Part shown: positions 1 to 64,000 of the stretch, in pieces
Numbering within the stretch: position 1 is the first letter of the stretch
Layout of the letters: every line of letters begins with the position of its first letter
Origin: Pseudoruegeria aquimaris
GTDB lineage: Bacteria; Pseudomonadota; Alphaproteobacteria; Rhodobacterales; Rhodobacteraceae
Direction of reading: 5' to 3'
Assembly: GCF_900172235.1 (NCBI RefSeq)
Contig: NZ_FWFQ01000006.1
Location: 62,001 to 126,000, forward strand
Length of the DNA stretch: 64,000 nucleotides
Made by a program: the position numbers and the translations under genes
The notes under the pieces: model-generated
What the model saw: the letters and a program-made list of their open reading frames with translations, nothing else
What the model was told of the DNA's origin: nothing
The model's database searches: none

Positions 1-1
1 C

Positions 2-1351
2 CTGCTGCTGCTGGACGAGCCGACGAACTACCTCGATCTCGAAGGCGCGCTCTGGCTGGAAAGCTACCTTGCGAAATACCCGCACACGGTCATCATCATC
101 TCCCATGACCGGGGCCTGCTGAACCGCGCCGTGGGCGGCATCCTGCACCTGGAAGACCGCAAGCTGACTTACTACCAGGGCCCCTACGATACCTTCGCCC
201 GCACCCGCGCCGAGCAGCGCGCCGTGCAGGCCGCGATGGCCAAGAAGCAGGAAGCCCGCAAGGCCCATATGCAAAGCTTCGTGGACCGCTTCCGCTACAA
301 GGCGTCCAAGGCCAAGCAGGCGCAGGCCCGGCTGAAGATGATCGAACGGATGGAGCCCATCGCCGCGCCGGAAGAGGCCGCGAAACGGGTGTTCACCTTC
401 CCCGAACCGGAAGAGCTGTCGCCCCCCATCGTCAACATGGAGGGCGCGCAGGTGGGCTATGACGGCACGCCGGTGCTCTCGCGCCTGTCGCTGCGCATCG
501 ATCAGGATGACCGCATTGCGCTGCTGGGCAGGAACGGCCAGGGCAAATCCACGCTCTCCAAGCTGATCTCGGGCCGGCTGCAGCCGATGAGCGGGCGCAT
601 GATCACCGCCAACAAGCTGCGGATCGGCTATTTCGCCCAGCACCAGGTGGACGAACTCCACGTCGAGGAGACGCCGCTTCAGCACCTGCAAAGGCTGCGC
701 CCGGACGAAACCCCGGCCCGCCTGCGCGCGCGGCTGGCGGGCTTCGGCCTGATGGCGGACCAGGCCGAAACCGAGGTCGGCCGGCTCTCGGGCGGCCAGA
801 AAGCGCGGCTGTCCCTGCTGCTGGCCACCATCGACGCCCCACACCTGCTGATCCTCGACGAGCCGACGAACCACCTCGACATCGAAAGCCGCGAGGCGCT
901 GGTGGAAGCGCTCACCGCCTATTCCGGCGCGGTGGTGCTGGTCAGCCACGACATGCACCTGCTCTCGCTGGTGGCCGACAGGCTGTGGCTGGTGAAGGAC
1001 GGCACCGTGACCCCTTACGAGGAGGATCTGGAAGCCTACCGGAAGATGCTGCTCACCGCCGATGCCCCGGCGCGGCCGGCCAAGGAAAAGCCCGCACCCA
1101 AGCGCCCCTCGCGCGATGCGATCCTCGCGCTGCGGGCGGAGGTGCGCAAGTGCGAAGAAAGAGTCAACAAGCTCAACGAGATGCGCGATACTCTGGCCGA
1201 ACGCCTCGGGCAGCCGGGCCTCTATGACGGCCCCGACGCCGAGAAGGCCGTCGCTTGGCAGAAGAAATACGCCGAGGTGATGGAAGGGCTCGATCGGGCT
1301 GAGGATCTCTGGATGAAGGCCCTGGAAAAACTGGAAGCGGCAGAAGGCTGA
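2..1351 (+). CDS. ABC-F family ATP-binding protein, 3' part only
   Basis: The frame is open from the first bases of the window, so the gene starts to the left; about 449 codons remain of a family of roughly 620. The first visible residues are the Walker B/D-loop of cassette 1 (LLLLDEPTNYLDL), followed by an interdomain arm rich in Lys, Gln and Arg. Cassette 2 has Walker A GRNGQGKST near base 530, signature LSGGQKARLSLL near 790 and LLILDEPTNHLDI near 850. A charged coiled-coil tail closes the protein. There are no membrane segments, as in soluble ABC-F proteins that act on ribosomes (Uup/YheS type). It is followed after 4 bases by the MarC gene, so the two are likely cotranscribed. Confidence 0.93.
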   Translation: MLLLDEPTNYLDLEGALWLESYLAKYPHTVIIISHDRGLLNRAVGGILHLEDRKLTYYQGPYDTFARTRAEQRAVQAAMAKKQEARKAHMQSFVDRFRYKASKAKQAQARLKMIERMEPIAAPEEAAKRVFTFPEPEELSPPIVNMEGAQVGYDGTPVLSRLSLRIDQDDRIALLGRNGQGKSTLSKLISGRLQPMSGRMITANKLRIGYFAQHQVDELHVEETPLQHLQRLRPDETPARLRARLAGFGLMADQAETEVGRLSGGQKARLSLLLATIDAPHLLILDEPTNHLDIESREALVEALTAYSGAVVLVSHDMHLLSLVADRLWLVKDGTVTPYEEDLEAYRKMLLTADAPARPAKEKPAPKRPSRDAILALRAEVRKCEERVNKLNEMRDTLAERLGQPGLYDGPDAEKAVAWQKKYAEVMEGLDRAEDLWMKALEKLEAAEG

Positions 1352-1355
1352 CGGC

Positions 1356-2009
1356 ATGGACGCAACCGCACTCATCACCGCCTTCGTGGCGCTCTTCGTG
1401 GTGATCGATCCGATCGGCCTCGCGCCGCTCTACCTCGCCATGACGCAGGGCATGGGCGATGAACGCCGCCGCGCCATTGCCCGCCGCGCCTGCCTCGTGG
1501 GCGTGGGCGTGCTCACCGTGTTCGGCCTGTTCGGCGATTCCCTTCTGCAGTTCCTCGGCATCTCGCTTTCGGCCTTCCGCGTGGCCGGGGGCATCCTGCT
1601 CTTTCTCACCGCGCTCGACATGCTGTTCGAACGCCGCACCAAGCGCCGGCAAGATCAGGCCGAGAACGCACAGGCCGACGAGGACCACCGCGACGATCCC
1701 TCGATCTTTCCGCTCGGCATCCCGCTGATCGCCGGGCCGGGCGCCATCGCCACCATGATCCTGCTCACCGGGCAGGCCGAGGGCGACCCGGCGCTCTATG
1801 CCGCCTACATGGCGGTGATGGTCTTCGTGGTGCTCGTCGTCTTCGTGCTGTTCCACATGGCGCCGCTGCTGGAGCGGGTGCTGGGCGACACCGGGATCCT
1901 CGTGGTGACCCGGCTTCTGGGCATGCTGCTGGCGGCACTTTCGGTGCAGTTCGTGCTCGACGGCGTGGCCGGTTTCATGGCCCAGACCGGCGGCGCCCCC
2001 CTTCACTGA
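1356..2009 (+). CDS. MarC family integral membrane protein
   Basis: A 217-residue hydrophobic protein with about six membrane segments. It carries the N-terminal pattern of the MarC/UPF0056 family (FVVIDPIGLAPLY) and the conserved central IPLIAGPGAIATMILL stretch after a charged cytoplasmic loop (KRRQDQAENAQADEDHRDD). Its function is not firmly established; the original link to multiple antibiotic resistance was withdrawn in the literature. It starts 4 bases after the ABC-F stop codon, suggesting one transcript. Length and motifs fit the family, so the family call is secure while the role is open. Confidence 0.9.
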   Translation: MDATALITAFVALFVVIDPIGLAPLYLAMTQGMGDERRRAIARRACLVGVGVLTVFGLFGDSLLQFLGISLSAFRVAGGILLFLTALDMLFERRTKRRQDQAENAQADEDHRDDPSIFPLGIPLIAGPGAIATMILLTGQAEGDPALYAAYMAVMVFVVLVVFVLFHMAPLLERVLGDTGILVVTRLLGMLLAALSVQFVLDGVAGFMAQTGGAPLH

Positions 2010-2055
2010 GCGCGCGCGCTGCCTACATGTGAGGGGCAACCCCACCGGAGGCCCC

Positions 2056-2637
2056 ATGAGCGGAGATCAGATCGGAAGCGTGTTCTACCTCGTCCTGCTG
2101 GGCTGCGCGGTAACGCTGTGGTTCTTCGCCCAGAACCGCGCCAGCAAGGGCAAGGTGCTGCAACAGGCGCTCGTCTGGGTGCTGATCTTCGTCGGCGCCA
2201 TCGCGGCCGTCGGCCTCTGGGGCGACATCCGCCGCGACGTGATGCCCCGCCAGAGCTACGTCGAAGGCAGCGGTGAGATCACCCTGCCCCGCGCCCCGAA
2301 TGGCCACTTCTACGCCACGCTCGAGGTCAACGGCACCCCCGTGCGCTTCGTGGTGGACACCGGCGCCACCAACATCGTGCTCACGCAACGCGATGCCGCG
2401 CGGGTCGGGCTGGATGCGGGCGAACTGGCCTACGTCAACGCCGCCAACACCGCCAACGGCATCGTGCGCACGGCGCGGGTGAAGCTCGATGAACTGGTGC
2501 TCGGCGATGTCATCGACCGGAACGTCCCGGCCTACGTGAACGAAGGCGAGATGTCGGAATCGCTGCTGGGGATGAGCTACCTGCAACGCTACGGCACGAT
2601 CCGGATCGAGGGCGACGCGCTGCACCTGGAGCGCTAG
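2056..2637 (+). CDS. Membrane-anchored retropepsin-like aspartic protease (TIGR02281 type)
   Basis: A 193-residue protein with two N-terminal membrane segments (about residues 6-26 and 35-53) followed by a single aspartic protease domain. The catalytic motif VDTGATN places the active-site Asp at residue 101. Single-domain clan AA proteases of this size act as homodimers, and here the domain should face the periplasm. I chose the ATG at 2056 because GGAG lies 5 bases upstream; an in-frame ATG at 2029 would add nine residues without a ribosome site. The substrate is unknown. Confidence 0.85.
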   Translation: MSGDQIGSVFYLVLLGCAVTLWFFAQNRASKGKVLQQALVWVLIFVGAIAAVGLWGDIRRDVMPRQSYVEGSGEITLPRAPNGHFYATLEVNGTPVRFVVDTGATNIVLTQRDAARVGLDAGELAYVNAANTANGIVRTARVKLDELVLGDVIDRNVPAYVNEGEMSESLLGMSYLQRYGTIRIEGDALHLER

Positions 2638-2723
2638 GGCCGGGAAACAGCCCGATGGGGCCTTGCGCCGGGGCGCAATCGCGGAAACCATGCGGGCTGC
2701 AACACCAGCGAAGAGGCGCCCCC

Positions 2724-3434
2724 ATGCAGCAACCGATCGAGCTCTATTTCTGGCCCACGCCGAACGGGTGGAAGATCTCCATCGCGCTGGAGGAAATGGC
2801 GCTGCCCTACCGGCTGAACCTCATCAATATCGGCAAGGGCGAACAGTTCGCGCCTGAGTTCCTCGCGATCTCCCCCAACAACCGGATGCCTGCCATCGTG
2901 GACCCGGACGGCCCCGGCGGCGCGCCGATCTCGATCTTCGAAAGCGGCGCCATCCTGCAGTATCTCGCCCGCAAGACGGGCCGTTTCTACGGCGAGACCC
3001 AGCGCGAGCGGATCGCGGTGGATCAATGGCTGATGTGGCAGATGGGCGGGCTCGGGCCGATGGCGGGGCAGGCCCACCACTTCCTGAAATACGCGCCCGC
3101 GATGGATCCGCCGCAGGATCTGCCCTACGCCAAGGATCGCTACCGCAACGAGGTCGCGCGGCTCTACGGGGTGCTGGATCGCCAGCTGGCGAAACACGCT
3201 TACGTCGCCGGGGATTTCTTCTCGATTGCCGACATGGCGATCTGGGGCTGGGCCTCGCTCTGGGAAGGCCAGCAGCAGACCCTGGAGGACAAACCCCACA
3301 TGGCCCGCTGGCTGGAAACCTGCGCCGCCCGCCCCGGCGTCAAGGCCGGCCGCGCGCTGGCCGCCGAACTGCGCGGCGATTTCCGCAAGGAGAAAGGCGC
3401 GCAGGACGTGCTCTTCGGCAAGCAGCGCAGCTAG
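2724..3434 (+). CDS. Glutathione S-transferase family protein
   Basis: A 236-residue protein with an N-terminal thioredoxin-like domain starting IELYFWPTPNGWKISIALEEM and a helical C-terminal domain. The glutathione-binding ESGAILQYLA motif lies at about residues 74-83. The PNGWK active-site region resembles the YfcG/Ure2-like (nu) class, which often has disulphide-bond reductase activity. The start at 2724 follows a purine-rich AAGAGG; an upstream in-frame ATG at 2655 has poor support. The substrate cannot be told from the sequence. Confidence 0.88.
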   Translation: MQQPIELYFWPTPNGWKISIALEEMALPYRLNLINIGKGEQFAPEFLAISPNNRMPAIVDPDGPGGAPISIFESGAILQYLARKTGRFYGETQRERIAVDQWLMWQMGGLGPMAGQAHHFLKYAPAMDPPQDLPYAKDRYRNEVARLYGVLDRQLAKHAYVAGDFFSIADMAIWGWASLWEGQQQTLEDKPHMARWLETCAARPGVKAGRALAAELRGDFRKEKGAQDVLFGKQRS

Positions 3435-3446
3435 CGCAGACGCGCG

Positions 3447-4079
3447 CTACTCCGCGCCCTCGTCCTCTTCCAGCGCGTAGGTCTGGAACAGTTTGCTCTG
3501 GGTCATGAAGAACAGGAAGACGGCCGCCGTGAGGCCGAAGGTCTTGAAGTTGACCCAGGCATCGGTGCTCATCGTGCGCCAGATCACTTCGTTCAGCACC
3601 GCCAGCCCGAGGAAGAAGGCGCAGAGGCGGCGGGTGAGGATCATCCAACCCTCCTCCTGCATCGGCAGCGCCTCCTCCATCACCACGCGCAGGTAGCTTT
3701 CGCCGCGCAGCAGGCCGAAGCCCAGCACGCCCCCGAAGAGCAGGTAGATCATCGTCGGCTTCATCTTGAAGAAGCGCTCGTCGTTGAACCAGACGGACAG
3801 CCCGCCGAAGAGCACCACCAGCACCGCCGTCACGATCTGCATCTTGGAAAGCTTCCCGGTGAGCATCCAGAGGATCGCCGTGCAGGCCAGCAGGATCGGG
3901 ATGAAGGCTGCCGTGACCACGATGAAGCCTTCGTACTCGGTGCCGCCGATGGTGAACATCGTATCCTTCAGCCGGACGTAGCCGATGAAGAAGGCCGCGA
4001 TCGGGCCCAGTTCGAGCGCCATCTTCAGGAAGGGGTTCACCGTCCGGGTTTCGGGTTTTTCCACGTCGCTTTCGCTCAT
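3447..4079 (-). CDS. yciB: Inner membrane-spanning protein YciB / septation protein A
   Basis: A 210-residue polytopic protein with about five to six membrane segments. It has the family features LELGPIAAFFIGY near the N-terminus, FGGLSVWFNDERFFKMKPT in the middle and LNEVIWRTMSTDAWVNFKTFG near the end. Family members are linked to cell-envelope integrity and septation in enterobacteria and Shigella. The start at 4079 (MSESDVEKPET) is preceded by GGAAAG; a longer in-frame start at 4109 would overlap the upstream EamA gene. It is third in a minus-strand series after ftsY and the EamA transporter. Confidence 0.92.
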   Translation of the reverse strand: MSESDVEKPETRTVNPFLKMALELGPIAAFFIGYVRLKDTMFTIGGTEYEGFIVVTAAFIPILLACTAILWMLTGKLSKMQIVTAVLVVLFGGLSVWFNDERFFKMKPTMIYLLFGGVLGFGLLRGESYLRVVMEEALPMQEEGWMILTRRLCAFFLGLAVLNEVIWRTMSTDAWVNFKTFGLTAAVFLFFMTQSKLFQTYALEEDEGAE

Positions 4080-4092
4080 CTCGCTCGCTTTC

Positions 4093-4995
4093 CTAACCGC
4101 CCAACTCAACTATCACCGCGCCCAGCGCAATCAACCCCATCAGTGCCAGCCGGCGCGGGCCGACGCTCTCTTTCAGCACGAGCCAGCCGATCAGCGCGGC
4201 AAAGAGCGTGCTGGTTTCGCGCATTACCGCGGCCTGGCCGACGCTGTCGATCCGGGTGGCGAGCATGATCGAGCCGAAGCTGAAATAGGCCACGAAGGCC
4301 CCCAGCACCCCGCGTCTGAGCAGCGGGCCGAGCGTGGGGCGCACTTCCATGTGTTTCCAGCGCCACGCGGCATAGATGGGCATGGCCAGACCGTCGATCA
4401 GGAAGAACCACGCGAGGAAGGTGAAGGGGTTGGCCGTGGCACGGATGCCGTAGGCGTCATAGGTGGTGTAGAGCGCCACGAAGATGCCGGTGATCACCGC
4501 GAACAGGAGCGCAAGCGGCAGGTTCTCGCGGTTCACCACCGTGAATTTCAGGTTGTAGACGGCAAAGCCGTAGATCCCGGCCAGCAGCACGGCGACACCC
4601 AGCCACTGCAGCGGCGAGAAGCTTTCGTGGAAGATCAGCCCCGCCCCGATCACCGCGAAGAGCGGCCCCGTGCCGCGCACCACCGGGTAGACGACCGTAT
4701 AGGCCCCGAGCGTGTAGGTCTTGGCCTGGAGGACCTTGTAGATCAGGTGGATCACGAAGGCCCAGCCGAAAATCGGCCACATGTGCGGCTCGGGCCAGGG
4801 CACCACGAAAAGCGCGAAGGGCGCTGCGATGGCGCCGTAGCAGAAATCGATCGCCCCGCGCGACAGCCAAGGATCGTGGCGCCCCTTCTGCAGCGCCCCG
4901 AAGACGGCGTGCAGGAAGGCCGCCAGCAGCGCAAGGCCTAGGGCGATCGGGCGTGCGGCCTCGGTGCCTTCGATGGACAGGAGCCAATCGCTCAT
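4093..4995 (-). CDS. EamA/DMT family transporter
   Basis: A 300-residue protein with about ten predicted membrane helices arranged as two EamA repeats. Helix-end motifs typical of the drug/metabolite transporter superfamily are visible (VVRGTGPLFAVIGA, then SVGQAAVMRETSTLFAALIGWLVLKE). The substrate is unknown. It sits 13 bases upstream of yciB and downstream of ftsY on the same strand, an arrangement that suggests cotranscription with yciB. The 171-base gap to ftsY contains no recognisable gene. Confidence 0.87.
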   Translation of the reverse strand: MSDWLLSIEGTEAARPIALGLALLAAFLHAVFGALQKGRHDPWLSRGAIDFCYGAIAAPFALFVVPWPEPHMWPIFGWAFVIHLIYKVLQAKTYTLGAYTVVYPVVRGTGPLFAVIGAGLIFHESFSPLQWLGVAVLLAGIYGFAVYNLKFTVVNRENLPLALLFAVITGIFVALYTTYDAYGIRATANPFTFLAWFFLIDGLAMPIYAAWRWKHMEVRPTLGPLLRRGVLGAFVAYFSFGSIMLATRIDSVGQAAVMRETSTLFAALIGWLVLKESVGPRRLALMGLIALGAVIVELGG

Positions 4996-5166
4996 GGGTC
5001 GGGTTCCAACTGCTTGCAGCCCCTTCCCTCGTCAGGCCGCGATGATCGGTCTGGCCGGGCAGCCCCAACGGCCCGACCGGCCCCCGCCATACGCCCGTGA
5101 GGTGCCTTGTGCAAGCCGCGGAGAGGTCGCTCCCCCTTTTCGGATACCTCCGGTCAGAAGAGAAGG

Positions 5167-6312
5167 TCAGCCATCGAGCCCCGTCAGGGCGCGGGCGAAA
5201 TCCTCGGGATCGAAGGGGGCGAGATCGTCGATCTGCTCGCCGACGCCGATGGCGTGGATCGGCAGGCCGAACTTGTCGGCCAGCGCCACGAGCACGCCGC
5301 CGCGGGCGGTGCCGTCGAGCTTGGTCATCACGAGGCCCGAGACATCGGCGAGTTTCCGGAAGGTCTCCACCTGCGAGAGCGCATTCTGGCCGGTGGTGGC
5401 ATCGAGCACGAGCAGCGTGTTGTGGGGGGCGGTTTCGTCCTTCTTGCGGATCACGCGGACGATCTTGGCCAGTTCCTCCATCAGGTCGGCGCGGTTCTGC
5501 AGGCGGCCGGCGGTATCGATCATCAGGAGGTCGGCACCCTCTTCCTGCGCCTTGGTCATGGCGTCATAGGCGAGGCTGGCCGGATCAGAGCCCTCGGGCG
5601 CGGTGAGCACCGGCACGCCGGCGCGTTCGCCCCAGACCTGAAGCTGCTCCACGGCAGCGGCGCGGAAGGTATCGCCGGCGGCGATCACCACCGATTTGCC
5701 AGCCGCCTTGAACTGGCTGGCGAGCTTGCCGATGGTCGTCGTCTTGCCGGAGCCGTTGACCCCGACCACCAGCACCACCTGCGGACGCTTGGCATAGAGC
5801 GGCATCGGGCGGGCGACGGGCTCCATGATGCGGGCGATCTCGTCGGCGAGCAGGCGCTTGATCTCCTCGGTGGAGAGGCGTTTGCCGTAGCGCCCCTCGG
5901 CCATGTTCGCGGTGACGCGCATGGCGGTGTCCACGCCCATGTCGGAGGTGATGAGCAGCTCTTCGAGGCTTTCGAGCATCTCGTCGTCGAGTTCGCGACG
6001 CACGACGGCCTTGCGCTCACCGCCCAGCAGGCGGTTGAGAAGGCTGGCACTTTCGGGTTGCTGCGGCGCGGGCTCGGTGGCGGGCGCCGGATTGCGGCCC
6101 GGATCGGGCTGCGGCGCAGGTGCGGACGCGGGCGCGGCGGCTGCCGGGGCCTCGGGTTGCGGGGCCTCGGGTTGGGGTGCCTCGGATTGGTGCGCCGGGG
6201 CCTGCTCCACGATCTCTTCCGCGCCGCCATCCTCGACGATGGCCTCGAGCCCTTCCTCCAGCCGAGAGGAGGATTTGAACATCTTGCTACGGAGTTTCTT
6301 GAAGAACGACAT
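5167..6312 (-). CDS. ftsY: Signal recognition particle receptor FtsY
   Basis: A 381-residue SRP receptor GTPase that docks SRP-ribosome complexes at the membrane. The N-terminus has a basic amphipathic start (MSFFKKLRSKMFK), then an acidic and Pro/Ala-rich A domain with repeated QPEAP units to about residue 80. The NG domain shows G1 GVNGSGKTTTIGKLA, the I-box region DTFRAAAVEQL, G3 DTAGRLQNR and G4 TKLDGTARGG. I start at 6312 because the family begins close to this basic helix; an earlier in-frame ATG at 6345 adds an unrelated MKENPRKRPGP. It is divergent from the kinase-like gene. Confidence 0.97.
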   Translation of the reverse strand: MSFFKKLRSKMFKSSSRLEEGLEAIVEDGGAEEIVEQAPAHQSEAPQPEAPQPEAPAAAAPASAPAPQPDPGRNPAPATEPAPQQPESASLLNRLLGGERKAVVRRELDDEMLESLEELLITSDMGVDTAMRVTANMAEGRYGKRLSTEEIKRLLADEIARIMEPVARPMPLYAKRPQVVLVVGVNGSGKTTTIGKLASQFKAAGKSVVIAAGDTFRAAAVEQLQVWGERAGVPVLTAPEGSDPASLAYDAMTKAQEEGADLLMIDTAGRLQNRADLMEELAKIVRVIRKKDETAPHNTLLVLDATTGQNALSQVETFRKLADVSGLVMTKLDGTARGGVLVALADKFGLPIHAIGVGEQIDDLAPFDPEDFARALTGLDG

Positions 6313-6406
6313 GGGGCCTGGCCTCTTGCGCGGGTTTTCCTTCACCTAATGGAGGATGGGCGCGGTGAAAAGGGGGCGCGGTGAAAGGGGCCGGCACGGC
6401 GGGGCG

Positions 6407-6435
6407 TTGTGGCCGTGCTTCCGGGCGCCTATATA
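6407..6435 (+). promoter_or_regulatory. Candidate sigma-70 type promoter of the kinase-like gene
   Basis: TTGTGG (6407-6412) is separated by 17 bases from TATATA (6430-6435). This is the only AT-rich spot in the 153-base gap between the divergent ftsY and kinase-like genes and points towards the plus-strand gene starting at 6466. The -35 match is partial, so this is an inference from pattern only. Confidence 0.5.
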
Positions 6436-6465
6436 GCGCGGGCCTTTCCAATTCAGCGGCCCGCC

Positions 6466-7209
6466 ATGACAGCCCCGACCCAAGACGACATCGACGCCGC
6501 CGTGCAGGCGCATCTGGCCCGCAGCAAGGCGCGGGTGGCGCCGGTCGAGGTGGGCGGCCAGCGCGTCTGGGTGAAGCAGAAGGAGCGTCCGCCGCTGCGC
6601 CGCAGGCTGACAAAGGGCGACAGCGCCAAGGCCTTCGAGGCCGAGCGCCGCGCCCTTCACACGCTGGGCGAGCGGGGCGTTCCGGTTCCGAAGATCCTTG
6701 CGGAAGGCCCTGATTTCATGGCCCTTTCCGACAGCGGCACCAGCCTTCAGGCGATGCTGCGGCAGGACGGCTGGCCGGAGGCGGAGCGGCGCGCGGCTTT
6801 CGAGGCTGCGGCGCGGGAACTGGCGGCGATGCACGGCAAGGGGCTCTCCCACGGGCGCCCCGCCCCGCGCGACATCTGCTGGCAGGAGGGCCGGATCACC
6901 TTCCTTGACCTGGAGCGCTATTCACCAAGCCGAAACACGCCGAAGGGCCACCGCAACGATCTGGTGATCTTCCTCTTCAACATCTTCGCCACGCTGGGGC
7001 GCGACTGCCCGGAAGCGCAGGCGGCGGCCGCCGCCTATCGCGCGGCGGATCCGGGCGGCGTGTGGGAGGCGGCCAGCGCCCTGTGCGCCCGGCTGCGCTG
7101 GGTGGAGCCGCTCAGCCGCCCGCTGCGGAACCGGAAAGACAAGAAGAACCTCGAATTCAAGGCGGTACCGCTGACGCTCGCCCTCTTCAGCCAACCCCCG
7201 CAAGGCTGA
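6466..7209 (+). CDS. Protein-kinase-fold phosphotransferase (LPS/InaA/Bud32-like)
   Basis: A 247-residue protein resembling small bacterial kinase-fold enzymes that phosphorylate lipopolysaccharide or act as RIO/Bud32-like kinases. A likely ATP-anchoring Lys is in RVWVKQKE, a helix-C Glu in KAFEAERRALHTL, and a catalytic-loop-like segment HGRPAPRDICW precedes ITFLDLERY, which sits where DFG is normally found. The canonical HxD...N is therefore not intact. The N-terminus is uncertain because no clear ribosome site precedes 6466. The last 23 bases overlap the convergent lysoplasmalogenase gene. Function cannot be assigned beyond the fold. Confidence 0.65.
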   Translation: MTAPTQDDIDAAVQAHLARSKARVAPVEVGGQRVWVKQKERPPLRRRLTKGDSAKAFEAERRALHTLGERGVPVPKILAEGPDFMALSDSGTSLQAMLRQDGWPEAERRAAFEAAARELAAMHGKGLSHGRPAPRDICWQEGRITFLDLERYSPSRNTPKGHRNDLVIFLFNIFATLGRDCPEAQAAAAAYRAADPGGVWEAASALCARLRWVEPLSRPLRNRKDKKNLEFKAVPLTLALFSQPPQG

Positions 7210-7825
7210 GCAGCCCCATCGAAAGCAGCGCCTGCGCGCCGATGTAGGTGATCCAGACGCCCAAGCTCACCCATCCGCGCGCGGGATGATCTTCCGAAAG
7301 CCGGAAGAGGAAGATCGCAAGAAGCAGGTCCGACAGCACGAAGCTCGCCGCGCCCAGCGCCACCAGCGGCGCATCCGGCACCGAAAGCGCCGCCATCCCC
7401 ATCGCCGTGATGATCGCCACGTAGCCGCGCACCGGCCAGAGGAAGGCGCCCGTATGGGGGCGCAGCCAGATCTCGGTGGAAGCCGCCAAAAGCAGGAAAG
7501 GGAAAGCCAGCCACGGAAGATTCAGCAGGTTGTCGCTTGCTGAAAGTTGCAGAATGTTCGCGATGTACAAGAGGTGGCCGAGGGCAAAAGCCGCCATTCC
7601 CGCCAGAAACGCGCGCTCGCCATCGCGCGAAAGCGCCAGATCCCCGAGGGCGCAGGCGCCGAGCGCCACGGCCAGCAAGGGCGCATCCGCCACAAGGGCA
7701 CCAAGGGCGAAGACGACCACGGGCAGCGTCTTGAGCAGGCTGCGCAGCGCTGACGGCGCACGATCCAGCCACGGCAGGTAGAGGCCCGCCAGCACGAGCC
7801 CGGCAAGCAAGGCAAGCTGCGGCAT
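7187..7825 (-). CDS. Lysoplasmalogenase (YhhN/TMEM86 family)
   Basis: A 212-residue, almost wholly hydrophobic protein with about eight membrane helices. It matches the YhhN/TMEM86 family through LLKTLPVVVFALGAL, LALGDLALS-like and AFALGHLLYIANI motifs. Characterised members hydrolyse the vinyl ether bond of lysoplasmalogens; activity here is inferred from family only. The ATG at 7825 shares its first base with the TGA of the upstream NuoE-NuoF fusion gene (TGATG), so translation is probably coupled. Its 3' end overlaps the convergent kinase-like gene by 23 bases. Confidence 0.85.
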   Translation of the reverse strand: MPQLALLAGLVLAGLYLPWLDRAPSALRSLLKTLPVVVFALGALVADAPLLAVALGACALGDLALSRDGERAFLAGMAAFALGHLLYIANILQLSASDNLLNLPWLAFPFLLLAASTEIWLRPHTGAFLWPVRGYVAIITAMGMAALSVPDAPLVALGAASFVLSDLLLAIFLFRLSEDHPARGWVSLGVWITYIGAQALLSMGLLSLAGVG

Positions 7826-9516
7826 CAGATCTCGTGGCCGAAGTGTTTCATCACCAGCCGGATCGGGTTGGGCGCGGCCTGCCCGAGGCCGCAGATGGAG
7901 GCATCGGCCATGGCGGTGCAGAGCTCTTCCAGCAGCGGCTGATCCCAGCGCTCGGCCTGCATCAGCTTGACCGCCTTCTCGCAGCCCACCCGGCAGGGCG
8001 TGCACTGACCGCAGCTTTCATCCTCGAAGAAGCGCAGCATGTTGAGCGCCGCCTCGCGCGCGCTGTCCTGATCCGAGAGCACCACCACGGCGGCGGAGCC
8101 GATGAAGGTGCCGTGGGGCTGGAGCGTGTCGAAATCCAGCGGGATGTCATCCATCGAGGCCGGCAGCAGCCCGGAGGACGGGCCGCCCGGCTGGTAGGCC
8201 ATGAAGCTGTGCCCTTCCGCCATGCCACCGGCGGCGGCGATGATGTCGGTGATGGTGGAGCCGGCGGGCAGCAGGTAGACGCCCGGCTTGGCCACGCGGC
8301 CCGAAACGGAATAGCTGCGCAGCCCTGAACGGCCGTTCTTCTCCACCCCGGAGAGGATCTCGGGGCCTTCATGGGCGATGTGGGCGATCCAGTGCAGGGT
8401 TTCGACGTTGTGCACCAGCGTCGGGCGGCCGAAGAGCCCCACCTGCGCCACGTAGGGCGGGCGGTGGCGCGGCAGGCCGCGTTTGCCCTCAATGGATTCG
8501 ATCATCGCGCTTTCTTCGCCGCAGATGTAGGCCCCGGCCCCGCGGCGCAGTTCGATGAAGCCCGGCGCCGCCAGCCCTTCGGCTTCGAGCGCGGCGATCT
8601 CGCGGCGCAGGATCTCCAGCACCGCCGGGTATTCGTCGCGCATGTAGATGTAGCAGCGATCAGCTCCGACGCCCCATGCGGTGAGCAGCATCCCTTCGAG
8701 GAAGAGATGGGGCACGCGCTCCAGATAATAGCGGTCCTTGAAGGTGCCGGGCTCGCCCTCGTCGCCGTTGACGCAGAGATACTTGGGGCCTTCGGCGAGG
8801 CGCACGAAATCGAATTTCTTCCCGGCCGGGAAGCCCGCGCCGCCGAGCCCGCGCAGGCCGGAGGCGAGCACGCGGTCGCGCGCCTCTTCCGGGCTCACCT
8901 CACCGGCGCGGCAGCGCAGCAACGGGCCGTAGCCGCCCTTGGCGCGGTAGGCGGCGAGATCCTCGTAGGGCGGCACATGGGCGTGGGTGTCCCCGGCTTC
9001 GATCGCCGCGCGCACCTTCTCGGGCGTGGCGTGATCGATGTGGTTGTGCCCCAGTTCCAGCACCGGGGCGGTATCGCAGCGGCCCATGCAGGGCGCGCGC
9101 AGCACGCGCACCTCGGCCGGGTCCAGCCCCTCCTCCAGCGCCGCGCGCAGGGCCTCGGCCCCGGCCAGTTCGCAGGAGAGCGAATCGCAGACGCGGATGG
9201 TGAGCGCGGGCGGCGGCGCCTCGCCTTCCTTCACCACGTCGAAATGGGCGTAGAAGGTGGCCACCTCGTAGACTTCGGCCTGGCTCAGCCCCATCTCCTC
9301 GGCGAGCGCGCGCAGGTGGGCCGCCGACAGGTGGCCATGGGCATCCTGGATCAGGTGGAGGTGTTCGATGAGCAGGTCGCGCCGGCGGGGGCGATCCCCC
9401 AGGAGCGCCTTCACCTCTTCCCAGGCGGCCTCGTCGAGCTGGCGGCCCTTGGGCGTTGTGCGCCCCTTGCCCCTGCCCGATTTCCAGATCCCCGGTTTCT
9501 GCTGATCCAGCGCCAT
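7825..9516 (-). CDS. Fused NuoE-NuoF type NADH-binding flavoprotein (FdsG-FdsB like)
   Basis: A 563-residue fusion. Residues about 25-160 are a NuoE/thioredoxin-like domain with the [2Fe-2S] cysteines C110, C115, C143 and C147. From about 175 it is NuoF-like, with the FMN/NADH region RGLGGAGFPAGKKF and GDEGEPGTFKDR, a soluble-ligand-binding domain, and the 4Fe-4S ligands C502, C505, C508 and C542. Such modules pass electrons between NAD(H) and a partner, usually a molybdenum formate dehydrogenase or a hydrogenase. No catalytic alpha subunit is present in this window. The start at 9516 gives the family N-terminus; the open frame runs much further upstream but without homology. Confidence 0.88.
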   Translation of the reverse strand: MALDQQKPGIWKSGRGKGRTTPKGRQLDEAAWEEVKALLGDRPRRRDLLIEHLHLIQDAHGHLSAAHLRALAEEMGLSQAEVYEVATFYAHFDVVKEGEAPPPALTIRVCDSLSCELAGAEALRAALEEGLDPAEVRVLRAPCMGRCDTAPVLELGHNHIDHATPEKVRAAIEAGDTHAHVPPYEDLAAYRAKGGYGPLLRCRAGEVSPEEARDRVLASGLRGLGGAGFPAGKKFDFVRLAEGPKYLCVNGDEGEPGTFKDRYYLERVPHLFLEGMLLTAWGVGADRCYIYMRDEYPAVLEILRREIAALEAEGLAAPGFIELRRGAGAYICGEESAMIESIEGKRGLPRHRPPYVAQVGLFGRPTLVHNVETLHWIAHIAHEGPEILSGVEKNGRSGLRSYSVSGRVAKPGVYLLPAGSTITDIIAAAGGMAEGHSFMAYQPGGPSSGLLPASMDDIPLDFDTLQPHGTFIGSAAVVVLSDQDSAREAALNMLRFFEDESCGQCTPCRVGCEKAVKLMQAERWDQPLLEELCTAMADASICGLGQAAPNPIRLVMKHFGHEI

Positions 9517-9714
9517 TGCGCGACTCCCGCTTCCTTGCTCTGGCCTGCAATCTAACGCCTGCCCCTGCAGCGACCATACCGCAAAAACGACCATTCGCGC
9601 GCAATTTGGCCCCGTTGCGGTGCCGCCTGCGCCCCGGGCGTTCTTATGGTGGACAAGCGCCGCCCATCGTGGTGCAACCATACCAGACCCTGCAGGCGAA
9701 AGGACTATGGCCCC

Positions 9715-10593
9715 ATGCGGCCCCGGCAGCTCTTTTTCACCCTCGCCACCCTCTGCCCGGTGGCCCTGCTCGTGCTCGCCGCCCTCGTCGGCGGGCTCTG
9801 GATCGCGGCCGCGCTGATCTACCTGAGCCTGTTCACCGCCGCGCTCGACATGTTGATCGCGCAGGGCGCCGAGCCCAATGCGCCGGCCAGCGAATTTCCG
9901 GCTGCCGACAGGCTGCTGATCGCCCTGGGCGTGGCGCATTTCGTGTTGCTCGGGCTGGCCGTCCGGGCGCTGTCGGGCGGTGCACCCGTTGGGCCTGCGG
10001 GCTGGCTCGGGCTGTTTCTCGCCTTCGTGCTCTACTTCGGGCAGGTGAGCAATTCGGCGGCCCACGAACTGATCCACCGCACCGCGCGGCTGCCTTTCCG
10101 GCTGGGCAAGTGGATCTACATCTCGCTGCTGTTCGGCCACCACACCAGCGCGCACCGGCTGGTGCATCACCGCTGGGTGGGCTGCGCGGAGGATCCCAAC
10201 ACGCCGGCACTGGGGGAAAGCTTCTATGCCTTCGTGCCGCGCGCCTGGATCGGCTCCTTCGTGGCCGGCTACGAGATGGAGCGCGGTCGGCTGGCCGGGC
10301 GGGCCCGCTGGCAGAAATGGCTGCGCAACCCCTACTGGCTCTACGTTGCGGGCGGGCTGGCGGCTTGCGCGGCGGCCTTCGCCATCGGCGGGCTGGCTGG
10401 GCTTGCGGCCTTCCTGCCGCTGGCCTTCTTCTCGCAGATGCAGCTGCTGCAGTCGGATTACGTGCAGCACTACGGGCTGCAGCGCGCGACCGATGCGGAG
10501 GGGCAGCCCCTGCCGGTGTCCGCCTCCGACAGCTGGAACAGCCCGCATTGGGCCTCGGGCCTGTTGATGCTGCACGCGCAGGTGCCGGCATGA
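9715..10593 (+). CDS. AlkB-type alkane hydroxylase, C-terminally truncated
   Basis: A 292-residue membrane fatty-acid-desaturase-fold protein resembling alkane 1-monooxygenases of Rhodobacterales, which hydroxylate alkanes through a histidine-bound di-iron centre. Box 1 HELIH (residues 117-121), box 2 HHTSAHRLVHH (142-152) and the YVQHYGL signature are present. Similarity continues through SWNSPHWASGLLMLHAQ and then stops (VPA, stop). The third box, RHSDHH in relatives as I recall them, and the last membrane part are missing. No frame downstream restores it. A metal-binding centre without these ligands is unlikely to work. The start is supported by AAAGG at 9699-9703. It overlaps the next gene by ATGA. 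Confidence 0.85.
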   Translation: MRPRQLFFTLATLCPVALLVLAALVGGLWIAAALIYLSLFTAALDMLIAQGAEPNAPASEFPAADRLLIALGVAHFVLLGLAVRALSGGAPVGPAGWLGLFLAFVLYFGQVSNSAAHELIHRTARLPFRLGKWIYISLLFGHHTSAHRLVHHRWVGCAEDPNTPALGESFYAFVPRAWIGSFVAGYEMERGRLAGRARWQKWLRNPYWLYVAGGLAACAAAFAIGGLAGLAAFLPLAFFSQMQLLQSDYVQHYGLQRATDAEGQPLPVSASDSWNSPHWASGLLMLHAQVPA

Positions 10594-10994
10594 GGCGATC
10601 CGCGATCCTCGCACTGGCCGTTCATCAAGCCATTGCCCTGCCCGCCACGGCTGAGACCGCGCTGCCGCCCGCGGCCTTCGACGGCTACACCTCAGGCAAG
10701 ACCCTGACCTACGCGCTGAACGGGCAGGTCTATGGCGCGGAGCAATACCTGCCGGGCCGGAAGGTGCGCTGGGCCTTCCTGAACGGCGAGTGTCTTGACG
10801 GGGAGTGGTACCCCGCCGGCGATCTCGTCTGTTTCACCTACGAGAACGCGCCCGAGCCGCAATGCTGGGCCTTCTACTCGCTCGGCGGGCGGCTGATGGC
10901 GCGGTTCATGAACGATCCCGAGGCCACGACGCTCTACGAGCTGGAACAAAGCCCGGCGCCGCTGGCTTGCGAGGGCGTGGAGCCGGGCGTCTGA
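10590..10994 (+). CDS. Small secreted protein of unknown function, alkB-linked
   Basis: A 134-residue protein with a short signal peptide (about residues 1-21, ALPATAE) and a compact domain with four cysteines (GECLDGEW, LVCFTYE, EPQCWAF and LACEG), suitable for two disulphides. I do not recognise a characterised family. The ATG overlaps the alkB stop codon (ATGA), so the two are translationally coupled. Because the upstream gene ends abruptly inside its conserved part, this start may have been brought next to alkB by a deletion. The hairpin repeat at 11005 follows. Confidence 0.75.
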   Translation: MRRSAILALAVHQAIALPATAETALPPAAFDGYTSGKTLTYALNGQVYGAEQYLPGRKVRWAFLNGECLDGEWYPAGDLVCFTYENAPEPQCWAFYSLGGRLMARFMNDPEATTLYELEQSPAPLACEGVEPGV

Positions 10995-11004
10995 CGGCGC
11001 GGGC

Positions 11005-11052
11005 GGGGGCTCTGCCCCCCGCACCCCCGAGGTATTTTGCGCGAGAGGAAGG
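11005..11052 (-). repeat. 3'-end hairpin repeat, family 1, copy 1
   Basis: A short GC hairpin (GGGGGC-TCT-GCCCCC at 11005-11019) followed by a conserved CCCCCGAGGTATTTT and GCGAGAGGAAG. Three further copies in this window (near 42322, 46617 and 57219) share the same order of parts and orientation. All lie just after the stop codon of a minus-strand gene, here xseA. Read on the minus strand it begins CTTCCTCTCGC and ends in the hairpin. A role in transcript ending or processing is likely but unproven. Confidence 0.75.
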
Positions 11053-11087
11053 GGCCATGTTTCAGCCCCAGAATTCCCGGAGCGTTT

Positions 11088-12608
11088 TCAGAACAGGCTG
11101 CCCTGATCCGTTTTTTTTGCCCCCGGAACTTCGAGGCGGCCGTCGGCGAATTCGATTTCCAGCCGGCTGGCGGCTTCAGCGGCGGAGCGCGTCGTGAGCA
11201 CGCCTCCCTCGCCGCGCACCACGGCGTAGCCCCGTTTGAGGGTTTCGGTGTAGCCCAGCGTCTGGCGCATCCGTTCCGCCGCGTCCAGCCGCGCCTGCCA
11301 GCCGGTGACCTGCGCCGAGGCGGCGCGGGCGAAACGGGCCGACAGCGCCGCAAGATCGCGTTGCTTGCGCTGGATGTCGCGGCTGATCGCGTCCGGGCGC
11401 AGGCGGCTGGCTTCGCGGGCCAGATCGCGCGCGCGGATGTCGACGGTGCGCGACAGGCCGCGCTCAAGCGCGGCACTTCGGTCGGAGAGGCGGCGGGCCT
11501 CCTCCTTGATGCGGCGTGTCAGCAGCGCGGCGGTGAGCGGGCCGGCGGCCTTGGAGAGCTGACCGCGCTTCACCCCGGTGACGCTTTTGAGCCCCACCGG
11601 CAGCAGGGTCGCGGCGGCATCGAGCCGCTGGCGCGGACCGGCCAGCAGCGTATCCGCGCGCGGCAGCGCGCGGGAGAGATCGGAGAGCCGCTGGCGGCGC
11701 TGGCGCACGCCCTGCTCCAGGCCGCGCAGCAGACGCGCGTTGAGCGTATCGAGCCCGGCCATCAGCTCCAGCCGCACCGGCACCGCCAGTTCGGCGGCCG
11801 CGGTGGGCGTGGGAGCGCGGCGGTCGGCGACGAAATCGATCAGCGTGGTATCGGTTTCATGCCCCACGGCGGAGATCAGCGGGATCCGCGAGGCGGCGGC
11901 CGCGCGGGCCACGATCTCCTCGTTGAAGCCCCAGAGATCCTCGATCGAGCCGCCGCCGCGCGCCACGATCAGCAGATCGGGCCGGGGCAGCGCACCGCCC
12001 GGGGTGAGCCGGTTGAAGCCTTCGATGGCCGCCGCCACTTCGGGCGCGCATTTCGCGCCCTGCACGGCCACGGGCCAGATCAGCACCTTGCGGGGGAAGC
12101 GATCGCGCAGGCGGTGCAGGATGTCGCGGATCACGGCACCCGAGGGCGAGGTGATCACGCCGATGATCTCGGGCAGGAAGGGCAGCGGCTTCTTGCGCTC
12201 GGGCGCGAAGAGCCCCTCGGCGGCCAGCTGCGCCTTGCGCTTTTCCAGCATCGCCATCAGCGCGCCCATGCCGGCGGGGGCAATGTCTTCGATCACCATC
12301 TGGTATTTGCTCTGCCCGCCGAAGGTGGTGAGCTTGCCGGTGGCCACCACCTCCATGCCCTCTTCGGGCTGGGTGCGCAGCCGCGCCGAAACGCCTTTCC
12401 AGATCACGCCGGAGAGCACGTTCCGATCGTCTTTCAGATCGAGGTAGACATGGCCCGAGCGCGGGCGGCTCACCCGCCCAACCTCGCCTTTCACGCGGAC
12501 GTGGCCGAAGGTGCCTTCGATGGTTTTCTTCACCGCGCCGGAGATTTCGGACACGGTGAACTCGGGGGCGTTGTCGCCCGGTTCGGGATCGTCGAACAAA
12601 TCGCTCAT
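11088..12608 (-). CDS. xseA: Exodeoxyribonuclease VII large subunit
   Basis: A 506-residue XseA. The N-terminal OB-fold (EFTVSEISGAVKKTIEGTFGHVRVKGEV) binds single-stranded DNA. The nuclease domain has the conserved GVITSPSGAVIRDILHRLRDRFP and ARGGGSIEDLWGFNEE and SAVGHETDTTLIDFVADRRAPTP segments, and a long arginine-rich coiled coil follows. With the small subunit XseB it degrades single-stranded DNA from both ends. XseB is not in the window. The start at 12608 matches the family; it is divergent from purD with a 72-base gap. Confidence 0.96.
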   Translation of the reverse strand: MSDLFDDPEPGDNAPEFTVSEISGAVKKTIEGTFGHVRVKGEVGRVSRPRSGHVYLDLKDDRNVLSGVIWKGVSARLRTQPEEGMEVVATGKLTTFGGQSKYQMVIEDIAPAGMGALMAMLEKRKAQLAAEGLFAPERKKPLPFLPEIIGVITSPSGAVIRDILHRLRDRFPRKVLIWPVAVQGAKCAPEVAAAIEGFNRLTPGGALPRPDLLIVARGGGSIEDLWGFNEEIVARAAAASRIPLISAVGHETDTTLIDFVADRRAPTPTAAAELAVPVRLELMAGLDTLNARLLRGLEQGVRQRRQRLSDLSRALPRADTLLAGPRQRLDAAATLLPVGLKSVTGVKRGQLSKAAGPLTAALLTRRIKEEARRLSDRSAALERGLSRTVDIRARDLAREASRLRPDAISRDIQRKQRDLAALSARFARAASAQVTGWQARLDAAERMRQTLGYTETLKRGYAVVRGEGGVLTTRSAAEAASRLEIEFADGRLEVPGAKKTDQGSLF

Positions 12609-12680
12609 CACTGCTCGCTTGTCTTGTGGGCGCGGCCACCTTAGAACGCGCCGCAGCAAAGGAAAAGCGAAGGGGCGGCC

Positions 12681-13943
12681 ATGAACATCCTCATTCTCGG
12701 ATCCGGCGGGCGCGAGCACGCGCTGGCCTGGGCGGTGAAGCAGAACCCGAAGTGCGACCGGCTGATCGTGGCGCCGGGCAATGCCGGGATCGCCGCCATC
12801 GCCGAATGCGCCCAGCTCGACGCCGAGGACGGCGGCGCCGTGGTGACCTTCGCCGAGGAAAACGCCATCGACTTCGTGATCATCGGCCCCGAGGCCCCGC
12901 TGGCCGCCGGCGTCGCCGACCGCCTGCGCGAAGCCGGCATCCTGTGTTTCGGCCCGTCGAAGGCGGCGGCGCAGCTCGAGGCCTCCAAAGCGTTCACCAA
13001 GGAGATCTGCGACGCCTCCGGTGCCCCCACCGCCGCCTATGCCCGCTTCACCGAGGCCAAGCCGGCGAAGGCCTACATCCGCAAGCAGGGCGCGCCGATC
13101 GTGGTGAAGGCCGACGGGCTGGCCGCCGGCAAGGGCGTGATCGTGGCCATGGACGAGGAGACCGCGCTGGCCGCCATCGACGACATGTTCGGCGGCGAAT
13201 TCGGCGCCGCGGGCGCGGAAGTGGTGATCGAGGAGTTCATGGAGGGCGAAGAGGCCTCCTTCTTCGTGCTGTCGGACGGCGAGAACATCCTGCCCGTGGG
13301 CACGGCGCAGGATCACAAGCGCGCCTATGACAACGACGAAGGCCCCAACACCGGCGGCATGGGGGCCTATTCGCCCGCGCCGGTGATGACGGAGGAGGTG
13401 ACCCGGAAGGCCATCGACGAGATCATCAAGCCGACGGTGGCGGAAATGGCCCGGCGCGGCACCCCCTACCAGGGCGTGCTCTACGCGGGCTTCATGATCA
13501 AGGACGGCCAGCCGCGGCTGGTGGAATACAACGTGCGCTTCGGCGATCCCGAGTGCCAGGTGCTGATGATGCGCCTCGGCGCACAGGCGCTGGACTTGCT
13601 GGAGGCCTGCGCGCGCGGCGAATTGGACAAGGCACAGGCGAACTGGGCCGATGATCACGCGATGACGGTGGTCCTGGCCGCCCAGGGCTACCCCGGCGCC
13701 TATGAGAAAGGCAGCGTGATCAAGGGGCTGGACGCGCTCCCCGAGGATTCCTCGCATATGGTCTTCCACGCCGGCACCGCCGAGAAGGACGGGCAGATCG
13801 TGGCCAGCGGCGGGCGCGTGCTGAACGTGACCGCGCGCGGCGCGACCCTGCAGGAAGCCCATGATGCGGTTTACGAAATGATCGGCAAGATCGTCTGGCC
13901 GGAGGGCTTCTGCCGCTCCGATATTGGCTGGCGGGCGTTGTAA
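12681..13943 (+). CDS. purD: Phosphoribosylamine-glycine ligase
   Basis: A 420-residue ATP-grasp enzyme that joins glycine to phosphoribosylamine in the second step of purine synthesis. It has the N-terminal GSGGREHALAWAV motif, the central KADGLAAGKGVIVA ATP-grasp loop, NTGGMGAYSPAP, and the metal-binding VEYNVRFGDPECQ region. Length is normal for the family. It stands alone rather than in a purine operon. A hairpin repeat and a clear terminator follow. Confidence 0.97.
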   Translation: MNILILGSGGREHALAWAVKQNPKCDRLIVAPGNAGIAAIAECAQLDAEDGGAVVTFAEENAIDFVIIGPEAPLAAGVADRLREAGILCFGPSKAAAQLEASKAFTKEICDASGAPTAAYARFTEAKPAKAYIRKQGAPIVVKADGLAAGKGVIVAMDEETALAAIDDMFGGEFGAAGAEVVIEEFMEGEEASFFVLSDGENILPVGTAQDHKRAYDNDEGPNTGGMGAYSPAPVMTEEVTRKAIDEIIKPTVAEMARRGTPYQGVLYAGFMIKDGQPRLVEYNVRFGDPECQVLMMRLGAQALDLLEACARGELDKAQANWADDHAMTVVLAAQGYPGAYEKGSVIKGLDALPEDSSHMVFHAGTAEKDGQIVASGGRVLNVTARGATLQEAHDAVYEMIGKIVWPEGFCRSDIGWRAL

Positions 13944-13956
13944 GACTGAGATGAGG

Positions 13957-14036
13957 GTAGCGCCGTCCCGCGGGGTGGCGTGAAGCGCCGCCCCGAGGGG
14001 GCGGGACGGCGCTGCCCGGCGTTGCCGCCGGGCGAA
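13957..14036 (+). repeat. Bipartite REP-like palindromic element, copy A
   Basis: A perfect 13-base inverted repeat (AGCGCCGTCCCGC at 13959-13971 with its complement at 14001-14013) encloses a second stem (GGGGTGGCG and CGCCGCCCC) around a TGAAG loop. A separate short hairpin follows (GCCCGGCG-TTG-CCGCCGGGC type, 14013-14033). The whole unit recurs in reverse orientation at 18634-18716 with roughly three quarters identity. It lies just after purD. Confidence 0.8.
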
Positions 14037-14059
14037 ACTGCAATCAACCCACAGAAACC

Positions 14060-14093
14060 AAAAGGCCCGCGGCTCCTCCCGCCGCGGGCCTTT
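14060..14093. terminator. Bidirectional intrinsic terminator between purD and hppD
   Basis: AAAGGCCCGCGGC (14061-14073) and GCCGCGGGCCTTT (14081-14093) form a perfect 13-bp stem with a seven-base loop. It is flanked by A and T runs on both sides, so it can serve the convergent purD (plus) and hppD (minus). Confidence 0.9.
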
Positions 14094-14115
14094 CCCTGCC
14101 GGACTTTGTCCGGTG

Positions 14116-15213
14116 TCATTCGGCGGCGGACAGCTCGCCGTTGTTGATCTGCTCCCGCTCGATGCTTTCGAAGAGCGCCTTGAAATTGCCTTCCCCGAAG
14201 CCGTCATCCCCTTTGCGCTGGATGAATTCGAAGAAGATCGGGCCGATCACCGTCTTGGAGAAGATTTGCAGCAGGATCTTGGTCTCGCCGCCGTCCACCA
14301 CGCCTTCGCCGTCGATCAGGATGCCGTGCTTCATCATCCGGTCCAGCGGCTCCTCGTGGCCCTTCACGCGATCGTGGCTCATCTCGTAATAGGCCTTGGG
14401 CGGGGCCGGCATGAAGCGCAGGCCGCGCTCGTAGATCTCGTCGGTGGCGCCGTAGATGTCCTCGGTGCCGACGGCGATGTGCTGGATGCCTTCGCCCTTG
14501 TATTTCTTGAGGTAGGCCACGATCTGCCCTTCCTCGCCGCGATCCTCGTTGATCGGGATGCGGATCTTGCCGCAGGGGCTGGTGAGCGCGCGCGAGAAGA
14601 GGCCGGTGTATTTGCCCTGGATGTCGAAGAAGCGGATTTCGCGGAAATTGAAGAGATCCCCGTAGAACTTGAACCACTTGTCCATGTTGCCCTTGAACAC
14701 GTTGTGGGTCAGGTGGTCGAGGTAGTAGAAGCCCACGCCCTCGGGGTGGGCGGTGGTGATCCAGTCGAACTCCTCGTTGTAGGGGCTCTGCTCGTAATAC
14801 TGGTCGATGAAGTAGATCAGCGAGTCGCCGATGCCGTAGATCGCGGGCACATCCATCGTCTTGCCATCGCCTTCATAGGGCCGCGCGCCCTTGGAGACGG
14901 CGTGCTCGAAGGCGTGCCGGGCGTCCACCACGCGCCATGCCATGGCGGAGGCGCAGGGGCCGTGTTCTTCGGCGAAGGCGGCCGCGTGGGAGGCGGGCTC
15001 CATGTTCAGCACGTAGGTGATGTCGCCCTGCTGCCAGAGTTCCACCGCCTTGCGCTTGTGGTTGGCCACATGGGTGTAGCCCATCCGGGTGAAGAGATCG
15101 CGCAGCGCCTGCGGCTCGGGGTGGCAGAATTCGACGAATTCGAACCCATCGGTGCCGGCCGGGTTCTCGGGGCTGATCTCGGATTTCGGGGCGTCATGCG
15201 GGAACGGGCCCAT
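14116..15213 (-). CDS. hppD: 4-hydroxyphenylpyruvate dioxygenase
   Basis: A 365-residue iron dioxygenase converting 4-hydroxyphenylpyruvate to homogentisate in tyrosine breakdown. It has two vicinal-oxygen-chelate modules. Candidate iron ligands are the His in YYLDHLTHNV, the His in GIQHIAVGTEDIY and the Glu in the C-terminal FGEGNFKALFESIEREQ; the conserved FFEFIQRKGDDGFGEGNFKALF motif is intact. The start at 15213 follows AAGGAG. The gene is divergent from an AsnC-type regulator that probably controls it. The next enzyme of the pathway is not in the window. Confidence 0.96.
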   Translation of the reverse strand: MGPFPHDAPKSEISPENPAGTDGFEFVEFCHPEPQALRDLFTRMGYTHVANHKRKAVELWQQGDITYVLNMEPASHAAAFAEEHGPCASAMAWRVVDARHAFEHAVSKGARPYEGDGKTMDVPAIYGIGDSLIYFIDQYYEQSPYNEEFDWITTAHPEGVGFYYLDHLTHNVFKGNMDKWFKFYGDLFNFREIRFFDIQGKYTGLFSRALTSPCGKIRIPINEDRGEEGQIVAYLKKYKGEGIQHIAVGTEDIYGATDEIYERGLRFMPAPPKAYYEMSHDRVKGHEEPLDRMMKHGILIDGEGVVDGGETKILLQIFSKTVIGPIFFEFIQRKGDDGFGEGNFKALFESIEREQINNGELSAAE

Positions 15214-15281
15214 GGCGGCTCTCCTTGTTGCGCGTGCGTGCCGTTTCCTGCCTGAAAGGATAGAGAGGAAGCCCCGCGGCG

Positions 15282-15291
15282 TTTGCGCAAA
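15282..15291. promoter_or_regulatory. Candidate operator between hppD and the AsnC regulator
   Basis: The perfect palindrome TTTGCGCAAA lies in the 132-base divergent gap and is followed by the AT-rich AATTTGG. Placement between a catabolic gene and its divergent AsnC-type regulator makes it a reasonable binding site. There is no direct proof. Confidence 0.4.
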
Positions 15292-15345
15292 ATTTGGCAC
15301 ATCCACCCCTTGAAATGCGCAAGGCGCGCATGAAATAATCGAATA

Positions 15346-15819
15346 ATGAGTGAAACACGCACACCCCTTGATGCGCAGGACAAGCGCCTGCTGGCGGCGC
15401 TGCAACGCGACGCCCATCTCACCGCGCAGGAACTGGGCGCGCTTCTGAACCTCTCGCCCTCTCAAGCCGGGAGGCGGCGGCAGCGGCTGGAGGCCGAAGG
15501 GGTGATCCGCAGCTATGCGGCCCGGCTGGATGCGCGCCGCGTGGGGCTTTCGGTGCAGGCCTTCGTGCAGGTCGCCATGCAGAGCCACTCGCCGGAAGGG
15601 GCCAAAAGCTTCGCGCGATTGGTGGAAACCCGCCCGGAAATCATCAGCGCATGGACATTGACCGGCGAGGCGGACTATCTGTTGCGGGTGTATTGCCAAG
15701 ATCTTTCCGCCCTCAACAGCCTGATTCACGACGTGCTGTTGCCCCACCCGTCCGTCGCCCGTGTCCAGAGCCAGATCGTGATGGATCAGTTCAAGGCCGA
15801 CGCCCCGCTGCCCACCTGA
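15346..15819 (+). CDS. Lrp/AsnC family regulator, likely of hppD
   Basis: A 157-residue protein with an N-terminal helix-turn-helix (LDAQDKRLLAALQRDAHLT, then LGALLNLSPSQAGRRRQRLEAEGVI) and a C-terminal RAM ligand-binding domain (AWTLTGEADYLLRVYCQDLSAL). It is divergent from hppD, the usual arrangement of a dedicated regulator and target. The likely effector is an aromatic amino acid or its keto acid; that is inference from context. The Kef-type antiporter gene follows after 7 bases. Confidence 0.9.
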   Translation: MSETRTPLDAQDKRLLAALQRDAHLTAQELGALLNLSPSQAGRRRQRLEAEGVIRSYAARLDARRVGLSVQAFVQVAMQSHSPEGAKSFARLVETRPEIISAWTLTGEADYLLRVYCQDLSALNSLIHDVLLPHPSVARVQSQIVMDQFKADAPLPT

Positions 15820-15826
15820 GGAGCCC

Positions 15827-17734
15827 ATGGAAGCCTTCCTGTTCCAGGCCACGATCTACCTGCTTGCCGCCGTCGTGGCGGTGCCCATCGCCGCGCGGCT
15901 GGGGCTGGGCTCTGTGCTCGGCTACCTGATCGCGGGCATCGTGATCGGCCCCGTGGTGGGGCTGGTGGGCGATACGGCGGATCTGCAGCATTTCGCGGAA
16001 TTCGGCGTGGTGATGATGCTCTTCATCATCGGGCTGGAACTGGAGCCCCACGTGCTCTGGAGCATGCGCCACCGCCTGCTCGGGCTTGGGGGCCTGCAGA
16101 TCCTGCTGACGACAGGCGTCGTCTGCGGTGCGGCGATGGCGATGGGCCACCCCTGGCCCGTCGCGCTCGCCATCGGGCTGACGCTCTCGCTCTCCTCTAC
16201 CGCCATCGTGCTGCAGACGCTTTCGGAGAAGGGGCTGATGCAGACGACGGGCGGGCGCTCCGCCTTCTCGGTGCTGCTGAGCCAGGACATCGCGGTGATC
16301 CCCATGCTCGCCGCCTTCCCGCTGCTTGCGATCTCGGGCATCCACAACCAGGCGCCCGCCGCCCATGACGATCACGGCGCCGGCACGGGCGCCGGGCTGG
16401 AGCAGGTCGAGGGGCTGATCCGCTACGTCGATGAGATGGAGAGCTACGAGGTCGCGCTCGTCACGCTCGGCGTGCTGGCCTCGATCATCCTCTTCGGTAT
16501 CTTCCTGACGCGCCCGCTGTTCCGCTTCATCCATGCCGCCAAGCTGCGGGAAATGTATACCGCCACCGCCCTGCTGATCGTGGTGGGCATCGCCTGCGTG
16601 ATGCTCATCCTAGGCATCTCCCCGGCGCTCGGCGCCTTCCTCGCCGGCGTTGTGCTGGCCAACACCGAATTCCGCCACGAGCTGGAGAGCAACATCGAGC
16701 CCTTCAAGGGGCTGCTTCTGGGGCTTTTCTTCATCACCGTGGGCGCGGGCATCGATTTCACCCGGCTCTGGGCCGACCTGGGCGACATCCTCGGGCTGAC
16801 GCTGCTGCTGATGCTGCTCAAGGGAGGCATCCTCTTCGCGCTCGGCACCATCTTCCGGCTGCGCGGCGCCCATCGCTGGCTCTTCACCCTCAGCCTCGCG
16901 CAGGCGGGTGAATTCGGCTTCGTGCTTCTGAGCTTCGGCACCCAGACCAACGTCTTCCCGGCGGAGCTGAGCGACAAGCTGGTGCTGGTGGTGGCGCTCT
17001 CGATGCTGCTCACCCCGCTGTTCTTCATCCTCTACGAGGTGCTCGCACGCCGCTCCGGCAAGCGGAAGAAGGCAGCCGAACCCTTCGACGAGATCGACAC
17101 GCAGGGCCCCATCATCATCGCCGGGATCGGGCGGTTCGGGCAGGTGGTGAACCGGGTGGTGCGCTCCGCCGGCTTCGAAACCGTCGTGCTGGACAACGAT
17201 CTGAACGCGATCCAGCAGATGCGCCGCTACGGCTACAAGAGCTTCTTCGGCGATCCGACCCGGCCCGAACTGCTGCATGCCGCCGGGCTGAAGACGGCCC
17301 GCGTGCTGGTGGTGGCGATGGACGACGAGGAGTCCGCGGTGCGCCTGACCCAGCTGGCCCGCCGCGAGCGGCCCGATCTGCACATCGTCGCCCGCGCCCA
17401 CGACCGCAGCCACGTCTACCAGCTCTACCAGGCCGGCGCGAACGACATCGTGCGCGAGCTGTTCGACTCCTCCCTGCGCGCCGGGCGCTACGTGCTCGAG
17501 AACTCCGGGCTGGACGAATACGAAGCCAGCGTGGCCGAGCAGGCCTTCTACAAGCACGACCGCTACGCGGTGCGCGAACTGGCCAAGCTCTGGAAGCCGG
17601 GCGTGCCGCCGGAGGAAAACCCCGCCTATCTCGCCCGCGTGCGCGAGCTGGAGGACGAGCTGCACACCACGCTGCTCACCCAGCTTGACGCCATCGCCGA
17701 CAGCCGCAAGGCCAACAAGGACGCCGCCGAGTAA
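15827..17734 (+). CDS. Kef-type monovalent cation:proton antiporter with TrkA-N domain
   Basis: A 635-residue protein. About twelve membrane helices (residues 1-410) form a CPA2 exchanger with LGSVLGYLIAGIVIGP, FGVVMMLFIIGLELEP and LSLAQAGEFGFVLLSFG motifs. A C-terminal NAD-binding TrkA-N domain begins near residue 427 (IIIAGIGRFGQVVNRVV). The order matches KefB/KefC, which export potassium in exchange for protons under glutathione-adduct control, but the gating ligand here is unknown. A His/Asp-rich loop (AAHDDHGAGTGAGLEQ) sits between helices. Confidence 0.9.
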   Translation: MEAFLFQATIYLLAAVVAVPIAARLGLGSVLGYLIAGIVIGPVVGLVGDTADLQHFAEFGVVMMLFIIGLELEPHVLWSMRHRLLGLGGLQILLTTGVVCGAAMAMGHPWPVALAIGLTLSLSSTAIVLQTLSEKGLMQTTGGRSAFSVLLSQDIAVIPMLAAFPLLAISGIHNQAPAAHDDHGAGTGAGLEQVEGLIRYVDEMESYEVALVTLGVLASIILFGIFLTRPLFRFIHAAKLREMYTATALLIVVGIACVMLILGISPALGAFLAGVVLANTEFRHELESNIEPFKGLLLGLFFITVGAGIDFTRLWADLGDILGLTLLLMLLKGGILFALGTIFRLRGAHRWLFTLSLAQAGEFGFVLLSFGTQTNVFPAELSDKLVLVVALSMLLTPLFFILYEVLARRSGKRKKAAEPFDEIDTQGPIIIAGIGRFGQVVNRVVRSAGFETVVLDNDLNAIQQMRRYGYKSFFGDPTRPELLHAAGLKTARVLVVAMDDEESAVRLTQLARRERPDLHIVARAHDRSHVYQLYQAGANDIVRELFDSSLRAGRYVLENSGLDEYEASVAEQAFYKHDRYAVRELAKLWKPGVPPEENPAYLARVRELEDELHTTLLTQLDAIADSRKANKDAAE

Positions 17735-17842
17735 CCCGCGCGCGCGGCGTGCGGCCGGCCGCGCCTGCCTCCTGCGCAAGCACTTGCAATCCGGCGCCTT
17801 TTCATGCGCTAAACGGGGAACCCTGTCACCGGAGCCCCAGCC

Positions 17843-18604
17843 GTGCCCTTCCGCCCTGCCCTGTCCGACATCCCAGCCGCCATCGGCCTGCTCACCCGGC
17901 TGCCGGTGCCGGTGGACGGCCCGAGCGCCGAAGCACGGGGCGCGCAGGGCGCCTGGGCCTACCCACTGGCCGGTCTGTGCGTGGGGGCGCTGGCCGGGCT
18001 CGCCGCGCTCATCGCGGCCGGTTTCGGCCTTCCCCCGGCCATGGCCGCCGCGCTGGCGCTCTGCACCCAGATCGCCGTGACCGGCGCGCTGCATGAAGAC
18101 GGGCTCGCGGATGTGGCCGACGGCTTCTGGGGCGGCTGGGACAGGGCCCGGCGGCTGGAGATCATGAAGGACAGCCGCATCGGCGCCTACGGGGTGCTGG
18201 CGCTGGTGGCAAGCTTCGCGCTGCGCTGGAGCGCCTTGGCCAGCCTCTGCGCCGCGGGCAACCCCTTCTGGGCACTGCTGGCGCTCGGCGCGCTTTCACG
18301 GGTGCCGATGGTGCTGCTGATGGCCTTCATGGGCAACGCGCGCGGCGGCGGGCTCTCGGCCCGCGTCGGGCGCCCCCCGGCCCAAGCCGCCTGGCTGGCG
18401 CTGGGATGCGGTCTGCTGGCCGCGCTGCTCTTCACGGGGGTCGGTGCCAGCCTTGCCCTGCTGTTCTGGGGAGGGCTTGCCTGCGCCGGCGTGGCGGCCG
18501 TGGCGAAGGCCAAGATCGGCGGCCAGACCGGCGACGTGCTGGGCACCTGCCAGCAGGTGGCCGAGATCACCGGGCTGATGGTGCTCGTCGCGCTGCTGGT
18601 CTGA
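17843..18604 (+). CDS. cobS: Adenosylcobinamide-GDP ribazoletransferase (cobalamin synthase)
   Basis: A 253-residue membrane enzyme that joins adenosylcobinamide-GDP to alpha-ribazole in the last steps of cobalamin assembly. Typical motifs are LLTRLPVP near the N-terminus, GALHEDGLADVADGFWGG and RRLEIMKDSRIGAYG in the middle, and KAKIGGQTGDVLGTCQQVAEI near the C-terminus. The partner genes cobU and cobT are not in the window, and no cobalamin riboswitch is visible in the 108 bases upstream. It converges on carD. Confidence 0.94.
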   Translation: MPFRPALSDIPAAIGLLTRLPVPVDGPSAEARGAQGAWAYPLAGLCVGALAGLAALIAAGFGLPPAMAAALALCTQIAVTGALHEDGLADVADGFWGGWDRARRLEIMKDSRIGAYGVLALVASFALRWSALASLCAAGNPFWALLALGALSRVPMVLLMAFMGNARGGGLSARVGRPPAQAAWLALGCGLLAALLFTGVGASLALLFWGGLACAGVAAVAKAKIGGQTGDVLGTCQQVAEITGLMVLVALLV

Positions 18605-18633
18605 GCGCGACACCGGCAAGAGTTCTCACTCTT

Positions 18634-18716
18634 TTGCCCGACAGGCACTGTTGGGCCGCGCCATCCCGCCCCCACGGGGCGGCGCGATTGCGCCACCCCT
18701 CGGAACGGCGCTAGCG
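18634..18716 (-). repeat. Bipartite REP-like palindromic element, copy B
   Basis: The reverse complement of this stretch aligns with copy A at 13957-14036, beginning CTAGCGCCGTTCCG, through a GGGGTGGCG/CGCCGCCCC stem and GGGGGCGGGA, to a second small hairpin (GCCCAACAGTGCCTGTCGGGC-like). Where the sequence differs the pairing is only partly kept. It lies in the convergent gap between cobS and carD, next to the carD terminator. Confidence 0.78.
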
Positions 18717-18739
18717 TCGAGTCAGAGTCAAAACCAAAG

Positions 18740-18778
18740 AAAAAACCGCCGCTGGCATCGACCAACGGCGGCTTTTTT
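18740..18778 (-). terminator. Intrinsic terminator of carD
   Basis: Read on the minus strand, GCCGCCGTTGG pairs with CCAGCGGCGG across a TCGATG loop and is followed by a T run; an A run precedes the stem. The element begins 17 bases after the carD stop and also serves transcription coming from cobS. Confidence 0.88.
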
Positions 18779-18794
18779 CACGTTTTCGAAAGGA

Positions 18795-19304
18795 TCAGGC
18801 GGCGCGGGAAAGCAGCACCTCGTCCACGCGCTTCTGGGCCTTGTCCTCGTCGGTGCCGGCCACGGCGGCCACTTCGCGGGTCAGGCGCTCCAGCGCGGCT
18901 TCGTAGAGCTGACGCTCCGAGTAGCTCTGTTCACGCTGATCGTCGGTGCGGTGCAGATCGCGCACCACTTCCGCGATGGAGATCAGATCGCCGGAGTTGA
19001 TCTTCTGTTCGTATTCCTGTGCCCGGCGGGACCACATCGCCCGCTTCACCTTCGCCTTGCCCTTCAGGGTTTCCATCGCCTTGGAAACGATGTCGGGGCT
19101 GGAAAGCGTCCGCATCCCGACCTCGGCGGCCTTGTGGGTGGGCACGCGCAGCGTCATCTTGTCCTTCTCGAAAGAGATGACGAAGAGCTCAAGCCGAATT
19201 CCGGCGATTTCCTGTTCCTCGATGGAGAGGATCTTGCCCACGCCATGCGCGGGGTAGACAACGAAATCGTCAGGGCGGAATTCAGATTTCTTCGCTTTGG
19301 TCAT
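18795..19304 (-). CDS. carD: CarD family transcriptional regulator
   Basis: A 169-residue protein with the RNA-polymerase-interacting Tudor-like domain (FVVYPAHGVGKILSIEEQEIAG, then ELFVISFEKDKMTLRVP) and a helical DNA-binding C-terminal part containing the WSRRAQEYEQKINSGDLISIAEVVRDLHR motif. CarD proteins stabilise open promoter complexes. The start at 19304 follows GAGGAAG. A promoter candidate lies about 165 bases upstream. Confidence 0.95.
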   Translation of the reverse strand: MTKAKKSEFRPDDFVVYPAHGVGKILSIEEQEIAGIRLELFVISFEKDKMTLRVPTHKAAEVGMRTLSSPDIVSKAMETLKGKAKVKRAMWSRRAQEYEQKINSGDLISIAEVVRDLHRTDDQREQSYSERQLYEAALERLTREVAAVAGTDEDKAQKRVDEVLLSRAA

Positions 19305-19594
19305 TCACTTACTTCCTCAAGGGGCCCCGGAAATCCGCGGTGCAGACAGATTTTCGCGCATTGGGCATGGGCCGAATGCGTTGCTGTGCCGTATCGCTAG
19401 AAAACCATCCTGCAGGCGAGCAGCACTGCGGATGGGGCCGGGTGTCCGAACTTCATTTGTAAGGGATATATAGCACGAATCGGCACGGATTTACAGTGCG
19501 GCGCATGCATGGCCGCATACCCTTGCAAGCAAGGGAGATCGGCGCGCGCCGCGCCGCTCGGCGGCGGCCCGGGCAGGCCCGGGCGCCGAATCGC
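19305..19594. other. 290-base gap between fdxA and carD
   Basis: No coding gene was recognised. It holds a candidate carD promoter on the minus strand at 19467-19495 (TGTAAA, 17 bases, TATATA), a CCCTTGC-AA-GCAAGGG palindrome (19522-19537), and GC-rich inverted repeats close to the fdxA stop (GCCCGGGC twice around 19567-19584) that may help end fdxA transcripts. No T run follows the latter. Confidence 0.5.
19467..19495 (-). promoter_or_regulatory. Candidate carD promoter
   Basis: On the minus strand TGTAAA (19490-19495) is followed after 17 bases by TATATA (19467-19472). The surroundings are AT-rich in an otherwise GC-rich gap, and the orientation fits carD. The -35 box is a partial match. 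Confidence 0.5.
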
Positions 19595-19933
19595 TCAGCC
19601 GCCCTCGCCGGGGGCCTCGGAAAAGTATTTCTCCAGTTTGCCCTCTTCACCATCGCGTTCCTCCGCACCGGGCAGAGGATCCTTCTTGGTGATGATGACG
19701 GGCCACAGCTCGGAATACTTGCGGTTGAACTCGACCCATTTCTCCATGTCCGGCTCGGTGTCCGGGCGGATCGCGTCGGCGGGGCATTCCGGCTCGCAGA
19801 CACCGCAGTCGATGCATTCGTCCGGGTGGATCACCAGCGTGTTCTCGCCTTCGTAGAAGCAGTCCACGGGGCAGACTTCCACGCAGTCGGTGTATTTGCA
19901 GGCGATGCAGTTCTCGGTGACGACATAGGTCAT
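19595..19933 (-). CDS. fdxA: Seven-iron ferredoxin FdxA
   Basis: A 112-residue soluble ferredoxin. The N-terminal cysteines ([20 protein letters not shown]) and the later [12 protein letters not shown] motif together supply ligands for one 3Fe-4S and one 4Fe-4S cluster, as in Azotobacter-type ferredoxin I. The C-terminal extension [17 protein letters not shown] is typical of the group in alphaproteobacteria. It lies 56 bases downstream of the S4-domain gene on the same strand, in the block helicase - S4 - fdxA - carD. Confidence 0.95.
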
Positions 19934-19989
19934 TGCGGCTCAACCACTTCGTTTCATCTTTGGGCGCCTAGCTAGAACGAAGCGGCGCA

Positions 19990-20379
19990 TCATTCAAGCT
20001 CTGCGGACCGGGAAAGGAGGGAATTGCGGCGATCCTTCTTGGTGGGCCGCCCTTTTCCCTCGTATTTCGGCGCCGGTGGAACGGCCTCCCGCGGCGCCGG
20101 CGGTGGCGGCGACCGATCCTCGTAGAGCGCCTGCGCCTCGGGCGCCGGGCCGCGGCGCTGCGAAAGCGCCAGCACCTGCACGACCCGGATCGCGCGCCCC
20201 TGCGGGAAGGTCAGCACGTCGCCGGGCGCCACCGCGTAGGAGGCCTTGGCGATCTTGCTGCCGTTCACCCGCAGGTGCCCCCCTGTCACCACCTTCGCGG
20301 CCAGGCTGCGCGTCTTGAAGAAACGCGCGTGCCAGAGCCACTTGTCGATGCGCAGGGTGGCGCGTTCGGGCGCGCTCAC
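19990..20379 (-). CDS. S4-domain RNA-binding protein (Hsp15/HslR like)
   Basis: A 129-residue protein starting with an S4 RNA-binding domain (LRIDKWLWHARFFKTRSLAAKVVTGGHLRVNG, then KASYAVAPGDVLTF) and ending in a Pro-rich and basic tail. Hsp15-type proteins bind stalled 50S subunits carrying nascent chains. The start is GTG at 20379, one base after the stop codon of the helicase gene, so the two are translationally coupled. Confidence 0.9.
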   Translation of the reverse strand: MSAPERATLRIDKWLWHARFFKTRSLAAKVVTGGHLRVNGSKIAKASYAVAPGDVLTFPQGRAIRVVQVLALSQRRGPAPEAQALYEDRSPPPPAPREAVPPAPKYEGKGRPTKKDRRNSLLSRSAELE

Positions 20380-20380
20380 G

Positions 20381-23233
<2,853 letters not shown>

Positions 23234-23265
23234 GGGAGCCTTCGCGCTTGCTCGTGTGTCGCGGC

Positions 23266-23826
23266 CTAGAGATCGAGGCCGCCGACCTCTTTCTCAAGCC
23301 TTTCCACGGCGCTGATTACGTCAGGGCGGTGGGGATGTATAGCCAGCACCTCGCGGTAGGCGGCGAGCGCGTCCTTCGGGTAGCCCAGTTCCTCCATGAT
23401 CAGCGCCAGCCCGGTGAGCGCGCCGAAGTGGCGCGGATTGAGCGAAAGCGTGACCTGGATGTCGTTGATCGAGGGGCCGTAGAGCCCGGCCTGGAAATAG
23501 GCCGTGGCACGGGCGTTCCAGCCTTCGGCGAACTCGGGCGCATGATCCACCAGCGAGGAGAGATGCCAGATCGCGGCATTCACGTCCCCGGCCTGCAGCG
23601 CAGCACGGCCACGCTCCAGAAGCAGATCCAGCGTGTCGGAGCCGGAGTCCGACCACGCCTGCCAGATCTTGTTCTCGACCTCCTGCCAGTTCTCGTTCTC
23701 GGTGTCGGAAAGCTGCTCGAAGAGCGCGTCCAGATCGGCTGCGTCATCGGCGAAGGCTGACGCGGGCGTCAAAATCAGCGAAAGTGCCGTAACGGTATAT
23801 TTGAGGATCAGGCTTACAGAACGCAT
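23266..23826 (-). CDS. Exported TPR-repeat protein
   Basis: A 186-residue protein with a signal peptide (about residues 1-26, ending ASAFA) and at least three tetratricopeptide repeats (DLLLERGRAALQAGDVNAAIWHLSSL, FAEGWNARATAYFQAGLYGPSI, FGALTGLALIMEELGYPKDALAAYREVL). It is likely a periplasmic scaffold; the partner is unknown. It ends 33 bases after the helicase start region on the same strand and is divergent from the SCP2 gene. Confidence 0.85.
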   Translation of the reverse strand: MRSVSLILKYTVTALSLILTPASAFADDAADLDALFEQLSDTENENWQEVENKIWQAWSDSGSDTLDLLLERGRAALQAGDVNAAIWHLSSLVDHAPEFAEGWNARATAYFQAGLYGPSINDIQVTLSLNPRHFGALTGLALIMEELGYPKDALAAYREVLAIHPHRPDVISAVERLEKEVGGLDL

Positions 23827-23898
23827 AACATCCGTGAGTTTAGCTCACGCTGCGGGAAAAGCGAGATCCCCGCAGATCACATTTTCGGAGGATACCCC

Positions 23899-24183
23899 AT
23901 GAGCGATACCATCACCGCAGCCGTTGCCGCCCTGTCCGAGAAGATCGACAGCTTCGACGGCTCCGCCAAATTCGTCATCGAGGGCGAAGGCTCCATCGTG
24001 ATCGATTCGGACGGCGTGCGCGCCGGCGACGACGAGACCGACGTCACCATGACCGCCGACGCCGAGACCTTCCAATCCATCCTCGACGGCGATCTGAACC
24101 CGACCGCCGCCTTCATGGGCGGCAAGCTGACCGTGGACGGCGACATGGGCGCCGCCATGAAACTCGGCGCGGCCCTGGGCTGA
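23899..24183 (+). CDS. SCP2 sterol-carrier domain protein
   Basis: A 94-residue single-domain protein with the SCP2 pattern (GSAKFVIEGEGSIVIDSDGV, DVTMTADAETFQSILDGDLNPTAAFMGGKLTVDGDMGAAMKLGA). Such proteins bind lipids or acyl chains in a hydrophobic tunnel. A strong ribosome site GGAGG precedes the ATG. The lysophospholipase-like gene starts 4 bases after its stop, so the pair probably acts on lipids together. Confidence 0.92.
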   Translation: MSDTITAAVAALSEKIDSFDGSAKFVIEGEGSIVIDSDGVRAGDDETDVTMTADAETFQSILDGDLNPTAAFMGGKLTVDGDMGAAMKLGAALG

Positions 24184-24187
24184 GCGC

Positions 24188-25123
24188 ATGGAGCGCGCGC
24201 CGCTGTTCGAAGACGTGGCCGAAGCTCCCGAGGGGGGCGCGGCCTATTGGCTGACGGCAGCGGATGGCGTGCGCATCCGCGTGGCGGCCTGGGTGCCGCA
24301 GGATGCCAAGGGCACGATCCTGCTGTTTCCGGGCCGCACCGAATACATCGAGAAATACGGCCGCGCGGTGGCGGAATTCCACGCGCGCGGCTTCGCCACC
24401 CTGGTGGTGGACTGGCGCGGCCAGGGCCTGTCCGACCGCCTGACCCGCGATCGCGCCACCGGCCACGTGCACATCTTCCGGGACTACCAGCACGACGTGC
24501 AGGCGCTGCTCCAGGCCGCCCGAGATCTGGAGCTGCCCGAGCCCTTCTACCTGCTCGCCCATTCCATGGGCGGCTGCATCGGCCTGCGCGCGCTTCAGAA
24601 CGGCCTGCCCGTGAAGGCCGCCGCCTTCACCGGCCCGATGTGGGGCATCGTGATCGAGCCCTGGCGCAAACCCATCGCGGTGGCGCTCTCCTGGCTGAGC
24701 CGCAAGCTGCGCTTTCCCCATGTCCGCGCGCCGGGCACCGGCGGGGAGACCTACGTGAAGACGGCCCCCTTCGAAGACAACATGCTCACCACCGACCCCG
24801 AGATGTTTGCCTACATGAAGCGGCAGACGGACGCGCACCCCGAGCTGGCGCTCGGCGGGCCGTCGCTGGGCTGGCTCGATGAGGCGCTGGCCGAATGCCG
24901 GGCGCTGATGGCGATGCAGGCCCCGGATCTGCCCACGCTCACCTTCCTTGGCACCAACGAGCGCATCGTCAGCAAGGATGCGATCGTGCTCTACAAGAAA
25001 GGCTGGCCGCGCGGCACGCTGGAGATCATCGAGGGCGCCGAACACGAGGCGATGATGGAAGCCCCCGGCATTCGGGATCGCGTCTTCGAGATGACGGCAG
25101 CCCATTTCGCCAGCCACCGCTAG
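24188..25123 (+). CDS. Alpha/beta hydrolase, lysophospholipase (PldB) type
   Basis: A 311-residue serine hydrolase. The oxyanion region is LLFPGRTEYIEKYGRAV, a VVDWRGQGLSDR motif follows, and the nucleophile is Ser126 in LAHSMGGCIGLR. A C-terminal His in GAEHEAMMEAP completes a likely triad. This is the pattern of PldB/monoacylglycerol lipase enzymes, which split lysophospholipids or monoglycerides. It is coupled to the SCP2 gene 4 bases upstream. Confidence 0.88.
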   Translation: MERAPLFEDVAEAPEGGAAYWLTAADGVRIRVAAWVPQDAKGTILLFPGRTEYIEKYGRAVAEFHARGFATLVVDWRGQGLSDRLTRDRATGHVHIFRDYQHDVQALLQAARDLELPEPFYLLAHSMGGCIGLRALQNGLPVKAAAFTGPMWGIVIEPWRKPIAVALSWLSRKLRFPHVRAPGTGGETYVKTAPFEDNMLTTDPEMFAYMKRQTDAHPELALGGPSLGWLDEALAECRALMAMQAPDLPTLTFLGTNERIVSKDAIVLYKKGWPRGTLEIIEGAEHEAMMEAPGIRDRVFEMTAAHFASHR

Positions 25124-25227
25124 GCCGCCCCGCGCGCTTCGTCAATCGCGGTTGCCCCTGCGCCCTGCCCCGTGCTAGCCGTGGCCGGGCCGCCCGGCAT
25201 TTCCGTGGGCGGCGGAAAGGCCCGCGC

Positions 25228-26433
25228 ATGTTCACCCCCGCCACCTCACCGCCCCGTCTGGCCACGCTGATCGGCCTCACCGCGCTGGCGATCCTGACGT
25301 TGAACCTCTTCCTGCCCACCCTGCCCCAGATCGCCGCGGACCTCGGCGCCGACTACGCACTGGTGAACCTCTCGGTGGCGGGCTACCTCGCCCTCACCGC
25401 GCTTCTGCAACTCGTCGCCGGCCCGCTGTCGGACCGTTTCGGCCGGCGCCCGGTGATGCTGATCGCGCTCGCCTGCTTCTGCCTGGCCTCCGTCGGCGCG
25501 GCACTGGCCGAAAGCATCACCGTCTTTCTGGCCTGGCGCGTGGCGCAGGGCAGCATCATCGCCGGCGTCGCCCTCTCCCGCGCCATCGTACGCGACATGT
25601 TCGCCCCGCAGGAGGCCGCCAGCAAGCTGGGCTACATCTCCATGATCATGGCGATCGCCCCCATGCTCGGCCCGATCCTGGGCGGCGTGGTGGGCGAAGT
25701 CTTCGGCTGGCGCGGCAACTTCTGGATCTTCGCAGGCTTCGGCGCGGCGATGCTCTGGGCCACATGGGCGGATCTGGGCGAGACCAACGCCTACAAGGGC
25801 CGCCCGATGCGCGAGCAATTCCGGAGCTACCCCGAACTGCTGCGTTCGCGCCGCTTCTGGGGCTACGCCCTGTGCCTCGGCTTCTCGGTGGGGGCGTTTT
25901 ACGCCTTCCTCGGCGGCGCGCCGCTGGTGGCGACGGTCGTCTTCGATCTCTCCCCGGCGATGCAGGGGCTGGTGATCGGCTTCACCACGGTGGGCTTCTT
26001 CTTCGGCTCCTTCGCCGCCGGGCGGCTGGGCACGCGGGTGCCCCTCACCACGATGATGCTCGCGGGCCGCCTGCTGGCCTTCGGCGGCATGAGCCTTGGC
26101 CTTCTGGTGATGCTGGCTGGCTACGTGACCGTGCCGGTGCTGCTGGGCAGCGTCGTCTTCGTGGGGCTGGGCAACGGGCTCACCCTGCCCTCTGCCAGTG
26201 CCGGGGTGCTCTCGGTGCGCCCGGAGCTTGCCGGCAGCGCCTCGGGGCTGTCGGGCGCGCTGATGGTGGGCGGCGGCGCGGTGATGACATGGGCCACGGG
26301 GCTCGCGGTGGCCGCGCATCCGAGCGCGCCGCTTCTGCTGGCGATGATGCTCGTCTCCGTCGTGATCTCGCTCATCGCCGCGCTCTGGGTGATCGCGGTG
26401 GACCGGAAGATGGCAGCGCAGGCCGGTGCCTGA
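25228..26433 (+). CDS. Bcr/CflA family drug resistance MFS exporter
   Basis: A 401-residue protein with twelve predicted membrane helices. The family signature YLALTALLQLVAGPLSDRFGRRPVMLI, including the loop 2-3 GPLSDRFGRRPV motif, and MAIAPMLGPILGGVVGE (motif C) mark it as a drug:proton antiporter of the Bcr/CflA group. The start at 25228 follows GGAAAGG. Substrates cannot be predicted. Confidence 0.9.
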   Translation: MFTPATSPPRLATLIGLTALAILTLNLFLPTLPQIAADLGADYALVNLSVAGYLALTALLQLVAGPLSDRFGRRPVMLIALACFCLASVGAALAESITVFLAWRVAQGSIIAGVALSRAIVRDMFAPQEAASKLGYISMIMAIAPMLGPILGGVVGEVFGWRGNFWIFAGFGAAMLWATWADLGETNAYKGRPMREQFRSYPELLRSRRFWGYALCLGFSVGAFYAFLGGAPLVATVVFDLSPAMQGLVIGFTTVGFFFGSFAAGRLGTRVPLTTMMLAGRLLAFGGMSLGLLVMLAGYVTVPVLLGSVVFVGLGNGLTLPSASAGVLSVRPELAGSASGLSGALMVGGGAVMTWATGLAVAAHPSAPLLLAMMLVSVVISLIAALWVIAVDRKMAAQAGA

Positions 26434-26526
26434 GAGCGCTTTCGGCCGCCAATCCGGCCCATCGCCTTGAACCTTCCCGCCCGCGCGCCCTATGTCTTGC
26501 GGTAACGACTGACACATGAGGTTCCC

Positions 26527-28353
26527 ATGCAGCTTGCTTTCCCCGCCCCCCTGTTCGACGCCAATGCCTCCGCCGGAGGCGGCGCGCTCGGCGACCTGCC
26601 CGAATGGGACCTGAGCGACCTCTACGCCTCCGAGGATGCGCCGGAACTGGCCCGCGACATGGCCTGGCTCGAAAAAGCCTGCGCCGATTTCGCCGCCACC
26701 TACCAGGGCAAGCTCGCGGATCTGGACGCCGAGGGGCTGCTTGACTGCGTGCAGGCCTACGAGAAGATCGACCTGATCGCCGGGCGCATCATGTCTTTCG
26801 CGGGGCTGCGCTACTACCAGGCCACCACGGATTCGGGCCGCGCCAAGTTCATGGCCGACTGCCAGGACCGGATCACCACTTTCACCACACCGCTCGTCTT
26901 CTACACGCTGGAAATCAACCGGATCGAGGATGAGAAGCTTCAGGCGATGTTCACCGAGAATGCCGCCCTCGCCCGCTACAAGCCGATCTTCGACCGCCTG
27001 CGCGCGATGAAGCCGCACCAGCTCTCCGACGAGCTGGAACAGTTCCTGCACGATCAGTCCACCGTGGGCGCCGCCGCCTGGAACCGCCTGTTCGACGAAA
27101 CCATCGCCGGGCTGACCTTCGAGATCGACGGCGAAGAGCTGAACCTCGAAGCCACGCTGAACTTTCTCACCGAGCAGGATCGCGGCAAGCGCGAGGCCGC
27201 GGCGCGCGAACTGGCGCGGGTCTTCGGCGAGAACGTGAAGCTCTTCGCCCGCATCCACAACACGCTGGCGAAGGAGAAGGAGATCGAGGATCGCTGGCGC
27301 AAGATGCCCACGCCGCAGACCGGCCGCCACCTCGCCAACCACGTGGAGCCGGAAGTGGTGGAAGCGCTGCGCGATGCGGTCGTAGCCGCCTACCCGAAGC
27401 TTTCGCACCGCTACTATGCGCTGAAGGCGAAATGGCTGGGGCTGGAGCGCATGGAGGTCTGGGACCGCAACGCGCCGCTGCCCACCGAGGACACCCGGAC
27501 CGTGGACTGGGCCACCGCGCGCAAAACGGTGATGGAAGCCTATGCGAGTTTCGATCCGAAAATGGCCGAGATCGCCGAACCCTTCTTCGAGAAAGGCTGG
27601 ATCGACGCCGCCGTGAAGCCCGGAAAGGCGCCGGGCGCCTTCGCGCACCCCACCGTCACCGACGTGCACCCCTACGTGATGCTGAACTACCTCGGCAAAC
27701 CGCGCGACGTGATGACGCTCGCTCATGAGCTGGGCCATGGCGTGCACCAGGTGCTGGCCGCGAAACAGGGCGAGCTGCTGTCCTCCACGCCGCTGACGCT
27801 GGCGGAGACGGCTTCCGTCTTCGGCGAGATGCTCACCTTCCGCAAGCTGCTCGATGCCGCGCAGACGAAGGAAGAGCGCAAGACGCTGCTTGCGGGCAAG
27901 GTCGAGGACATGATCAACACCGTGGTGCGCCAGATCGCCTTCTACGATTTCGAGTGCAAGCTCCATGCCGCGCGCGCCGAAGGCGAGCTGACGCCCGAGG
28001 ACATCAACGCGCTCTGGATGAGCGTTCAGGCCGAAAGCCTCGGCCCCGTCTTCGACTTCATGGACGGCTACGAGACCTTCTGGGCCTATATCCCCCACTT
28101 CGTGCACTCGCCCTTCTACGTCTATGCCTACGCCTTCGGCGACGGGCTGGTGAACGCGCTCTACGCCGTCTACGAAGAGGGCGATCCCGACTTCCAGAAG
28201 AAATACTTCGAGATGCTGGAAGCCGGCGGCTCCAAGCACCATTCCGAACTGCTCGCGCCCTTCGGGCTCGATGCCTCCGACCCGAAATTCTGGGACAAGG
28301 GGCTTTCGATGATCTCTGGCATGATCGACGAGCTGGAAGCGCTGGAAGACTGA
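26527..28353 (+). CDS. pepF: M3 family oligoendopeptidase F
   Basis: A 608-residue cytoplasmic zinc peptidase of the M3B family. The zinc motif HELGH is at residues 400-404 with downstream Glu residues in LTLAETASVFGEML supplying the third ligand. The C-terminal GSKHHSELLAPFGLD motif is typical. PepF enzymes cleave short oligopeptides (about 7-17 residues). A purine-rich GAGG precedes the ATG. A hairpin of family 2 follows its stop codon. Confidence 0.95.
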   Translation: MQLAFPAPLFDANASAGGGALGDLPEWDLSDLYASEDAPELARDMAWLEKACADFAATYQGKLADLDAEGLLDCVQAYEKIDLIAGRIMSFAGLRYYQATTDSGRAKFMADCQDRITTFTTPLVFYTLEINRIEDEKLQAMFTENAALARYKPIFDRLRAMKPHQLSDELEQFLHDQSTVGAAAWNRLFDETIAGLTFEIDGEELNLEATLNFLTEQDRGKREAAARELARVFGENVKLFARIHNTLAKEKEIEDRWRKMPTPQTGRHLANHVEPEVVEALRDAVVAAYPKLSHRYYALKAKWLGLERMEVWDRNAPLPTEDTRTVDWATARKTVMEAYASFDPKMAEIAEPFFEKGWIDAAVKPGKAPGAFAHPTVTDVHPYVMLNYLGKPRDVMTLAHELGHGVHQVLAAKQGELLSSTPLTLAETASVFGEMLTFRKLLDAAQTKEERKTLLAGKVEDMINTVVRQIAFYDFECKLHAARAEGELTPEDINALWMSVQAESLGPVFDFMDGYETFWAYIPHFVHSPFYVYAYAFGDGLVNALYAVYEEGDPDFQKKYFEMLEAGGSKHHSELLAPFGLDASDPKFWDKGLSMISGMIDELEALED

Positions 28354-28361
28354 CTTTCCTG

Positions 28362-28390
28362 CCTCCGGCGGGGATATTTCCGGAACAAAG
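28362..28390 (+). repeat. 3'-end element, family 2, copy 1
   Basis: CCTCCGGCGGGGATATTT followed by CCGGAACAAAG. The core GGGATATTT-N3-GAACAAAG recurs on the minus strand at 57289-57333. Both copies lie within about 12 bases of a stop codon, here pepF. It is followed by a hairpin at 28391-28420. Confidence 0.65.
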
Positions 28391-28425
28391 TGGGACCCCG
28401 CGCACTGAAAGCGGGGCCCCGATTT
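28391..28425. terminator. Probable terminator between pepF and the phospholipase D gene
   Basis: GGGACCCCGC (28392-28401) pairs with GCGGGGCCCC (28411-28420) except for one A-C mismatch, with a GCACTGAAA loop and a short T-containing tail (GATTTCTTG). The genes are convergent, so it may serve pepF. Confidence 0.65.
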
Positions 28426-28483
28426 CTTGACTGCAATCACCCCGATGTGCGGGAAGCCCCCCGCTGGAAGGCGCCGTGAAGCG

Positions 28484-30037
28484 TCAGAGCATCCAGGCGA
28501 TGGGCAGCCAGCTCATGAAGGTCACCAGGGCGCGGCTGAAGGCGCTGGTGGCCGGCTCGGTGGTATGGACCACCTCGTTGCCCTCCTCGGCCGTTTCCCG
28601 CCACGTCTTGCGCCCGTCTGGCGTGAGCGAGACGCGGTAGGCGTTGAGGGCGAGGTTTTCGTCGAAGGCCTCGGCCATGCCGCGGGCCAGCGCGGGGCTG
28701 TCGATCAGGAAACCCATCTCGGTGTTGAGGTTGGCGGAGCGGGGATCGAAGTTGAAGGAGCCGACGAAGGTTTCGTCGCGGTCCAGCACGAAGGTTTTCG
28801 CGTGCAGGCTGGTGGTGGAATAGCCCAGCAGGCCGAGCTGTCCGCCGAGGCGGGCCTGTTCGACGTCGGGCTTCAGCTCGTAGACCTCCACGCCCCCTTC
28901 CAGCAGCCTGTCGCGGTAGCGCACGTAGCCGCCGTGCACCGGCAGCACGTCGGTGGCGGCCTGGGAGTTCGTCAGGGTGCGCACGCGGATGCCTTCGGCG
29001 GCGAAGCCGGTGAGCAGATCGGTGAAGCCATCGCCCGGCACGAAATAGGCAGAAACCAGATCGACGCTTTTCGTGGGCCGGCCCAGGATGGAGAACAGCC
29101 GCGTGATCATCAGCTGATCCTCGCGCGCGGGCCCGAGCCCCTTGGCGGGATCGTCGCTGACGAGGCGGGTGGGCACCCAATCCAGCAACAGCGAGCCTTC
29201 CAGCATGCGGGCGATGATGCGGGTGTTCTCGATCGCGGCGAGATAGGCCTGGGCCGCCGGATCCTCGCGCACCGCATCGGCGGAGGCTTCTATGGAGGAG
29301 GCCTCGGGATCGTCGGCCGGCAGGATGCGCGACACCGGATAGGCCGAGAGGCTGGCCCAGTAGCGGTCGAAATCCTCTTCCACCTCGCCGGCGGCATTGC
29401 CGACCACGAGCACGTCGAGATCGAAGTAGTTCACGTCTTCGGCGGTGGCGAAGTAGATGTCGCCCACGTTGCGGCCGCCGACGATGGTGGCGATGCCGTC
29501 CACGGTGAAGGACTTGTTGTGCATCCGGCGGTTCAGGCGGCGGAAATCGAACATGTAGGAGAGCACGCGCGGGTTGCGCAGGATGAAGGGGTTGAACAGC
29601 CGCACCTCCGCGTTGGGGTGGCTGTCGAGCTCGGCCAGTTCGGGATCGAGATCGGGGGTGCCGTTGTCATCCACCAGCAGGCGCACGCGCACGCCGCGAT
29701 CGGCCGCCGCCTTCAGCTCGTCCAGCAGCAGCAGGCCGGTGATGTCCTTCTGCCAGATGTAATACTGCGCATCGATGCTCTGCTGCGCGGCGCGGGCCAG
29801 CAGCACGCGCGAGGCGAAGGCCACCGCGCCGTTCTGCAGCGGGGTGACGCCGTTCCTGCCGGGGTTGGCGGCCATGTCGTCGGCCACGTGGCGCGCGATC
29901 GGGCTGTCGGGTGGCGCGGGCAGCGCGCGGCTTTCGCTGCGCCCCTCCTGCGAGGGCGGCGCGAAGACGAGCCGGGCCACGAAGCCCGCCCCCCAGAGCA
30001 CGACCACCGTCAGCAGCAACAGTTTCAGGAAACGCAT
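28484..30037 (-). CDS. Phospholipase D family protein (cardiolipin synthase-like)
   Basis: A 517-residue protein with one N-terminal membrane anchor (LLLLTVVVLWGAGFVARLV) and two HKD catalytic motifs: H173 in HNKSFTVDG with GGRN, and H412 in HAKTFVLDRDETFVGSFNFDPRS. This is the pattern of ClsC-like phospholipase D proteins that make or exchange phospholipid headgroups. The start at 30037 follows GGAGAAGG; a TTG further upstream is less likely. A second hydrophobic stretch is at the C-terminus (FMSWLPIAWML). Confidence 0.88.
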   Translation of the reverse strand: MRFLKLLLLTVVVLWGAGFVARLVFAPPSQEGRSESRALPAPPDSPIARHVADDMAANPGRNGVTPLQNGAVAFASRVLLARAAQQSIDAQYYIWQKDITGLLLLDELKAAADRGVRVRLLVDDNGTPDLDPELAELDSHPNAEVRLFNPFILRNPRVLSYMFDFRRLNRRMHNKSFTVDGIATIVGGRNVGDIYFATAEDVNYFDLDVLVVGNAAGEVEEDFDRYWASLSAYPVSRILPADDPEASSIEASADAVREDPAAQAYLAAIENTRIIARMLEGSLLLDWVPTRLVSDDPAKGLGPAREDQLMITRLFSILGRPTKSVDLVSAYFVPGDGFTDLLTGFAAEGIRVRTLTNSQAATDVLPVHGGYVRYRDRLLEGGVEVYELKPDVEQARLGGQLGLLGYSTTSLHAKTFVLDRDETFVGSFNFDPRSANLNTEMGFLIDSPALARGMAEAFDENLALNAYRVSLTPDGRKTWRETAEEGNEVVHTTEPATSAFSRALVTFMSWLPIAWML

Positions 30038-30198
30038 CCGCCCTTCTCCTCCCAAATGCGGGCCTGCCCGCCGGCGGGGCGCCCGTTCTTGCCCGAAACC
30101 TTAGGCAAGCGGCTGCCTCCGGGCAACAGCGCCGGAGAAATCCCCTTGTTCGGTGGCGCACGGCCCGCCATTGTGCAGGGTGGCGCAAGGAGAAGCGG

Positions 30199-31251
30199 AT
30201 GCAGAAACCCACCATCGTACTGGATGCCTATTGGCGGCAGGTTTCGGAGTTGTTCTCGGAGGCCGATTTCGCCCGGCTGCATACCGCGTTCGACGTGGTC
30301 TGGGGCCAGGACGCCCCGATCCCGCAGGAGGTGCTCGACGGCGCCCTGCCGGATGCGGTGGCGCTGATCTCGGCGGATCCGCGGGTCAGCCGCGACACGC
30401 TGGAGGCGGCGCCGGGGCTCAAGGCCGTGGTGGAGGTTTCGGGCGCGTTTCCGGCCTCGATCGACTACGCGGCCTGTGCGAAACGCGGCGTTGAGGTGCT
30501 GAGCTGCTCGCCCGGGTTCCGGGAGTCGGTGGCGGAAATGGCGGTGGCGATGGCGCTGGCCGGGGCGCGCGGGCTGGTGACTGAGCACGAGTTGTTCCGC
30601 AACGGGCGCGAAAGCTGGCTGGCCGATCACCCCGAGCGGGATTTCTCGCTCTTTGACTGCCCCGTCGGTTTCGTCGGATTCGGCGCCATCGCGCAGGAAA
30701 CCCTGCGCCTTCTGCGCCCCTTCCGCCCCGTCGTGCGCGCCTACGACCCCTTCCTTGATGATGACGCCGCCGCCGCGAAGGGCGTGATCCTCACCAGCCT
30801 CGAAGAGGTGCTGAGCCAGAGCCGGTGCATCTTCGTGATGGCCGCGCCCACCGTCGAGAACAAGGGCATGATCGGCGCCCAGCAGCTTTCGAAAATGCCC
30901 AACGGCAGCCTGCTGGTGCTGGCCAGCCGCGCCCATCTCGTGGATTTCGACGCGCTGCTGCGCGACACCACCTTCGGGCGCATCCGCGCCGCGATCGACG
31001 TCTTCCCGCAGGAGCCCGTGGACAGGAAATCGCAGATGCGGTTCAACCCGAACCTGATCCTTTCGCCCCATCGGGCCGCGGCCGTGAAGGGCGGGCGGCA
31101 CCTGATCGGCAAGATGATCGTGGACGATCTGCTGGAGATCACCGCCGGGCGCGCGCCGACGCAGCTTCTGCGCGCCGCCGACCGGGACGTGGAGCTACTG
31201 GCCGGGGTGAGCGATGCCGCCCCAGTGGCCGAGATGGCGGCGAAGCGCTAG
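30199..31251 (+). CDS. D-isomer-specific 2-hydroxyacid dehydrogenase
   Basis: A 350-residue NAD-dependent dehydrogenase. The Rossmann motif is VGFVGFGAIAQETLRLL; the catalytic Arg lies in LASRAHLVDFDALL, the Glu in DVFPQEPVD and the His in LSPHRAAAVKGG. The substrate is not evident; the motif context resembles phosphoglycerate/glyoxylate-type members. The ATG follows AAGGAG. It is divergent from the phospholipase D gene and convergent with the VCBS gene. Confidence 0.88.
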   Translation: MQKPTIVLDAYWRQVSELFSEADFARLHTAFDVVWGQDAPIPQEVLDGALPDAVALISADPRVSRDTLEAAPGLKAVVEVSGAFPASIDYAACAKRGVEVLSCSPGFRESVAEMAVAMALAGARGLVTEHELFRNGRESWLADHPERDFSLFDCPVGFVGFGAIAQETLRLLRPFRPVVRAYDPFLDDDAAAAKGVILTSLEEVLSQSRCIFVMAAPTVENKGMIGAQQLSKMPNGSLLVLASRAHLVDFDALLRDTTFGRIRAAIDVFPQEPVDRKSQMRFNPNLILSPHRAAAVKGGRHLIGKMIVDDLLEITAGRAPTQLLRAADRDVELLAGVSDAAPVAEMAAKR

Positions 31252-31277
31252 CGCGGGGCCGAAGCCCGGACGGGCCG

Positions 31278-32056
31278 TCAGCCCCCGGCGCAGCGCAGGG
31301 CGGCCTCGGTGGCCGCCGCGCCCTCGAAAGGCCCGATGTCCGTTTCCAGCAGTTCCCCTTTCGGCGTCAAACGAAGCGACAGGAGCCGCTGCCAGTCGGC
31401 GCGGGGCACCACCATCTCGGGGGCTCCCGCGCAGCTGCGTATGCCGCCGGTGATGAAATCCTCTCCGATCCGGTGGTTGCTGATGCCCTGCATCTGCGCC
31501 ACTTCCGTCAGCCCGCCGGCCTCATAGCGCCAGACGCGCAGGATGCGGGCAAGGTGCGGGCGGTCCACGTAGGCAATTTCAACCCTGCCGTCACCGTCCA
31601 GATCGGCGGCGCCGACGGGCGCCAGCCAGCGGTTGCGGGTGCCGATGTAGGGGGTGGCCGCTATCAGCCCCTCGGGGCCGTGGACGGCAAGGCGCGCGCC
31701 GCGTCGCGCGTCGGATTCCACCACGATCACCTCGGGGGCGCCGTCACCGTCCAGGTCGGCGAGCCGGGGCGCGGTATCCTCGAACACCCGGCTTTCGGGC
31801 AGCACGATGCGGCGGCTGCGCCCGTCGGAGAGCGTCAGCACCAGCGTGCCGTGCTCGATCGCGTCGCCGAGCACGCCGTGGGCGTAGCGGGTGGTGGGAT
31901 CGTCGTAGCGGGCGGCGGTGATCGCCGCGCCCGTCTGCGCCAAGGCGCCCCCGGCAGCGAGGCCGCCGGCCAGCAGCGCAAGGCGCGTGGCCAGAACACT
32001 GACCCACGCGTGGATCGGCGCGCGGGCCTGCGAAAACCTCGGCCCGCGCCCGCGCA

Positions 32057-32057
<1 letters not shown>
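31278..32057 (-). CDS. Exported VCBS/FG-GAP repeat protein
   Basis: A 259-residue protein with a signal peptide (LLAGGLAAGGALA, cleavage near residue 41). It has at least two FG-GAP/VCBS calcium-binding-like motifs (LADLDGDGAPEVIVVESD and GAADLDGDGRVEIAYVDRP), so the fold is probably a partial beta-propeller in the periplasm. Two C-terminal Cys residues may pair. The ATG shares a base with the stop codon of the upstream ferredoxin gene (TGATG), indicating coupling. Function is unknown. Confidence 0.82.
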
Positions 32058-32401
<344 letters not shown>

Positions 32402-32530
32402 TCAGATCTGTGCTTGCGGGCTCGCCGCCCCGCCCGCCGGCGCACACGCCGGCCCGGTGGAGCCAGAGCCTGACTTAGCGGCGCCATGCCTCCCGCGCCA
32501 GTCTCCATCGATCATTTTTTCACGCGGGGC

Positions 32531-32563
32531 TTGCAGCGGCGCATCAATGTTCTATTTTTGTTC
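32531..32563 (+). promoter_or_regulatory. LexA-controlled promoter (alphaproteobacterial SOS box)
   Basis: GTTC-TATTTTT-GTTC at 32549-32563 is an exact match to the alphaproteobacterial LexA site GTTC-N7-GTTC. A promoter is superimposed: TTGCAG (32531-32536), 16 bases, TATTTT (32553-32558), so LexA would cover the -10 box. The predicted transcript start falls on or next to the ATG at 32566, implying a leaderless message. The site form is that seen upstream of imuA/imuB/dnaE2 operons in related bacteria, from general knowledge. Confidence 0.8.
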
Positions 32564-32565
32564 CC

Positions 32566-32979
32566 ATGACGGACGCCCCGCCCCCCTCTTCCTCTTTCCC
32601 GGCCGCCGGCGGGTTTCACGGCCGGCCGGACTGGCCGCGCCCCCCCGCCTGCCTGCCCCATGCCCGGCTCGACGAGCCGCCCAGCGGCGCGCGCGTCTGC
32701 GTGGCGGGGCTGGTGCTGGTGCGCCAGCGGCCGGGCACGGCGAAGGGGGTGATCTTCCTGACGCTGGAGGACGAGACGGGGGTGAGCAACATCGTCGTCT
32801 GGCAGAAGGTCTACGAGCGGTTCCGCCGGGCGGTGATCTCGGGGCGGCTGCTGCGCGTCACCGGCCGCATCCAGCGCGAAAGCGGCGTGGTCCACGTGGT
32901 CGCCGAACATGTGGAGGACATCTCCCCCCTGCTCGACAGGCTCACCGCCCCGGCGGAGCCGCAGGGCGGGGGCGCCTAG
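32566..32979 (+). CDS. Orphan OB-fold domain matching the C-terminus of error-prone polymerase DnaE2
   Basis: A 137-residue protein. Residues about 42-122 ([36 protein letters not shown], then [29 protein letters not shown]) match the OB domain near the end of DnaE2/ImuC polymerases. The first 40 residues and last 12 are Pro/Ala-rich and not recognised. The polymerase body, imuA and imuB are absent here. With a LexA box at its promoter it looks like what is left after an internal deletion of an SOS mutagenesis operon, or a stand-alone single-strand-DNA-binding OB protein. No ribosome site precedes the ATG. Confidence 0.7.
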
Positions 32980-33004
32980 CCCTTCCGCCCCCGCCGCGCG
33001 CACG

Positions 33005-33916
33005 TCAGATCTTCGTGGCGTTGGCCGGTGGCGTCACCGCGCGCCGCTTCAGCATCGCCTCGCGCCAGGTGATGAAGCTCACCGCCCCCAGGATGATGGC
33101 CCCGCCCAGCACCACCCAGCCGTCCACCGGCTCGGCGAAGACCAGAGCGCCCAGCGCCGTGGCCCAGATCAGCTGCAGGAAGGTCACCGGCTGGGTGACG
33201 GTGAGCGGCGCGGCCTGGAAGGCCAGCGTCATCGTGTAGTGGCCGGCGGTGGCGAAACAGGCCACGAGAAAGAGCCAGAACAGCTCGCTGCCCGAGGGCG
33301 GCACCCAGACGGCGAAGGCGAAGGGCGCAAGGCCGATGGTGACGGTGACCGAGAGCATCCCGACGACGACGGCCGGGCTCACCTGCCCGGAGACGCGCTT
33401 GGCGATCAGGTAGGAGCCGGCGAAGGCCAGTGCCGTGCCGATCATCGCCAGGTGTCCCGCGTTCACCTCCCGCAGCCCCGGGCGCAGGATCACCAGCGCC
33501 CCCAGCAGCGCCGCCAGCACCGCGAGGATGCGGCGCAGGGCGAGGGTTTCCCCAAGGAAGAGCGCCGCGCCGAGAGTGACGTAGACCGGCGAGAGGTAGT
33601 TCATCGCGGTGACTTCGGCGATCGGGATGCGCGTCATCGCGTAGAACCAGAGGATCACGCCCAGCGTGTGCACCGCCCCGCGCGCGGCGAAGAGCGTGGC
33701 CAGGGGGCGGTCCATGCGCGTGCGCAGCATCGGGCCCAGCATCGGCAGCAGGAAAACGAGCCCCAGCACGTAGCGCAGGAAGGCCGATTGCGCCGCCGGA
33801 AGCCCGGAGCCCACGTGTTTGACGATGGCCGTCACGGCGACGAAATTCAGGCCGGTCACGATCATCCAGAAAATGCCGGCGGCGGGGGTGGCCTTCGGGC
33901 TTTGAGTGGGCTGCAT
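33005..33916 (-). CDS. DMT superfamily transporter (EamA)
   Basis: A 303-residue protein with about ten membrane helices in two EamA repeats (AQSAFLRYVLGLVFLLPML, ITWREAMLKRRAV at the end). The first repeat includes YAMTRIPIAEVTAMNYLSPVYVTLGAALFLGE, a typical EamA segment. The substrate is unknown. It is 37 bases downstream of argO on the same strand, so amino-acid or related metabolite export is plausible. Confidence 0.86.
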   Translation of the reverse strand: MQPTQSPKATPAAGIFWMIVTGLNFVAVTAIVKHVGSGLPAAQSAFLRYVLGLVFLLPMLGPMLRTRMDRPLATLFAARGAVHTLGVILWFYAMTRIPIAEVTAMNYLSPVYVTLGAALFLGETLALRRILAVLAALLGALVILRPGLREVNAGHLAMIGTALAFAGSYLIAKRVSGQVSPAVVVGMLSVTVTIGLAPFAFAVWVPPSGSELFWLFLVACFATAGHYTMTLAFQAAPLTVTQPVTFLQLIWATALGALVFAEPVDGWVVLGGAIILGAVSFITWREAMLKRRAVTPPANATKI

Positions 33917-33953
33917 GGCGCGAGCCAATCCGATCCGGGCCGGATTGGCAAGC

Positions 33954-34553
33954 TCAATTGATGATGAGCGAGGCCGCGATCGCCCACATGGTCGCCCCGA
34001 CCACCACGTCCAGCACCCGCCAGGCCGCCGGCCGCGCGAAGAACCCGCGCAGCAGCCGGGCGCCGAAGCCGAGGCCGAAGAAGAAGGTGAAGGAGGCCGA
34101 GGCCGCCCCCAGCCCGAAGGCCAGCCGCGCGCCTTCATACTGGGTGGAGATCGAGCCCAGCAGCACCACCGTATCGAGGTAGACATGGGGGTTGAGCCAG
34201 GTCAGCGCGAGGCAGGTTGTGAGCGCGGCGGCAAGGCTCTGGCGCGGCTGATCGCCCGCCGAAAGCGCCGCCCCGCCCCGGTAGGCGGCCCGGAAGGCCA
34301 GCGCACCGTAGCCCAGCAGGAAGAGCGCCCCGCCCCAGCGGAAGGCCGGGATCAGCCAGGGCGCGGCCCCGGCGATGGCGCCGAAGCCGCTCACCCCGAG
34401 CGCGATCAGCACCGCGTCCGACAGCGCGCAGGTCAGCACCACCGGCAGCACGTGTTCGTTGCGCAGCCCCTGCCGCAGCACGAAGGCGTTCTGCGCACCG
34501 ATGGCCAGGATCAGGCTGAAGCCGAGGGCGAAGCCGGCGAAATAGGCGCTCAT
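33954..34553 (-). CDS. argO: LysE/ArgO family basic amino acid exporter
   Basis: A 199-residue membrane protein with about six helices and the LysE family start FALGFSLILAIGAQNAFVLRQGL, plus CLALTWLNPHVYLDTVVLLGSIS. The family exports arginine, lysine or canavanine. It is divergent from an ArgP-type LysR regulator, the usual arrangement for this exporter. The substrate preference is inferred from family and context. Confidence 0.93.
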   Translation of the reverse strand: MSAYFAGFALGFSLILAIGAQNAFVLRQGLRNEHVLPVVLTCALSDAVLIALGVSGFGAIAGAAPWLIPAFRWGGALFLLGYGALAFRAAYRGGAALSAGDQPRQSLAAALTTCLALTWLNPHVYLDTVVLLGSISTQYEGARLAFGLGAASASFTFFFGLGFGARLLRGFFARPAAWRVLDVVVGATMWAIAASLIIN

Positions 34554-34663
34554 GGATGGTGTCCTGCGGTTGGAATGGGTGGCCTCGGGCGTCTGGTGGC
34601 TTGACTACGGCAGGCAGGCGCGCAAGACAAATTAATGTTCCTTGTATTGATTAAGGATTTCTA
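34554..34663. promoter_or_regulatory. argO-argP divergent control region
   Basis: The 110-base gap is GC-rich near argO and AT-rich next to argP (AATTAATGTTCC, then TTGATTAAGG at 34632-34657). ATTAAT and TGATTAA form an imperfect inverted pair with T-N11-A spacing of the LysR kind. This is the natural place for ArgP binding. Exact boxes cannot be set by eye. Confidence 0.45.
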
Positions 34664-35545
34664 ATGTTTGCCGATGCCCATCTGGAGGCCCTGCGCGCGG
34701 TGGTGCGCACGGGCAGCTTCGAGGCCGCCGCCGCCGCGCTCGGGATCACGCCCTCGGCAGTGTCCCAGCGCATCAAGGCACTGGAGGAGCGCATCGGGAC
34801 GGTGCTGGTGCGCCGGGGACACCCCTGCGAGGCCACGGCGGCCGGGGCGCGTCTGTGCCGCCACGGCGAGGCGGTGGCGCTGCTGGAGCGCGCGCTGGCC
34901 GAAGACCTCGGCAAACCCGCCGAAAGGGCGCAGCTGCGCATCGCGGTGAATGCCGACAGCCTCGCCACCTGGTTCCTGCCGGCGATGGCCGAAGCGGAAG
35001 GCCTGCTCTTCGACATCGTGGTGGACGATCAGGATCACTCCGCCGACTGGCTGCGCCGGGGCGAGGTGATGGCCGCCGTCACCGCCCACGGCACCGCCGT
35101 TCAGGGCTGCGACTCCCGCCCGCTGGGCGCGCTGCGCTACATCGCCACCGCCAGCCCCGGCTTCGCCGCACGCCACTTCCCCGAGGGCATCACCGCGCAG
35201 GCGCTCGCACAGGCACCGGGGATGACCTACACCACGCGCGATGCGCTCCAGAAGCGCTGGGTGCAGCAGGAGCTGGGCCGCGAGGCCCCCTTCCCCACCC
35301 ATTTCCTGCCCTCGACGCAGGCCTTCGTGGACGGCGCCCTGCTGGGCCTCGGCTGGGGCATGAACCCGGAGGCGCTGGTGGCAGAGCACATCCGCACGGG
35401 CCGGCTGGTGGCGCTCGGCACGCGGCCGGTGCTCGACGTGGCGCTGCATTGGCAGGTCAACCGGCTGGTGCGGGAGCCGCTGGCGCCGCTGACGCGCGCC
35501 GTGCGCGCCTCCGCCGCGCGCTGGCTTCACGCGGGAAGCGCTTGA
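34664..35545 (+). CDS. argP: LysR family regulator ArgP
   Basis: A 293-residue LysR-type regulator. The N-terminal helix-turn-helix (LEALRAVVRTGSFEAAAAALGITPSAVSQRIKALEERIG) is followed by a LysR substrate-binding domain. ArgP senses arginine and lysine and activates the exporter gene, here argO on the opposite strand. Length and the divergent neighbour support the call. Confidence 0.9.
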   Translation: MFADAHLEALRAVVRTGSFEAAAAALGITPSAVSQRIKALEERIGTVLVRRGHPCEATAAGARLCRHGEAVALLERALAEDLGKPAERAQLRIAVNADSLATWFLPAMAEAEGLLFDIVVDDQDHSADWLRRGEVMAAVTAHGTAVQGCDSRPLGALRYIATASPGFAARHFPEGITAQALAQAPGMTYTTRDALQKRWVQQELGREAPFPTHFLPSTQAFVDGALLGLGWGMNPEALVAEHIRTGRLVALGTRPVLDVALHWQVNRLVREPLAPLTRAVRASAARWLHAGSA

Positions 35546-35605
35546 CCGCCCCCCTGCCCGCCCGTGCATAGTGAGGCGAAAGCCCTTTAGACCACGAGGC
35601 CCCCG

Positions 35606-36085
35606 ATGGCAGAGCAGAACCGTTTCCTGAAGCTTCTCAAGGATCTGGCGCTTGCGCTTCTGAACGCAACGCTGCTGTTGGCGCTCGCCTGCCTGCTTGT
35701 GGCCTACCTGACAGTGAAGAAGGTGGACGGCATCACCGCCACCTTCGCCAGCAACCTCATCGAAGTGCAGCCGGTGCGCGATCAGTTGGCAGCCCTGAAC
35801 GACAACCTCGCGGGGCTGCGCGGCGATCTTGCCGACATCCGCAGCGCCTCCGGCGAGGCCGGCAGCGAGGCCTTGCAGGCAGTGCAGGCACGGGTGCAGC
35901 GGATCGAGGGCGAAGTGGCGCAGACGCGCGAGAAGGTGCGCGCGCTCATCGATGAGCCGGAAATCCTGATCGATCACGCCATCGAAACCACAGCCGAAGA
36001 GGTGAAGGGCATCGTGCGCACCACCCTGAACTGCGCCGCCCCGGCGGAAGCGCCGCAGCTCTCCACCCCGGCGGCCGACGGCTGA
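35606..36085 (+). CDS. Single-pass membrane protein with coiled coil, unknown function
   Basis: A 159-residue protein with one N-terminal membrane helix (LALALLNATLLLALACLLVAYLTV, residues 12-35) followed by a heptad-rich coiled coil (residues about 55-115: LAALNDNLAGLRGDLADI, LQAVQARVQRIEGEVAQTREKV). I do not recognise a characterised family. It sits alone between argP and the haemoglobin gene. Confidence 0.78.
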   Translation: MAEQNRFLKLLKDLALALLNATLLLALACLLVAYLTVKKVDGITATFASNLIEVQPVRDQLAALNDNLAGLRGDLADIRSASGEAGSEALQAVQARVQRIEGEVAQTREKVRALIDEPEILIDHAIETTAEEVKGIVRTTLNCAAPAEAPQLSTPAADG

Positions 36086-36186
36086 GGCCCCCGCCGACGC
36101 CTTCAAGCCCCCCTGCGGCGCCGCGCCCGCTCGCGCGCCGGCACGGCATTCGCTATGGCTGGCGCAGACATTGCAGGACAGGCCCG

Positions 36187-36594
36187 ATGCTTGCGCGTTT
36201 TCCCATCACCCGCCCCCAGATCGAAACCGTCGTCACCCGCTTCTACGCGAAGATCCGGGTGCATCCGGTGCTCGGCCCGGTGTTCCTGCGCCACGTCGGC
36301 ACCAGCCGGGACGCCTGGGAAGCGCATGAAGCGAAGATCGCGGCCTTCTGGGCCAATGCGATCCTTCTGGAAGGCGGCTATTCGGGCAACCCGATGCGTG
36401 CCCACCTCGCGGCCGGGGACGTGAAACCGGACCACTTCGCCCTGTGGCTGGCGCTGTTTGACGAAACCCTCGCCGAGACCCTGCCCGAGGACACCGCCAA
36501 CGCTTTTTCGGCGCTGGCCCACCGGATCGGGCGCGGGCTGCGCATGGGGGTAGAGGATCGCGACGCCCCGGCAGGCGCCGTTCCCCGGCTCTGA
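36187..36594 (+). CDS. Group III truncated haemoglobin
   Basis: A 135-residue globin of the 2-on-2 group III type. TRFYAKIRVHPVLGPVF is the B helix with the Tyr/Phe pair, W in KIAAFWANAIL is typical, and the proximal His is in GNPMRAHLAAG. Group III globins are linked to nitrosative and oxidative stress. It ends before a strong hairpin (36609-36628) and faces the YcjF-like gene. Confidence 0.92.
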   Translation: MLARFPITRPQIETVVTRFYAKIRVHPVLGPVFLRHVGTSRDAWEAHEAKIAAFWANAILLEGGYSGNPMRAHLAAGDVKPDHFALWLALFDETLAETLPEDTANAFSALAHRIGRGLRMGVEDRDAPAGAVPRL

Positions 36595-36608
36595 CAGGCA
36601 CCGGACGG

Positions 36609-36628
36609 GGGCGCGCGCTGGCGCGCCC
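36609..36628. terminator. Convergent hairpin after the globin gene
   Basis: GGGCGCGC (36609-36616), loop GCTG, GCGCGCCC (36621-36628): an 8-bp perfect stem in the 42-base gap between two convergent genes. It lacks a T run, so it is only a probable transcript end or stabiliser. Confidence 0.45.
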
Positions 36629-36636
36629 GGCCGCCT

Positions 36637-37653
36637 TCAGCTTCCGAACAGCCCGCGCAGGGCGCGCTGCACGATCCCCGTCACCGAGGGGCGCTTGCGG
36701 GCGGAGAAGGCCAGCGGGCGGCAGACCTCCAACGCGGCCACGCCCACGCGCGCTGTGAGAGCTCCGTTGACGATGCCCTCCCCGAAGCGGCGCGAGATCT
36801 TGCTCACCACCCCGCCCCCGGCAACGGAGCCGATCAGATCATCGCCGACGGCCACGGCCCCCGTGGCCACGAGATGGGCCACCACGGTGCGCATCAGCCG
36901 CCAGCTGCCCAGCGTGCCGGCGCGACCGCCGTAAAGCTCGGCGATCCGGCGCACCATGCGCACGTTGGCGGTGAGCGCGGCGACGACATCGGCCAGCGCC
37001 AGCGGCACGATGGCGGTGACGGTGGCCACCTGCCGCGCGGCGGCCTCCACCTCGCGGATGGCGGCGGCATCGATCGGCGCGAGGATCTCGGTTTCCACCA
37101 GCCCGAGCAGGGCGTCGGCGTCCAGTTGGTCCGCCTCACGCTCGGCAAAGCGCGCCAGCGCCCATTCCAGATCGGCGCGGCCCGTGTAGAGCTTGCGAAC
37201 ATCGCCCGCCACCTTGCGGGCGGCGCCGAGATCGGCGCGGGTCAGGGCCTCGGTGGCGGCGTGCTGGATCGTGTCGATCCTGCGCAGACGCGCGAAGGCC
37301 AGCCATTCGCGCCCCGCGATGGCCAGCATCACCGCCACGAAGAGCGCCACCAGCGCCAGAGCCGTGTTGCCGAGGATCGGGTTGCGGGCGAGCAGCCCGG
37401 TGACGAAATCCCAGGCCGCGACCGAGAGCACGAAGGTGAAGAGCGCCCCGAAGAGCCCCCAGAACCAGCGGCTCAGCCGCGAGCGCGGGCGCACGGCGAT
37501 CTGGGCGATCTGCTGCATCGCCGCACCCGAGGGGGGCAGCGCATCGGGCACCGGCGGCGCGGTGGCGGGTGACGCTGCCCCGGCCTGCGCCTCGCCCTCC
37601 TCGATGTCGATCAGGACAGGCCCGCGGGCGGATGTGGGGCGGGTATCGCTCAT
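36637..37653 (-). CDS. TIGR01620/YcjF family membrane protein (DUF697)
   Basis: A 338-residue protein with two membrane helices (about residues 62-82 and 92-111: LFGALFTFVLSVAAWDFV, ALALVALFVAVMLAIA) and a C-terminal DUF697-like domain (VPLALADVVAALTANVRMVRRIAELYGGRAG). It is usually found behind a YcjX-type GTPase, as here: the ATG overlaps the upstream stop (ATGA). Enterobacterial members are induced by phage shock or envelope stress. Exact role unknown. Confidence 0.88.
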   Translation of the reverse strand: MSDTRPTSARGPVLIDIEEGEAQAGAASPATAPPVPDALPPSGAAMQQIAQIAVRPRSRLSRWFWGLFGALFTFVLSVAAWDFVTGLLARNPILGNTALALVALFVAVMLAIAGREWLAFARLRRIDTIQHAATEALTRADLGAARKVAGDVRKLYTGRADLEWALARFAEREADQLDADALLGLVETEILAPIDAAAIREVEAAARQVATVTAIVPLALADVVAALTANVRMVRRIAELYGGRAGTLGSWRLMRTVVAHLVATGAVAVGDDLIGSVAGGGVVSKISRRFGEGIVNGALTARVGVAALEVCRPLAFSARKRPSVTGIVQRALRGLFGS

Positions 37654-39068
37654 GTCAGCATGTCTCCGATCAGGAACTCCGCGGCCCTGTCGAGCCGGAT
37701 GTGGGGCAGCCCCTCGCCGGGTTTCAGCGTGAGCGGCGCCGGGGCGAAGCGCATCGCGGCGAAATCGCCGTCGAGCCAGCTTTCCGCCCCCTGCCGCGCC
37801 GGCGCAAGCAGGCGGGCGGGATCATCGGGAAGCGTGCCGGGGTGGAAGGCGGCGGGCTTGCCCGTCTCCAGCAGCGTGCCGCGCACGAGATCGAGGCTTT
37901 CACCCGCGTGGGTGCGGGTTTCCTCCACCGTCGCGCGCAGCGCGGCGATGGCGAGCGCGCCCGTCTGCGCACCGGCGAAATCGGCCCGGTCGCGGGCATC
38001 GCGCACCAGCGCCTCGATGATGGCGGTGAGCTGCGGGTGCTGGCGGTGGTGCAGGTGATCGGCCTTGGTGGCGGCGAAGAGGATCTTCTCCACCCGCTTG
38101 CCCAGCAGCAGCCGTTGCAGGAAACCGTTGCGGCCCGGCCGGAAGGCAGAGAGGATCTCACCCATGGATTGGCGCAGGTTTTCAACGGCTTGCGGGCCGT
38201 TGTGGATGGCGCCGAGCGCATCCACCAGCACGATCTGCCGATCGATCCGGGCGAAATGGTTGCGGAAGAAGGGCTTCACCACCTGCGCCTTGTAGGCCTC
38301 GAAGCGGCGCTCCATCTCGCGCCAGAGCCCGCGGCGGGCGGGCCGCTCGGGGCGCGGCAGGGGCGCGAAGGTGAGCACGGGAGAGCCCTCCATCTCGCCC
38401 GGCAACAGGAAGCGCCCCGGCGAGCAATCGGAAAAGCCCGCCGCCTGCGCCGCCTTCAGATAGGCGGTGAAGGCCTCGGCCAGCGCCTTGGCCCGCGGCT
38501 CCTCGAAGGGGGCATCGGCCTCGGCGGCCGCCGCCATCGCCGCGAAATCGGCGCCCTCGGCGCGCGCCCGCGCCTTGGCCAGCGCCTGCTCGGCCCAGCC
38601 GGCGTAATCCTGATCCAGCAGCGCCAGATCCAGCAGCCATTCGCCCGGGTAGTCCACGATATCAACATGGACGGTGCGCGGCCCCGAGAGCCCGCCCAGG
38701 AGCCCCGTGGGCTGCACCCGGAAGCTCAGGCGCAACTCGGACACCGAGCGTGTGCTTTCGGGCCAGTGCGGCGCGGGGCCGGTGAGCGCGGCGAGGTGGC
38801 TTTCGTAATCGAACCGGGGGATCGTGTCGTCGGGCTGCGGTTGCAGGTAGGCGGCGCGGATCGTCTTGTTGATTTCCGGCGTGAACTGCGCCATCCGCCC
38901 GCGGTCGAGCAGGTTGGCCACCAGCGAGGTGATGAAGACCGTCTTGCCCGAGCGCGCCAGCCCGGTGACTCCGAGCCTCACCGTGGGCTCGAGAAAGGTT
39001 TCCGAAACGCTGGCCCCGAGGTTTTCCACCTGCCGGGTTACGCCATCTGCCAGATCGCTCAGCCGCAC
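37650..39068 (-). CDS. YcjX family P-loop protein
   Basis: A 472-residue YcjX-like nucleotide-binding protein. The P-loop is GVTGLARSGKTVFITSLVANLL. The DIVDYPGEWLLDLALLD segment is a G3-like region, and LFAATKADHLHHRQHPQLTAI a TKAD motif. I start at GTG 39068, preceded by AAGGAGGG; an ATG far upstream lies in unrelated sequence. Its stop overlaps the next gene by ATGA, so the two form a stress-related pair as in other proteobacteria. Confidence 0.9.
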   Translation of the reverse strand: MRLSDLADGVTRQVENLGASVSETFLEPTVRLGVTGLARSGKTVFITSLVANLLDRGRMAQFTPEINKTIRAAYLQPQPDDTIPRFDYESHLAALTGPAPHWPESTRSVSELRLSFRVQPTGLLGGLSGPRTVHVDIVDYPGEWLLDLALLDQDYAGWAEQALAKARARAEGADFAAMAAAAEADAPFEEPRAKALAEAFTAYLKAAQAAGFSDCSPGRFLLPGEMEGSPVLTFAPLPRPERPARRGLWREMERRFEAYKAQVVKPFFRNHFARIDRQIVLVDALGAIHNGPQAVENLRQSMGEILSAFRPGRNGFLQRLLLGKRVEKILFAATKADHLHHRQHPQLTAIIEALVRDARDRADFAGAQTGALAIAALRATVEETRTHAGESLDLVRGTLLETGKPAAFHPGTLPDDPARLLAPARQGAESWLDGDFAAMRFAPAPLTLKPGEGLPHIRLDRAAEFLIGDMLT

Positions 39069-39141
39069 GGGGCCCTCCTTGCTGCGGTCACGGTCGTGTG
39101 AACATAGGCACGCCGCCGCCCCCTGCCTAGGGCGGCGCGCA

Positions 39142-40143
39142 TCAGCGGCAGTAGCTGCCGGAGCGGTAGCGGGCGGTATCGAGGTGGAAGTGATCGCGGT
39201 GGAACCTGTCGGCATTGGGGCCGAGCACGGTGCCGAAAGGCTTGCAGGCCTGCTTGTGGACGCTGCGCAGCAGCTTGCCCTCGACCTTGCGGTTCCAGCC
39301 CTGCAGCACGGTGATCGTCTGGCCGTTCTTCAGGGTGAAGGCGGAGATGTCGATGGCGCGGCCCTTGCCGTGCTCGCTGATCTTGGCGCCCGGCTGGTTG
39401 TTGCGCGTGCGGCAGGCGTAGCCCGCGGCCACGCGGTATTCGCGGATGCCGCCGCCGAGCCGGCCGAAGGTGGGTTTCACGGCGGATTTCGTCCAGTCGT
39501 TCAGGGCCTTGGCGGTGACGCAATCCATCCGCGCCGGGTTGGACAGGCGCACGCCGCTCACTTCGTAGACCTGCACCGGATCGGCGATGCCGCAGCCGTT
39601 GATGCGGCCCGGGATCGGGGCGAGCTTGCGGCCGATGATCTCCTTGCTGCCGCAGACCTTGCCGAGCTTGCTGTTGATCGCGACGGTCGGCACCGGCGTG
39701 CGCACGGCCGTTGAGGCCGGCAGCACGGCGGCCTTGGCCGGCCGGTTCGAAGGCGCCGGCGCGCGCAGCCCGCGCGGCCGCAGCGACGGCCGCAGGGAGG
39801 CGGCCACGGCCAGAGCGGAGGCCGGGCCGTCCGCCAGCGCCGCACGGGGCGCGACGAGCGCCTTGGCCCGCTGGCTCCCGGCGCCCCCCGGTCGCGGCGT
39901 CGGGCGCACCTCGGCCTTGTAGAAGACCGGCACGTAGACCGGCCGCGGCGCCGGTTGCGCTTCGGCGGCCGCGCCGCTGCCGGCGGGCGCGGATGGCGCC
40001 GCTTCGGAGGCGCGGGGCAGCGGGCGCAGGGAGGTTTCGGGCGCCAGCGCGGCGGAGGCCACGGAGGCGGCCAACGCGAGCCCTGCCGCCAGCGCCGATG
40101 CGCGGGCCGCGATGGCCCGCCCGGCCTGCGCCCTGCGCCTCAT
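39142..40143 (-). CDS. Extensin-like family protein, exported
   Basis: A 333-residue protein. A basic signal-anchor (ALAAGLALAASVASA) is followed by an Ala/Pro/Arg-rich stretch to about residue 165. The C-terminal extensin-like domain has the AGYACRTRNNQPGAKISEHGKGRAIDI and FHRDHFHLD motifs, which resemble zinc sites of M15-type D-Ala-D-Ala peptidases. A role in cell wall modification is plausible. The ATG overlaps the tyrA-like stop (ATGA), making it the third member of the hisC operon. Confidence 0.85.
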   Translation of the reverse strand: MRRRAQAGRAIAARASALAAGLALAASVASAALAPETSLRPLPRASEAAPSAPAGSGAAAEAQPAPRPVYVPVFYKAEVRPTPRPGGAGSQRAKALVAPRAALADGPASALAVAASLRPSLRPRGLRAPAPSNRPAKAAVLPASTAVRTPVPTVAINSKLGKVCGSKEIIGRKLAPIPGRINGCGIADPVQVYEVSGVRLSNPARMDCVTAKALNDWTKSAVKPTFGRLGGGIREYRVAAGYACRTRNNQPGAKISEHGKGRAIDISAFTLKNGQTITVLQGWNRKVEGKLLRSVHKQACKPFGTVLGPNADRFHRDHFHLDTARYRSGSYCR

Positions 40144-41117
40144 CCGCCCGCCTCGGTCTTGCCCGCCTCGGTCTTGCCCGCCTCGGTCTTGCCTGCCGGG
40201 CGCGGGAGGACGCGGCCGAAATCCGGCGCGTCGGTGTCCTGCCCCGCCTCGATGATGCCGCGCCGGATGGCACGAGTGCGGGTGAAGTAGTCGAAGAGCT
40301 GGTCGCCGTCACCGGTGCGGATGGCACGCTGGAGCGCGAAGAGCTCCTCGGTGAAGCGGCCCAGGATTTCCAGGGTGGCGGCTTTGTTGTTGAGGAACAC
40401 GTCGCGCCACATGGTGGGGTCGGAGGCCGCGATCCGGGTGAAATCCCGGAAACCGGCGGCGGAGTAGCGGATCACCTCGCTGTCGGTCACGCGGCGCAGA
40501 TCGTCGGCGACGCCCACCATCGTGTAGGCGATGAGGTGCGGCGCGTGGGAGGTGACGGCGAGCACCAGATCGTGGTGTTCGGCGTCCATCTCCTCGACGT
40601 TGGCGCCCATGCCTTCCCAGAGCGCGCGCAGGCGGGCGGTCGCTTCCGGGTCGGTGCCCTCCACGGGCACGAGCAGGGTGAAGCGGTTGTCGAAGAGCGT
40701 GGCGAAGCCCGATCGCGGGCCGGAGTGCTCGGTGCCCGCCAGCGGGTGGCTGGGCACGAAATGCACGGTCTCGGGCAGATGCGGGCCGACGGCATCGATC
40801 ACCGCCTGTTTCACCGATCCCACGTCGCTCACGGTGGAACCCGGTTTCAGGTGCGGCGCGATCTGCTCGGCCACGGCCCCCATGGCGCCCACGGGCACGC
40901 AGAGCACCACGAGATCGGCCCCCTCGACGGCCTCGGCCGCCGTTTCGCAGACACGATCGCACAGGCCGATTTCGCGCGCGGTGGCGCGGGTCTCGGCGGA
41001 GCGGGCATAGCCGGTGACTTCGCCCGCGAGGCCGGCGCGTTTCATCGCCCAGAACATCGAGGAGGCGATCAGGCCCAGCCCGATCAGCGCGACGCGATCG
41101 TAGACGGGTGCGCTCAT
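40140..41117 (-). CDS. Prephenate/arogenate dehydrogenase family protein
   Basis: A 325-residue TyrA-like dehydrogenase of tyrosine synthesis. The Rossmann motif is [52 protein letters not shown] and the [15 protein letters not shown] segment are typical, the latter supplying the active-site His. The C-terminus carries three copies of KTEAG encoded by exact 15-base repeats (40146-40190). The stop overlaps the extensin gene and the ATG overlaps the hisC stop, giving tight coupling. Confidence 0.93.
40146..40190 (-). repeat. Three 15-base tandem repeats at the end of the dehydrogenase gene
   Basis: GCCCGCCTCGGTCTT occurs three times without mismatch, coding for KTEAG three times. Such exact short repeats are prone to length change. 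The functional domain ends before them. Confidence 0.9.
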
Positions 41118-42202
41118 GCGGGCTGCTCCTTGAAGGCCCGGACCGCCGCCACCACGCGGCGGCAGGCGCTTTCGTCGCCCACGGTGATGCGCAGGCAGTG
41201 GGGCAGCTTGTAGCCGCCCGTCTTGCGCACGATCAGCCCCTGCCGCTTCAGGTAGGCATCGCAGGCCTCGGCCTCGTCGGCATCGTGGAAACGCGCGAGG
41301 ATGAAGTTGCCGCAGGAGGTATCCGAGGGCACCCCCAGTTCGGCCAGCGCCTCGGCCATCCAGGCGCGCATCCGGGTGTTCTCGGCGCGGCATTTCTCGG
41401 TGTAGGCGGTGTCGCGCACGGCGGCCTCGGCGGCGGCCAGCGCGATGTTGGACAGGTTGAAGGGGCCGCGGATGCGGTTGAGCACGTCGATGATCGGTTT
41501 GGGCGCATAGCCCCAGCCCACGCGCAGGCCGCCGAGCCCGTAGATCTTGGAGAAGGTGCGCGTCATCACCACGTTGTCGCGCGCTTCCACCAGCGCCGCG
41601 CCGCCGTCGTAGCCTTCGACGTATTCGGCGTAGGCGCCGTCGAGCACGAGGATCGCGCCCTCGGGGATGCCGTCGGCGAGGCGGGCGATCTCGTTGCCGC
41701 CGATCATCGTGCCCGTCGGGTTGTTGGGGTTGGCGACGAAAACCAGCTTGGTGCGCTCGGTGCAGGCCGCGAGCAGCGCGTCCACGTCCACCGTGCGTTC
41801 GCGTTCTTTCGCCTCGACCGGCGTCGCCCCCACGGCGTGGGCGGAGATCCTGTACATCAGGAAGCCGTGTTCGGTGTAGAGCACCTCGTCGCCCGGCCCG
41901 GCATAGGCCTGGCACAGGAAGGTGATGATCTCGTCGGAGCCGACGCCGCATATGATGCGTTCGGCGTCCAGCCCGTGCACCTCGGCGATGGCGGCGCGCA
42001 GTTCGGCGTGATCGGTGGAGGGGTAGCGATGAACCGACAACGCCGCCCGGCGGATCACCTCCTGAACGGTTTCGCTGGCGCCGAACGGGTTCTCGTTGGA
42101 GGAGAGCTTCACGACGTCGCTCATCCCTTCGATCTTCGACTGCCCACCCTCGTAGAGGGCGATTTCCATGATCCCCGGCTGGGGCTCGATGCCTGCACGC
42201 AT
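41114..42202 (-). CDS. hisC: Histidinol-phosphate aminotransferase
   Basis: A 362-residue PLP aminotransferase of fold type I. The N-terminal [12 protein letters not shown] motif, NPNNPTG-type [12 protein letters not shown] loop, DGAYAEYV and the PLP-lysine motif [17 protein letters not shown] are all present, together with the C-terminal RITVGDE. HisC makes histidinol phosphate and often acts on aromatic keto acids too, which fits its place before the tyrA-like gene. AAAGGAG precedes the ATG. ATGA overlap with the downstream gene. Confidence 0.94.
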
Positions 42203-42321
42203 GCTCACACTCCTTTGTGCGCCCGTTCTACAGGCAAGGCGCTGAGAACTGCAACGGAATGTGCGCCCCTGCGCGCGCCAAAGCGCCGCGCCGGGAGGCG
42301 GGCACGGATGGCCGGGCAAGA

Positions 42322-42381
42322 TGGGGGCGCTGCCCCCGCCGCCCGCGGCGGCTCCCCCGAGGTATTTCGGGCGAGAGGAAG
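42322..42381 (-). repeat. 3'-end hairpin repeat, family 1, copy 2
   Basis: GGGGGCGCTGCCCCC, then GCCGCC-CGC-GGCGGC, then TCCCCCGAGGTATTTCGGGC and GAGAGGAAG. Two adjacent hairpins followed by the conserved GAGGTATTT box. It lies between hisC and the class V aminotransferase gene, about 50 bases after the stop codon of the latter on the minus strand. Confidence 0.78.
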
Positions 42382-42432
42382 GCGCGGGTGCCCTTTTATT
42401 CGCCCCCAGGGCGGCGGGGCACCGCCGCAGCC

Positions 42433-43860
42433 TCAGGCGGCGTGGGCGGGGCGGAAGCGCGCGGTGGCCGGATCGGCGGCATAGAGCGGCGCCAGTTCGG
42501 CGGCGCGCAGGGTGAGCGCATTCACCGAGTCGATCACGTAGCGCACCGTGTCCGGCGCCATGAGATAGCTGAAGTTCAGCCGCACCCAGCCGGGTTTGCG
42601 CAGCTCGCGCCCGGCCTGAAGATCGCTGAAGAGCGCCTCGGAAGCAGCCCTGTCGATCCCCAGCAGCCGGTGGGCGTAGGGGCCGGCGCAGGCGCAGCCG
42701 CCGCGGGCCTGGATGCCGCAGACGTCCGACAGCATCCGCGTGAAGAGCTGCTGGTGCACCGGCGCGCCCTGCGCGTCGCGCACGAGGAAGGAGAAGATCG
42801 GCAGCCGGTGGGGCTTGTCTACGCCAAGCAGGGTGAGGCGCGGGTTGTCCTTCCAGCCTTCGAGCGCCATCGCGTTGTAGGCGCATTCGCGCTCGGCGAT
42901 CACGTCTTCCCCCACGGCTTCCTTGACGAGGAAGGCCAGCGCGGCGCGGATGTCGCCGATCACGTTGGGGGTGCCGGCCTCTTCGCGGGTGGCCAGGTCC
43001 TCGGAATAGGCGTGATCCCAGGGCGAGACGAAGGAGACGGTGCCGCCGCCCGGCCAGCTGGGCGCGCGCCGGCGCACGGCCGACTTGCGCAGGATCAGCA
43101 CGCCGGAGGCACCGGGGCCGCCGGGAAACTTGTGCGGCGAGACGACGACGGCATCCTTGGCGGTGGCGGCATCGGCGCCCATGGTGATGGGCAGGTAGGG
43201 CCCGGCGCCGGCATAATCCCAGACGGCAAGCGCGCCGTGGGCCTTCAGCAGCCGGGTGACGGGATCGGGATCGGTGATGATGCCGGTGACGTTGGAGGCG
43301 GCGGAGAAGGCACCGATCCTGAGGTCGGCCTCGGCGTGGGCGCGCAGGGCCTCGGCCAGCGCGGCGAGATCCGGCCCGCCTTCGGGCGCCTCCGGGATCT
43401 CGACCACCTCGGCGCCGCTTTCGCGCCATGGCAGGATGTTGGAGTGATGCTCGTAGGGGCCGATGAAGACGACCGCCTTGCGCGCCTGCGCCACGCCGAA
43501 GAGCGAGACGAGGCGGTTCAGCCCGGCAGTGGCGCCGGAGCCGGTGAAGATCACCGCGCAATCCGGCCCGGCGCCGGTGATGCGGGCGATCTCGGCGCGG
43601 GCTTCGCGGCGCATCCGGGTCATGTAGCCACCGCAGTAGGAGGCCTCGGTGTGGCTGTTGGCATAGAAGGGCAAGACGGTGGACGCGATGAATTCCTCGA
43701 CCTGCCGCAGGGCCCTGCCAGACGCAACATAGTCGGCATAGACCAGCGGCACATCCCCGTTCAGGCCGGGAATCATCGCGCCCTCCCCGATCAAGCCTGC
43801 CCTCAGCTCTCCCAGCAGGCCCGGGGTTTCGAGTGAGTGATGGAACTGGGAGAGGGTCAT
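42433..43860 (-). CDS. Class V aminotransferase family PLP enzyme (cysteine desulfurase-like)
   Basis: A 475-residue fold type I PLP enzyme. The substrate pocket region [11 protein letters not shown] and the [12 protein letters not shown] motif are near the N-terminus; the PLP lysine is K244 in [13 protein letters not shown]-terminal [17 protein letters not shown] segment contains cysteines like those of SufS/NifS relatives, but the typical active-site loop is not certain. A strongly conserved role is not known to me. It is divergent from an AsnC regulator. The start at 43860 gives the shortest family-like N-terminus. Confidence 0.78.
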
Positions 43861-43940
43861 GTGATCGGTATCCTGTGCTTGCAGGGGGAATCTGCCCACC
43901 GACGCATGCAAAATCCTTCCCATTTGGAACGGAATATTCG

Positions 43941-43993
43941 CAATTTCCATTTCATTTGTCGGGAAATTGATCTATGTGCGTGTCATTTGACAC
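43941..43993. promoter_or_regulatory. Candidate operators between the class V aminotransferase and its AsnC regulator
   Basis: In the AT-rich divergent gap there is an inverted repeat CAATTTCC (43941-43948) and GGAAATTG (43962-43969), 13 bases apart, and a 14-base palindrome GTGTCATTTGACAC (43980-43993). Both are unusually AT-rich for this genome. Dimeric Lrp/AsnC proteins bind such symmetric AT-rich sites. Confidence 0.5.
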
Positions 43994-44052
43994 ATTGCCG
44001 CCACCCCTGCCGTTCATGCGGGGCGCGGCGCCGGAAAACCCGGAGACCATGC

Positions 44053-44517
44053 ATGACCGAAAAGCCGCTGGACCAGATCGATTTCCGCATCCTCGCGGAG
44101 CTTCAGAAGGACGCCACCCTCTCGCAGCGGGATCTGGCCGAGCGGGTGGGGATGTCGCAGAATGCCTGCTGGCGGCGGCTGAACGCGCTGAACGCGCGCG
44201 GGGTGCTGAAGGGCGCGCGGGCGCGCATCGACCGGCGGCAGACCGGGCTGGGGCTCGTCGTCTTCGTGATGATCCGCACGCGGCACCACTCGGCGGACTG
44301 GCTGAAGACCTTCCGCCGCCACGTGCTGACGATCCCCGAAGTCATCGATTTCCACCGCATCAGCGGCGACTACGATTACCTGCTGAAGGTCGTGACCGAG
44401 AGCATGGACAGCTACGACGGCGTCTACCAGAGGCTGATCGACGGGGTGGAACTGGACAGCGTGACCTCCTTCTTCGCGATGGAGGCCATCGCCGAGGAAC
44501 GCCCGCTGCCGCTCTGA
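44053..44517 (+). CDS. Lrp/AsnC family transcriptional regulator
   Basis: A 154-residue regulator with an N-terminal helix-turn-helix (LDQIDFRILAELQKDATLSQRDLAERVGMSQNACWRRLNAL) and a RAM sensor domain (IDFHRISGDYDYLLKVVTESMDSYDGVYQRLIDGV). GGAG precedes the ATG. It is divergent from the class V aminotransferase gene and very likely controls it. Confidence 0.92.
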   Translation: MTEKPLDQIDFRILAELQKDATLSQRDLAERVGMSQNACWRRLNALNARGVLKGARARIDRRQTGLGLVVFVMIRTRHHSADWLKTFRRHVLTIPEVIDFHRISGDYDYLLKVVTESMDSYDGVYQRLIDGVELDSVTSFFAMEAIAEERPLPL

Positions 44518-44554
44518 CCCTTGCCGCCCCGCGCCAAAGGCACCGGAAAACGGA

Positions 44555-44580
44555 AAACGCCGCCCCGAGGGGCGGCGTTT
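44555..44580. terminator. Bidirectional terminator
   Basis: AAACGCCGCCCC (44555-44566), loop of GA, GGGGCGGCGTTT (44569-44580): a perfect 12-bp stem flanked by A and T runs. It separates the AsnC gene from the convergent repeat-protein gene and can serve both. Confidence 0.9.
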
Positions 44581-44600
44581 GCATCTGGATCAAGCCAGGC

Positions 44601-45686
44601 TCATCCACGCTTGCTGGCGGTATGTGGGCGCCCGCCGCCCTTCTTGCGCAGCGACACGCTGGCATCAGACAGGTTCGGGCGGGCGGCCGGTTTCGGGGCA
44701 GGTTTGCCGAAAGGCTTGCCGCCCGGCTTGGCAAAGCCCTTGCCCTTGGGCTTGTCGCCGTAGGCCTTGGGCTTGCCGCCAATAGACTTGGGCTTGCCGC
44801 CATAGGGCTTGCCGGCCCCACGCTCGTCGCCGTCGCGCTTGCCTTTGTAGCCACCCTTGTAGCCACCGCGATCATCGTCGCGACTGCCCTTGTAGCCCCC
44901 CTTGTAGCCGCCGCGATCATCGTCGCGACTGCCCTTGTAACCACCCTTGTAGCCACCGCGATCATCGTCACGATTGCCCTTGTAACCGCCCTTGTGGCCG
45001 CCGCGATCGTCGTCGCGCTTGCCCTTGTAGCCGCCCTTGTAGCCGCCGCGATCATCGTCACGATTGCCCTTGTAACCGCCCTTGTAGCCGCCGCGATCGT
45101 CGTCGCGCTTGCCTTTGTAGCCACCCTTGTAGCCGCCGCGGTCCCCACCTCGGTGGTCGGAGCGGCCGCCGGGGCGCGGACCGCGGGAAGGCAGGTTCGG
45201 CTCACCCTCAAGCCGCGTCACCTTGATGTTGTCCTCCAGCATCATGCTCTCGCCGATGGCGGCGAAGAAGGCCTCTTCGCAGGTGAGATCGAGTTGGACG
45301 AAGGTTTCCTCGTCGCGCACGCGGATCGCGCCCACGGCGGATTTCTCGATGTTGCCGTTCGTGAGCAGCATGGGCAGCAGCCAGCGGGCCTCGGCCTTGC
45401 GGTCATGGCCCAGCGACAGGCGGATCCAGAAGCAGTCGGCGAAATCGTCGCGGGCCACGGACGGGCCCTTGGCCTCCTTGCCGCGGGCGGGTTTCTCGGC
45501 CTTTGCCTCGGCTTCGCGCGCCAGGAACAGGGTGACGAAGGCGGCGGCGATCCTGTCGGCGCCGTGGCGGGCGAGCAGGATTTCGGCCAGCGCCACGGCT
45601 TCGGGCGAAGCCTCCTTGGCGAGCAGCGGATCGGCGGCGATCTGATCGGCGATTTCGGCCGTCTTGCGATCTTGGGGGTCGGTCAT
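44601..45686 (-). CDS. Orphan DbpA RNA-binding domain protein with Gly-Tyr-Lys repeats
   Basis: A 361-residue basic protein. The first 70 residues (ADPLLAKEASPEAVALAEILLARHG, FVTLFLAREAEAKAEKP) resemble the region between helicase and tail in DEAD-box proteins. Residues about 80-165 are a DbpA-type RNA-binding domain (FWIRLSLGHDRKAEARWLLPMLLTNG, AVGAIRVRDEETFVQL). Seven copies of a 15-residue unit GGYKGGYKGxRDDDR follow, then a Lys/Gly/Pro-rich tail. No DEAD-box helicase core is present. It lies behind rpsD on the same strand, with a terminator between. Confidence 0.82.
   Translation of the reverse strand: MTDPQDRKTAEIADQIAADPLLAKEASPEAVALAEILLARHGADRIAAAFVTLFLAREAEAKAEKPARGKEAKGPSVARDDFADCFWIRLSLGHDRKAEARWLLPMLLTNGNIEKSAVGAIRVRDEETFVQLDLTCEEAFFAAIGESMMLEDNIKVTRLEGEPNLPSRGPRPGGRSDHRGGDRGGYKGGYKGKRDDDRGGYKGGYKGNRDDDRGGYKGGYKGKRDDDRGGHKGGYKGNRDDDRGGYKGGYKGSRDDDRGGYKGGYKGSRDDDRGGYKGGYKGKRDGDERGAGKPYGGKPKSIGGKPKAYGDKPKGKGFAKPGGKPFGKPAPKPAARPNLSDASVSLRKKGGGRPHTASKRG
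44823..45137 (-). repeat. Seven 45-base tandem repeats
   Basis: Seven in-frame units code for GGYKGGYKG(K/N/S)RDDDR, with variants GGHKGG in one copy and RDGDE in the last. The unit length is 45 bases, and codon-level identity is high with third-base variation (GGC/GGT, TAC). This produces a cationic, Tyr/Gly-rich low-complexity arm. Confidence 0.9.
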
Positions 45687-45735
45687 GGGAGCGTGTCCTT
45701 TGCGCCTCGGGGGCGCTGCGGATTGGGGAGCAAAA

Positions 45736-45769
45736 AGAAAGGAGGGCCGCGCCGGATGCGCAGCCCTCC
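45736..45769 (-). terminator. Intrinsic terminator of rpsD
   Basis: On the minus strand GGAGGGC pairs with GCCCTCC around an inner GCGC/GCGC stem and a CGGAT-type loop, followed by TTTCTTTTTG. It starts 25 bases after the rpsD stop. Confidence 0.88.
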
Positions 45770-45794
45770 CTTGTCGCGGGATCGCGGCAGAGGC

Positions 45795-46415
45795 TTAGTT
45801 CTGCGCGTAGTATTCGATGACGAGGTTGGGCTCCATCACCACCGGGTAGGGCACGTCGGCGAGGCCGGGGGTGCGCACGAAGGTGGCGGTCATCTTGGAG
45901 TGATCGACCTCGATGTAGTCCGGAACGTCACGCTCGGCGAGCGCCACGGCTTCCAGCACGACGGCCAGCTGCTTGGATTTCTCGCGGACCTCGATCACGT
46001 CGCCTTCCTTCACGCGGTAGGAGGGGATGTTGACGCGCTTGCCGTTCACGAGCACGTGGCCGTGGTTGACGAACTGGCGGGCGGCGAAGACGGTCGGCAC
46101 GAATTTCGCGCGGTAGACGACGGCGTCCAGGCGGCGCTCCAGCAGGCCGATCAGGTTCTCGCCGGTATCGCCCTTCACGCGCTCGGCTTCACCGTAGATG
46201 CGGCGGAATTGTTTCTCGGTCAGATCGCCGTAGTAGCCTTTCAGCTTCTGCTTGGCGCGCAGCTGGATGCCGAAGTCGCTCAGCTTGCCCTTGCGGCGCT
46301 GGCCGTGCTGGCCGGGGCCGTATTCGCGGCGGTTGAACGGGGACTTCGGGCGGCCCCAGATGTTTTCGCCCATGCGGCGGTCGATCTTGTACTTGGCAGA
46401 CGTGCGTTTGGTCAC
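45795..46415 (-). CDS. rpsD: 30S ribosomal protein S4
   Basis: A 206-residue ribosomal protein, exactly the usual bacterial length. Motifs are [20 protein letters not shown] at the N-terminus, [37 protein letters not shown], the S4 domain [35 protein letters not shown] and the C-terminal VIEYYAQN. The start is GTG at 46415 behind AAGGAG; the frame stays open upstream but lacks S4-like sequence. It is a single-gene unit, unlike the alpha operon location in enterobacteria. Its promoter and leader are described separately. Confidence 0.97.
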
Positions 46416-46551
46416 GGCTGATCTCCTTCGATATGTCCGCGCCCCGGAAGGGCGCTGTTGAAGGGCGTTGTCCTTGGCCTTGCGGCTGACAGGCATCCCC
46501 TTGCGGGGGCCACCAACACCAAATGAATAGCCCGGCTGCGAGAGCCGGGAT
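46416..46551 (-). ncRNA. Structured 5' leader of rpsD (candidate autoregulatory element)
   Basis: From the predicted transcript start near 46551 the leader is about 136 bases. It begins with a hairpin CCCGGCT-CTCGC-AGCCGGG (46531-46549) and has a further GC stem around ATGCCCC/GGGGGCC (about 46494-46512). An in-frame ATG at 46496 would extend the protein by 27 residues ([14 protein letters not shown]), likely not used. S4 regulates its own mRNA in other bacteria; whether this leader does is inference. Confidence 0.5.
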
Positions 46552-46557
46552 GGCAGG

Positions 46558-46585
46558 CTTATACAGGGCCGCGCGGGGGTGTCAA
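46558..46585 (-). promoter_or_regulatory. Strong promoter of rpsD
   Basis: On the minus strand a perfect TTGACA (46580-46585) is followed after 16 bases by TATAAG (46558-46563). This is the best sigma-70 type promoter seen in the window and is directed to rpsD. Confidence 0.85.
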
Positions 46586-46616
46586 CGTGAAAACGGCCTC
46601 GGGCGGAGCGCACGGC

Positions 46617-46679
46617 AGGGGGCGCTGCCCCCCCGCCGCCTGCGGCGGCTCCCCCCGAGGTATATGGCGCGAGAGGAAG
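46617..46679 (-). repeat. 3'-end hairpin repeat, family 1, copy 3
   Basis: GGGGGCGCTGCCCCCC, then GCCGCC-TGC-GGCGGC, then TCCCCCCGAGGTATATGG and CGCGAGAGGAAG. It ends six bases before the stop codon of the DegT aminotransferase gene on the minus strand, the closest placement of the four copies. Confidence 0.78.
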
Positions 46680-46685
46680 CGCCCG

Positions 46686-47891
46686 TCAGCCCGCCGGGGC
46701 GGCGCGGGAGATCTCGTCGCGCAGGATGCGGGCGATGAGGGCGCAGTCATCGAGGCTGAAGGTCAGCGGCAGGCGCATGTCGAGTATGGCGCGCAGGATG
46801 CGGTCCGTCTTTGGCATCGGCGCGCACGGGGCGTAGCGCCAGCTGTCGTAGCGGGAGGTGAAGGCCACGGGTTCGGCGCCGCCGAACCACTTCAGATCCA
46901 CACCGCGCGCGGCACAGCCTTCGAGCACGGACGCGATGGCCTCGGGCGGCCAGTCCAGCAGCAGGAACTGGAAGGAGGAGCCGACGTAGGCCTCGGCCTG
47001 CGGGCGTTCGATCAGGGTCAGACCGGGGGTGCCGCGCAGGCCCTGCTCCACCACCTGGTAGCGGGCGTTCCAGGCGGCGCATTGGGCATCGAGCCGGGCC
47101 AGCTGCGGGCGCAGGATCGCGGCGCGCAGGTTGTCCATCCGGCCCGAGATGTTGGGTGTGTCGTAGCGCAGGCTTTCATAGGTGCTTTCGGGCGGGCCGG
47201 CGGGGTGGCGGCCATAGAGCATGTAGCTGCCCGAGAGCATGGTGGCGCGGGCCATAGCCTCGGCGTCGTCGCTGACGAGGAGCCCGCCCTCGCCGGAATT
47301 CACGTGCTTGTAGGTCTGGCAGGAGTAGCAGCCGAAGATCCCGTCGCGGCCCGAGAGCCGGCCGGCCCAGCGCGCGCCCATCGTGTGGGCGCAATCCTCG
47401 ATCACCTGCACCCCGGCGCGGGTGCAGAGCGCCATGAGGGCGTCCATGTCGCAGAGGTGGCCGCGCATGTGCGACAGCAGCAGCACCCGGGCGCCGCTGG
47501 AGCCGATCTTCACGGTGAGATCGGCGAGATCGATGGTGAGCGCCTCGGTGACCTCGACGAAGACAGGCACGCCGCCCACCGCGGCGATGGCGCCGGGCAC
47601 CGGTGCGAGGGTGAAGGCATTGGTGAGCACGGGCTCGCCGGGCTTCACGCCCAGCGCGCGCAGGGCCGTGGCCAGCGCGTAGCCGCCCGAGGCCACGGCA
47701 AGCGCGTATTTCGCGCCCATCTGCGCGGCGAACTCCAGTTCGAGCTGCGCGGTTTCGGAGCGTTCGCCCGGGGCCTCGTTGTAGCGGTGCAGGCGTCCGT
47801 GGCGCATCACGGCGACGGCCGCGGCGATCCCCTCTTCGGGGATGGGCTCCTGCTGGGTGAAGCTGCCGGTGAAGATTTCCTGCTCGGGCAT
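46686..47891 (-). CDS. DegT/DnrJ/EryC1/StrS family aminotransferase
   Basis: A 401-residue PLP enzyme of the sugar aminotransferase type. The N-terminal FAAQMGAKYALAVASGGYALATALRALGV, AFTLAPVPGAIAAVGGVPVFVEV, HMRGHLCDMDAL and the PLP lysine motif YSCQTYKHVNSGEGG fit the family. No nucleotide-sugar genes lie nearby, so the substrate is unclear. The ATG at 47891 follows AAAGGGA. It is divergent from the PrpD-type gene. Confidence 0.88.
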   Translation of the reverse strand: MPEQEIFTGSFTQQEPIPEEGIAAAVAVMRHGRLHRYNEAPGERSETAQLELEFAAQMGAKYALAVASGGYALATALRALGVKPGEPVLTNAFTLAPVPGAIAAVGGVPVFVEVTEALTIDLADLTVKIGSSGARVLLLSHMRGHLCDMDALMALCTRAGVQVIEDCAHTMGARWAGRLSGRDGIFGCYSCQTYKHVNSGEGGLLVSDDAEAMARATMLSGSYMLYGRHPAGPPESTYESLRYDTPNISGRMDNLRAAILRPQLARLDAQCAAWNARYQVVEQGLRGTPGLTLIERPQAEAYVGSSFQFLLLDWPPEAIASVLEGCAARGVDLKWFGGAEPVAFTSRYDSWRYAPCAPMPKTDRILRAILDMRLPLTFSLDDCALIARILRDEISRAAPAG

Positions 47892-48069
47892 GGCGCTCCC
47901 TTTCCGATCCGCCTGTCTGGACCGCGCGAGAGTGGACGCAGGCGGAGGCGGCGTCAACGGCGGGCGTGCCCTCGGGAGCGGCGCGACGCGGGGCGGCATG
48001 TCGCAGGCGGGGGGCGGGAATGTCGACTTCGGTCAGGCAGGGCCGCGGGCGCCGTGGCAGGATGGCGGC

Positions 48070-49404
48070 ATGGACATCGACACGCTCCTGCGCTCGCTCG
48101 CCTGTGAAGATCTGCCGCCCGAGGTGCAGGCGCGGGCCGGGATGTGCCTGCTGGATCTCACCGCCATCGCCGTGGGCGGGGCGCAGCTGCCGATGGCGCG
48201 GCTCATCGCCGATCACGCGCATGGGCAGTTCGGCGGCCCCTGCCCGCTTCTGCTGGACGGCCGCGGCGCCTCGCCCGCCGGGGTTGCGCTGGCGGCGGGC
48301 ATGACGGTGGACGCGCTGGACGGGCACGACGGCTACAACCCCGCCAAGGGCCACGCGGGCTGCGGGGTTTTCGCGGCCCTTCTGGCCTACGCGCAGGCCA
48401 CGGGCCGGATGGATGGCCCGGCCTTCCTTGCAGCGCTGGTAGCGGGCTACGAGGCGGCCTGCCGCATCGCGGTGGTGCAGCACGCAAGCGTGCCCGACTA
48501 CCATACCTCCGGCAGTTGGGTGGCGGTGGCCTGCGCCGGCCTTGGCGCGCGCTACCTCGGGCTGGGTGGCACCGCGCTGCGCCACGCCATGGGGATCGCG
48601 GAATACCACGGGCCGCGCAGCCAGATGATGCGGGTGATCGACCACCCCACGATGCTGAAGGACGGCTCCGGCTGGGGCGCGATGGCGGGTGTGTCGGCGG
48701 CCTATCTCGCGCAGGCGGGCTTCACCGGCGCCCCGGCGCTGACGGTGGAAGCGGCCGCAGGCGCGTTCGACGATCTCGGGCAGCGCTGGCTGATCCTCGA
48801 GCAGTATTTCAAGCCCTACCCCGTGTGCCGCTGGGCCCATGCGCCGGTGGAGGCCGGGCTGGCGCTGCGCCGCGCCCACGGGCTTTCGCCCGCGCAGATC
48901 CGCGCCGTGCAGGTGGAGACCTTCCATGAATCGGTGCGGCTGGCAAAAGCGGAGCCGGCCACCACGGAGGAAGCGCAGTATTCCACCTCATATCCGCTGG
49001 CGGTGGCGCTCGTGCGTGGGCGGATCACCCCGCAGGACGTGGATGGTCCCGCCCTGCTGGACCCGGAGATCCGGCGCCTCGCGCAGGCCACCACGCTCCT
49101 GGAGCATGAGAAGGCCAACGCAGCCTTCCCCGGCACGCGACTGGCGCGGGTGACGCTCACACTTGCGGACGGCCGGCATCTGCGCAGCGATTGGCACCGC
49201 CCCCGCTGGGACGGCGACAGCCCGCCGTCAGAGGCCGAGATCCGGGGCAAGTATCGCGAGATCGCGGAGCCTGCCCTGGGCCGGGCGCGCGCCGGGGCCC
49301 TGGAGGCCACGGTGCGCAACCTGCCGCGGGACGGGCTTGCGCCCTACCTTGCACTGATGTCTCAGCCGATCAGCCGGCGCACCAAGCCCGCAAGCCCCGA
49401 GTAA
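48070..49404 (+). CDS. MmgE/PrpD family protein
   Basis: A 444-residue member of the 2-methylcitrate dehydratase-related family. The N-terminal MDIDTLLRSLACEDLPPEVQARAGMCLLDLTAIAVGG, HDGYNPAKGHAGCGVFAALLAYAQ and the KPYPVCRWAHAPVEAGL motif are typical. The true activity within this family is often not methylcitrate dehydration. Its last 43 bases lie on top of the opposite-strand gph gene, so the C-terminal tail SQPISRRTKPASPE may be a recent extension. Confidence 0.82.
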   Translation: MDIDTLLRSLACEDLPPEVQARAGMCLLDLTAIAVGGAQLPMARLIADHAHGQFGGPCPLLLDGRGASPAGVALAAGMTVDALDGHDGYNPAKGHAGCGVFAALLAYAQATGRMDGPAFLAALVAGYEAACRIAVVQHASVPDYHTSGSWVAVACAGLGARYLGLGGTALRHAMGIAEYHGPRSQMMRVIDHPTMLKDGSGWGAMAGVSAAYLAQAGFTGAPALTVEAAAGAFDDLGQRWLILEQYFKPYPVCRWAHAPVEAGLALRRAHGLSPAQIRAVQVETFHESVRLAKAEPATTEEAQYSTSYPLAVALVRGRITPQDVDGPALLDPEIRRLAQATTLLEHEKANAAFPGTRLARVTLTLADGRHLRSDWHRPRWDGDSPPSEAEIRGKYREIAEPALGRARAGALEATVRNLPRDGLAPYLALMSQPISRRTKPASPE

Positions 49405-50027
49405 TCCTCCAGCAGCCCCTCCGGCGCCATGGCCTCCACCGCACGCCCCTCGGGGCCGAAGGTGACCAGCACGCAGGGCACGCCGGCTGCGCGGGCGGTC
49501 TCGCGGTCCGTCACCGTGTCGCCCACCAGAAGCGACTGCGCCACGGCCCCGCCCACGCGAGCGACGGTTTCAAGGTAGGGCTGCGGGTTGGGCTTGCGCA
49601 CCGGCAAGGTGTCGGCCCCGACGAGGGCGGCGAAGAGATCGCGCACGCCGAGCCGCGTCAGCAACTCTTCCGCGAGCCCTTCCGGCTTGTTGGTGCAGAC
49701 GCCCACGCGGTAGCCTGCGTCCAGCAGCGCACGAACCGCCTCCGCGGCGCCGGGATACATCTCCGTGTGGGTATCGATGTTCTCGCCGTAGCTTTGCAGC
49801 AGGCGCGGGTATTGCGCTTCGATGGCGGCCGTCGCATCACCGGGCGCCACGCGGGAGAAGCCCAGCGTGAGCATGGCGCGGCCGCCCCGGAAGGCGGTGG
49901 CGGCATCGGCGATCGGATCCAGAACGTCGCCATGGCCGAGATCCCGGAAACAGGCGTTGGCGGCGGCGATGAGATCGCGGCTGGTGTCCGCAAGCGTGCC
50001 GTCCAGATCGAAGATCACCGTTTTCAT
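49362..50027 (-). CDS. gph: Phosphoglycolate phosphatase-type HAD hydrolase
   Basis: A 221-residue HAD phosphatase. Motif I is VIFDLDGTLADTSRDLI, motif II is VGVCTNKPEGLAEELL, motif III KPNPQPYLETV and motif IV LLVGDTVTDRETARAAGV. The cap domain is the helical type of Gph enzymes. The start at 50027 gives the family N-terminus MKTVIFDLDGT. It converges with the PrpD-type gene with a 43-base overlap and is divergent from glmU. Confidence 0.88.
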   Translation of the reverse strand: MKTVIFDLDGTLADTSRDLIAAANACFRDLGHGDVLDPIADAATAFRGGRAMLTLGFSRVAPGDATAAIEAQYPRLLQSYGENIDTHTEMYPGAAEAVRALLDAGYRVGVCTNKPEGLAEELLTRLGVRDLFAALVGADTLPVRKPNPQPYLETVARVGGAVAQSLLVGDTVTDRETARAAGVPCVLVTFGPEGRAVEAMAPEGLLEDYSGLAGLVRRLIG

Positions 50028-50170
50028 GTGGCCCTGCCCTTTCCCGCCTGCGTCGGCATGTTTCCGCCGCGCCTTGCAACAGGCGGTAAACTCTTTTGAC
50101 CCCCTGCGCCCTTGCGGCTTTCGCACAGACGGATAGAACGGGCGGCAACCGAAAGAAAGAGTGCAGTTTC

Positions 50171-51526
50171 ATGCCCATTGCCCTGATCATTCTCGCCGCC
50201 GGCCAGGGGAGCCGGATGAACTCGGACCTGCCCAAGGTCCTGCACCCGCTCGGGGGCGCACCGCTGCTGGCCCATGCGATGGACGCCGGCGCGGCGCTGA
50301 TGCCCGAGAAAACGGTGGTGGTGGCGGGCCACGGGTTCGAGGACGTGGCGAAGGCGGCGCGGGCGCACGATCCAGAGGCGATCGTCGTGCGGCAGGAGTC
50401 GCAGCTGGGCACCGCCCATGCGGTGGCGCAGGCGCGCCAGGCGCTGGAGGGCTTCGAAGGCGATGCCGTTGTGCTCTATGGCGACACCCCTTTCATCCGC
50501 CCCGAGACGCTTGAGGCGATGCTCGCGGCCAAGGCCGGCCATCCGCTCGTCTTCCTCGGCTTTGAGGCCGCCGAGCCCAAGCGCTACGGGCGCTTCATCA
50601 CCGAGGGCGACAGCCTGCAGCGCATCGTCGAATACAAGGACGCCACCGAGGCCGAGCGCGCCATCACCCTTTGCAACTCCGGCGTTCTGGCGGCGGATGC
50701 GCAGGTGATGTTCCGGCTGATCGAAAAGGTCGGCAATGACAATGCCGCCGAGGAATACTACCTGACCGATCTCGTGGCCCTCGCCCGCGCCGAGGGGCTG
50801 GGCTGCGGCTACGTGACCTGCGACGAGGCCGAGACGCTGGGCATCAACACCCGCGCCGAACTGGCCGCGGCCGAGGCGCTGCTGCAGGCGGCCAAGCGCA
50901 CCGAAGCGCAGGAGAACGGCGTCACGCTGGTGGCGCCGGAAACGGTTTTCTTCGCCCATGACACCTACCTCGGCCGCGATACGGTGGTGGAACCCAACGT
51001 GGTCTTCGGCCCCGGCGTAACGGTGGAGAGCGGCGCACAGATCCGGGCCTTCAGCCATCTTGAGGGCTGCCATGTTTCTCGCGGAAGCGTCGTCGGGCCC
51101 TACGCCCGCCTGCGCCCGGGCGCGGAACTGGCCGAGGACGTGCGCATCGGCAATTTCGTGGAGGTCAAGAACGCCCGGCTCGACGAGGGGGCGAAGGTCA
51201 ACCACCTCTCCTACATCGGCGATGCCGCCATCGGCGCCCATACCAACGTGGGCGCGGGCACGATCACCTGCAACTACGACGGCGTGTTCAAGCACCGCAC
51301 CGAGATCGGCGCGCGCGCCTTCATCGGCTCCAACACCATGCTGGTGGCCCCGGTCAAAGTGGGCGACGAGGCGATGACGGCCTCGGGCTCGGTCATCACC
51401 TCCGACGTGGAAGCCGGCGCGCTGGCCGTGGCCCGCGCCAAGCAGGCCGTGAAACCGGGGCTTGCCCGGCGGATGTTCGAAAAACTCAAGGCCGCCAAGG
51501 CCCGCAAGGCGAAAGAGCAGGAATAA
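50171..51526 (+). CDS. glmU: Bifunctional GlmU (GlcN-1-P acetyltransferase / GlcNAc-1-P uridylyltransferase)
   Basis: A 451-residue enzyme that makes UDP-GlcNAc for peptidoglycan and lipopolysaccharide. The N-terminal nucleotidyltransferase domain begins ALIILAAGQGSRMNSDLPKVLHP. The C-terminal left-handed beta helix has hexapeptide repeats and the GPYARLRPGAEL and NYDGVFKHRTEIG acetyltransferase motifs. The stop TAA shares its last base with the ATG of glmS (TAATG). Confidence 0.97.
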   Translation: MPIALIILAAGQGSRMNSDLPKVLHPLGGAPLLAHAMDAGAALMPEKTVVVAGHGFEDVAKAARAHDPEAIVVRQESQLGTAHAVAQARQALEGFEGDAVVLYGDTPFIRPETLEAMLAAKAGHPLVFLGFEAAEPKRYGRFITEGDSLQRIVEYKDATEAERAITLCNSGVLAADAQVMFRLIEKVGNDNAAEEYYLTDLVALARAEGLGCGYVTCDEAETLGINTRAELAAAEALLQAAKRTEAQENGVTLVAPETVFFAHDTYLGRDTVVEPNVVFGPGVTVESGAQIRAFSHLEGCHVSRGSVVGPYARLRPGAELAEDVRIGNFVEVKNARLDEGAKVNHLSYIGDAAIGAHTNVGAGTITCNYDGVFKHRTEIGARAFIGSNTMLVAPVKVGDEAMTASGSVITSDVEAGALAVARAKQAVKPGLARRMFEKLKAAKARKAKEQE

Positions 51527-53349
51527 TGTGTGGAATTGTAGGGGTCCTCGGGGATCACGAGGCCGCGCCGATCGTCGTGGAAGCGCTCAAGCGGCTGGAA
51601 TACCGGGGCTACGACAGCGCCGGCATCGCCACGGTGAACAACGGCAGGCTGGATCGCCGCCGCGCGGTGGGCAAGCTCGTCAACCTCTCCGATCTGCTTG
51701 TGCATGAGCCGCTGGCCGGCAAGGCCGCCATCGGCCACACCCGCTGGGCCACCCACGGCGCCCCCTCCGTCACCAACGCGCACCCGCACCAGGCCGGGCC
51801 CGTCGCCGTCGTCCACAACGGAATCATCGAGAATTTCAGGGAGTTGCGTGCCGAACTGAAGGCGGCCGGCCTGAGTTTCGTCACCGAGACCGACACCGAG
51901 ACCGTCGCCCTGCTCACCCAGCACCACATGGCGCAGGGGCTCAGTGCCCGCGAGGCCGCCGAAAGGACGCTGGGCCGGCTGGAAGGGGCGTTCGCGCTCT
52001 GCTTCCTGTTCGAGGGCGAGGACGATCTCCTGATCGCCGCGCGCAAGGGCTCGCCGCTGGCGATCGGCCACGGCGAGGGCGAGATGTTCGTCGGCTCCGA
52101 CGCCATCGCGCTCGCGCCGATGACGAGCGAGATCACCTATCTCGAAGAGGGCGACTGGGCGATCATCACCCGCACGAGCCTCGAGATCCGCGATGCCGCC
52201 GGGCAGTTGGCCAACCGCGCGAAGAAAACCATCCAGATCGATGCCAGCCGCGTCGAGAAAAGCGGCTACAAGCATTTCATGGCCAAGGAGATCGCCGAGC
52301 AGCCCACGGTGTTGGGCGAGGCGGTGGACCATTACATCTCCAAGGACGGCAAAGGCGTGAGCTTCGCGGCCGAAGGGCTTGATTTCACGCAGTTCGACCG
52401 GATCACAATGGTGGCCTGCGGCACCGCCTTCTACGCCTGCCTGACGGCGAAATACTGGTTCGAGCAACTGGCCCGCCTGCCGGTGGAAGTGGATATCGCC
52501 TCGGAGTTCCGTTACCGCGAGCCGCCGGTGGCTCCGCGCACGCTGGCGATCTTCGTATCGCAGTCCGGCGAGACGGCCGACACGCTCGCCGCGCTGCGCT
52601 ACATGGAGGGCAAGGCCGCGAAGATCCTTTCCGTGGTCAACGTGCCGGAAAGCTCCATCGCGCGGGAAAGCGACGTGGCCCTGCCGATCCTCGCCGGGAT
52701 CGAGGTCGGCGTGGCCTCCACCAAGGCTTTCACCTGCCAGCTCAACGTGCTGGCCCTGCTTGCGCTGAACGCCGCCCACGCGCGCGGCGAAATCAGTGAC
52801 GCCGCGCTCGGCGATCACCTTGCTGCCTTGCGCAACCTGCCGGGGCTGATGAACCACGCGCTGGGGGCGAGCGACACCATCGAAGCGCTCTCGCGCGAGT
52901 TGGCCAAGGCGCAGGACATCCTGTTCCTCGGGCGCGGCGCGATGTATCCGATCGCGCTGGAGGGCGCGTTGAAGCTCAAGGAAATCAGCTACATCCACGC
53001 CGAAGGTTATGCGTCGGGCGAGCTCAAGCACGGCCCGATCGCGCTGATCGACGAGAACGTCCCGGTGATCGTCATGGCCCCGCGCGACGCGCTGTTCGAC
53101 AAGACGGTCTCCAACATGCAGGAGGTCATGGCGCGCGGCGGCAAGGTGCTGCTCATCACCGATGCCGAGGGGGCGAAACAGGCCGGCGATGACGTCTGGC
53201 GCAGCGTGATCCTGCCGGAAATCCCCGATCTTCTGGCGCCGATCCTCTACGCGATCCCGGCGCAGCTGCTGGCCTATCACACCGCCGTCGCCAAGGGCAC
53301 CGACGTGGACCAGCCGCGCAACCTCGCCAAATCGGTGACGGTGGAATGA
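51526..53349 (+). CDS. glmS: Glutamine-fructose-6-phosphate aminotransferase (isomerizing)
   Basis: A 607-residue enzyme making glucosamine-6-phosphate, first step of amino-sugar synthesis. The N-terminal Cys (MCGIVGVLG) is the glutaminase nucleophile; WATHGAPSVTNAHPHQ and HNGIIENF are its partner motifs. Two SIS isomerase domains follow, with CGTAFYACLTAKYWFEQ, FVSQSGETADTLAAL and the C-terminal DQPRNLAKSVTVE. No glmS ribozyme is present, since glmU directly abuts. Coupled to glmU upstream and the AlkD-like gene downstream (ATGA). Confidence 0.97.
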   Translation: MCGIVGVLGDHEAAPIVVEALKRLEYRGYDSAGIATVNNGRLDRRRAVGKLVNLSDLLVHEPLAGKAAIGHTRWATHGAPSVTNAHPHQAGPVAVVHNGIIENFRELRAELKAAGLSFVTETDTETVALLTQHHMAQGLSAREAAERTLGRLEGAFALCFLFEGEDDLLIAARKGSPLAIGHGEGEMFVGSDAIALAPMTSEITYLEEGDWAIITRTSLEIRDAAGQLANRAKKTIQIDASRVEKSGYKHFMAKEIAEQPTVLGEAVDHYISKDGKGVSFAAEGLDFTQFDRITMVACGTAFYACLTAKYWFEQLARLPVEVDIASEFRYREPPVAPRTLAIFVSQSGETADTLAALRYMEGKAAKILSVVNVPESSIARESDVALPILAGIEVGVASTKAFTCQLNVLALLALNAAHARGEISDAALGDHLAALRNLPGLMNHALGASDTIEALSRELAKAQDILFLGRGAMYPIALEGALKLKEISYIHAEGYASGELKHGPIALIDENVPVIVMAPRDALFDKTVSNMQEVMARGGKVLLITDAEGAKQAGDDVWRSVILPEIPDLLAPILYAIPAQLLAYHTAVAKGTDVDQPRNLAKSVTVE

Positions 53350-54023
53350 GCCCGCAGGCCGCATTGGCCGAGCTGGAAGCGCAGGGCAACGCGCAGAAGG
53401 CCGGTGAGATGGCGGCCTATCACAAGGCCGCGCGGCGTTACCTAGGGGTGTCCAACCCGCAGATCGACGCCGCCGTGAAGGGCTGGCGCGCCGCCCTCTC
53501 CGTGGAGGCCCGCGTGGCGCTGGCCGATGGGCTCTGGGCCACCGACGTGCACGAGGCGCGCGTGGCAGCGGCCAAGCTGCTCACGCAGGCCCGGCTGCGC
53601 CCCGATGCGGGCGCATGGGGCGTGATCCGCGGCTGGGTGCCGGATTTCGACGCCTGGGCCGTGGCCGATCACGCCAGCATCGCCGGCCAGAAGCGGCTGG
53701 TGGCAGACCCCGCCCGGCTGGACGATGTGGAAGCCTGGGTGACATCGGAGCACATGTGGAGCCGCCGCGCCGCTCTGGTGATGACGTTGCCCTGGGCCAA
53801 GATGAACAATCCGAAACCCCATGAACTGGAGGCGCGCGAGCGCATCCTCGGCTGGGCCGCCGGCTACGTGACGGATCCGGACTGGTTCATCCAGAAGGCG
53901 GTGGCCTGGTGGCTGCGCGATCTTTCCAAGCGCGCGCCCGAGCGGGTGGCAGCCTTTCTCGAAGCCCACGGCGCGGCGATGAAGCCCTTCGCCCGCAGGG
54001 AAGCGGCGAAATACCTGCCCTGA
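53346..54023 (+). CDS. DNA alkylation repair protein, AlkD type
   Basis: A 225-residue all-helical HEAT-like repeat protein. The conserved DVEAWVTSEHMWSRRAALV and WFIQKAVAWWLRDLSKR segments match AlkD-type glycosylases that excise positively charged alkylated bases. Its ATG overlaps the glmS stop (ATGA), so it rides on an amino-sugar transcript, which is an unexpected partner. The Asp and Trp residues of the DNA-binding groove appear conserved. Confidence 0.85.
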   Translation: MSPQAALAELEAQGNAQKAGEMAAYHKAARRYLGVSNPQIDAAVKGWRAALSVEARVALADGLWATDVHEARVAAAKLLTQARLRPDAGAWGVIRGWVPDFDAWAVADHASIAGQKRLVADPARLDDVEAWVTSEHMWSRRAALVMTLPWAKMNNPKPHELEARERILGWAAGYVTDPDWFIQKAVAWWLRDLSKRAPERVAAFLEAHGAAMKPFARREAAKYLP

Positions 54024-54035
54024 GGCCCCGGCACT

Positions 54036-55664
54036 CTAACCGCGCGCGCGCAAATCCCGGCGCATGATCTTTCCGGTCGCCGTCATCGGCATCTCGGCAA
54101 TGCGCTCCACGCTGCGCGGCGCCACATGGGCGCTGACCTGCCGGCGCACCCGCGCGATCAGCTCCGCCTCAAGCCCGGCCCATTCGGCGCCTTCGCGCAG
54201 CACGACGTAGGCCTTCACCGCTTCGGTGCGGATCGGATCGGGCACCCCCACCACCGCGGCGGCCAGCACGTCGGGGTGGCCGGCGAGGCAGTTCTCGATC
54301 TCGGTGGGGCCGATGCGGTAGCCCGCCGAGGTGATCACGTCATCGTCGCGGCTGCCGTAGGTGATGTAGCCCTCGTCATCCATCCGCCCCAGATCGCCCG
54401 TCTTCAGCCAGCCGTCCACGAACTTGCGCGCCGTCGCCTCGGGCTGGTTCCAGTAGCCGAGGAACATCACCGGGTCAGGCGCCTTCACCGCGATCTCGCC
54501 CTCCTGCCCCGCGGGCAGCGGCCTGCCTTCGGCATCGATGATGGCCACCTCGTGGCCCGGCAGCGCACGGCCCATGGTACCGGGCTTGATCCGCATCATC
54601 TCGGGATTGGCGGAGACGACGAGGTTGCATTCGGTCTGGCCGTAAAGCTCGTTGATCGGCGCGGAGAGCTTCGCCCTGCCCCATTCCAGCAGGTCCGCGC
54701 CGAGGCTTTCGCCGCCGGAACTGACGGAGCGCACCCGCAAGCCGGGCGGCACGCTCGCCTGCCGCATCAGCCTCAGCGCGGTGGGCGGCAGGAAAAGCGT
54801 GGTAAGGGATTCGTCGCGGATCAGGCGGAAGGCGGCATCGGGATCGAACTTGCGCATCCGCCCCGATACCTGCGGCACACCATAGTAGAGGCAGGGCATG
54901 GCCATGTCCATGAGCCCGCCGATCCAGGCCCAGTCCGCCGGCGTCCAGCCCACGGCGCCCGGTTGCGGGAAATGCATGTGCCCGATCTCCATGCAGGGCA
55001 GATGCCCCAGCAGGAAGCGGTGGGCGTGCAGCGCGCCCTTGGGCGGGCCGGTGGTGCCGGAGGTGTAGATCAGCACGGCAGGATCGTCTGAACGGGTGTT
55101 CACCGGCGCCCTCAGCGGCTGCGCCCGCGTGATCGCCTCCGAAAAACTGCGCACCGGTGCAGCCGCCTTCTCCGGCCCGGTGCAGTAGATCGCCGAGAGC
55201 GGCGCATCGAGCGCGGTGGCCTTCTCGAGGTTGGCCGGATCGGTGACGAGGATCTTCGCGCCGCTGTCGGCGAGGCGATACTCCAGCGCATCGCGGCCGA
55301 AGAGCGTGAAGAGCGGCAACACGATGGCGCCAAGCTTCATCGCAGCGAAATGGGTGATCAGCACCTCGGGCCCCTGCGGCAGCAGCACCGCGACCCGGTC
55401 CCCGCTGGAAATACCGTCCGCGGCCAAGGCGCTGGCGAGCCGGTCCGACGCCGCCTTCAGCGCGCCGTAAGTCCAGCGTTCGCGGGCGCCGGCCTCGGTG
55501 ACATGGGTCAGCGCGAGCTTTTCCGGCTCCATGCGCGCCCAGCGGTCGCAGCAGGCCTCCGCGATGTTGAAATGCGCCGGCACCTGCCAGCGAAACCGCG
55601 CCTGCGCTTCGCTCCAGTCCCAGCTCGGATCGATCAGGCGCCAGGGCTCAGCCGCCGTAGACAT
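54036..55664 (-). CDS. AMP-dependent acyl-CoA synthetase
   Basis: A 542-residue ligase of the adenylate-forming family. The P-loop-like motif is VLIYTSGTTGPPKGALHAH, the A5 motif INELYGQTECN, the hinge WLKTGDLGRMDDEGYITYGSRDDDVITSAGYRIGPTEIE, and the C-terminal Lys is in MTATGKIMRR. The order fits medium-chain acyl-CoA synthetases (ACSM type). The first 17 bases overlap the 3' end of the lipoprotein gene upstream on the same strand, so the pair is probably cotranscribed. Confidence 0.9.
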   Translation of the reverse strand: MSTAAEPWRLIDPSWDWSEAQARFRWQVPAHFNIAEACCDRWARMEPEKLALTHVTEAGARERWTYGALKAASDRLASALAADGISSGDRVAVLLPQGPEVLITHFAAMKLGAIVLPLFTLFGRDALEYRLADSGAKILVTDPANLEKATALDAPLSAIYCTGPEKAAAPVRSFSEAITRAQPLRAPVNTRSDDPAVLIYTSGTTGPPKGALHAHRFLLGHLPCMEIGHMHFPQPGAVGWTPADWAWIGGLMDMAMPCLYYGVPQVSGRMRKFDPDAAFRLIRDESLTTLFLPPTALRLMRQASVPPGLRVRSVSSGGESLGADLLEWGRAKLSAPINELYGQTECNLVVSANPEMMRIKPGTMGRALPGHEVAIIDAEGRPLPAGQEGEIAVKAPDPVMFLGYWNQPEATARKFVDGWLKTGDLGRMDDEGYITYGSRDDDVITSAGYRIGPTEIENCLAGHPDVLAAAVVGVPDPIRTEAVKAYVVLREGAEWAGLEAELIARVRRQVSAHVAPRSVERIAEMPMTATGKIMRRDLRARG

Positions 55665-56121
55665 CGAGTTCCGGCAAATCGGTGAGCGGCACTTCGAGAA
55701 GCCGCATCGCGGCGAGCGAAAGGCGGCTGCCCGCCGAGCGCGCGGCGTCCAGCGGGCGCAATTCCACGGCAACGCTCTTGCCCGTGGCAACGCTGGTGAT
55801 GCGCCCCGGCCCGGGCTTGGCGGCGAGCGGCGTTTCCAGCCAGAAGCCGCCGAGCGTGGGATCGCCGAGCGAGGCCACGGTGCGGCCCAGCAGCGCCTCG
55901 CCCGCCGGCGCCGCGACCACCTCGGCCTCGGCGCGTTCGGCGGCGGTGGTGGTGTCGAAGTCCTCGACGGTGACGGCATTCTGCGGCGCCACGCGGGCCT
56001 CGGGATCCGCCGCGACGACCTCGGGCGGCGGCGCGGAGGCCGTCGTCGGCGCTTCGATCGCCGCGCAACCCGCGACCAGCGTCAGCGCGAGGGCGGGGAA
56101 AATCGGGAGTCTCTTCAACAT
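55648..56121 (-). CDS. Putative lipoprotein of unknown function
   Basis: A 157-residue protein with a short lipoprotein signal (LPIFPALALTLVAGC, Cys at residue 19) followed by an Ala/Pro-rich linker and a compact beta-rich domain (GEALLGRTVASLGDPTLGGFWLETPL, RITSVATGKSVAVELRPLD). The domain arrangement is reminiscent of double-psi-beta-barrel lipoproteins but I cannot confirm this. It overlaps the acyl-CoA synthetase gene and is divergent from moaA. Confidence 0.75.
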   Translation of the reverse strand: MLKRLPIFPALALTLVAGCAAIEAPTTASAPPPEVVAADPEARVAPQNAVTVEDFDTTTAAERAEAEVVAAPAGEALLGRTVASLGDPTLGGFWLETPLAAKPGPGRITSVATGKSVAVELRPLDAARSAGSRLSLAAMRLLEVPLTDLPELDVYGG

Positions 56122-56200
56122 GCGCCAAGCCTAGGCCCCGGAAAAAGCGGGATCAATCCCGTGCTTGCCCTTGGGCGATTTGCCTCCTACCTTTTCGCCC

Positions 56201-57205
56201 ATGAGCCAATTGATAGACCCCTTCCAGCGCGCCATCACCTACCTGCGCGTCTCGGTGACGGACCGCTGCGATTTCCGATGTGTCTACTGCATGTCGGAAA
56301 ACATGACCTTCCTGCCCAAGAAGGAGCTTCTGACGCTGGAGGAGTTGGACCGGCTCTGCTCGGCCTTCATCGGCATGGGGGTGAAGAAGCTGCGCATCAC
56401 CGGCGGCGAGCCGCTGGTGCGCAAGGGGATCATGACCTTCTTCGAGGGCATGTCGCGTCATCTCGACTCCGGCGCGCTCTCCGAACTGACGCTCACGACC
56501 AACGGCAGCCAGCTGGCGAAATTCGCCCGGCCGCTCGCCGACGCCGGGGTGCGCCGGATAAACATCTCGCTGGACACGCTGGACGAGGCCAAATTCGCCG
56601 AGATCACCCGCTGGGGTCGGCTGGCGCAGGTGCTCGACGGCATCGAGGCCGCCCAGGCCGCCGGGCTTCGCGTGAAGATCAACACCGTGGCGCTGAAGGG
56701 GTTCAACGAAGACGAGCTGTTCACCCTTGCGGATTGGTGCGCCAGGAAAGACATGGATCTCACCTTCATCGAGGTCATGCCGATGGGCGACATCGGCAAC
56801 GAGAACCGGCTCGGGCAATACTGGTCGCTGAAGGATCTGCGCGCGCGGCTGGCCGAACGCTTCACCGTGACCGATCTCGCCGAGCGCACCGGTGGCCCGG
56901 CACGCTACGTGCGGCTTGAGGAGACCGGGCAGAAGATCGGCTTCATCACGCCGCTCACCCACAATTTCTGCGAAAGCTGCAACCGCGTGCGCATCACCTG
57001 CACCGGCGAGATCTACACCTGCCTCGGGCAGGAAGGCAAAAGCGATCTGCGCGCGCCGCTGCGCAGGCACCCCGAGGATGACGCCCCGCTGCAGGACGCG
57101 ATCCGCGCCGCCATCGGGCTCAAGCCCAGGGGGCATGATTTCGATTATTCCCGGCAGGAACTCGGCGGCCAGATGAGCCGCCACATGAGCCACACGGGCG
57201 GCTGA
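56201..57205 (+). CDS. moaA: GTP 3',8-cyclase (molybdenum cofactor synthesis)
   Basis: A 334-residue radical SAM enzyme starting molybdopterin synthesis from GTP. The SAM cluster cysteines C23, C27 and C30 lie in CDFRCVYC. The GGEPLVRKG motif follows, the C-terminal cluster is in [18 protein letters not shown], and the protein ends in the functionally important GG. The start at 56201 gives the family N-terminus; an earlier ATG at 56165 adds a stretch without homology. Confidence 0.96.
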
Positions 57206-57218
57206 CCCCATTCAAACA

Positions 57219-57280
57219 AGGGGGCGCTGCCCCCGCCGCCCTTGCGGGCGCCTCCCCCGAGGTATTTGGGGCGAGAGGAA
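57219..57280 (-). repeat. 3'-end hairpin repeat, family 1, copy 4
   Basis: GGGGGCGCTGCCCCC, then GCCGCCCTTGCGGGCGCC, then TCCCCCGAGGTATTTGGGG and CGAGAGGAAA. It lies between moaA and the M20 hydrolase gene; family 2 copy 2 abuts it at 57289. Confidence 0.78.
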
Positions 57281-57288
57281 ACGCCCGA

Positions 57289-57333
57289 CTTTGTTCTTCA
57301 AATATCCCGGGGTGCGGGGCAGAGCCCCGCGAG
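57289..57333 (-). repeat. 3'-end element, family 2, copy 2
   Basis: On the minus strand: a short hairpin GCGGGGCTCTGCCCCGC, then ACCCCGGGATATTTGAAGAACAAAG. The core GGGATATTT-N3-GAACAAAG matches 28362-28390, and the hairpin plus GCACCCC box also resembles family 1 copy 1. It starts about 12 bases after the M20 stop codon. Confidence 0.7.
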
Positions 57334-57344
57334 AGACGGCCCCG

Positions 57345-58508
57345 TCAGGCCGCCGGCATCCGGGTTTCCACGATCTCGGCCCACCAGGAGCAGCCGGCCG
57401 GGATGGCTTCATCGTTGAAGTTGTATTCCGGGTGGTGCACGGCGGCGGTGTCGCCGTTGCCGACGAGGATGTAGGCCCCGGGGCGCTCTTCGAGCATGTA
57501 GGCGAAATCCTCGCCGCCCATCACGAGGGGCGCGTCATCGCAGGCGCCGGAGACCTTGCGGGCCACTTCGGCGGCGAAGGCGGTTTCGGCTTCGCTGTTC
57601 ACCATCACCGGGTAGCCGCGCATGTAGTTTACCTCGGCCGCGCCGCCCAGTGCGCCGGCGGTGCCTTCGCAGATCGCCTTGATGCGGGTTTCCGCCAGGT
57701 CGCGGATCTCGGCGTCCAGGGTGCGCACGGTTCCGCGCAGGGTGACCTTCTGCGGGATCACGTTGAAGGCCTTGCTGTCGCTTTCGATGCTGGTGACCGA
57801 GACGACCACCTGCTTCACCGGATCGGTGTTGCGGCTGGCGATCGTCTGCAGCGCGGTGACGATCTGGCTCGCCATCACCACCGGATCCACCGTTTCCTGC
57901 GGCTTGGCCGCGTGGCCGCCCCGGCCCTGCACCTCGATCTCGAAGGTATCGGTGGCGGCGAAGAAGGCGCCCGGGCGGATGGCGAAGCTGCCCACCGGGC
58001 GGCCCGGCCAGTTGTGCATGCCGTAGACCTCCTGGATGCCGAAGCGCTCCATCATGCCGTCTTCGCACATCTCGCGGCCGCCGCCGCCGCCTTCTTCGGC
58101 GGGCTGGAAGATCACCACGGCGGTGCCGTCGAAGTTGCGGGTTTCGGCGAGGTATTTCGCGGCGCCCAGCAGCATGGCGGTGTGGCCGTCATGGCCGCAG
58201 GCATGCATCGCGCCCGGCGTCTTGGAGGCGTAGTCCAGCCCCGTGGCTTCCTGGATCGGCAGGGCATCCATGTCGGCGCGCAGGCCCACGACCTTGCCTG
58301 AGGTGTTGCTCCTGCCCCGGATCACCCCGACGACGCCGGTGCGCCCGAGCCCGGTGACGACCTCGTCGCAGCCGAACTCCTTCAGCTTCTCGGCCACCAC
58401 GGCAGCGGTGCGGTGGGTTTCGAACAGGATTTCGGGGTTTTCGTGCAGATCGCGGCGCCAGGCGGTGATTTCGTCCTGAAGCTCTGCAAAGCGGTTCTTG
58501 ATGGGCAT
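57345..58508 (-). CDS. M20 family amidohydrolase (aminoacylase/hippurate hydrolase type)
   Basis: A 387-residue metal-dependent amidohydrolase of the M20D group. Metal-site motifs are MHACGHDGHTAMLLGAA and QPAEEGGGGGREM, with a further GGEDFAYMLEERPGA near the C-terminus. Such enzymes split N-acyl amino acids such as hippurate or acetylated amino acids. The start is 10 bases after the stop of an ArgE-like gene on the same strand, in a three-gene set with the fused ABC ATPase. Confidence 0.92.
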   Translation of the reverse strand: MPIKNRFAELQDEITAWRRDLHENPEILFETHRTAAVVAEKLKEFGCDEVVTGLGRTGVVGVIRGRSNTSGKVVGLRADMDALPIQEATGLDYASKTPGAMHACGHDGHTAMLLGAAKYLAETRNFDGTAVVIFQPAEEGGGGGREMCEDGMMERFGIQEVYGMHNWPGRPVGSFAIRPGAFFAATDTFEIEVQGRGGHAAKPQETVDPVVMASQIVTALQTIASRNTDPVKQVVVSVTSIESDSKAFNVIPQKVTLRGTVRTLDAEIRDLAETRIKAICEGTAGALGGAAEVNYMRGYPVMVNSEAETAFAAEVARKVSGACDDAPLVMGGEDFAYMLEERPGAYILVGNGDTAAVHHPEYNFNDEAIPAGCSWWAEIVETRMPAA

Positions 58509-58518
58509 CGGGCTGCTC

Positions 58519-59682
58519 CTATTCTGCCAGGTGATCGACCAGCCGCCGCAGGAAGGCGGCGCCGGCGTCGAATTCGGTGAGGGTGATGTATTCGTCGGGC
58601 TGGTGGGCCTGGGCGATGTTGCCGGGGCCGCAGACGACGGCGGAGTAGCCGCCGGCCTGGAAATGCCCGGCCTCGGTGCCGTAGCTCACCACGTGGGTGC
58701 CGTTGTCGCCGGTGAGGCGGCGCACCAGAGCTTCCGCCGCGCCATCCTCTTCCGGGCGCAGGGCGGGCATGATGAAATCTTCCCGAACCTCGACGCCGGC
58801 CTCGGGGTGCCGGGCCCGCAGTTCGGCATCCAGCGCGGCGGCCTCGGCGCGGAAACGATCGGCCCATTCGGCGGCGGATTCGCCGGGCACGCTGCGGAAG
58901 GTGACGTCGAACCGGCAGGATTTCGCGGTGATGTTGTGGGCGGTGCCGCCGCTGATCTGCCCGACGTGAGCGGTGGTGAAGGGCGGATCGAACACCGCGG
59001 CGAGCGGCGTGGGGTCGGCGGCCTGGAGCGCGGCGTTCTGCCGGCGCACCCAGTCCACGAGGCGCGTGCCTTCGAGGATGGCGGACACCCCTTCGTGCAG
59101 CAGCGAGGAATGCACCTCGAAGCCGCGCACCTCCACCTGAAGGCCGGCCATGCCCTTGTGACCGGTCACCGCCTTCATCTCTGTCGGCTCGCCGATGATG
59201 GCGGCGGCGGCGCGGGGCAGTTTTTCGGCCATGGCCGCCACGAGGGGCGGCGCGCCGGTGCAGCCGATCTCCTCGTCGTAGGAGAGCGCGATCTGAAGCG
59301 GGCGTTTCACCCCGGCGCGCAGGGCCTGCGGCACGGCGGCGAGTGCAAGCGCGCAGAAGCCCTTCATGTCGCAGGCGCCGCGCCCGTAGAGCCGGCCGTC
59401 GCGCTCGGTGAGCGTGAAGGGATCGGCGGACCACGCCTGCCCCTCGACGGGCACCACGTCCGTGTGCCCCGACAGAACGACTCCGCCCGCCACTTCGGGG
59501 CCGACGTTGGCGAAAAGCGCGGCCTTCGTGCCGTCAGAGTTGTAGACCCGGTGCGCGGGGATGCCGAAGCCCGCGAGATAGCCCTCCACCCAGTCGATCA
59601 GCGCGAGGTTGCTTTCGCTGCTGACGGTGGGAAAGGCCACCAGCCTTTCCAGGATCTCGCGCGCGGTCAGTTCCTTGTGCAC
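58519..59682 (-). CDS. argE: Acetylornithine deacetylase (ArgE) type M20 peptidase
   Basis: A 387-residue M20A metallohydrolase. The motif SGHTDVVPVEGQAW supplies the first metal His and GRGACDMKGFCALAL the bridging Asp; SYDEEIGCTGAPPLV has the catalytic Glu and GTEAGHFQAGG the C-terminal ligand region. ArgE makes ornithine from N-acetylornithine; in this setting the enzyme may act on imported acyl amino acids instead. The start is GTG at 59682 after AGGAGG. It lies 43 bases after the ABC ATPase gene. Confidence 0.85.
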   Translation of the reverse strand: MHKELTAREILERLVAFPTVSSESNLALIDWVEGYLAGFGIPAHRVYNSDGTKAALFANVGPEVAGGVVLSGHTDVVPVEGQAWSADPFTLTERDGRLYGRGACDMKGFCALALAAVPQALRAGVKRPLQIALSYDEEIGCTGAPPLVAAMAEKLPRAAAAIIGEPTEMKAVTGHKGMAGLQVEVRGFEVHSSLLHEGVSAILEGTRLVDWVRRQNAALQAADPTPLAAVFDPPFTTAHVGQISGGTAHNITAKSCRFDVTFRSVPGESAAEWADRFRAEAAALDAELRARHPEAGVEVREDFIMPALRPEEDGAAEALVRRLTGDNGTHVVSYGTEAGHFQAGGYSAVVCGPGNIAQAHQPDEYITLTEFDAGAAFLRRLVDHLAE

Positions 59683-59725
59683 GGCTGCCTCCTGCCCGTC
59701 CGCCGGTTCCGCTGCCGTTTTCGCA

Positions 59726-61543
<1,818 letters not shown>

Positions 61544-61965
61544 GTGTTGTCACCCTGTTGATCTGGCCCGAACGCTAGCGAGGGCGGCGGGAAATTGTCA
61601 AACGGATGCACGCACCCGCCGGGGCCGGTTCCCGCCTGCTCGCCTCGTGGAGCCGGGCGATTCGCCACCCTTTCGCGCAGAGTTGCACATATAGTTGGCA
61701 ATGTTAACTAACGCACACAAGGGGATGTCGGCCGCTCGGGCGCAGCCCCTTTACAAAAGTCGCGAAGTGGTCAGACTACGGGCATTCGCTTGCTCGATGA
61801 GCAGTGATCGGTGTCAACTCCACCGCACGTATCGCGGGCATTGTCAGGGAGCTTCGAAACAGTGTCAGAACTGCCGGGCGCACCATGAGGCCGTCCGCGA
61901 CGAACGTGAAAAACGATTTTCGGGAGCAACCCGAAAACGGGGAAATCCAACAAGGAGAGTCTTGA
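61544..61965. other. 422-base divergent gap of the peptide transporter
   Basis: No gene was recognised. It holds a candidate plus-strand promoter TTGCAC (61683-61688), 16 bases, TAACTA (61705-61710). Just after it is a hairpin AAGGGG (61719-61724) with CCCCTT (61746-61751). A second perfect hairpin TTTTCGGG-AGCAA-CCCGAAAA (61917-61937) lies 15 bases before AAGGAGAG, the ribosome site of the binding-protein gene. The predicted leader is about 250 bases. Confidence 0.6.
61683..61710 (+). promoter_or_regulatory. Candidate promoter of the binding-protein gene
   Basis: TTGCAC, 16 bases, TAACTA in an AT-rich stretch, pointing to the binding-protein gene. Partial consensus match only; another promoter nearer the gene cannot be excluded. 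Confidence 0.5.
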
Positions 61966-63663
61966 ATGAACCTCAAAGCAACCCTTCTGGGCGCTGCCGC
62001 CGCCTTTGCCATGGCGCCGATGGCCATGGCCGAGCGTGGCGCGGACGGCCATGTGAACATCATCTACTGGCAGGCGCCCTCGATCCTGAACCCGTTCCTG
62101 TCGGGCGGCACGAAGGACATCGAATCCGCCTCGCTCATCATCGAACCGCTGGCCCGCTACGATGAAACCGGCACGCTGGTGCCCTGGCTGGCCGAAGAAG
62201 TCCCGACGGTGGAAAACGGCGGCGTCTCCGAGGATCTGACCTCCATCACCTGGAAGCTGAAGCCGGGCATCCTGTGGTCCGACGGCACCCCCTTCACCTC
62301 CGCCGACGTGAAGTTCACCGCCGACTACTGCATGCACCCCGAAGGCGGCTGCGCGCAGCTGACCAAGTTCGAAGGCGTGACCAGCGTGGAAACGCCGGAC
62401 GAGCTGACCGTGGTGGTGACCTTCGACAAGCCGACGCCCTTCCCCTACGGCCCCTTCGTGGGCGGTGAGAGCCCGATCCTGCAGGCCGCGCAGTTCGCCA
62501 ACTGCATGGGAGCCAAGGCGCCCGAGTGCACCGAGCAGAACTTCAACCCGATCGGCACCGGCCCCTTCGTCGTCACGGATTTCCGCCCGAACGACGTGAT
62601 CTCGATGGAAGCCAACCCCAACTACCGTGACCCGAACAAACCGGCCTTCGCGACCCTGACCTTCAAGGGCGGCGGCGATGCGACGGCCGCGGGCCGCGCG
62701 GTGATGGAAACCGGCGAATTCGACTACGCCTGGAACCTGCAGCTCGCGCCCGACGTGATCGCCGGCATGGAAGCCGCCGGCAAGGGCACCGCCGTGGCCG
62801 GCTTCGGCCCGCTGCTCGAGCGCATCATGCTCAACAACACCAACCCCGATCCGGCCCTCGGCCCGGACGAGCGCTCCGTGGTGCGTCCGCACCCGTTCCT
62901 CTCCGACCCGGCCGTCTACAAGGCCATGTCCATGGCGATCGACCGCCCGCTGCTGGTGGAAGTCGGCTACGGCAAGGCCGGCCGCGTCTCCTGCTCCTGG
63001 GTTCCGGCCCCGGCGGCCTACGCCATCGAGGTGGAAGGCTGTGACGTGCAGGACATCGCCGGCGCCAACGCGCTGCTGGACGAAGCCGGCATCGTGGACA
63101 CCGACGGCGACGGCATCCGCGAGAAGGACGGCGTGCCGCTGAAGGTCCTCTACCAGACCTCCACCAACGCCGTGCGCCAGGACTTCCAGGCCCTCATCAA
63201 GCAGTGGTGGAGCGAGATCGGCATCGACACCGAGCTGCGCAACATCAACGCCTCCGTCTTCTTCGGCGGTGACCCGGGCTCCCCGGACACCTTCCAGAAG
63301 TTCTACGCGGACGTGGAAATGTATGCCAACACCTTCAACGGCACCGATCCGCAGACCTATCTCGGCAACGCGCTGTGCGACAAGGCGCCCTCTCCGGCCA
63401 ACCAGTGGCAGGGCGAGAACATCTCCCGCTTCTGCTCCGAAGAGTATGACGCGCTGCACGCCAAGCTCGCCACCACGGCGAACGCCGAAGAGCGCGCGGA
63501 GATCGCCAAGAAGCTCAACCGCATGGTCGTGGAAGGCGGCGGCATGATCCCGCTCGTGCACCGCGGCCGCCTGTCGGCCCACGCCAACAGCCTCGGCGGC
63601 GTGAAGCTGAACGTCTGGGACTCCGAACTCTGGAACGTTGCCGACTGGTACCGTATCAAGTAA
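61966..63663 (+). CDS. Peptide/nickel ABC transporter substrate-binding protein
   Basis: A 565-residue periplasmic binding protein of family 5. The signal peptide ends AMA after residue 22. The mature part shows the family pattern LIIEPLARYDETGTLVPWLAEEVP, ITWKLKPGILWSDGTPFTSADVKFT and GTGPFVVTDFRPNDVISMEANPNY. It should capture peptides, opines or similar solutes for the transporter whose permease follows at 63734 and whose ATPase is divergent. Two Cys pairs may form disulphides. AAGGAG precedes the ATG. Confidence 0.93.
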   Translation: MNLKATLLGAAAAFAMAPMAMAERGADGHVNIIYWQAPSILNPFLSGGTKDIESASLIIEPLARYDETGTLVPWLAEEVPTVENGGVSEDLTSITWKLKPGILWSDGTPFTSADVKFTADYCMHPEGGCAQLTKFEGVTSVETPDELTVVVTFDKPTPFPYGPFVGGESPILQAAQFANCMGAKAPECTEQNFNPIGTGPFVVTDFRPNDVISMEANPNYRDPNKPAFATLTFKGGGDATAAGRAVMETGEFDYAWNLQLAPDVIAGMEAAGKGTAVAGFGPLLERIMLNNTNPDPALGPDERSVVRPHPFLSDPAVYKAMSMAIDRPLLVEVGYGKAGRVSCSWVPAPAAYAIEVEGCDVQDIAGANALLDEAGIVDTDGDGIREKDGVPLKVLYQTSTNAVRQDFQALIKQWWSEIGIDTELRNINASVFFGGDPGSPDTFQKFYADVEMYANTFNGTDPQTYLGNALCDKAPSPANQWQGENISRFCSEEYDALHAKLATTANAEERAEIAKKLNRMVVEGGGMIPLVHRGRLSAHANSLGGVKLNVWDSELWNVADWYRIK

Positions 63664-63733
63664 ACCAACCGCCGTCGCGCCCCCGCCCCTCGCGGGCGGT
63701 GCGGCGGCACCCTAGCCGCGGGTCTTTCCCCTC

Positions 63734-64000
63734 ATGCTCACCTTCACAATCCGTCGGTTGATCCTCGCGATCCCGACGCTGCTTTTCATCTCGCTGGTGA
63801 TCTTCCTGCTTCTCCAGCTCGCGCCGGGCGATCCGATGGCCCAGGTGCCCCTGACCGTGCCCCCCGAAGTGAAAGAGAAGATGCGCCAGGCGCTCGGCCT
63901 CGGCCAGCCCGTCTATGTCCAGTACTGGAAGTGGATCGTGCAGTTCTTCTGGATCGAACCGCAGGTTCTGATCGACAACATCTTCGGCACCAGCCTCACA
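63734..64000 (+). CDS. ABC transporter permease, DppB type (cut by window end)
   Basis: The first 89 codons of a permease, starting MLTFTIRRLILAIPTLLFISLVIFLLLQLAPGDP, the typical first helix and APGDP motif of DppB/OppB subunits. The remainder lies outside the window. It follows the binding-protein gene after 70 bases, so the usual operon order binding protein - permease is kept. Confidence 0.92.
   Translation, partial: MLTFTIRRLILAIPTLLFISLVIFLLLQLAPGDPMAQVPLTVPPEVKEKMRQALGLGQPVYVQYWKWIVQFFWIEPQVLIDNIFGTSLT

Follow-up and report, generated by a model that had tools for sequence, protein, structure and literature searches.

A split DnaE2 in Rhodobacteraceae, with an OB domain probably supplied in trans by a LexA-controlled gene

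Many bacteria owe their damage-induced mutations to DnaE2, and the OB domain of C-family polymerases contacts single-stranded DNA. In a 64,000-nt stretch of Pseudoruegeria aquimaris DNA (here, the window), an SOS-type promoter stands before a gene for such a domain and nothing more, raising the question of why the tail of a mutagenic polymerase should be a gene of its own. A sequence-only reading of the locus had offered two answers: a deletion that joined the SOS promoter of an imuA-imuB-dnaE2 cassette to the polymerase tail, or a new small SOS-induced single-strand-binding OB protein. We favour a third. That DnaE2 has undergone a conserved split, with the OB gene behind a LexA box, we hold to be close to certain; that the outcome is a split SOS mutagenic polymerase, whose OB domain comes in trans from a LexA-controlled gene and works with the core, is a probable reading of the sequence evidence. 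The split is read from homology, an OB-less core, co-occurrence, a conserved box and spacing, and purifying selection.

The OB gene and its promoter

Table 1. Features of the OB locus, in positions of the window
Feature	Position	Strand	Basis or remark
2Fe-2S ferredoxin, 107 aa, divergent neighbour	32057..32380	-	PF00111; marks the conserved OB-gene site, outside the proposed system
-35-like hexamer TTGCAG	32531..32536	+	16 nt from the -10; 3/6 match to TTGACA
LexA box GTTC-N7-GTTC, GTTCTATTTTTGTTC	32549..32563	+	exact match; overlaps the -10
-10 element TATTTT	32553..32558	+	within the LexA box spacer
OB-domain protein of 137 aa, stand-alone; proposed to act as the OB subunit of DnaE2 in trans	32566..32979	+	NF004225, PF01336
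N-terminal WPRPP motif, conserved, residues 23-27	32632..32646	+	alignment of relatives
OB fold proper, residues 44-119	32695..32922	+	PF01336, 47.8 bits (cut-off 27)

The 137-aa protein (Table 1) matches the error-prone polymerase model NF004225 at positions 942–1041 of 1047 (115.2 bits, E = 2.5e-33). This C-terminal OB part is its best match, the runner-up NCBIfam model being DnaE1 (26.7 bits, E = 1e-06), which bears out the claim that the protein corresponds to the C-terminal OB domain of DnaE2 only. It contains no polymerase domains, its score falls under the whole-protein cut-off of NF004225 (939 bits), and its best-conserved residues are the same as in fused DnaE2. A defence library gave no match to the gene. 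An AlphaFold2 model shows an OB fold with a pLDDT of 88.5, with the WPRPP segment lying ordered against the OB domain itself (mean pLDDT of 94 for residues 21–30 of this isolated model); the idea that WPRPP is a peptide docking on the DnaE2 core is unsupported, the segment folding onto the OB domain in the model. Of 49 stand-alone OB proteins counted in our locus set (L numbers; L104 and L126 left out), 44 carry W..PP. A structure search with the model returned generic OB folds (aminoacyl-tRNA synthetases, Stn1 and RPA), which do not indicate a function.

The OB gene is under purifying selection. A dN/dS check on the 137-residue form, as the sequence-only reading had advised, gives an omega of 0.082 between this genome (G000) and a congener (G001), where the core has 0.107; in four other genome pairs omega is 0.181–0.373 for the OB gene and 0.135–0.251 for the core. 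Over 1260 OB pairs, many of them distant and with dS often near saturation, NG86 omega has a median of 0.271 and a maximum of 0.853.

The exact GTTC-N7-GTTC box that had been noticed over the −10 element is present and is conserved in relatives. It starts 17 nt 5′ of the ATG (position 32566) and is the sole exact box of the window. Because an exact box turns up in 73 of 100 shuffled versions of the window, a single such box is without significance by itself; its significance comes from the spacing between box and ATG, which is conserved in relatives. An exact box lies within 250 nt upstream of the OB gene in 47 of 51 stand-alone L loci (the exceptions being L085, L104, L109 and L127) and upstream of it in 15 of 16 split genomes taken from our genome set (G numbers; G016 is the exception). 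These add up to 62 boxes, from two sets that share at least one genome (G026 = L086), and 55 of them start 16–19 nt 5′ of the ATG; the chance expectation for such a placement, judged from how densely this genome is set with exact boxes, is about 4e-5 per start codon. Among fused dnaE2 relatives, none of 25 has an exact LexA box at the same distance from the OB domain. The spacer consensus is TATnTTT, its six specified bases occurring, in order, in 59, 60, 50, 57, 56 and 56 of the 62 boxes, and a −35-like hexamer (at least 4/6 to TTGACA, at a spacing of 15–19 nt) is found in 44 of the 62 aligned promoters versus about 14 expected. A promoter scanner, at its own threshold, reported no sigma-70 site at the OB gene promoter.

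Because the 16–19-nt spacing is conserved, we predict that the OB gene lies behind a LexA-repressed promoter with the transcript starting at or next to the ATG, and that its mRNA is probably leaderless. The leaderless start proposed earlier is, by the same spacing, probable, but it would not be unusual here, since such mRNAs are common enough among Alphaproteobacteria: the available passages of two papers report 375 in Caulobacter (PMC4117421) and 171 in S. meliloti (PMC3616915). With a conserved GTTC-N7-GTTC operator at its promoter, the OB gene is a probable member of the LexA (SOS) regulon and would be induced in the SOS response. Other exact LexA boxes in this genome stand upstream of lexA, recA, the imuA-like gene and imuB-dnaE2. 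At the lexA locus (L164, 1342–1367), two exact boxes overlap upstream of lexA.

The OB-less core and its distribution

A search of the genome contigs with NF004225 found three places: C19, taken to be DnaE1, C14:90666–93560 and C29:94650–94949, the last being the OB gene. The C14 match, at 1228.8 bits (cut-off 939), covers positions 7–942 only, and the protein ends in ...HPLALLRHILTPEAAPS, from where fused proteins continue into the OB domain. Pol3, finger and HhH are found in this core, together with a PHP match slightly under its cut-off; an OB domain is not among its domain matches. Directly upstream on C14 lies imuB (PF00817), and an exact LexA box (C14:88825–88839) ends 18 nt 5′ of the imuB ATG. 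An imuA-like gene (C37:4224–4751), which an exact LexA box (4839–4853) precedes by about 90 nt, was detected with the Dinoroseobacter shibae plasmid protein that precedes imuB as the query (33% identity); against the ImuA model NF033429 its product scores 34.4 bits and the D. shibae query 53.5, the cut-off being 150 for both. If the imuA-like gene is taken as a putative imuA, the mutasome parts are all present in this genome but dispersed over three contigs (C37, C14 and C29). At four other loci (L067, L068, L069 and L073, from G022, G026, G027 and G036), an exact LexA box lies 22–27 nt before the DnaE2-core profile match, on either strand, and for this reason these cores may have an SOS promoter of their own.

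How general is this arrangement? The family was sampled with 216 genomes, each from a different genus and with a completeness of 95% or more. A matching open frame of 128–400 aa was counted as a stand-alone OB gene, with at most 20 candidates scored per genome, and a profile match reaching position 1039 or beyond as a fused DnaE2. Stand-alone OB genes occur in 95 of the 216 genomes (94 among the matches listed, plus G109) and fused DnaE2 in 98 (95 among the matches listed, plus G110, G114 and G214), and the matches listed include a truncated core without the OB domain in 97 of the 216. Again among the matches listed, OB gene and truncated core occur together in 93 of the 95 OB-gene genomes, the cores of these 93 ending at NF004225 positions 937–978; a fused DnaE2 is accompanied by a separate OB gene in 2 of 98 genomes (G061 and G222); and the remaining 21 of the 216 have neither an OB match nor a DnaE2 over the cut-off. 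Fisher's test of the co-occurrence gives p = 2.0e-53, uncorrected for kinship, and this value overstates independence because the co-occurrence follows largely one clade. A first set of 61 genomes had held 16 with a core ending near position 940 and a separate OB gene.

Exceptions run in both directions. A truncated core with no OB match, in a search at E 0.01 and with NF004225, was found in 4 of the 216 genomes (G070, G089, G163 and G179), three of which are drafts of 320–490 contigs. The OB genes that lack a truncated core are those of G077 and G222. In G077 (7 contigs; L074/L161), the OB gene has an exact LexA box, and there is no DnaE2 match at all. G109 is a split genome with a divergent OB gene (C9:47049–49868 and C9:370474–370779); two stop codons lie within the profile match of its core. 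The fused genes of G110 and G214 are cut by contigs, and that of G114 is in pieces.

Three assignments were rejected. G011 had the appearance of a split genome, being a circular record cut inside a fused gene (matches at 214651–217569 and 18–407 of a 217,585-base contig). The short OB frame of G177 lies 124 bases from a contig end, matches positions 913–1047 and is part of a third copy that is broken over contigs. L128, from Mangrovicoccus, is not fused: its long upstream frame is not a polymerase, and it is a stand-alone OB gene in an accidental open frame. The 80 L loci accordingly comprise 51 stand-alone genes, L128, 25 fused genes and 3 that are cut or unclear (L130, L140 and L156).

Outside the family, among 241 genomes of the class that were examined, 124 gave matches, 4 of which belong to the family; no stand-alone OB gene was confirmed in the other 120, on the two of seven short open frames that were followed up. 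Both were discarded: G456 has a dnaE2 with a frame change before the OB domain, and the short frame of G452 looks like a remnant. The other five short frames (G403, G448, G462, G449 and G415) lie less than 1 kb from a contig start, and three more frames (G277, G351 and G380) are 504–650 aa long.

A proposed mechanism and its alternatives

We propose that the C-terminal OB domain was split off dnaE2, moved beside a ferredoxin gene and gained its own LexA-repressed promoter, and that PHP, Pol3, fingers and HhH remained with imuB at another locus, in a core that stops before the OB domain. On DNA damage, LexA would be cleaved, and the imuA-like gene, the imuB-dnaE2 core and the OB gene would be derepressed together. 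The OB protein would then supply in trans the single-strand-contacting domain absent from the core, and a working DnaE2 mutasome would be assembled from two polymerase genes. Both the binding of the OB protein to the core and its role on single-stranded DNA are what we infer here. Published models, in the available passages of PMC12926913, have DnaE2 meeting ImuB mainly via PHP and (HhH)2, so removal of the OB domain need not break the mutasome. It is possible, though doubtful, that the arrangement goes further: the core alone may be inactive or poorly active, with the leaderless OB protein licensing mutagenesis and the two LexA loci forming an AND gate.

The most serious alternative is that the OB protein has ceased to work with DnaE2 and become a single-strand-binding protein of the SOS response in its own right, the core working without an OB domain. 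Such a role would suit the confidently predicted stand-alone OB fold with its N-terminal segment ordered on it, a survey reporting several DnaE2 without OB (PMC3919608, passages available), the G077 OB gene without DnaE2 and the four genomes with a core and no OB match. We nevertheless judge it unlikely. Among the matches listed, 93 of 95 OB genes share the genome with a truncated core, and an OB gene is found in just 2 of the 98 genomes with a fused DnaE2; the SSB family PF00436 scores 16.7 bits against a gathering cut-off of 26. Further, in Thalassobacter stenotrophicus (G222; L126 and L160), where a fused DnaE2 is present and the split core is in fragments, the left-over OB protein has lost WPRPP and carries RHRP in place of RQRP, which is invariant in 48 aligned OB rows. 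The earlier suggestion of a new small single-strand-binding protein is supported in part, in so far as this is a small, probably SOS-regulated OB protein.

Less probable still, at a small fraction of our belief, is that the OB protein serves another SOS partner (ImuB, DnaE1 or RecA-coated DNA) and is merely derived from DnaE2, against which the OB gene tracks truncated DnaE2 and not DnaE2 generally. A decaying remnant of a deleted imuA-imuB-dnaE2 cassette, as strong homology to the polymerase tail only and an SOS-type promoter in front would suggest, is scarcely credible: a search for imuA, imuB and full dnaE2 found the imuA-like gene, imuB and an OB-less DnaE2 elsewhere in the genome with a LexA box at each locus, and the OB gene occurs in 95 of 216 genera (matches listed) with box and spacing conserved, has the low omega with G001 given above and adjoins a ferredoxin gene instead of cassette remains.

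Origin of the split and known systems

The ferredoxin gene marks the conserved site of the OB gene. On the opposite strand, 48 of 52 L loci (the 51 plus L128) and 16 of 16 G genomes have a ferredoxin motif upstream of the OB gene, and so do G061, G077 and G222; the motif is absent in G191 and in 25 of 25 fused controls. One ancestral relocation of the OB gene to the ferredoxin site fits this pattern. In the core tree, a single clade (support 98) unites the 16 split cores, and Albimonas donghaensis lies beside it (support 97), a placement that took in only part of the Albimonas core. A single open frame encodes the DnaE2 of A. donghaensis (L119, 91–3480), in which a low-complexity stretch, about 375 residues long, links the core to the OB domain and the C-terminal end has the form WPRPP-OB-RDFH; the linker is predicted to be disordered, in a fused-protein model of low overall confidence. 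In another fused protein, from G019 (L033), a GSGSGSGSGSGSG linker precedes the OB domain.

G191 (L158, 3127–7870) is split in situ: its OB gene lies 1.2 kb downstream of the core, with an arginine-deiminase-like gene on the other strand between them. This OB gene has a LexA box whose start is 20 nt 5′ of the ATG, and its product retains the RDFH tail known from fused proteins. The G191 core falls outside the main split clade, beside the fused DnaE2 of G019, and an AU test rejects, marginally (p = 0.031), a single clade for all 17 split cores. The OB tree (90 columns, one starred branch) sets the G191 OB beside one OB of the main clade (support 80). The core tree, the AU test and the retained RDFH tail argue for a second fission, and the OB tree weakly against it; G191 thus probably represents a second, separate fission at the same boundary. 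On this evidence, the same DnaE2 boundary was probably cut twice, in the main clade and in G191; in each case the OB gene so formed stands behind a LexA box. The likely order of events would be linker growth, then fission, then relocation.

Split and fused forms also meet in one genome. G061, which matches Dinoroseobacter shibae DFL 12, has the split pair on C1 and a fused cassette on a 126-kb conjugative plasmid; the plasmid locus (L165, pDSHI03, 408–6438) comprises an SOS-associated peptidase gene, an imuA-like gene, a PolY-family gene and a fused dnaE2, and the cassette is mentioned in the available passages of PMC9426580. Its place on a conjugative plasmid implies that plasmids carry fused cassettes about, and that these could take the place of the split form.

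In many marine and related bacteria, then, two genes at separate genome sites together seem to encode one mutagenic enzyme. Split members of the family include Ruegeria and, apparently, Dinoroseobacter (95 of 216 sampled genera, among the matches listed). The role of the DnaE2 OB domain is hard to probe where its removal means cutting the protein; its natural separation makes that role testable through one small gene. A genome scored as having 'DnaE2 without OB' can carry the OB domain elsewhere, and the family provides an example of gene fission in which candidate intermediates can still be seen.

Our literature searches recognised no description of a trans-encoded OB domain of DnaE2. Timinskas et al. 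2013 (PMC3919608) report that several DnaE2 lack the OB domain; the available passages name no separate OB gene, LexA control or lineage. Predicted LexA sites in D. shibae are described in PMC6473078; dnaE2 and the OB gene go unnamed in the passages available. Eleven types of DnaE2/PolY complexes are distinguished in PMC12926913 (2026), in the text available to us; these are multi-protein mutasomes around DnaE2, as proposed here, but 'OB domain' and 'OB-fold' are absent from that main text, and its section on DnaE2–ImuB contacts has no trans OB subunit.

Compared with fused DnaE2 (ImuC), an error-prone C-family polymerase with the OB domain at its own C terminus, the stand-alone protein is homologous over positions 942–1041 of NF004225 and keeps RQRP, LEDETG and W. 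It differs in having a gene of its own, on a contig other than that of the core. The C-terminal RDFH tail is likewise absent from 50 of 50 stand-alone L-locus proteins checked, whereas RDFH or a variant ends 24 of the 26 loci first called fused, the stand-alone L128 being among the other two. The ImuA-ImuB-DnaE2 mutasome cassette provides the second comparison: an imuA-like gene, imuB and the core are likewise found here, with an exact LexA box at each locus. Unlike in that cassette, the genes lie on three contigs (C37, C14 and C29), and the OB domain is a fourth gene.
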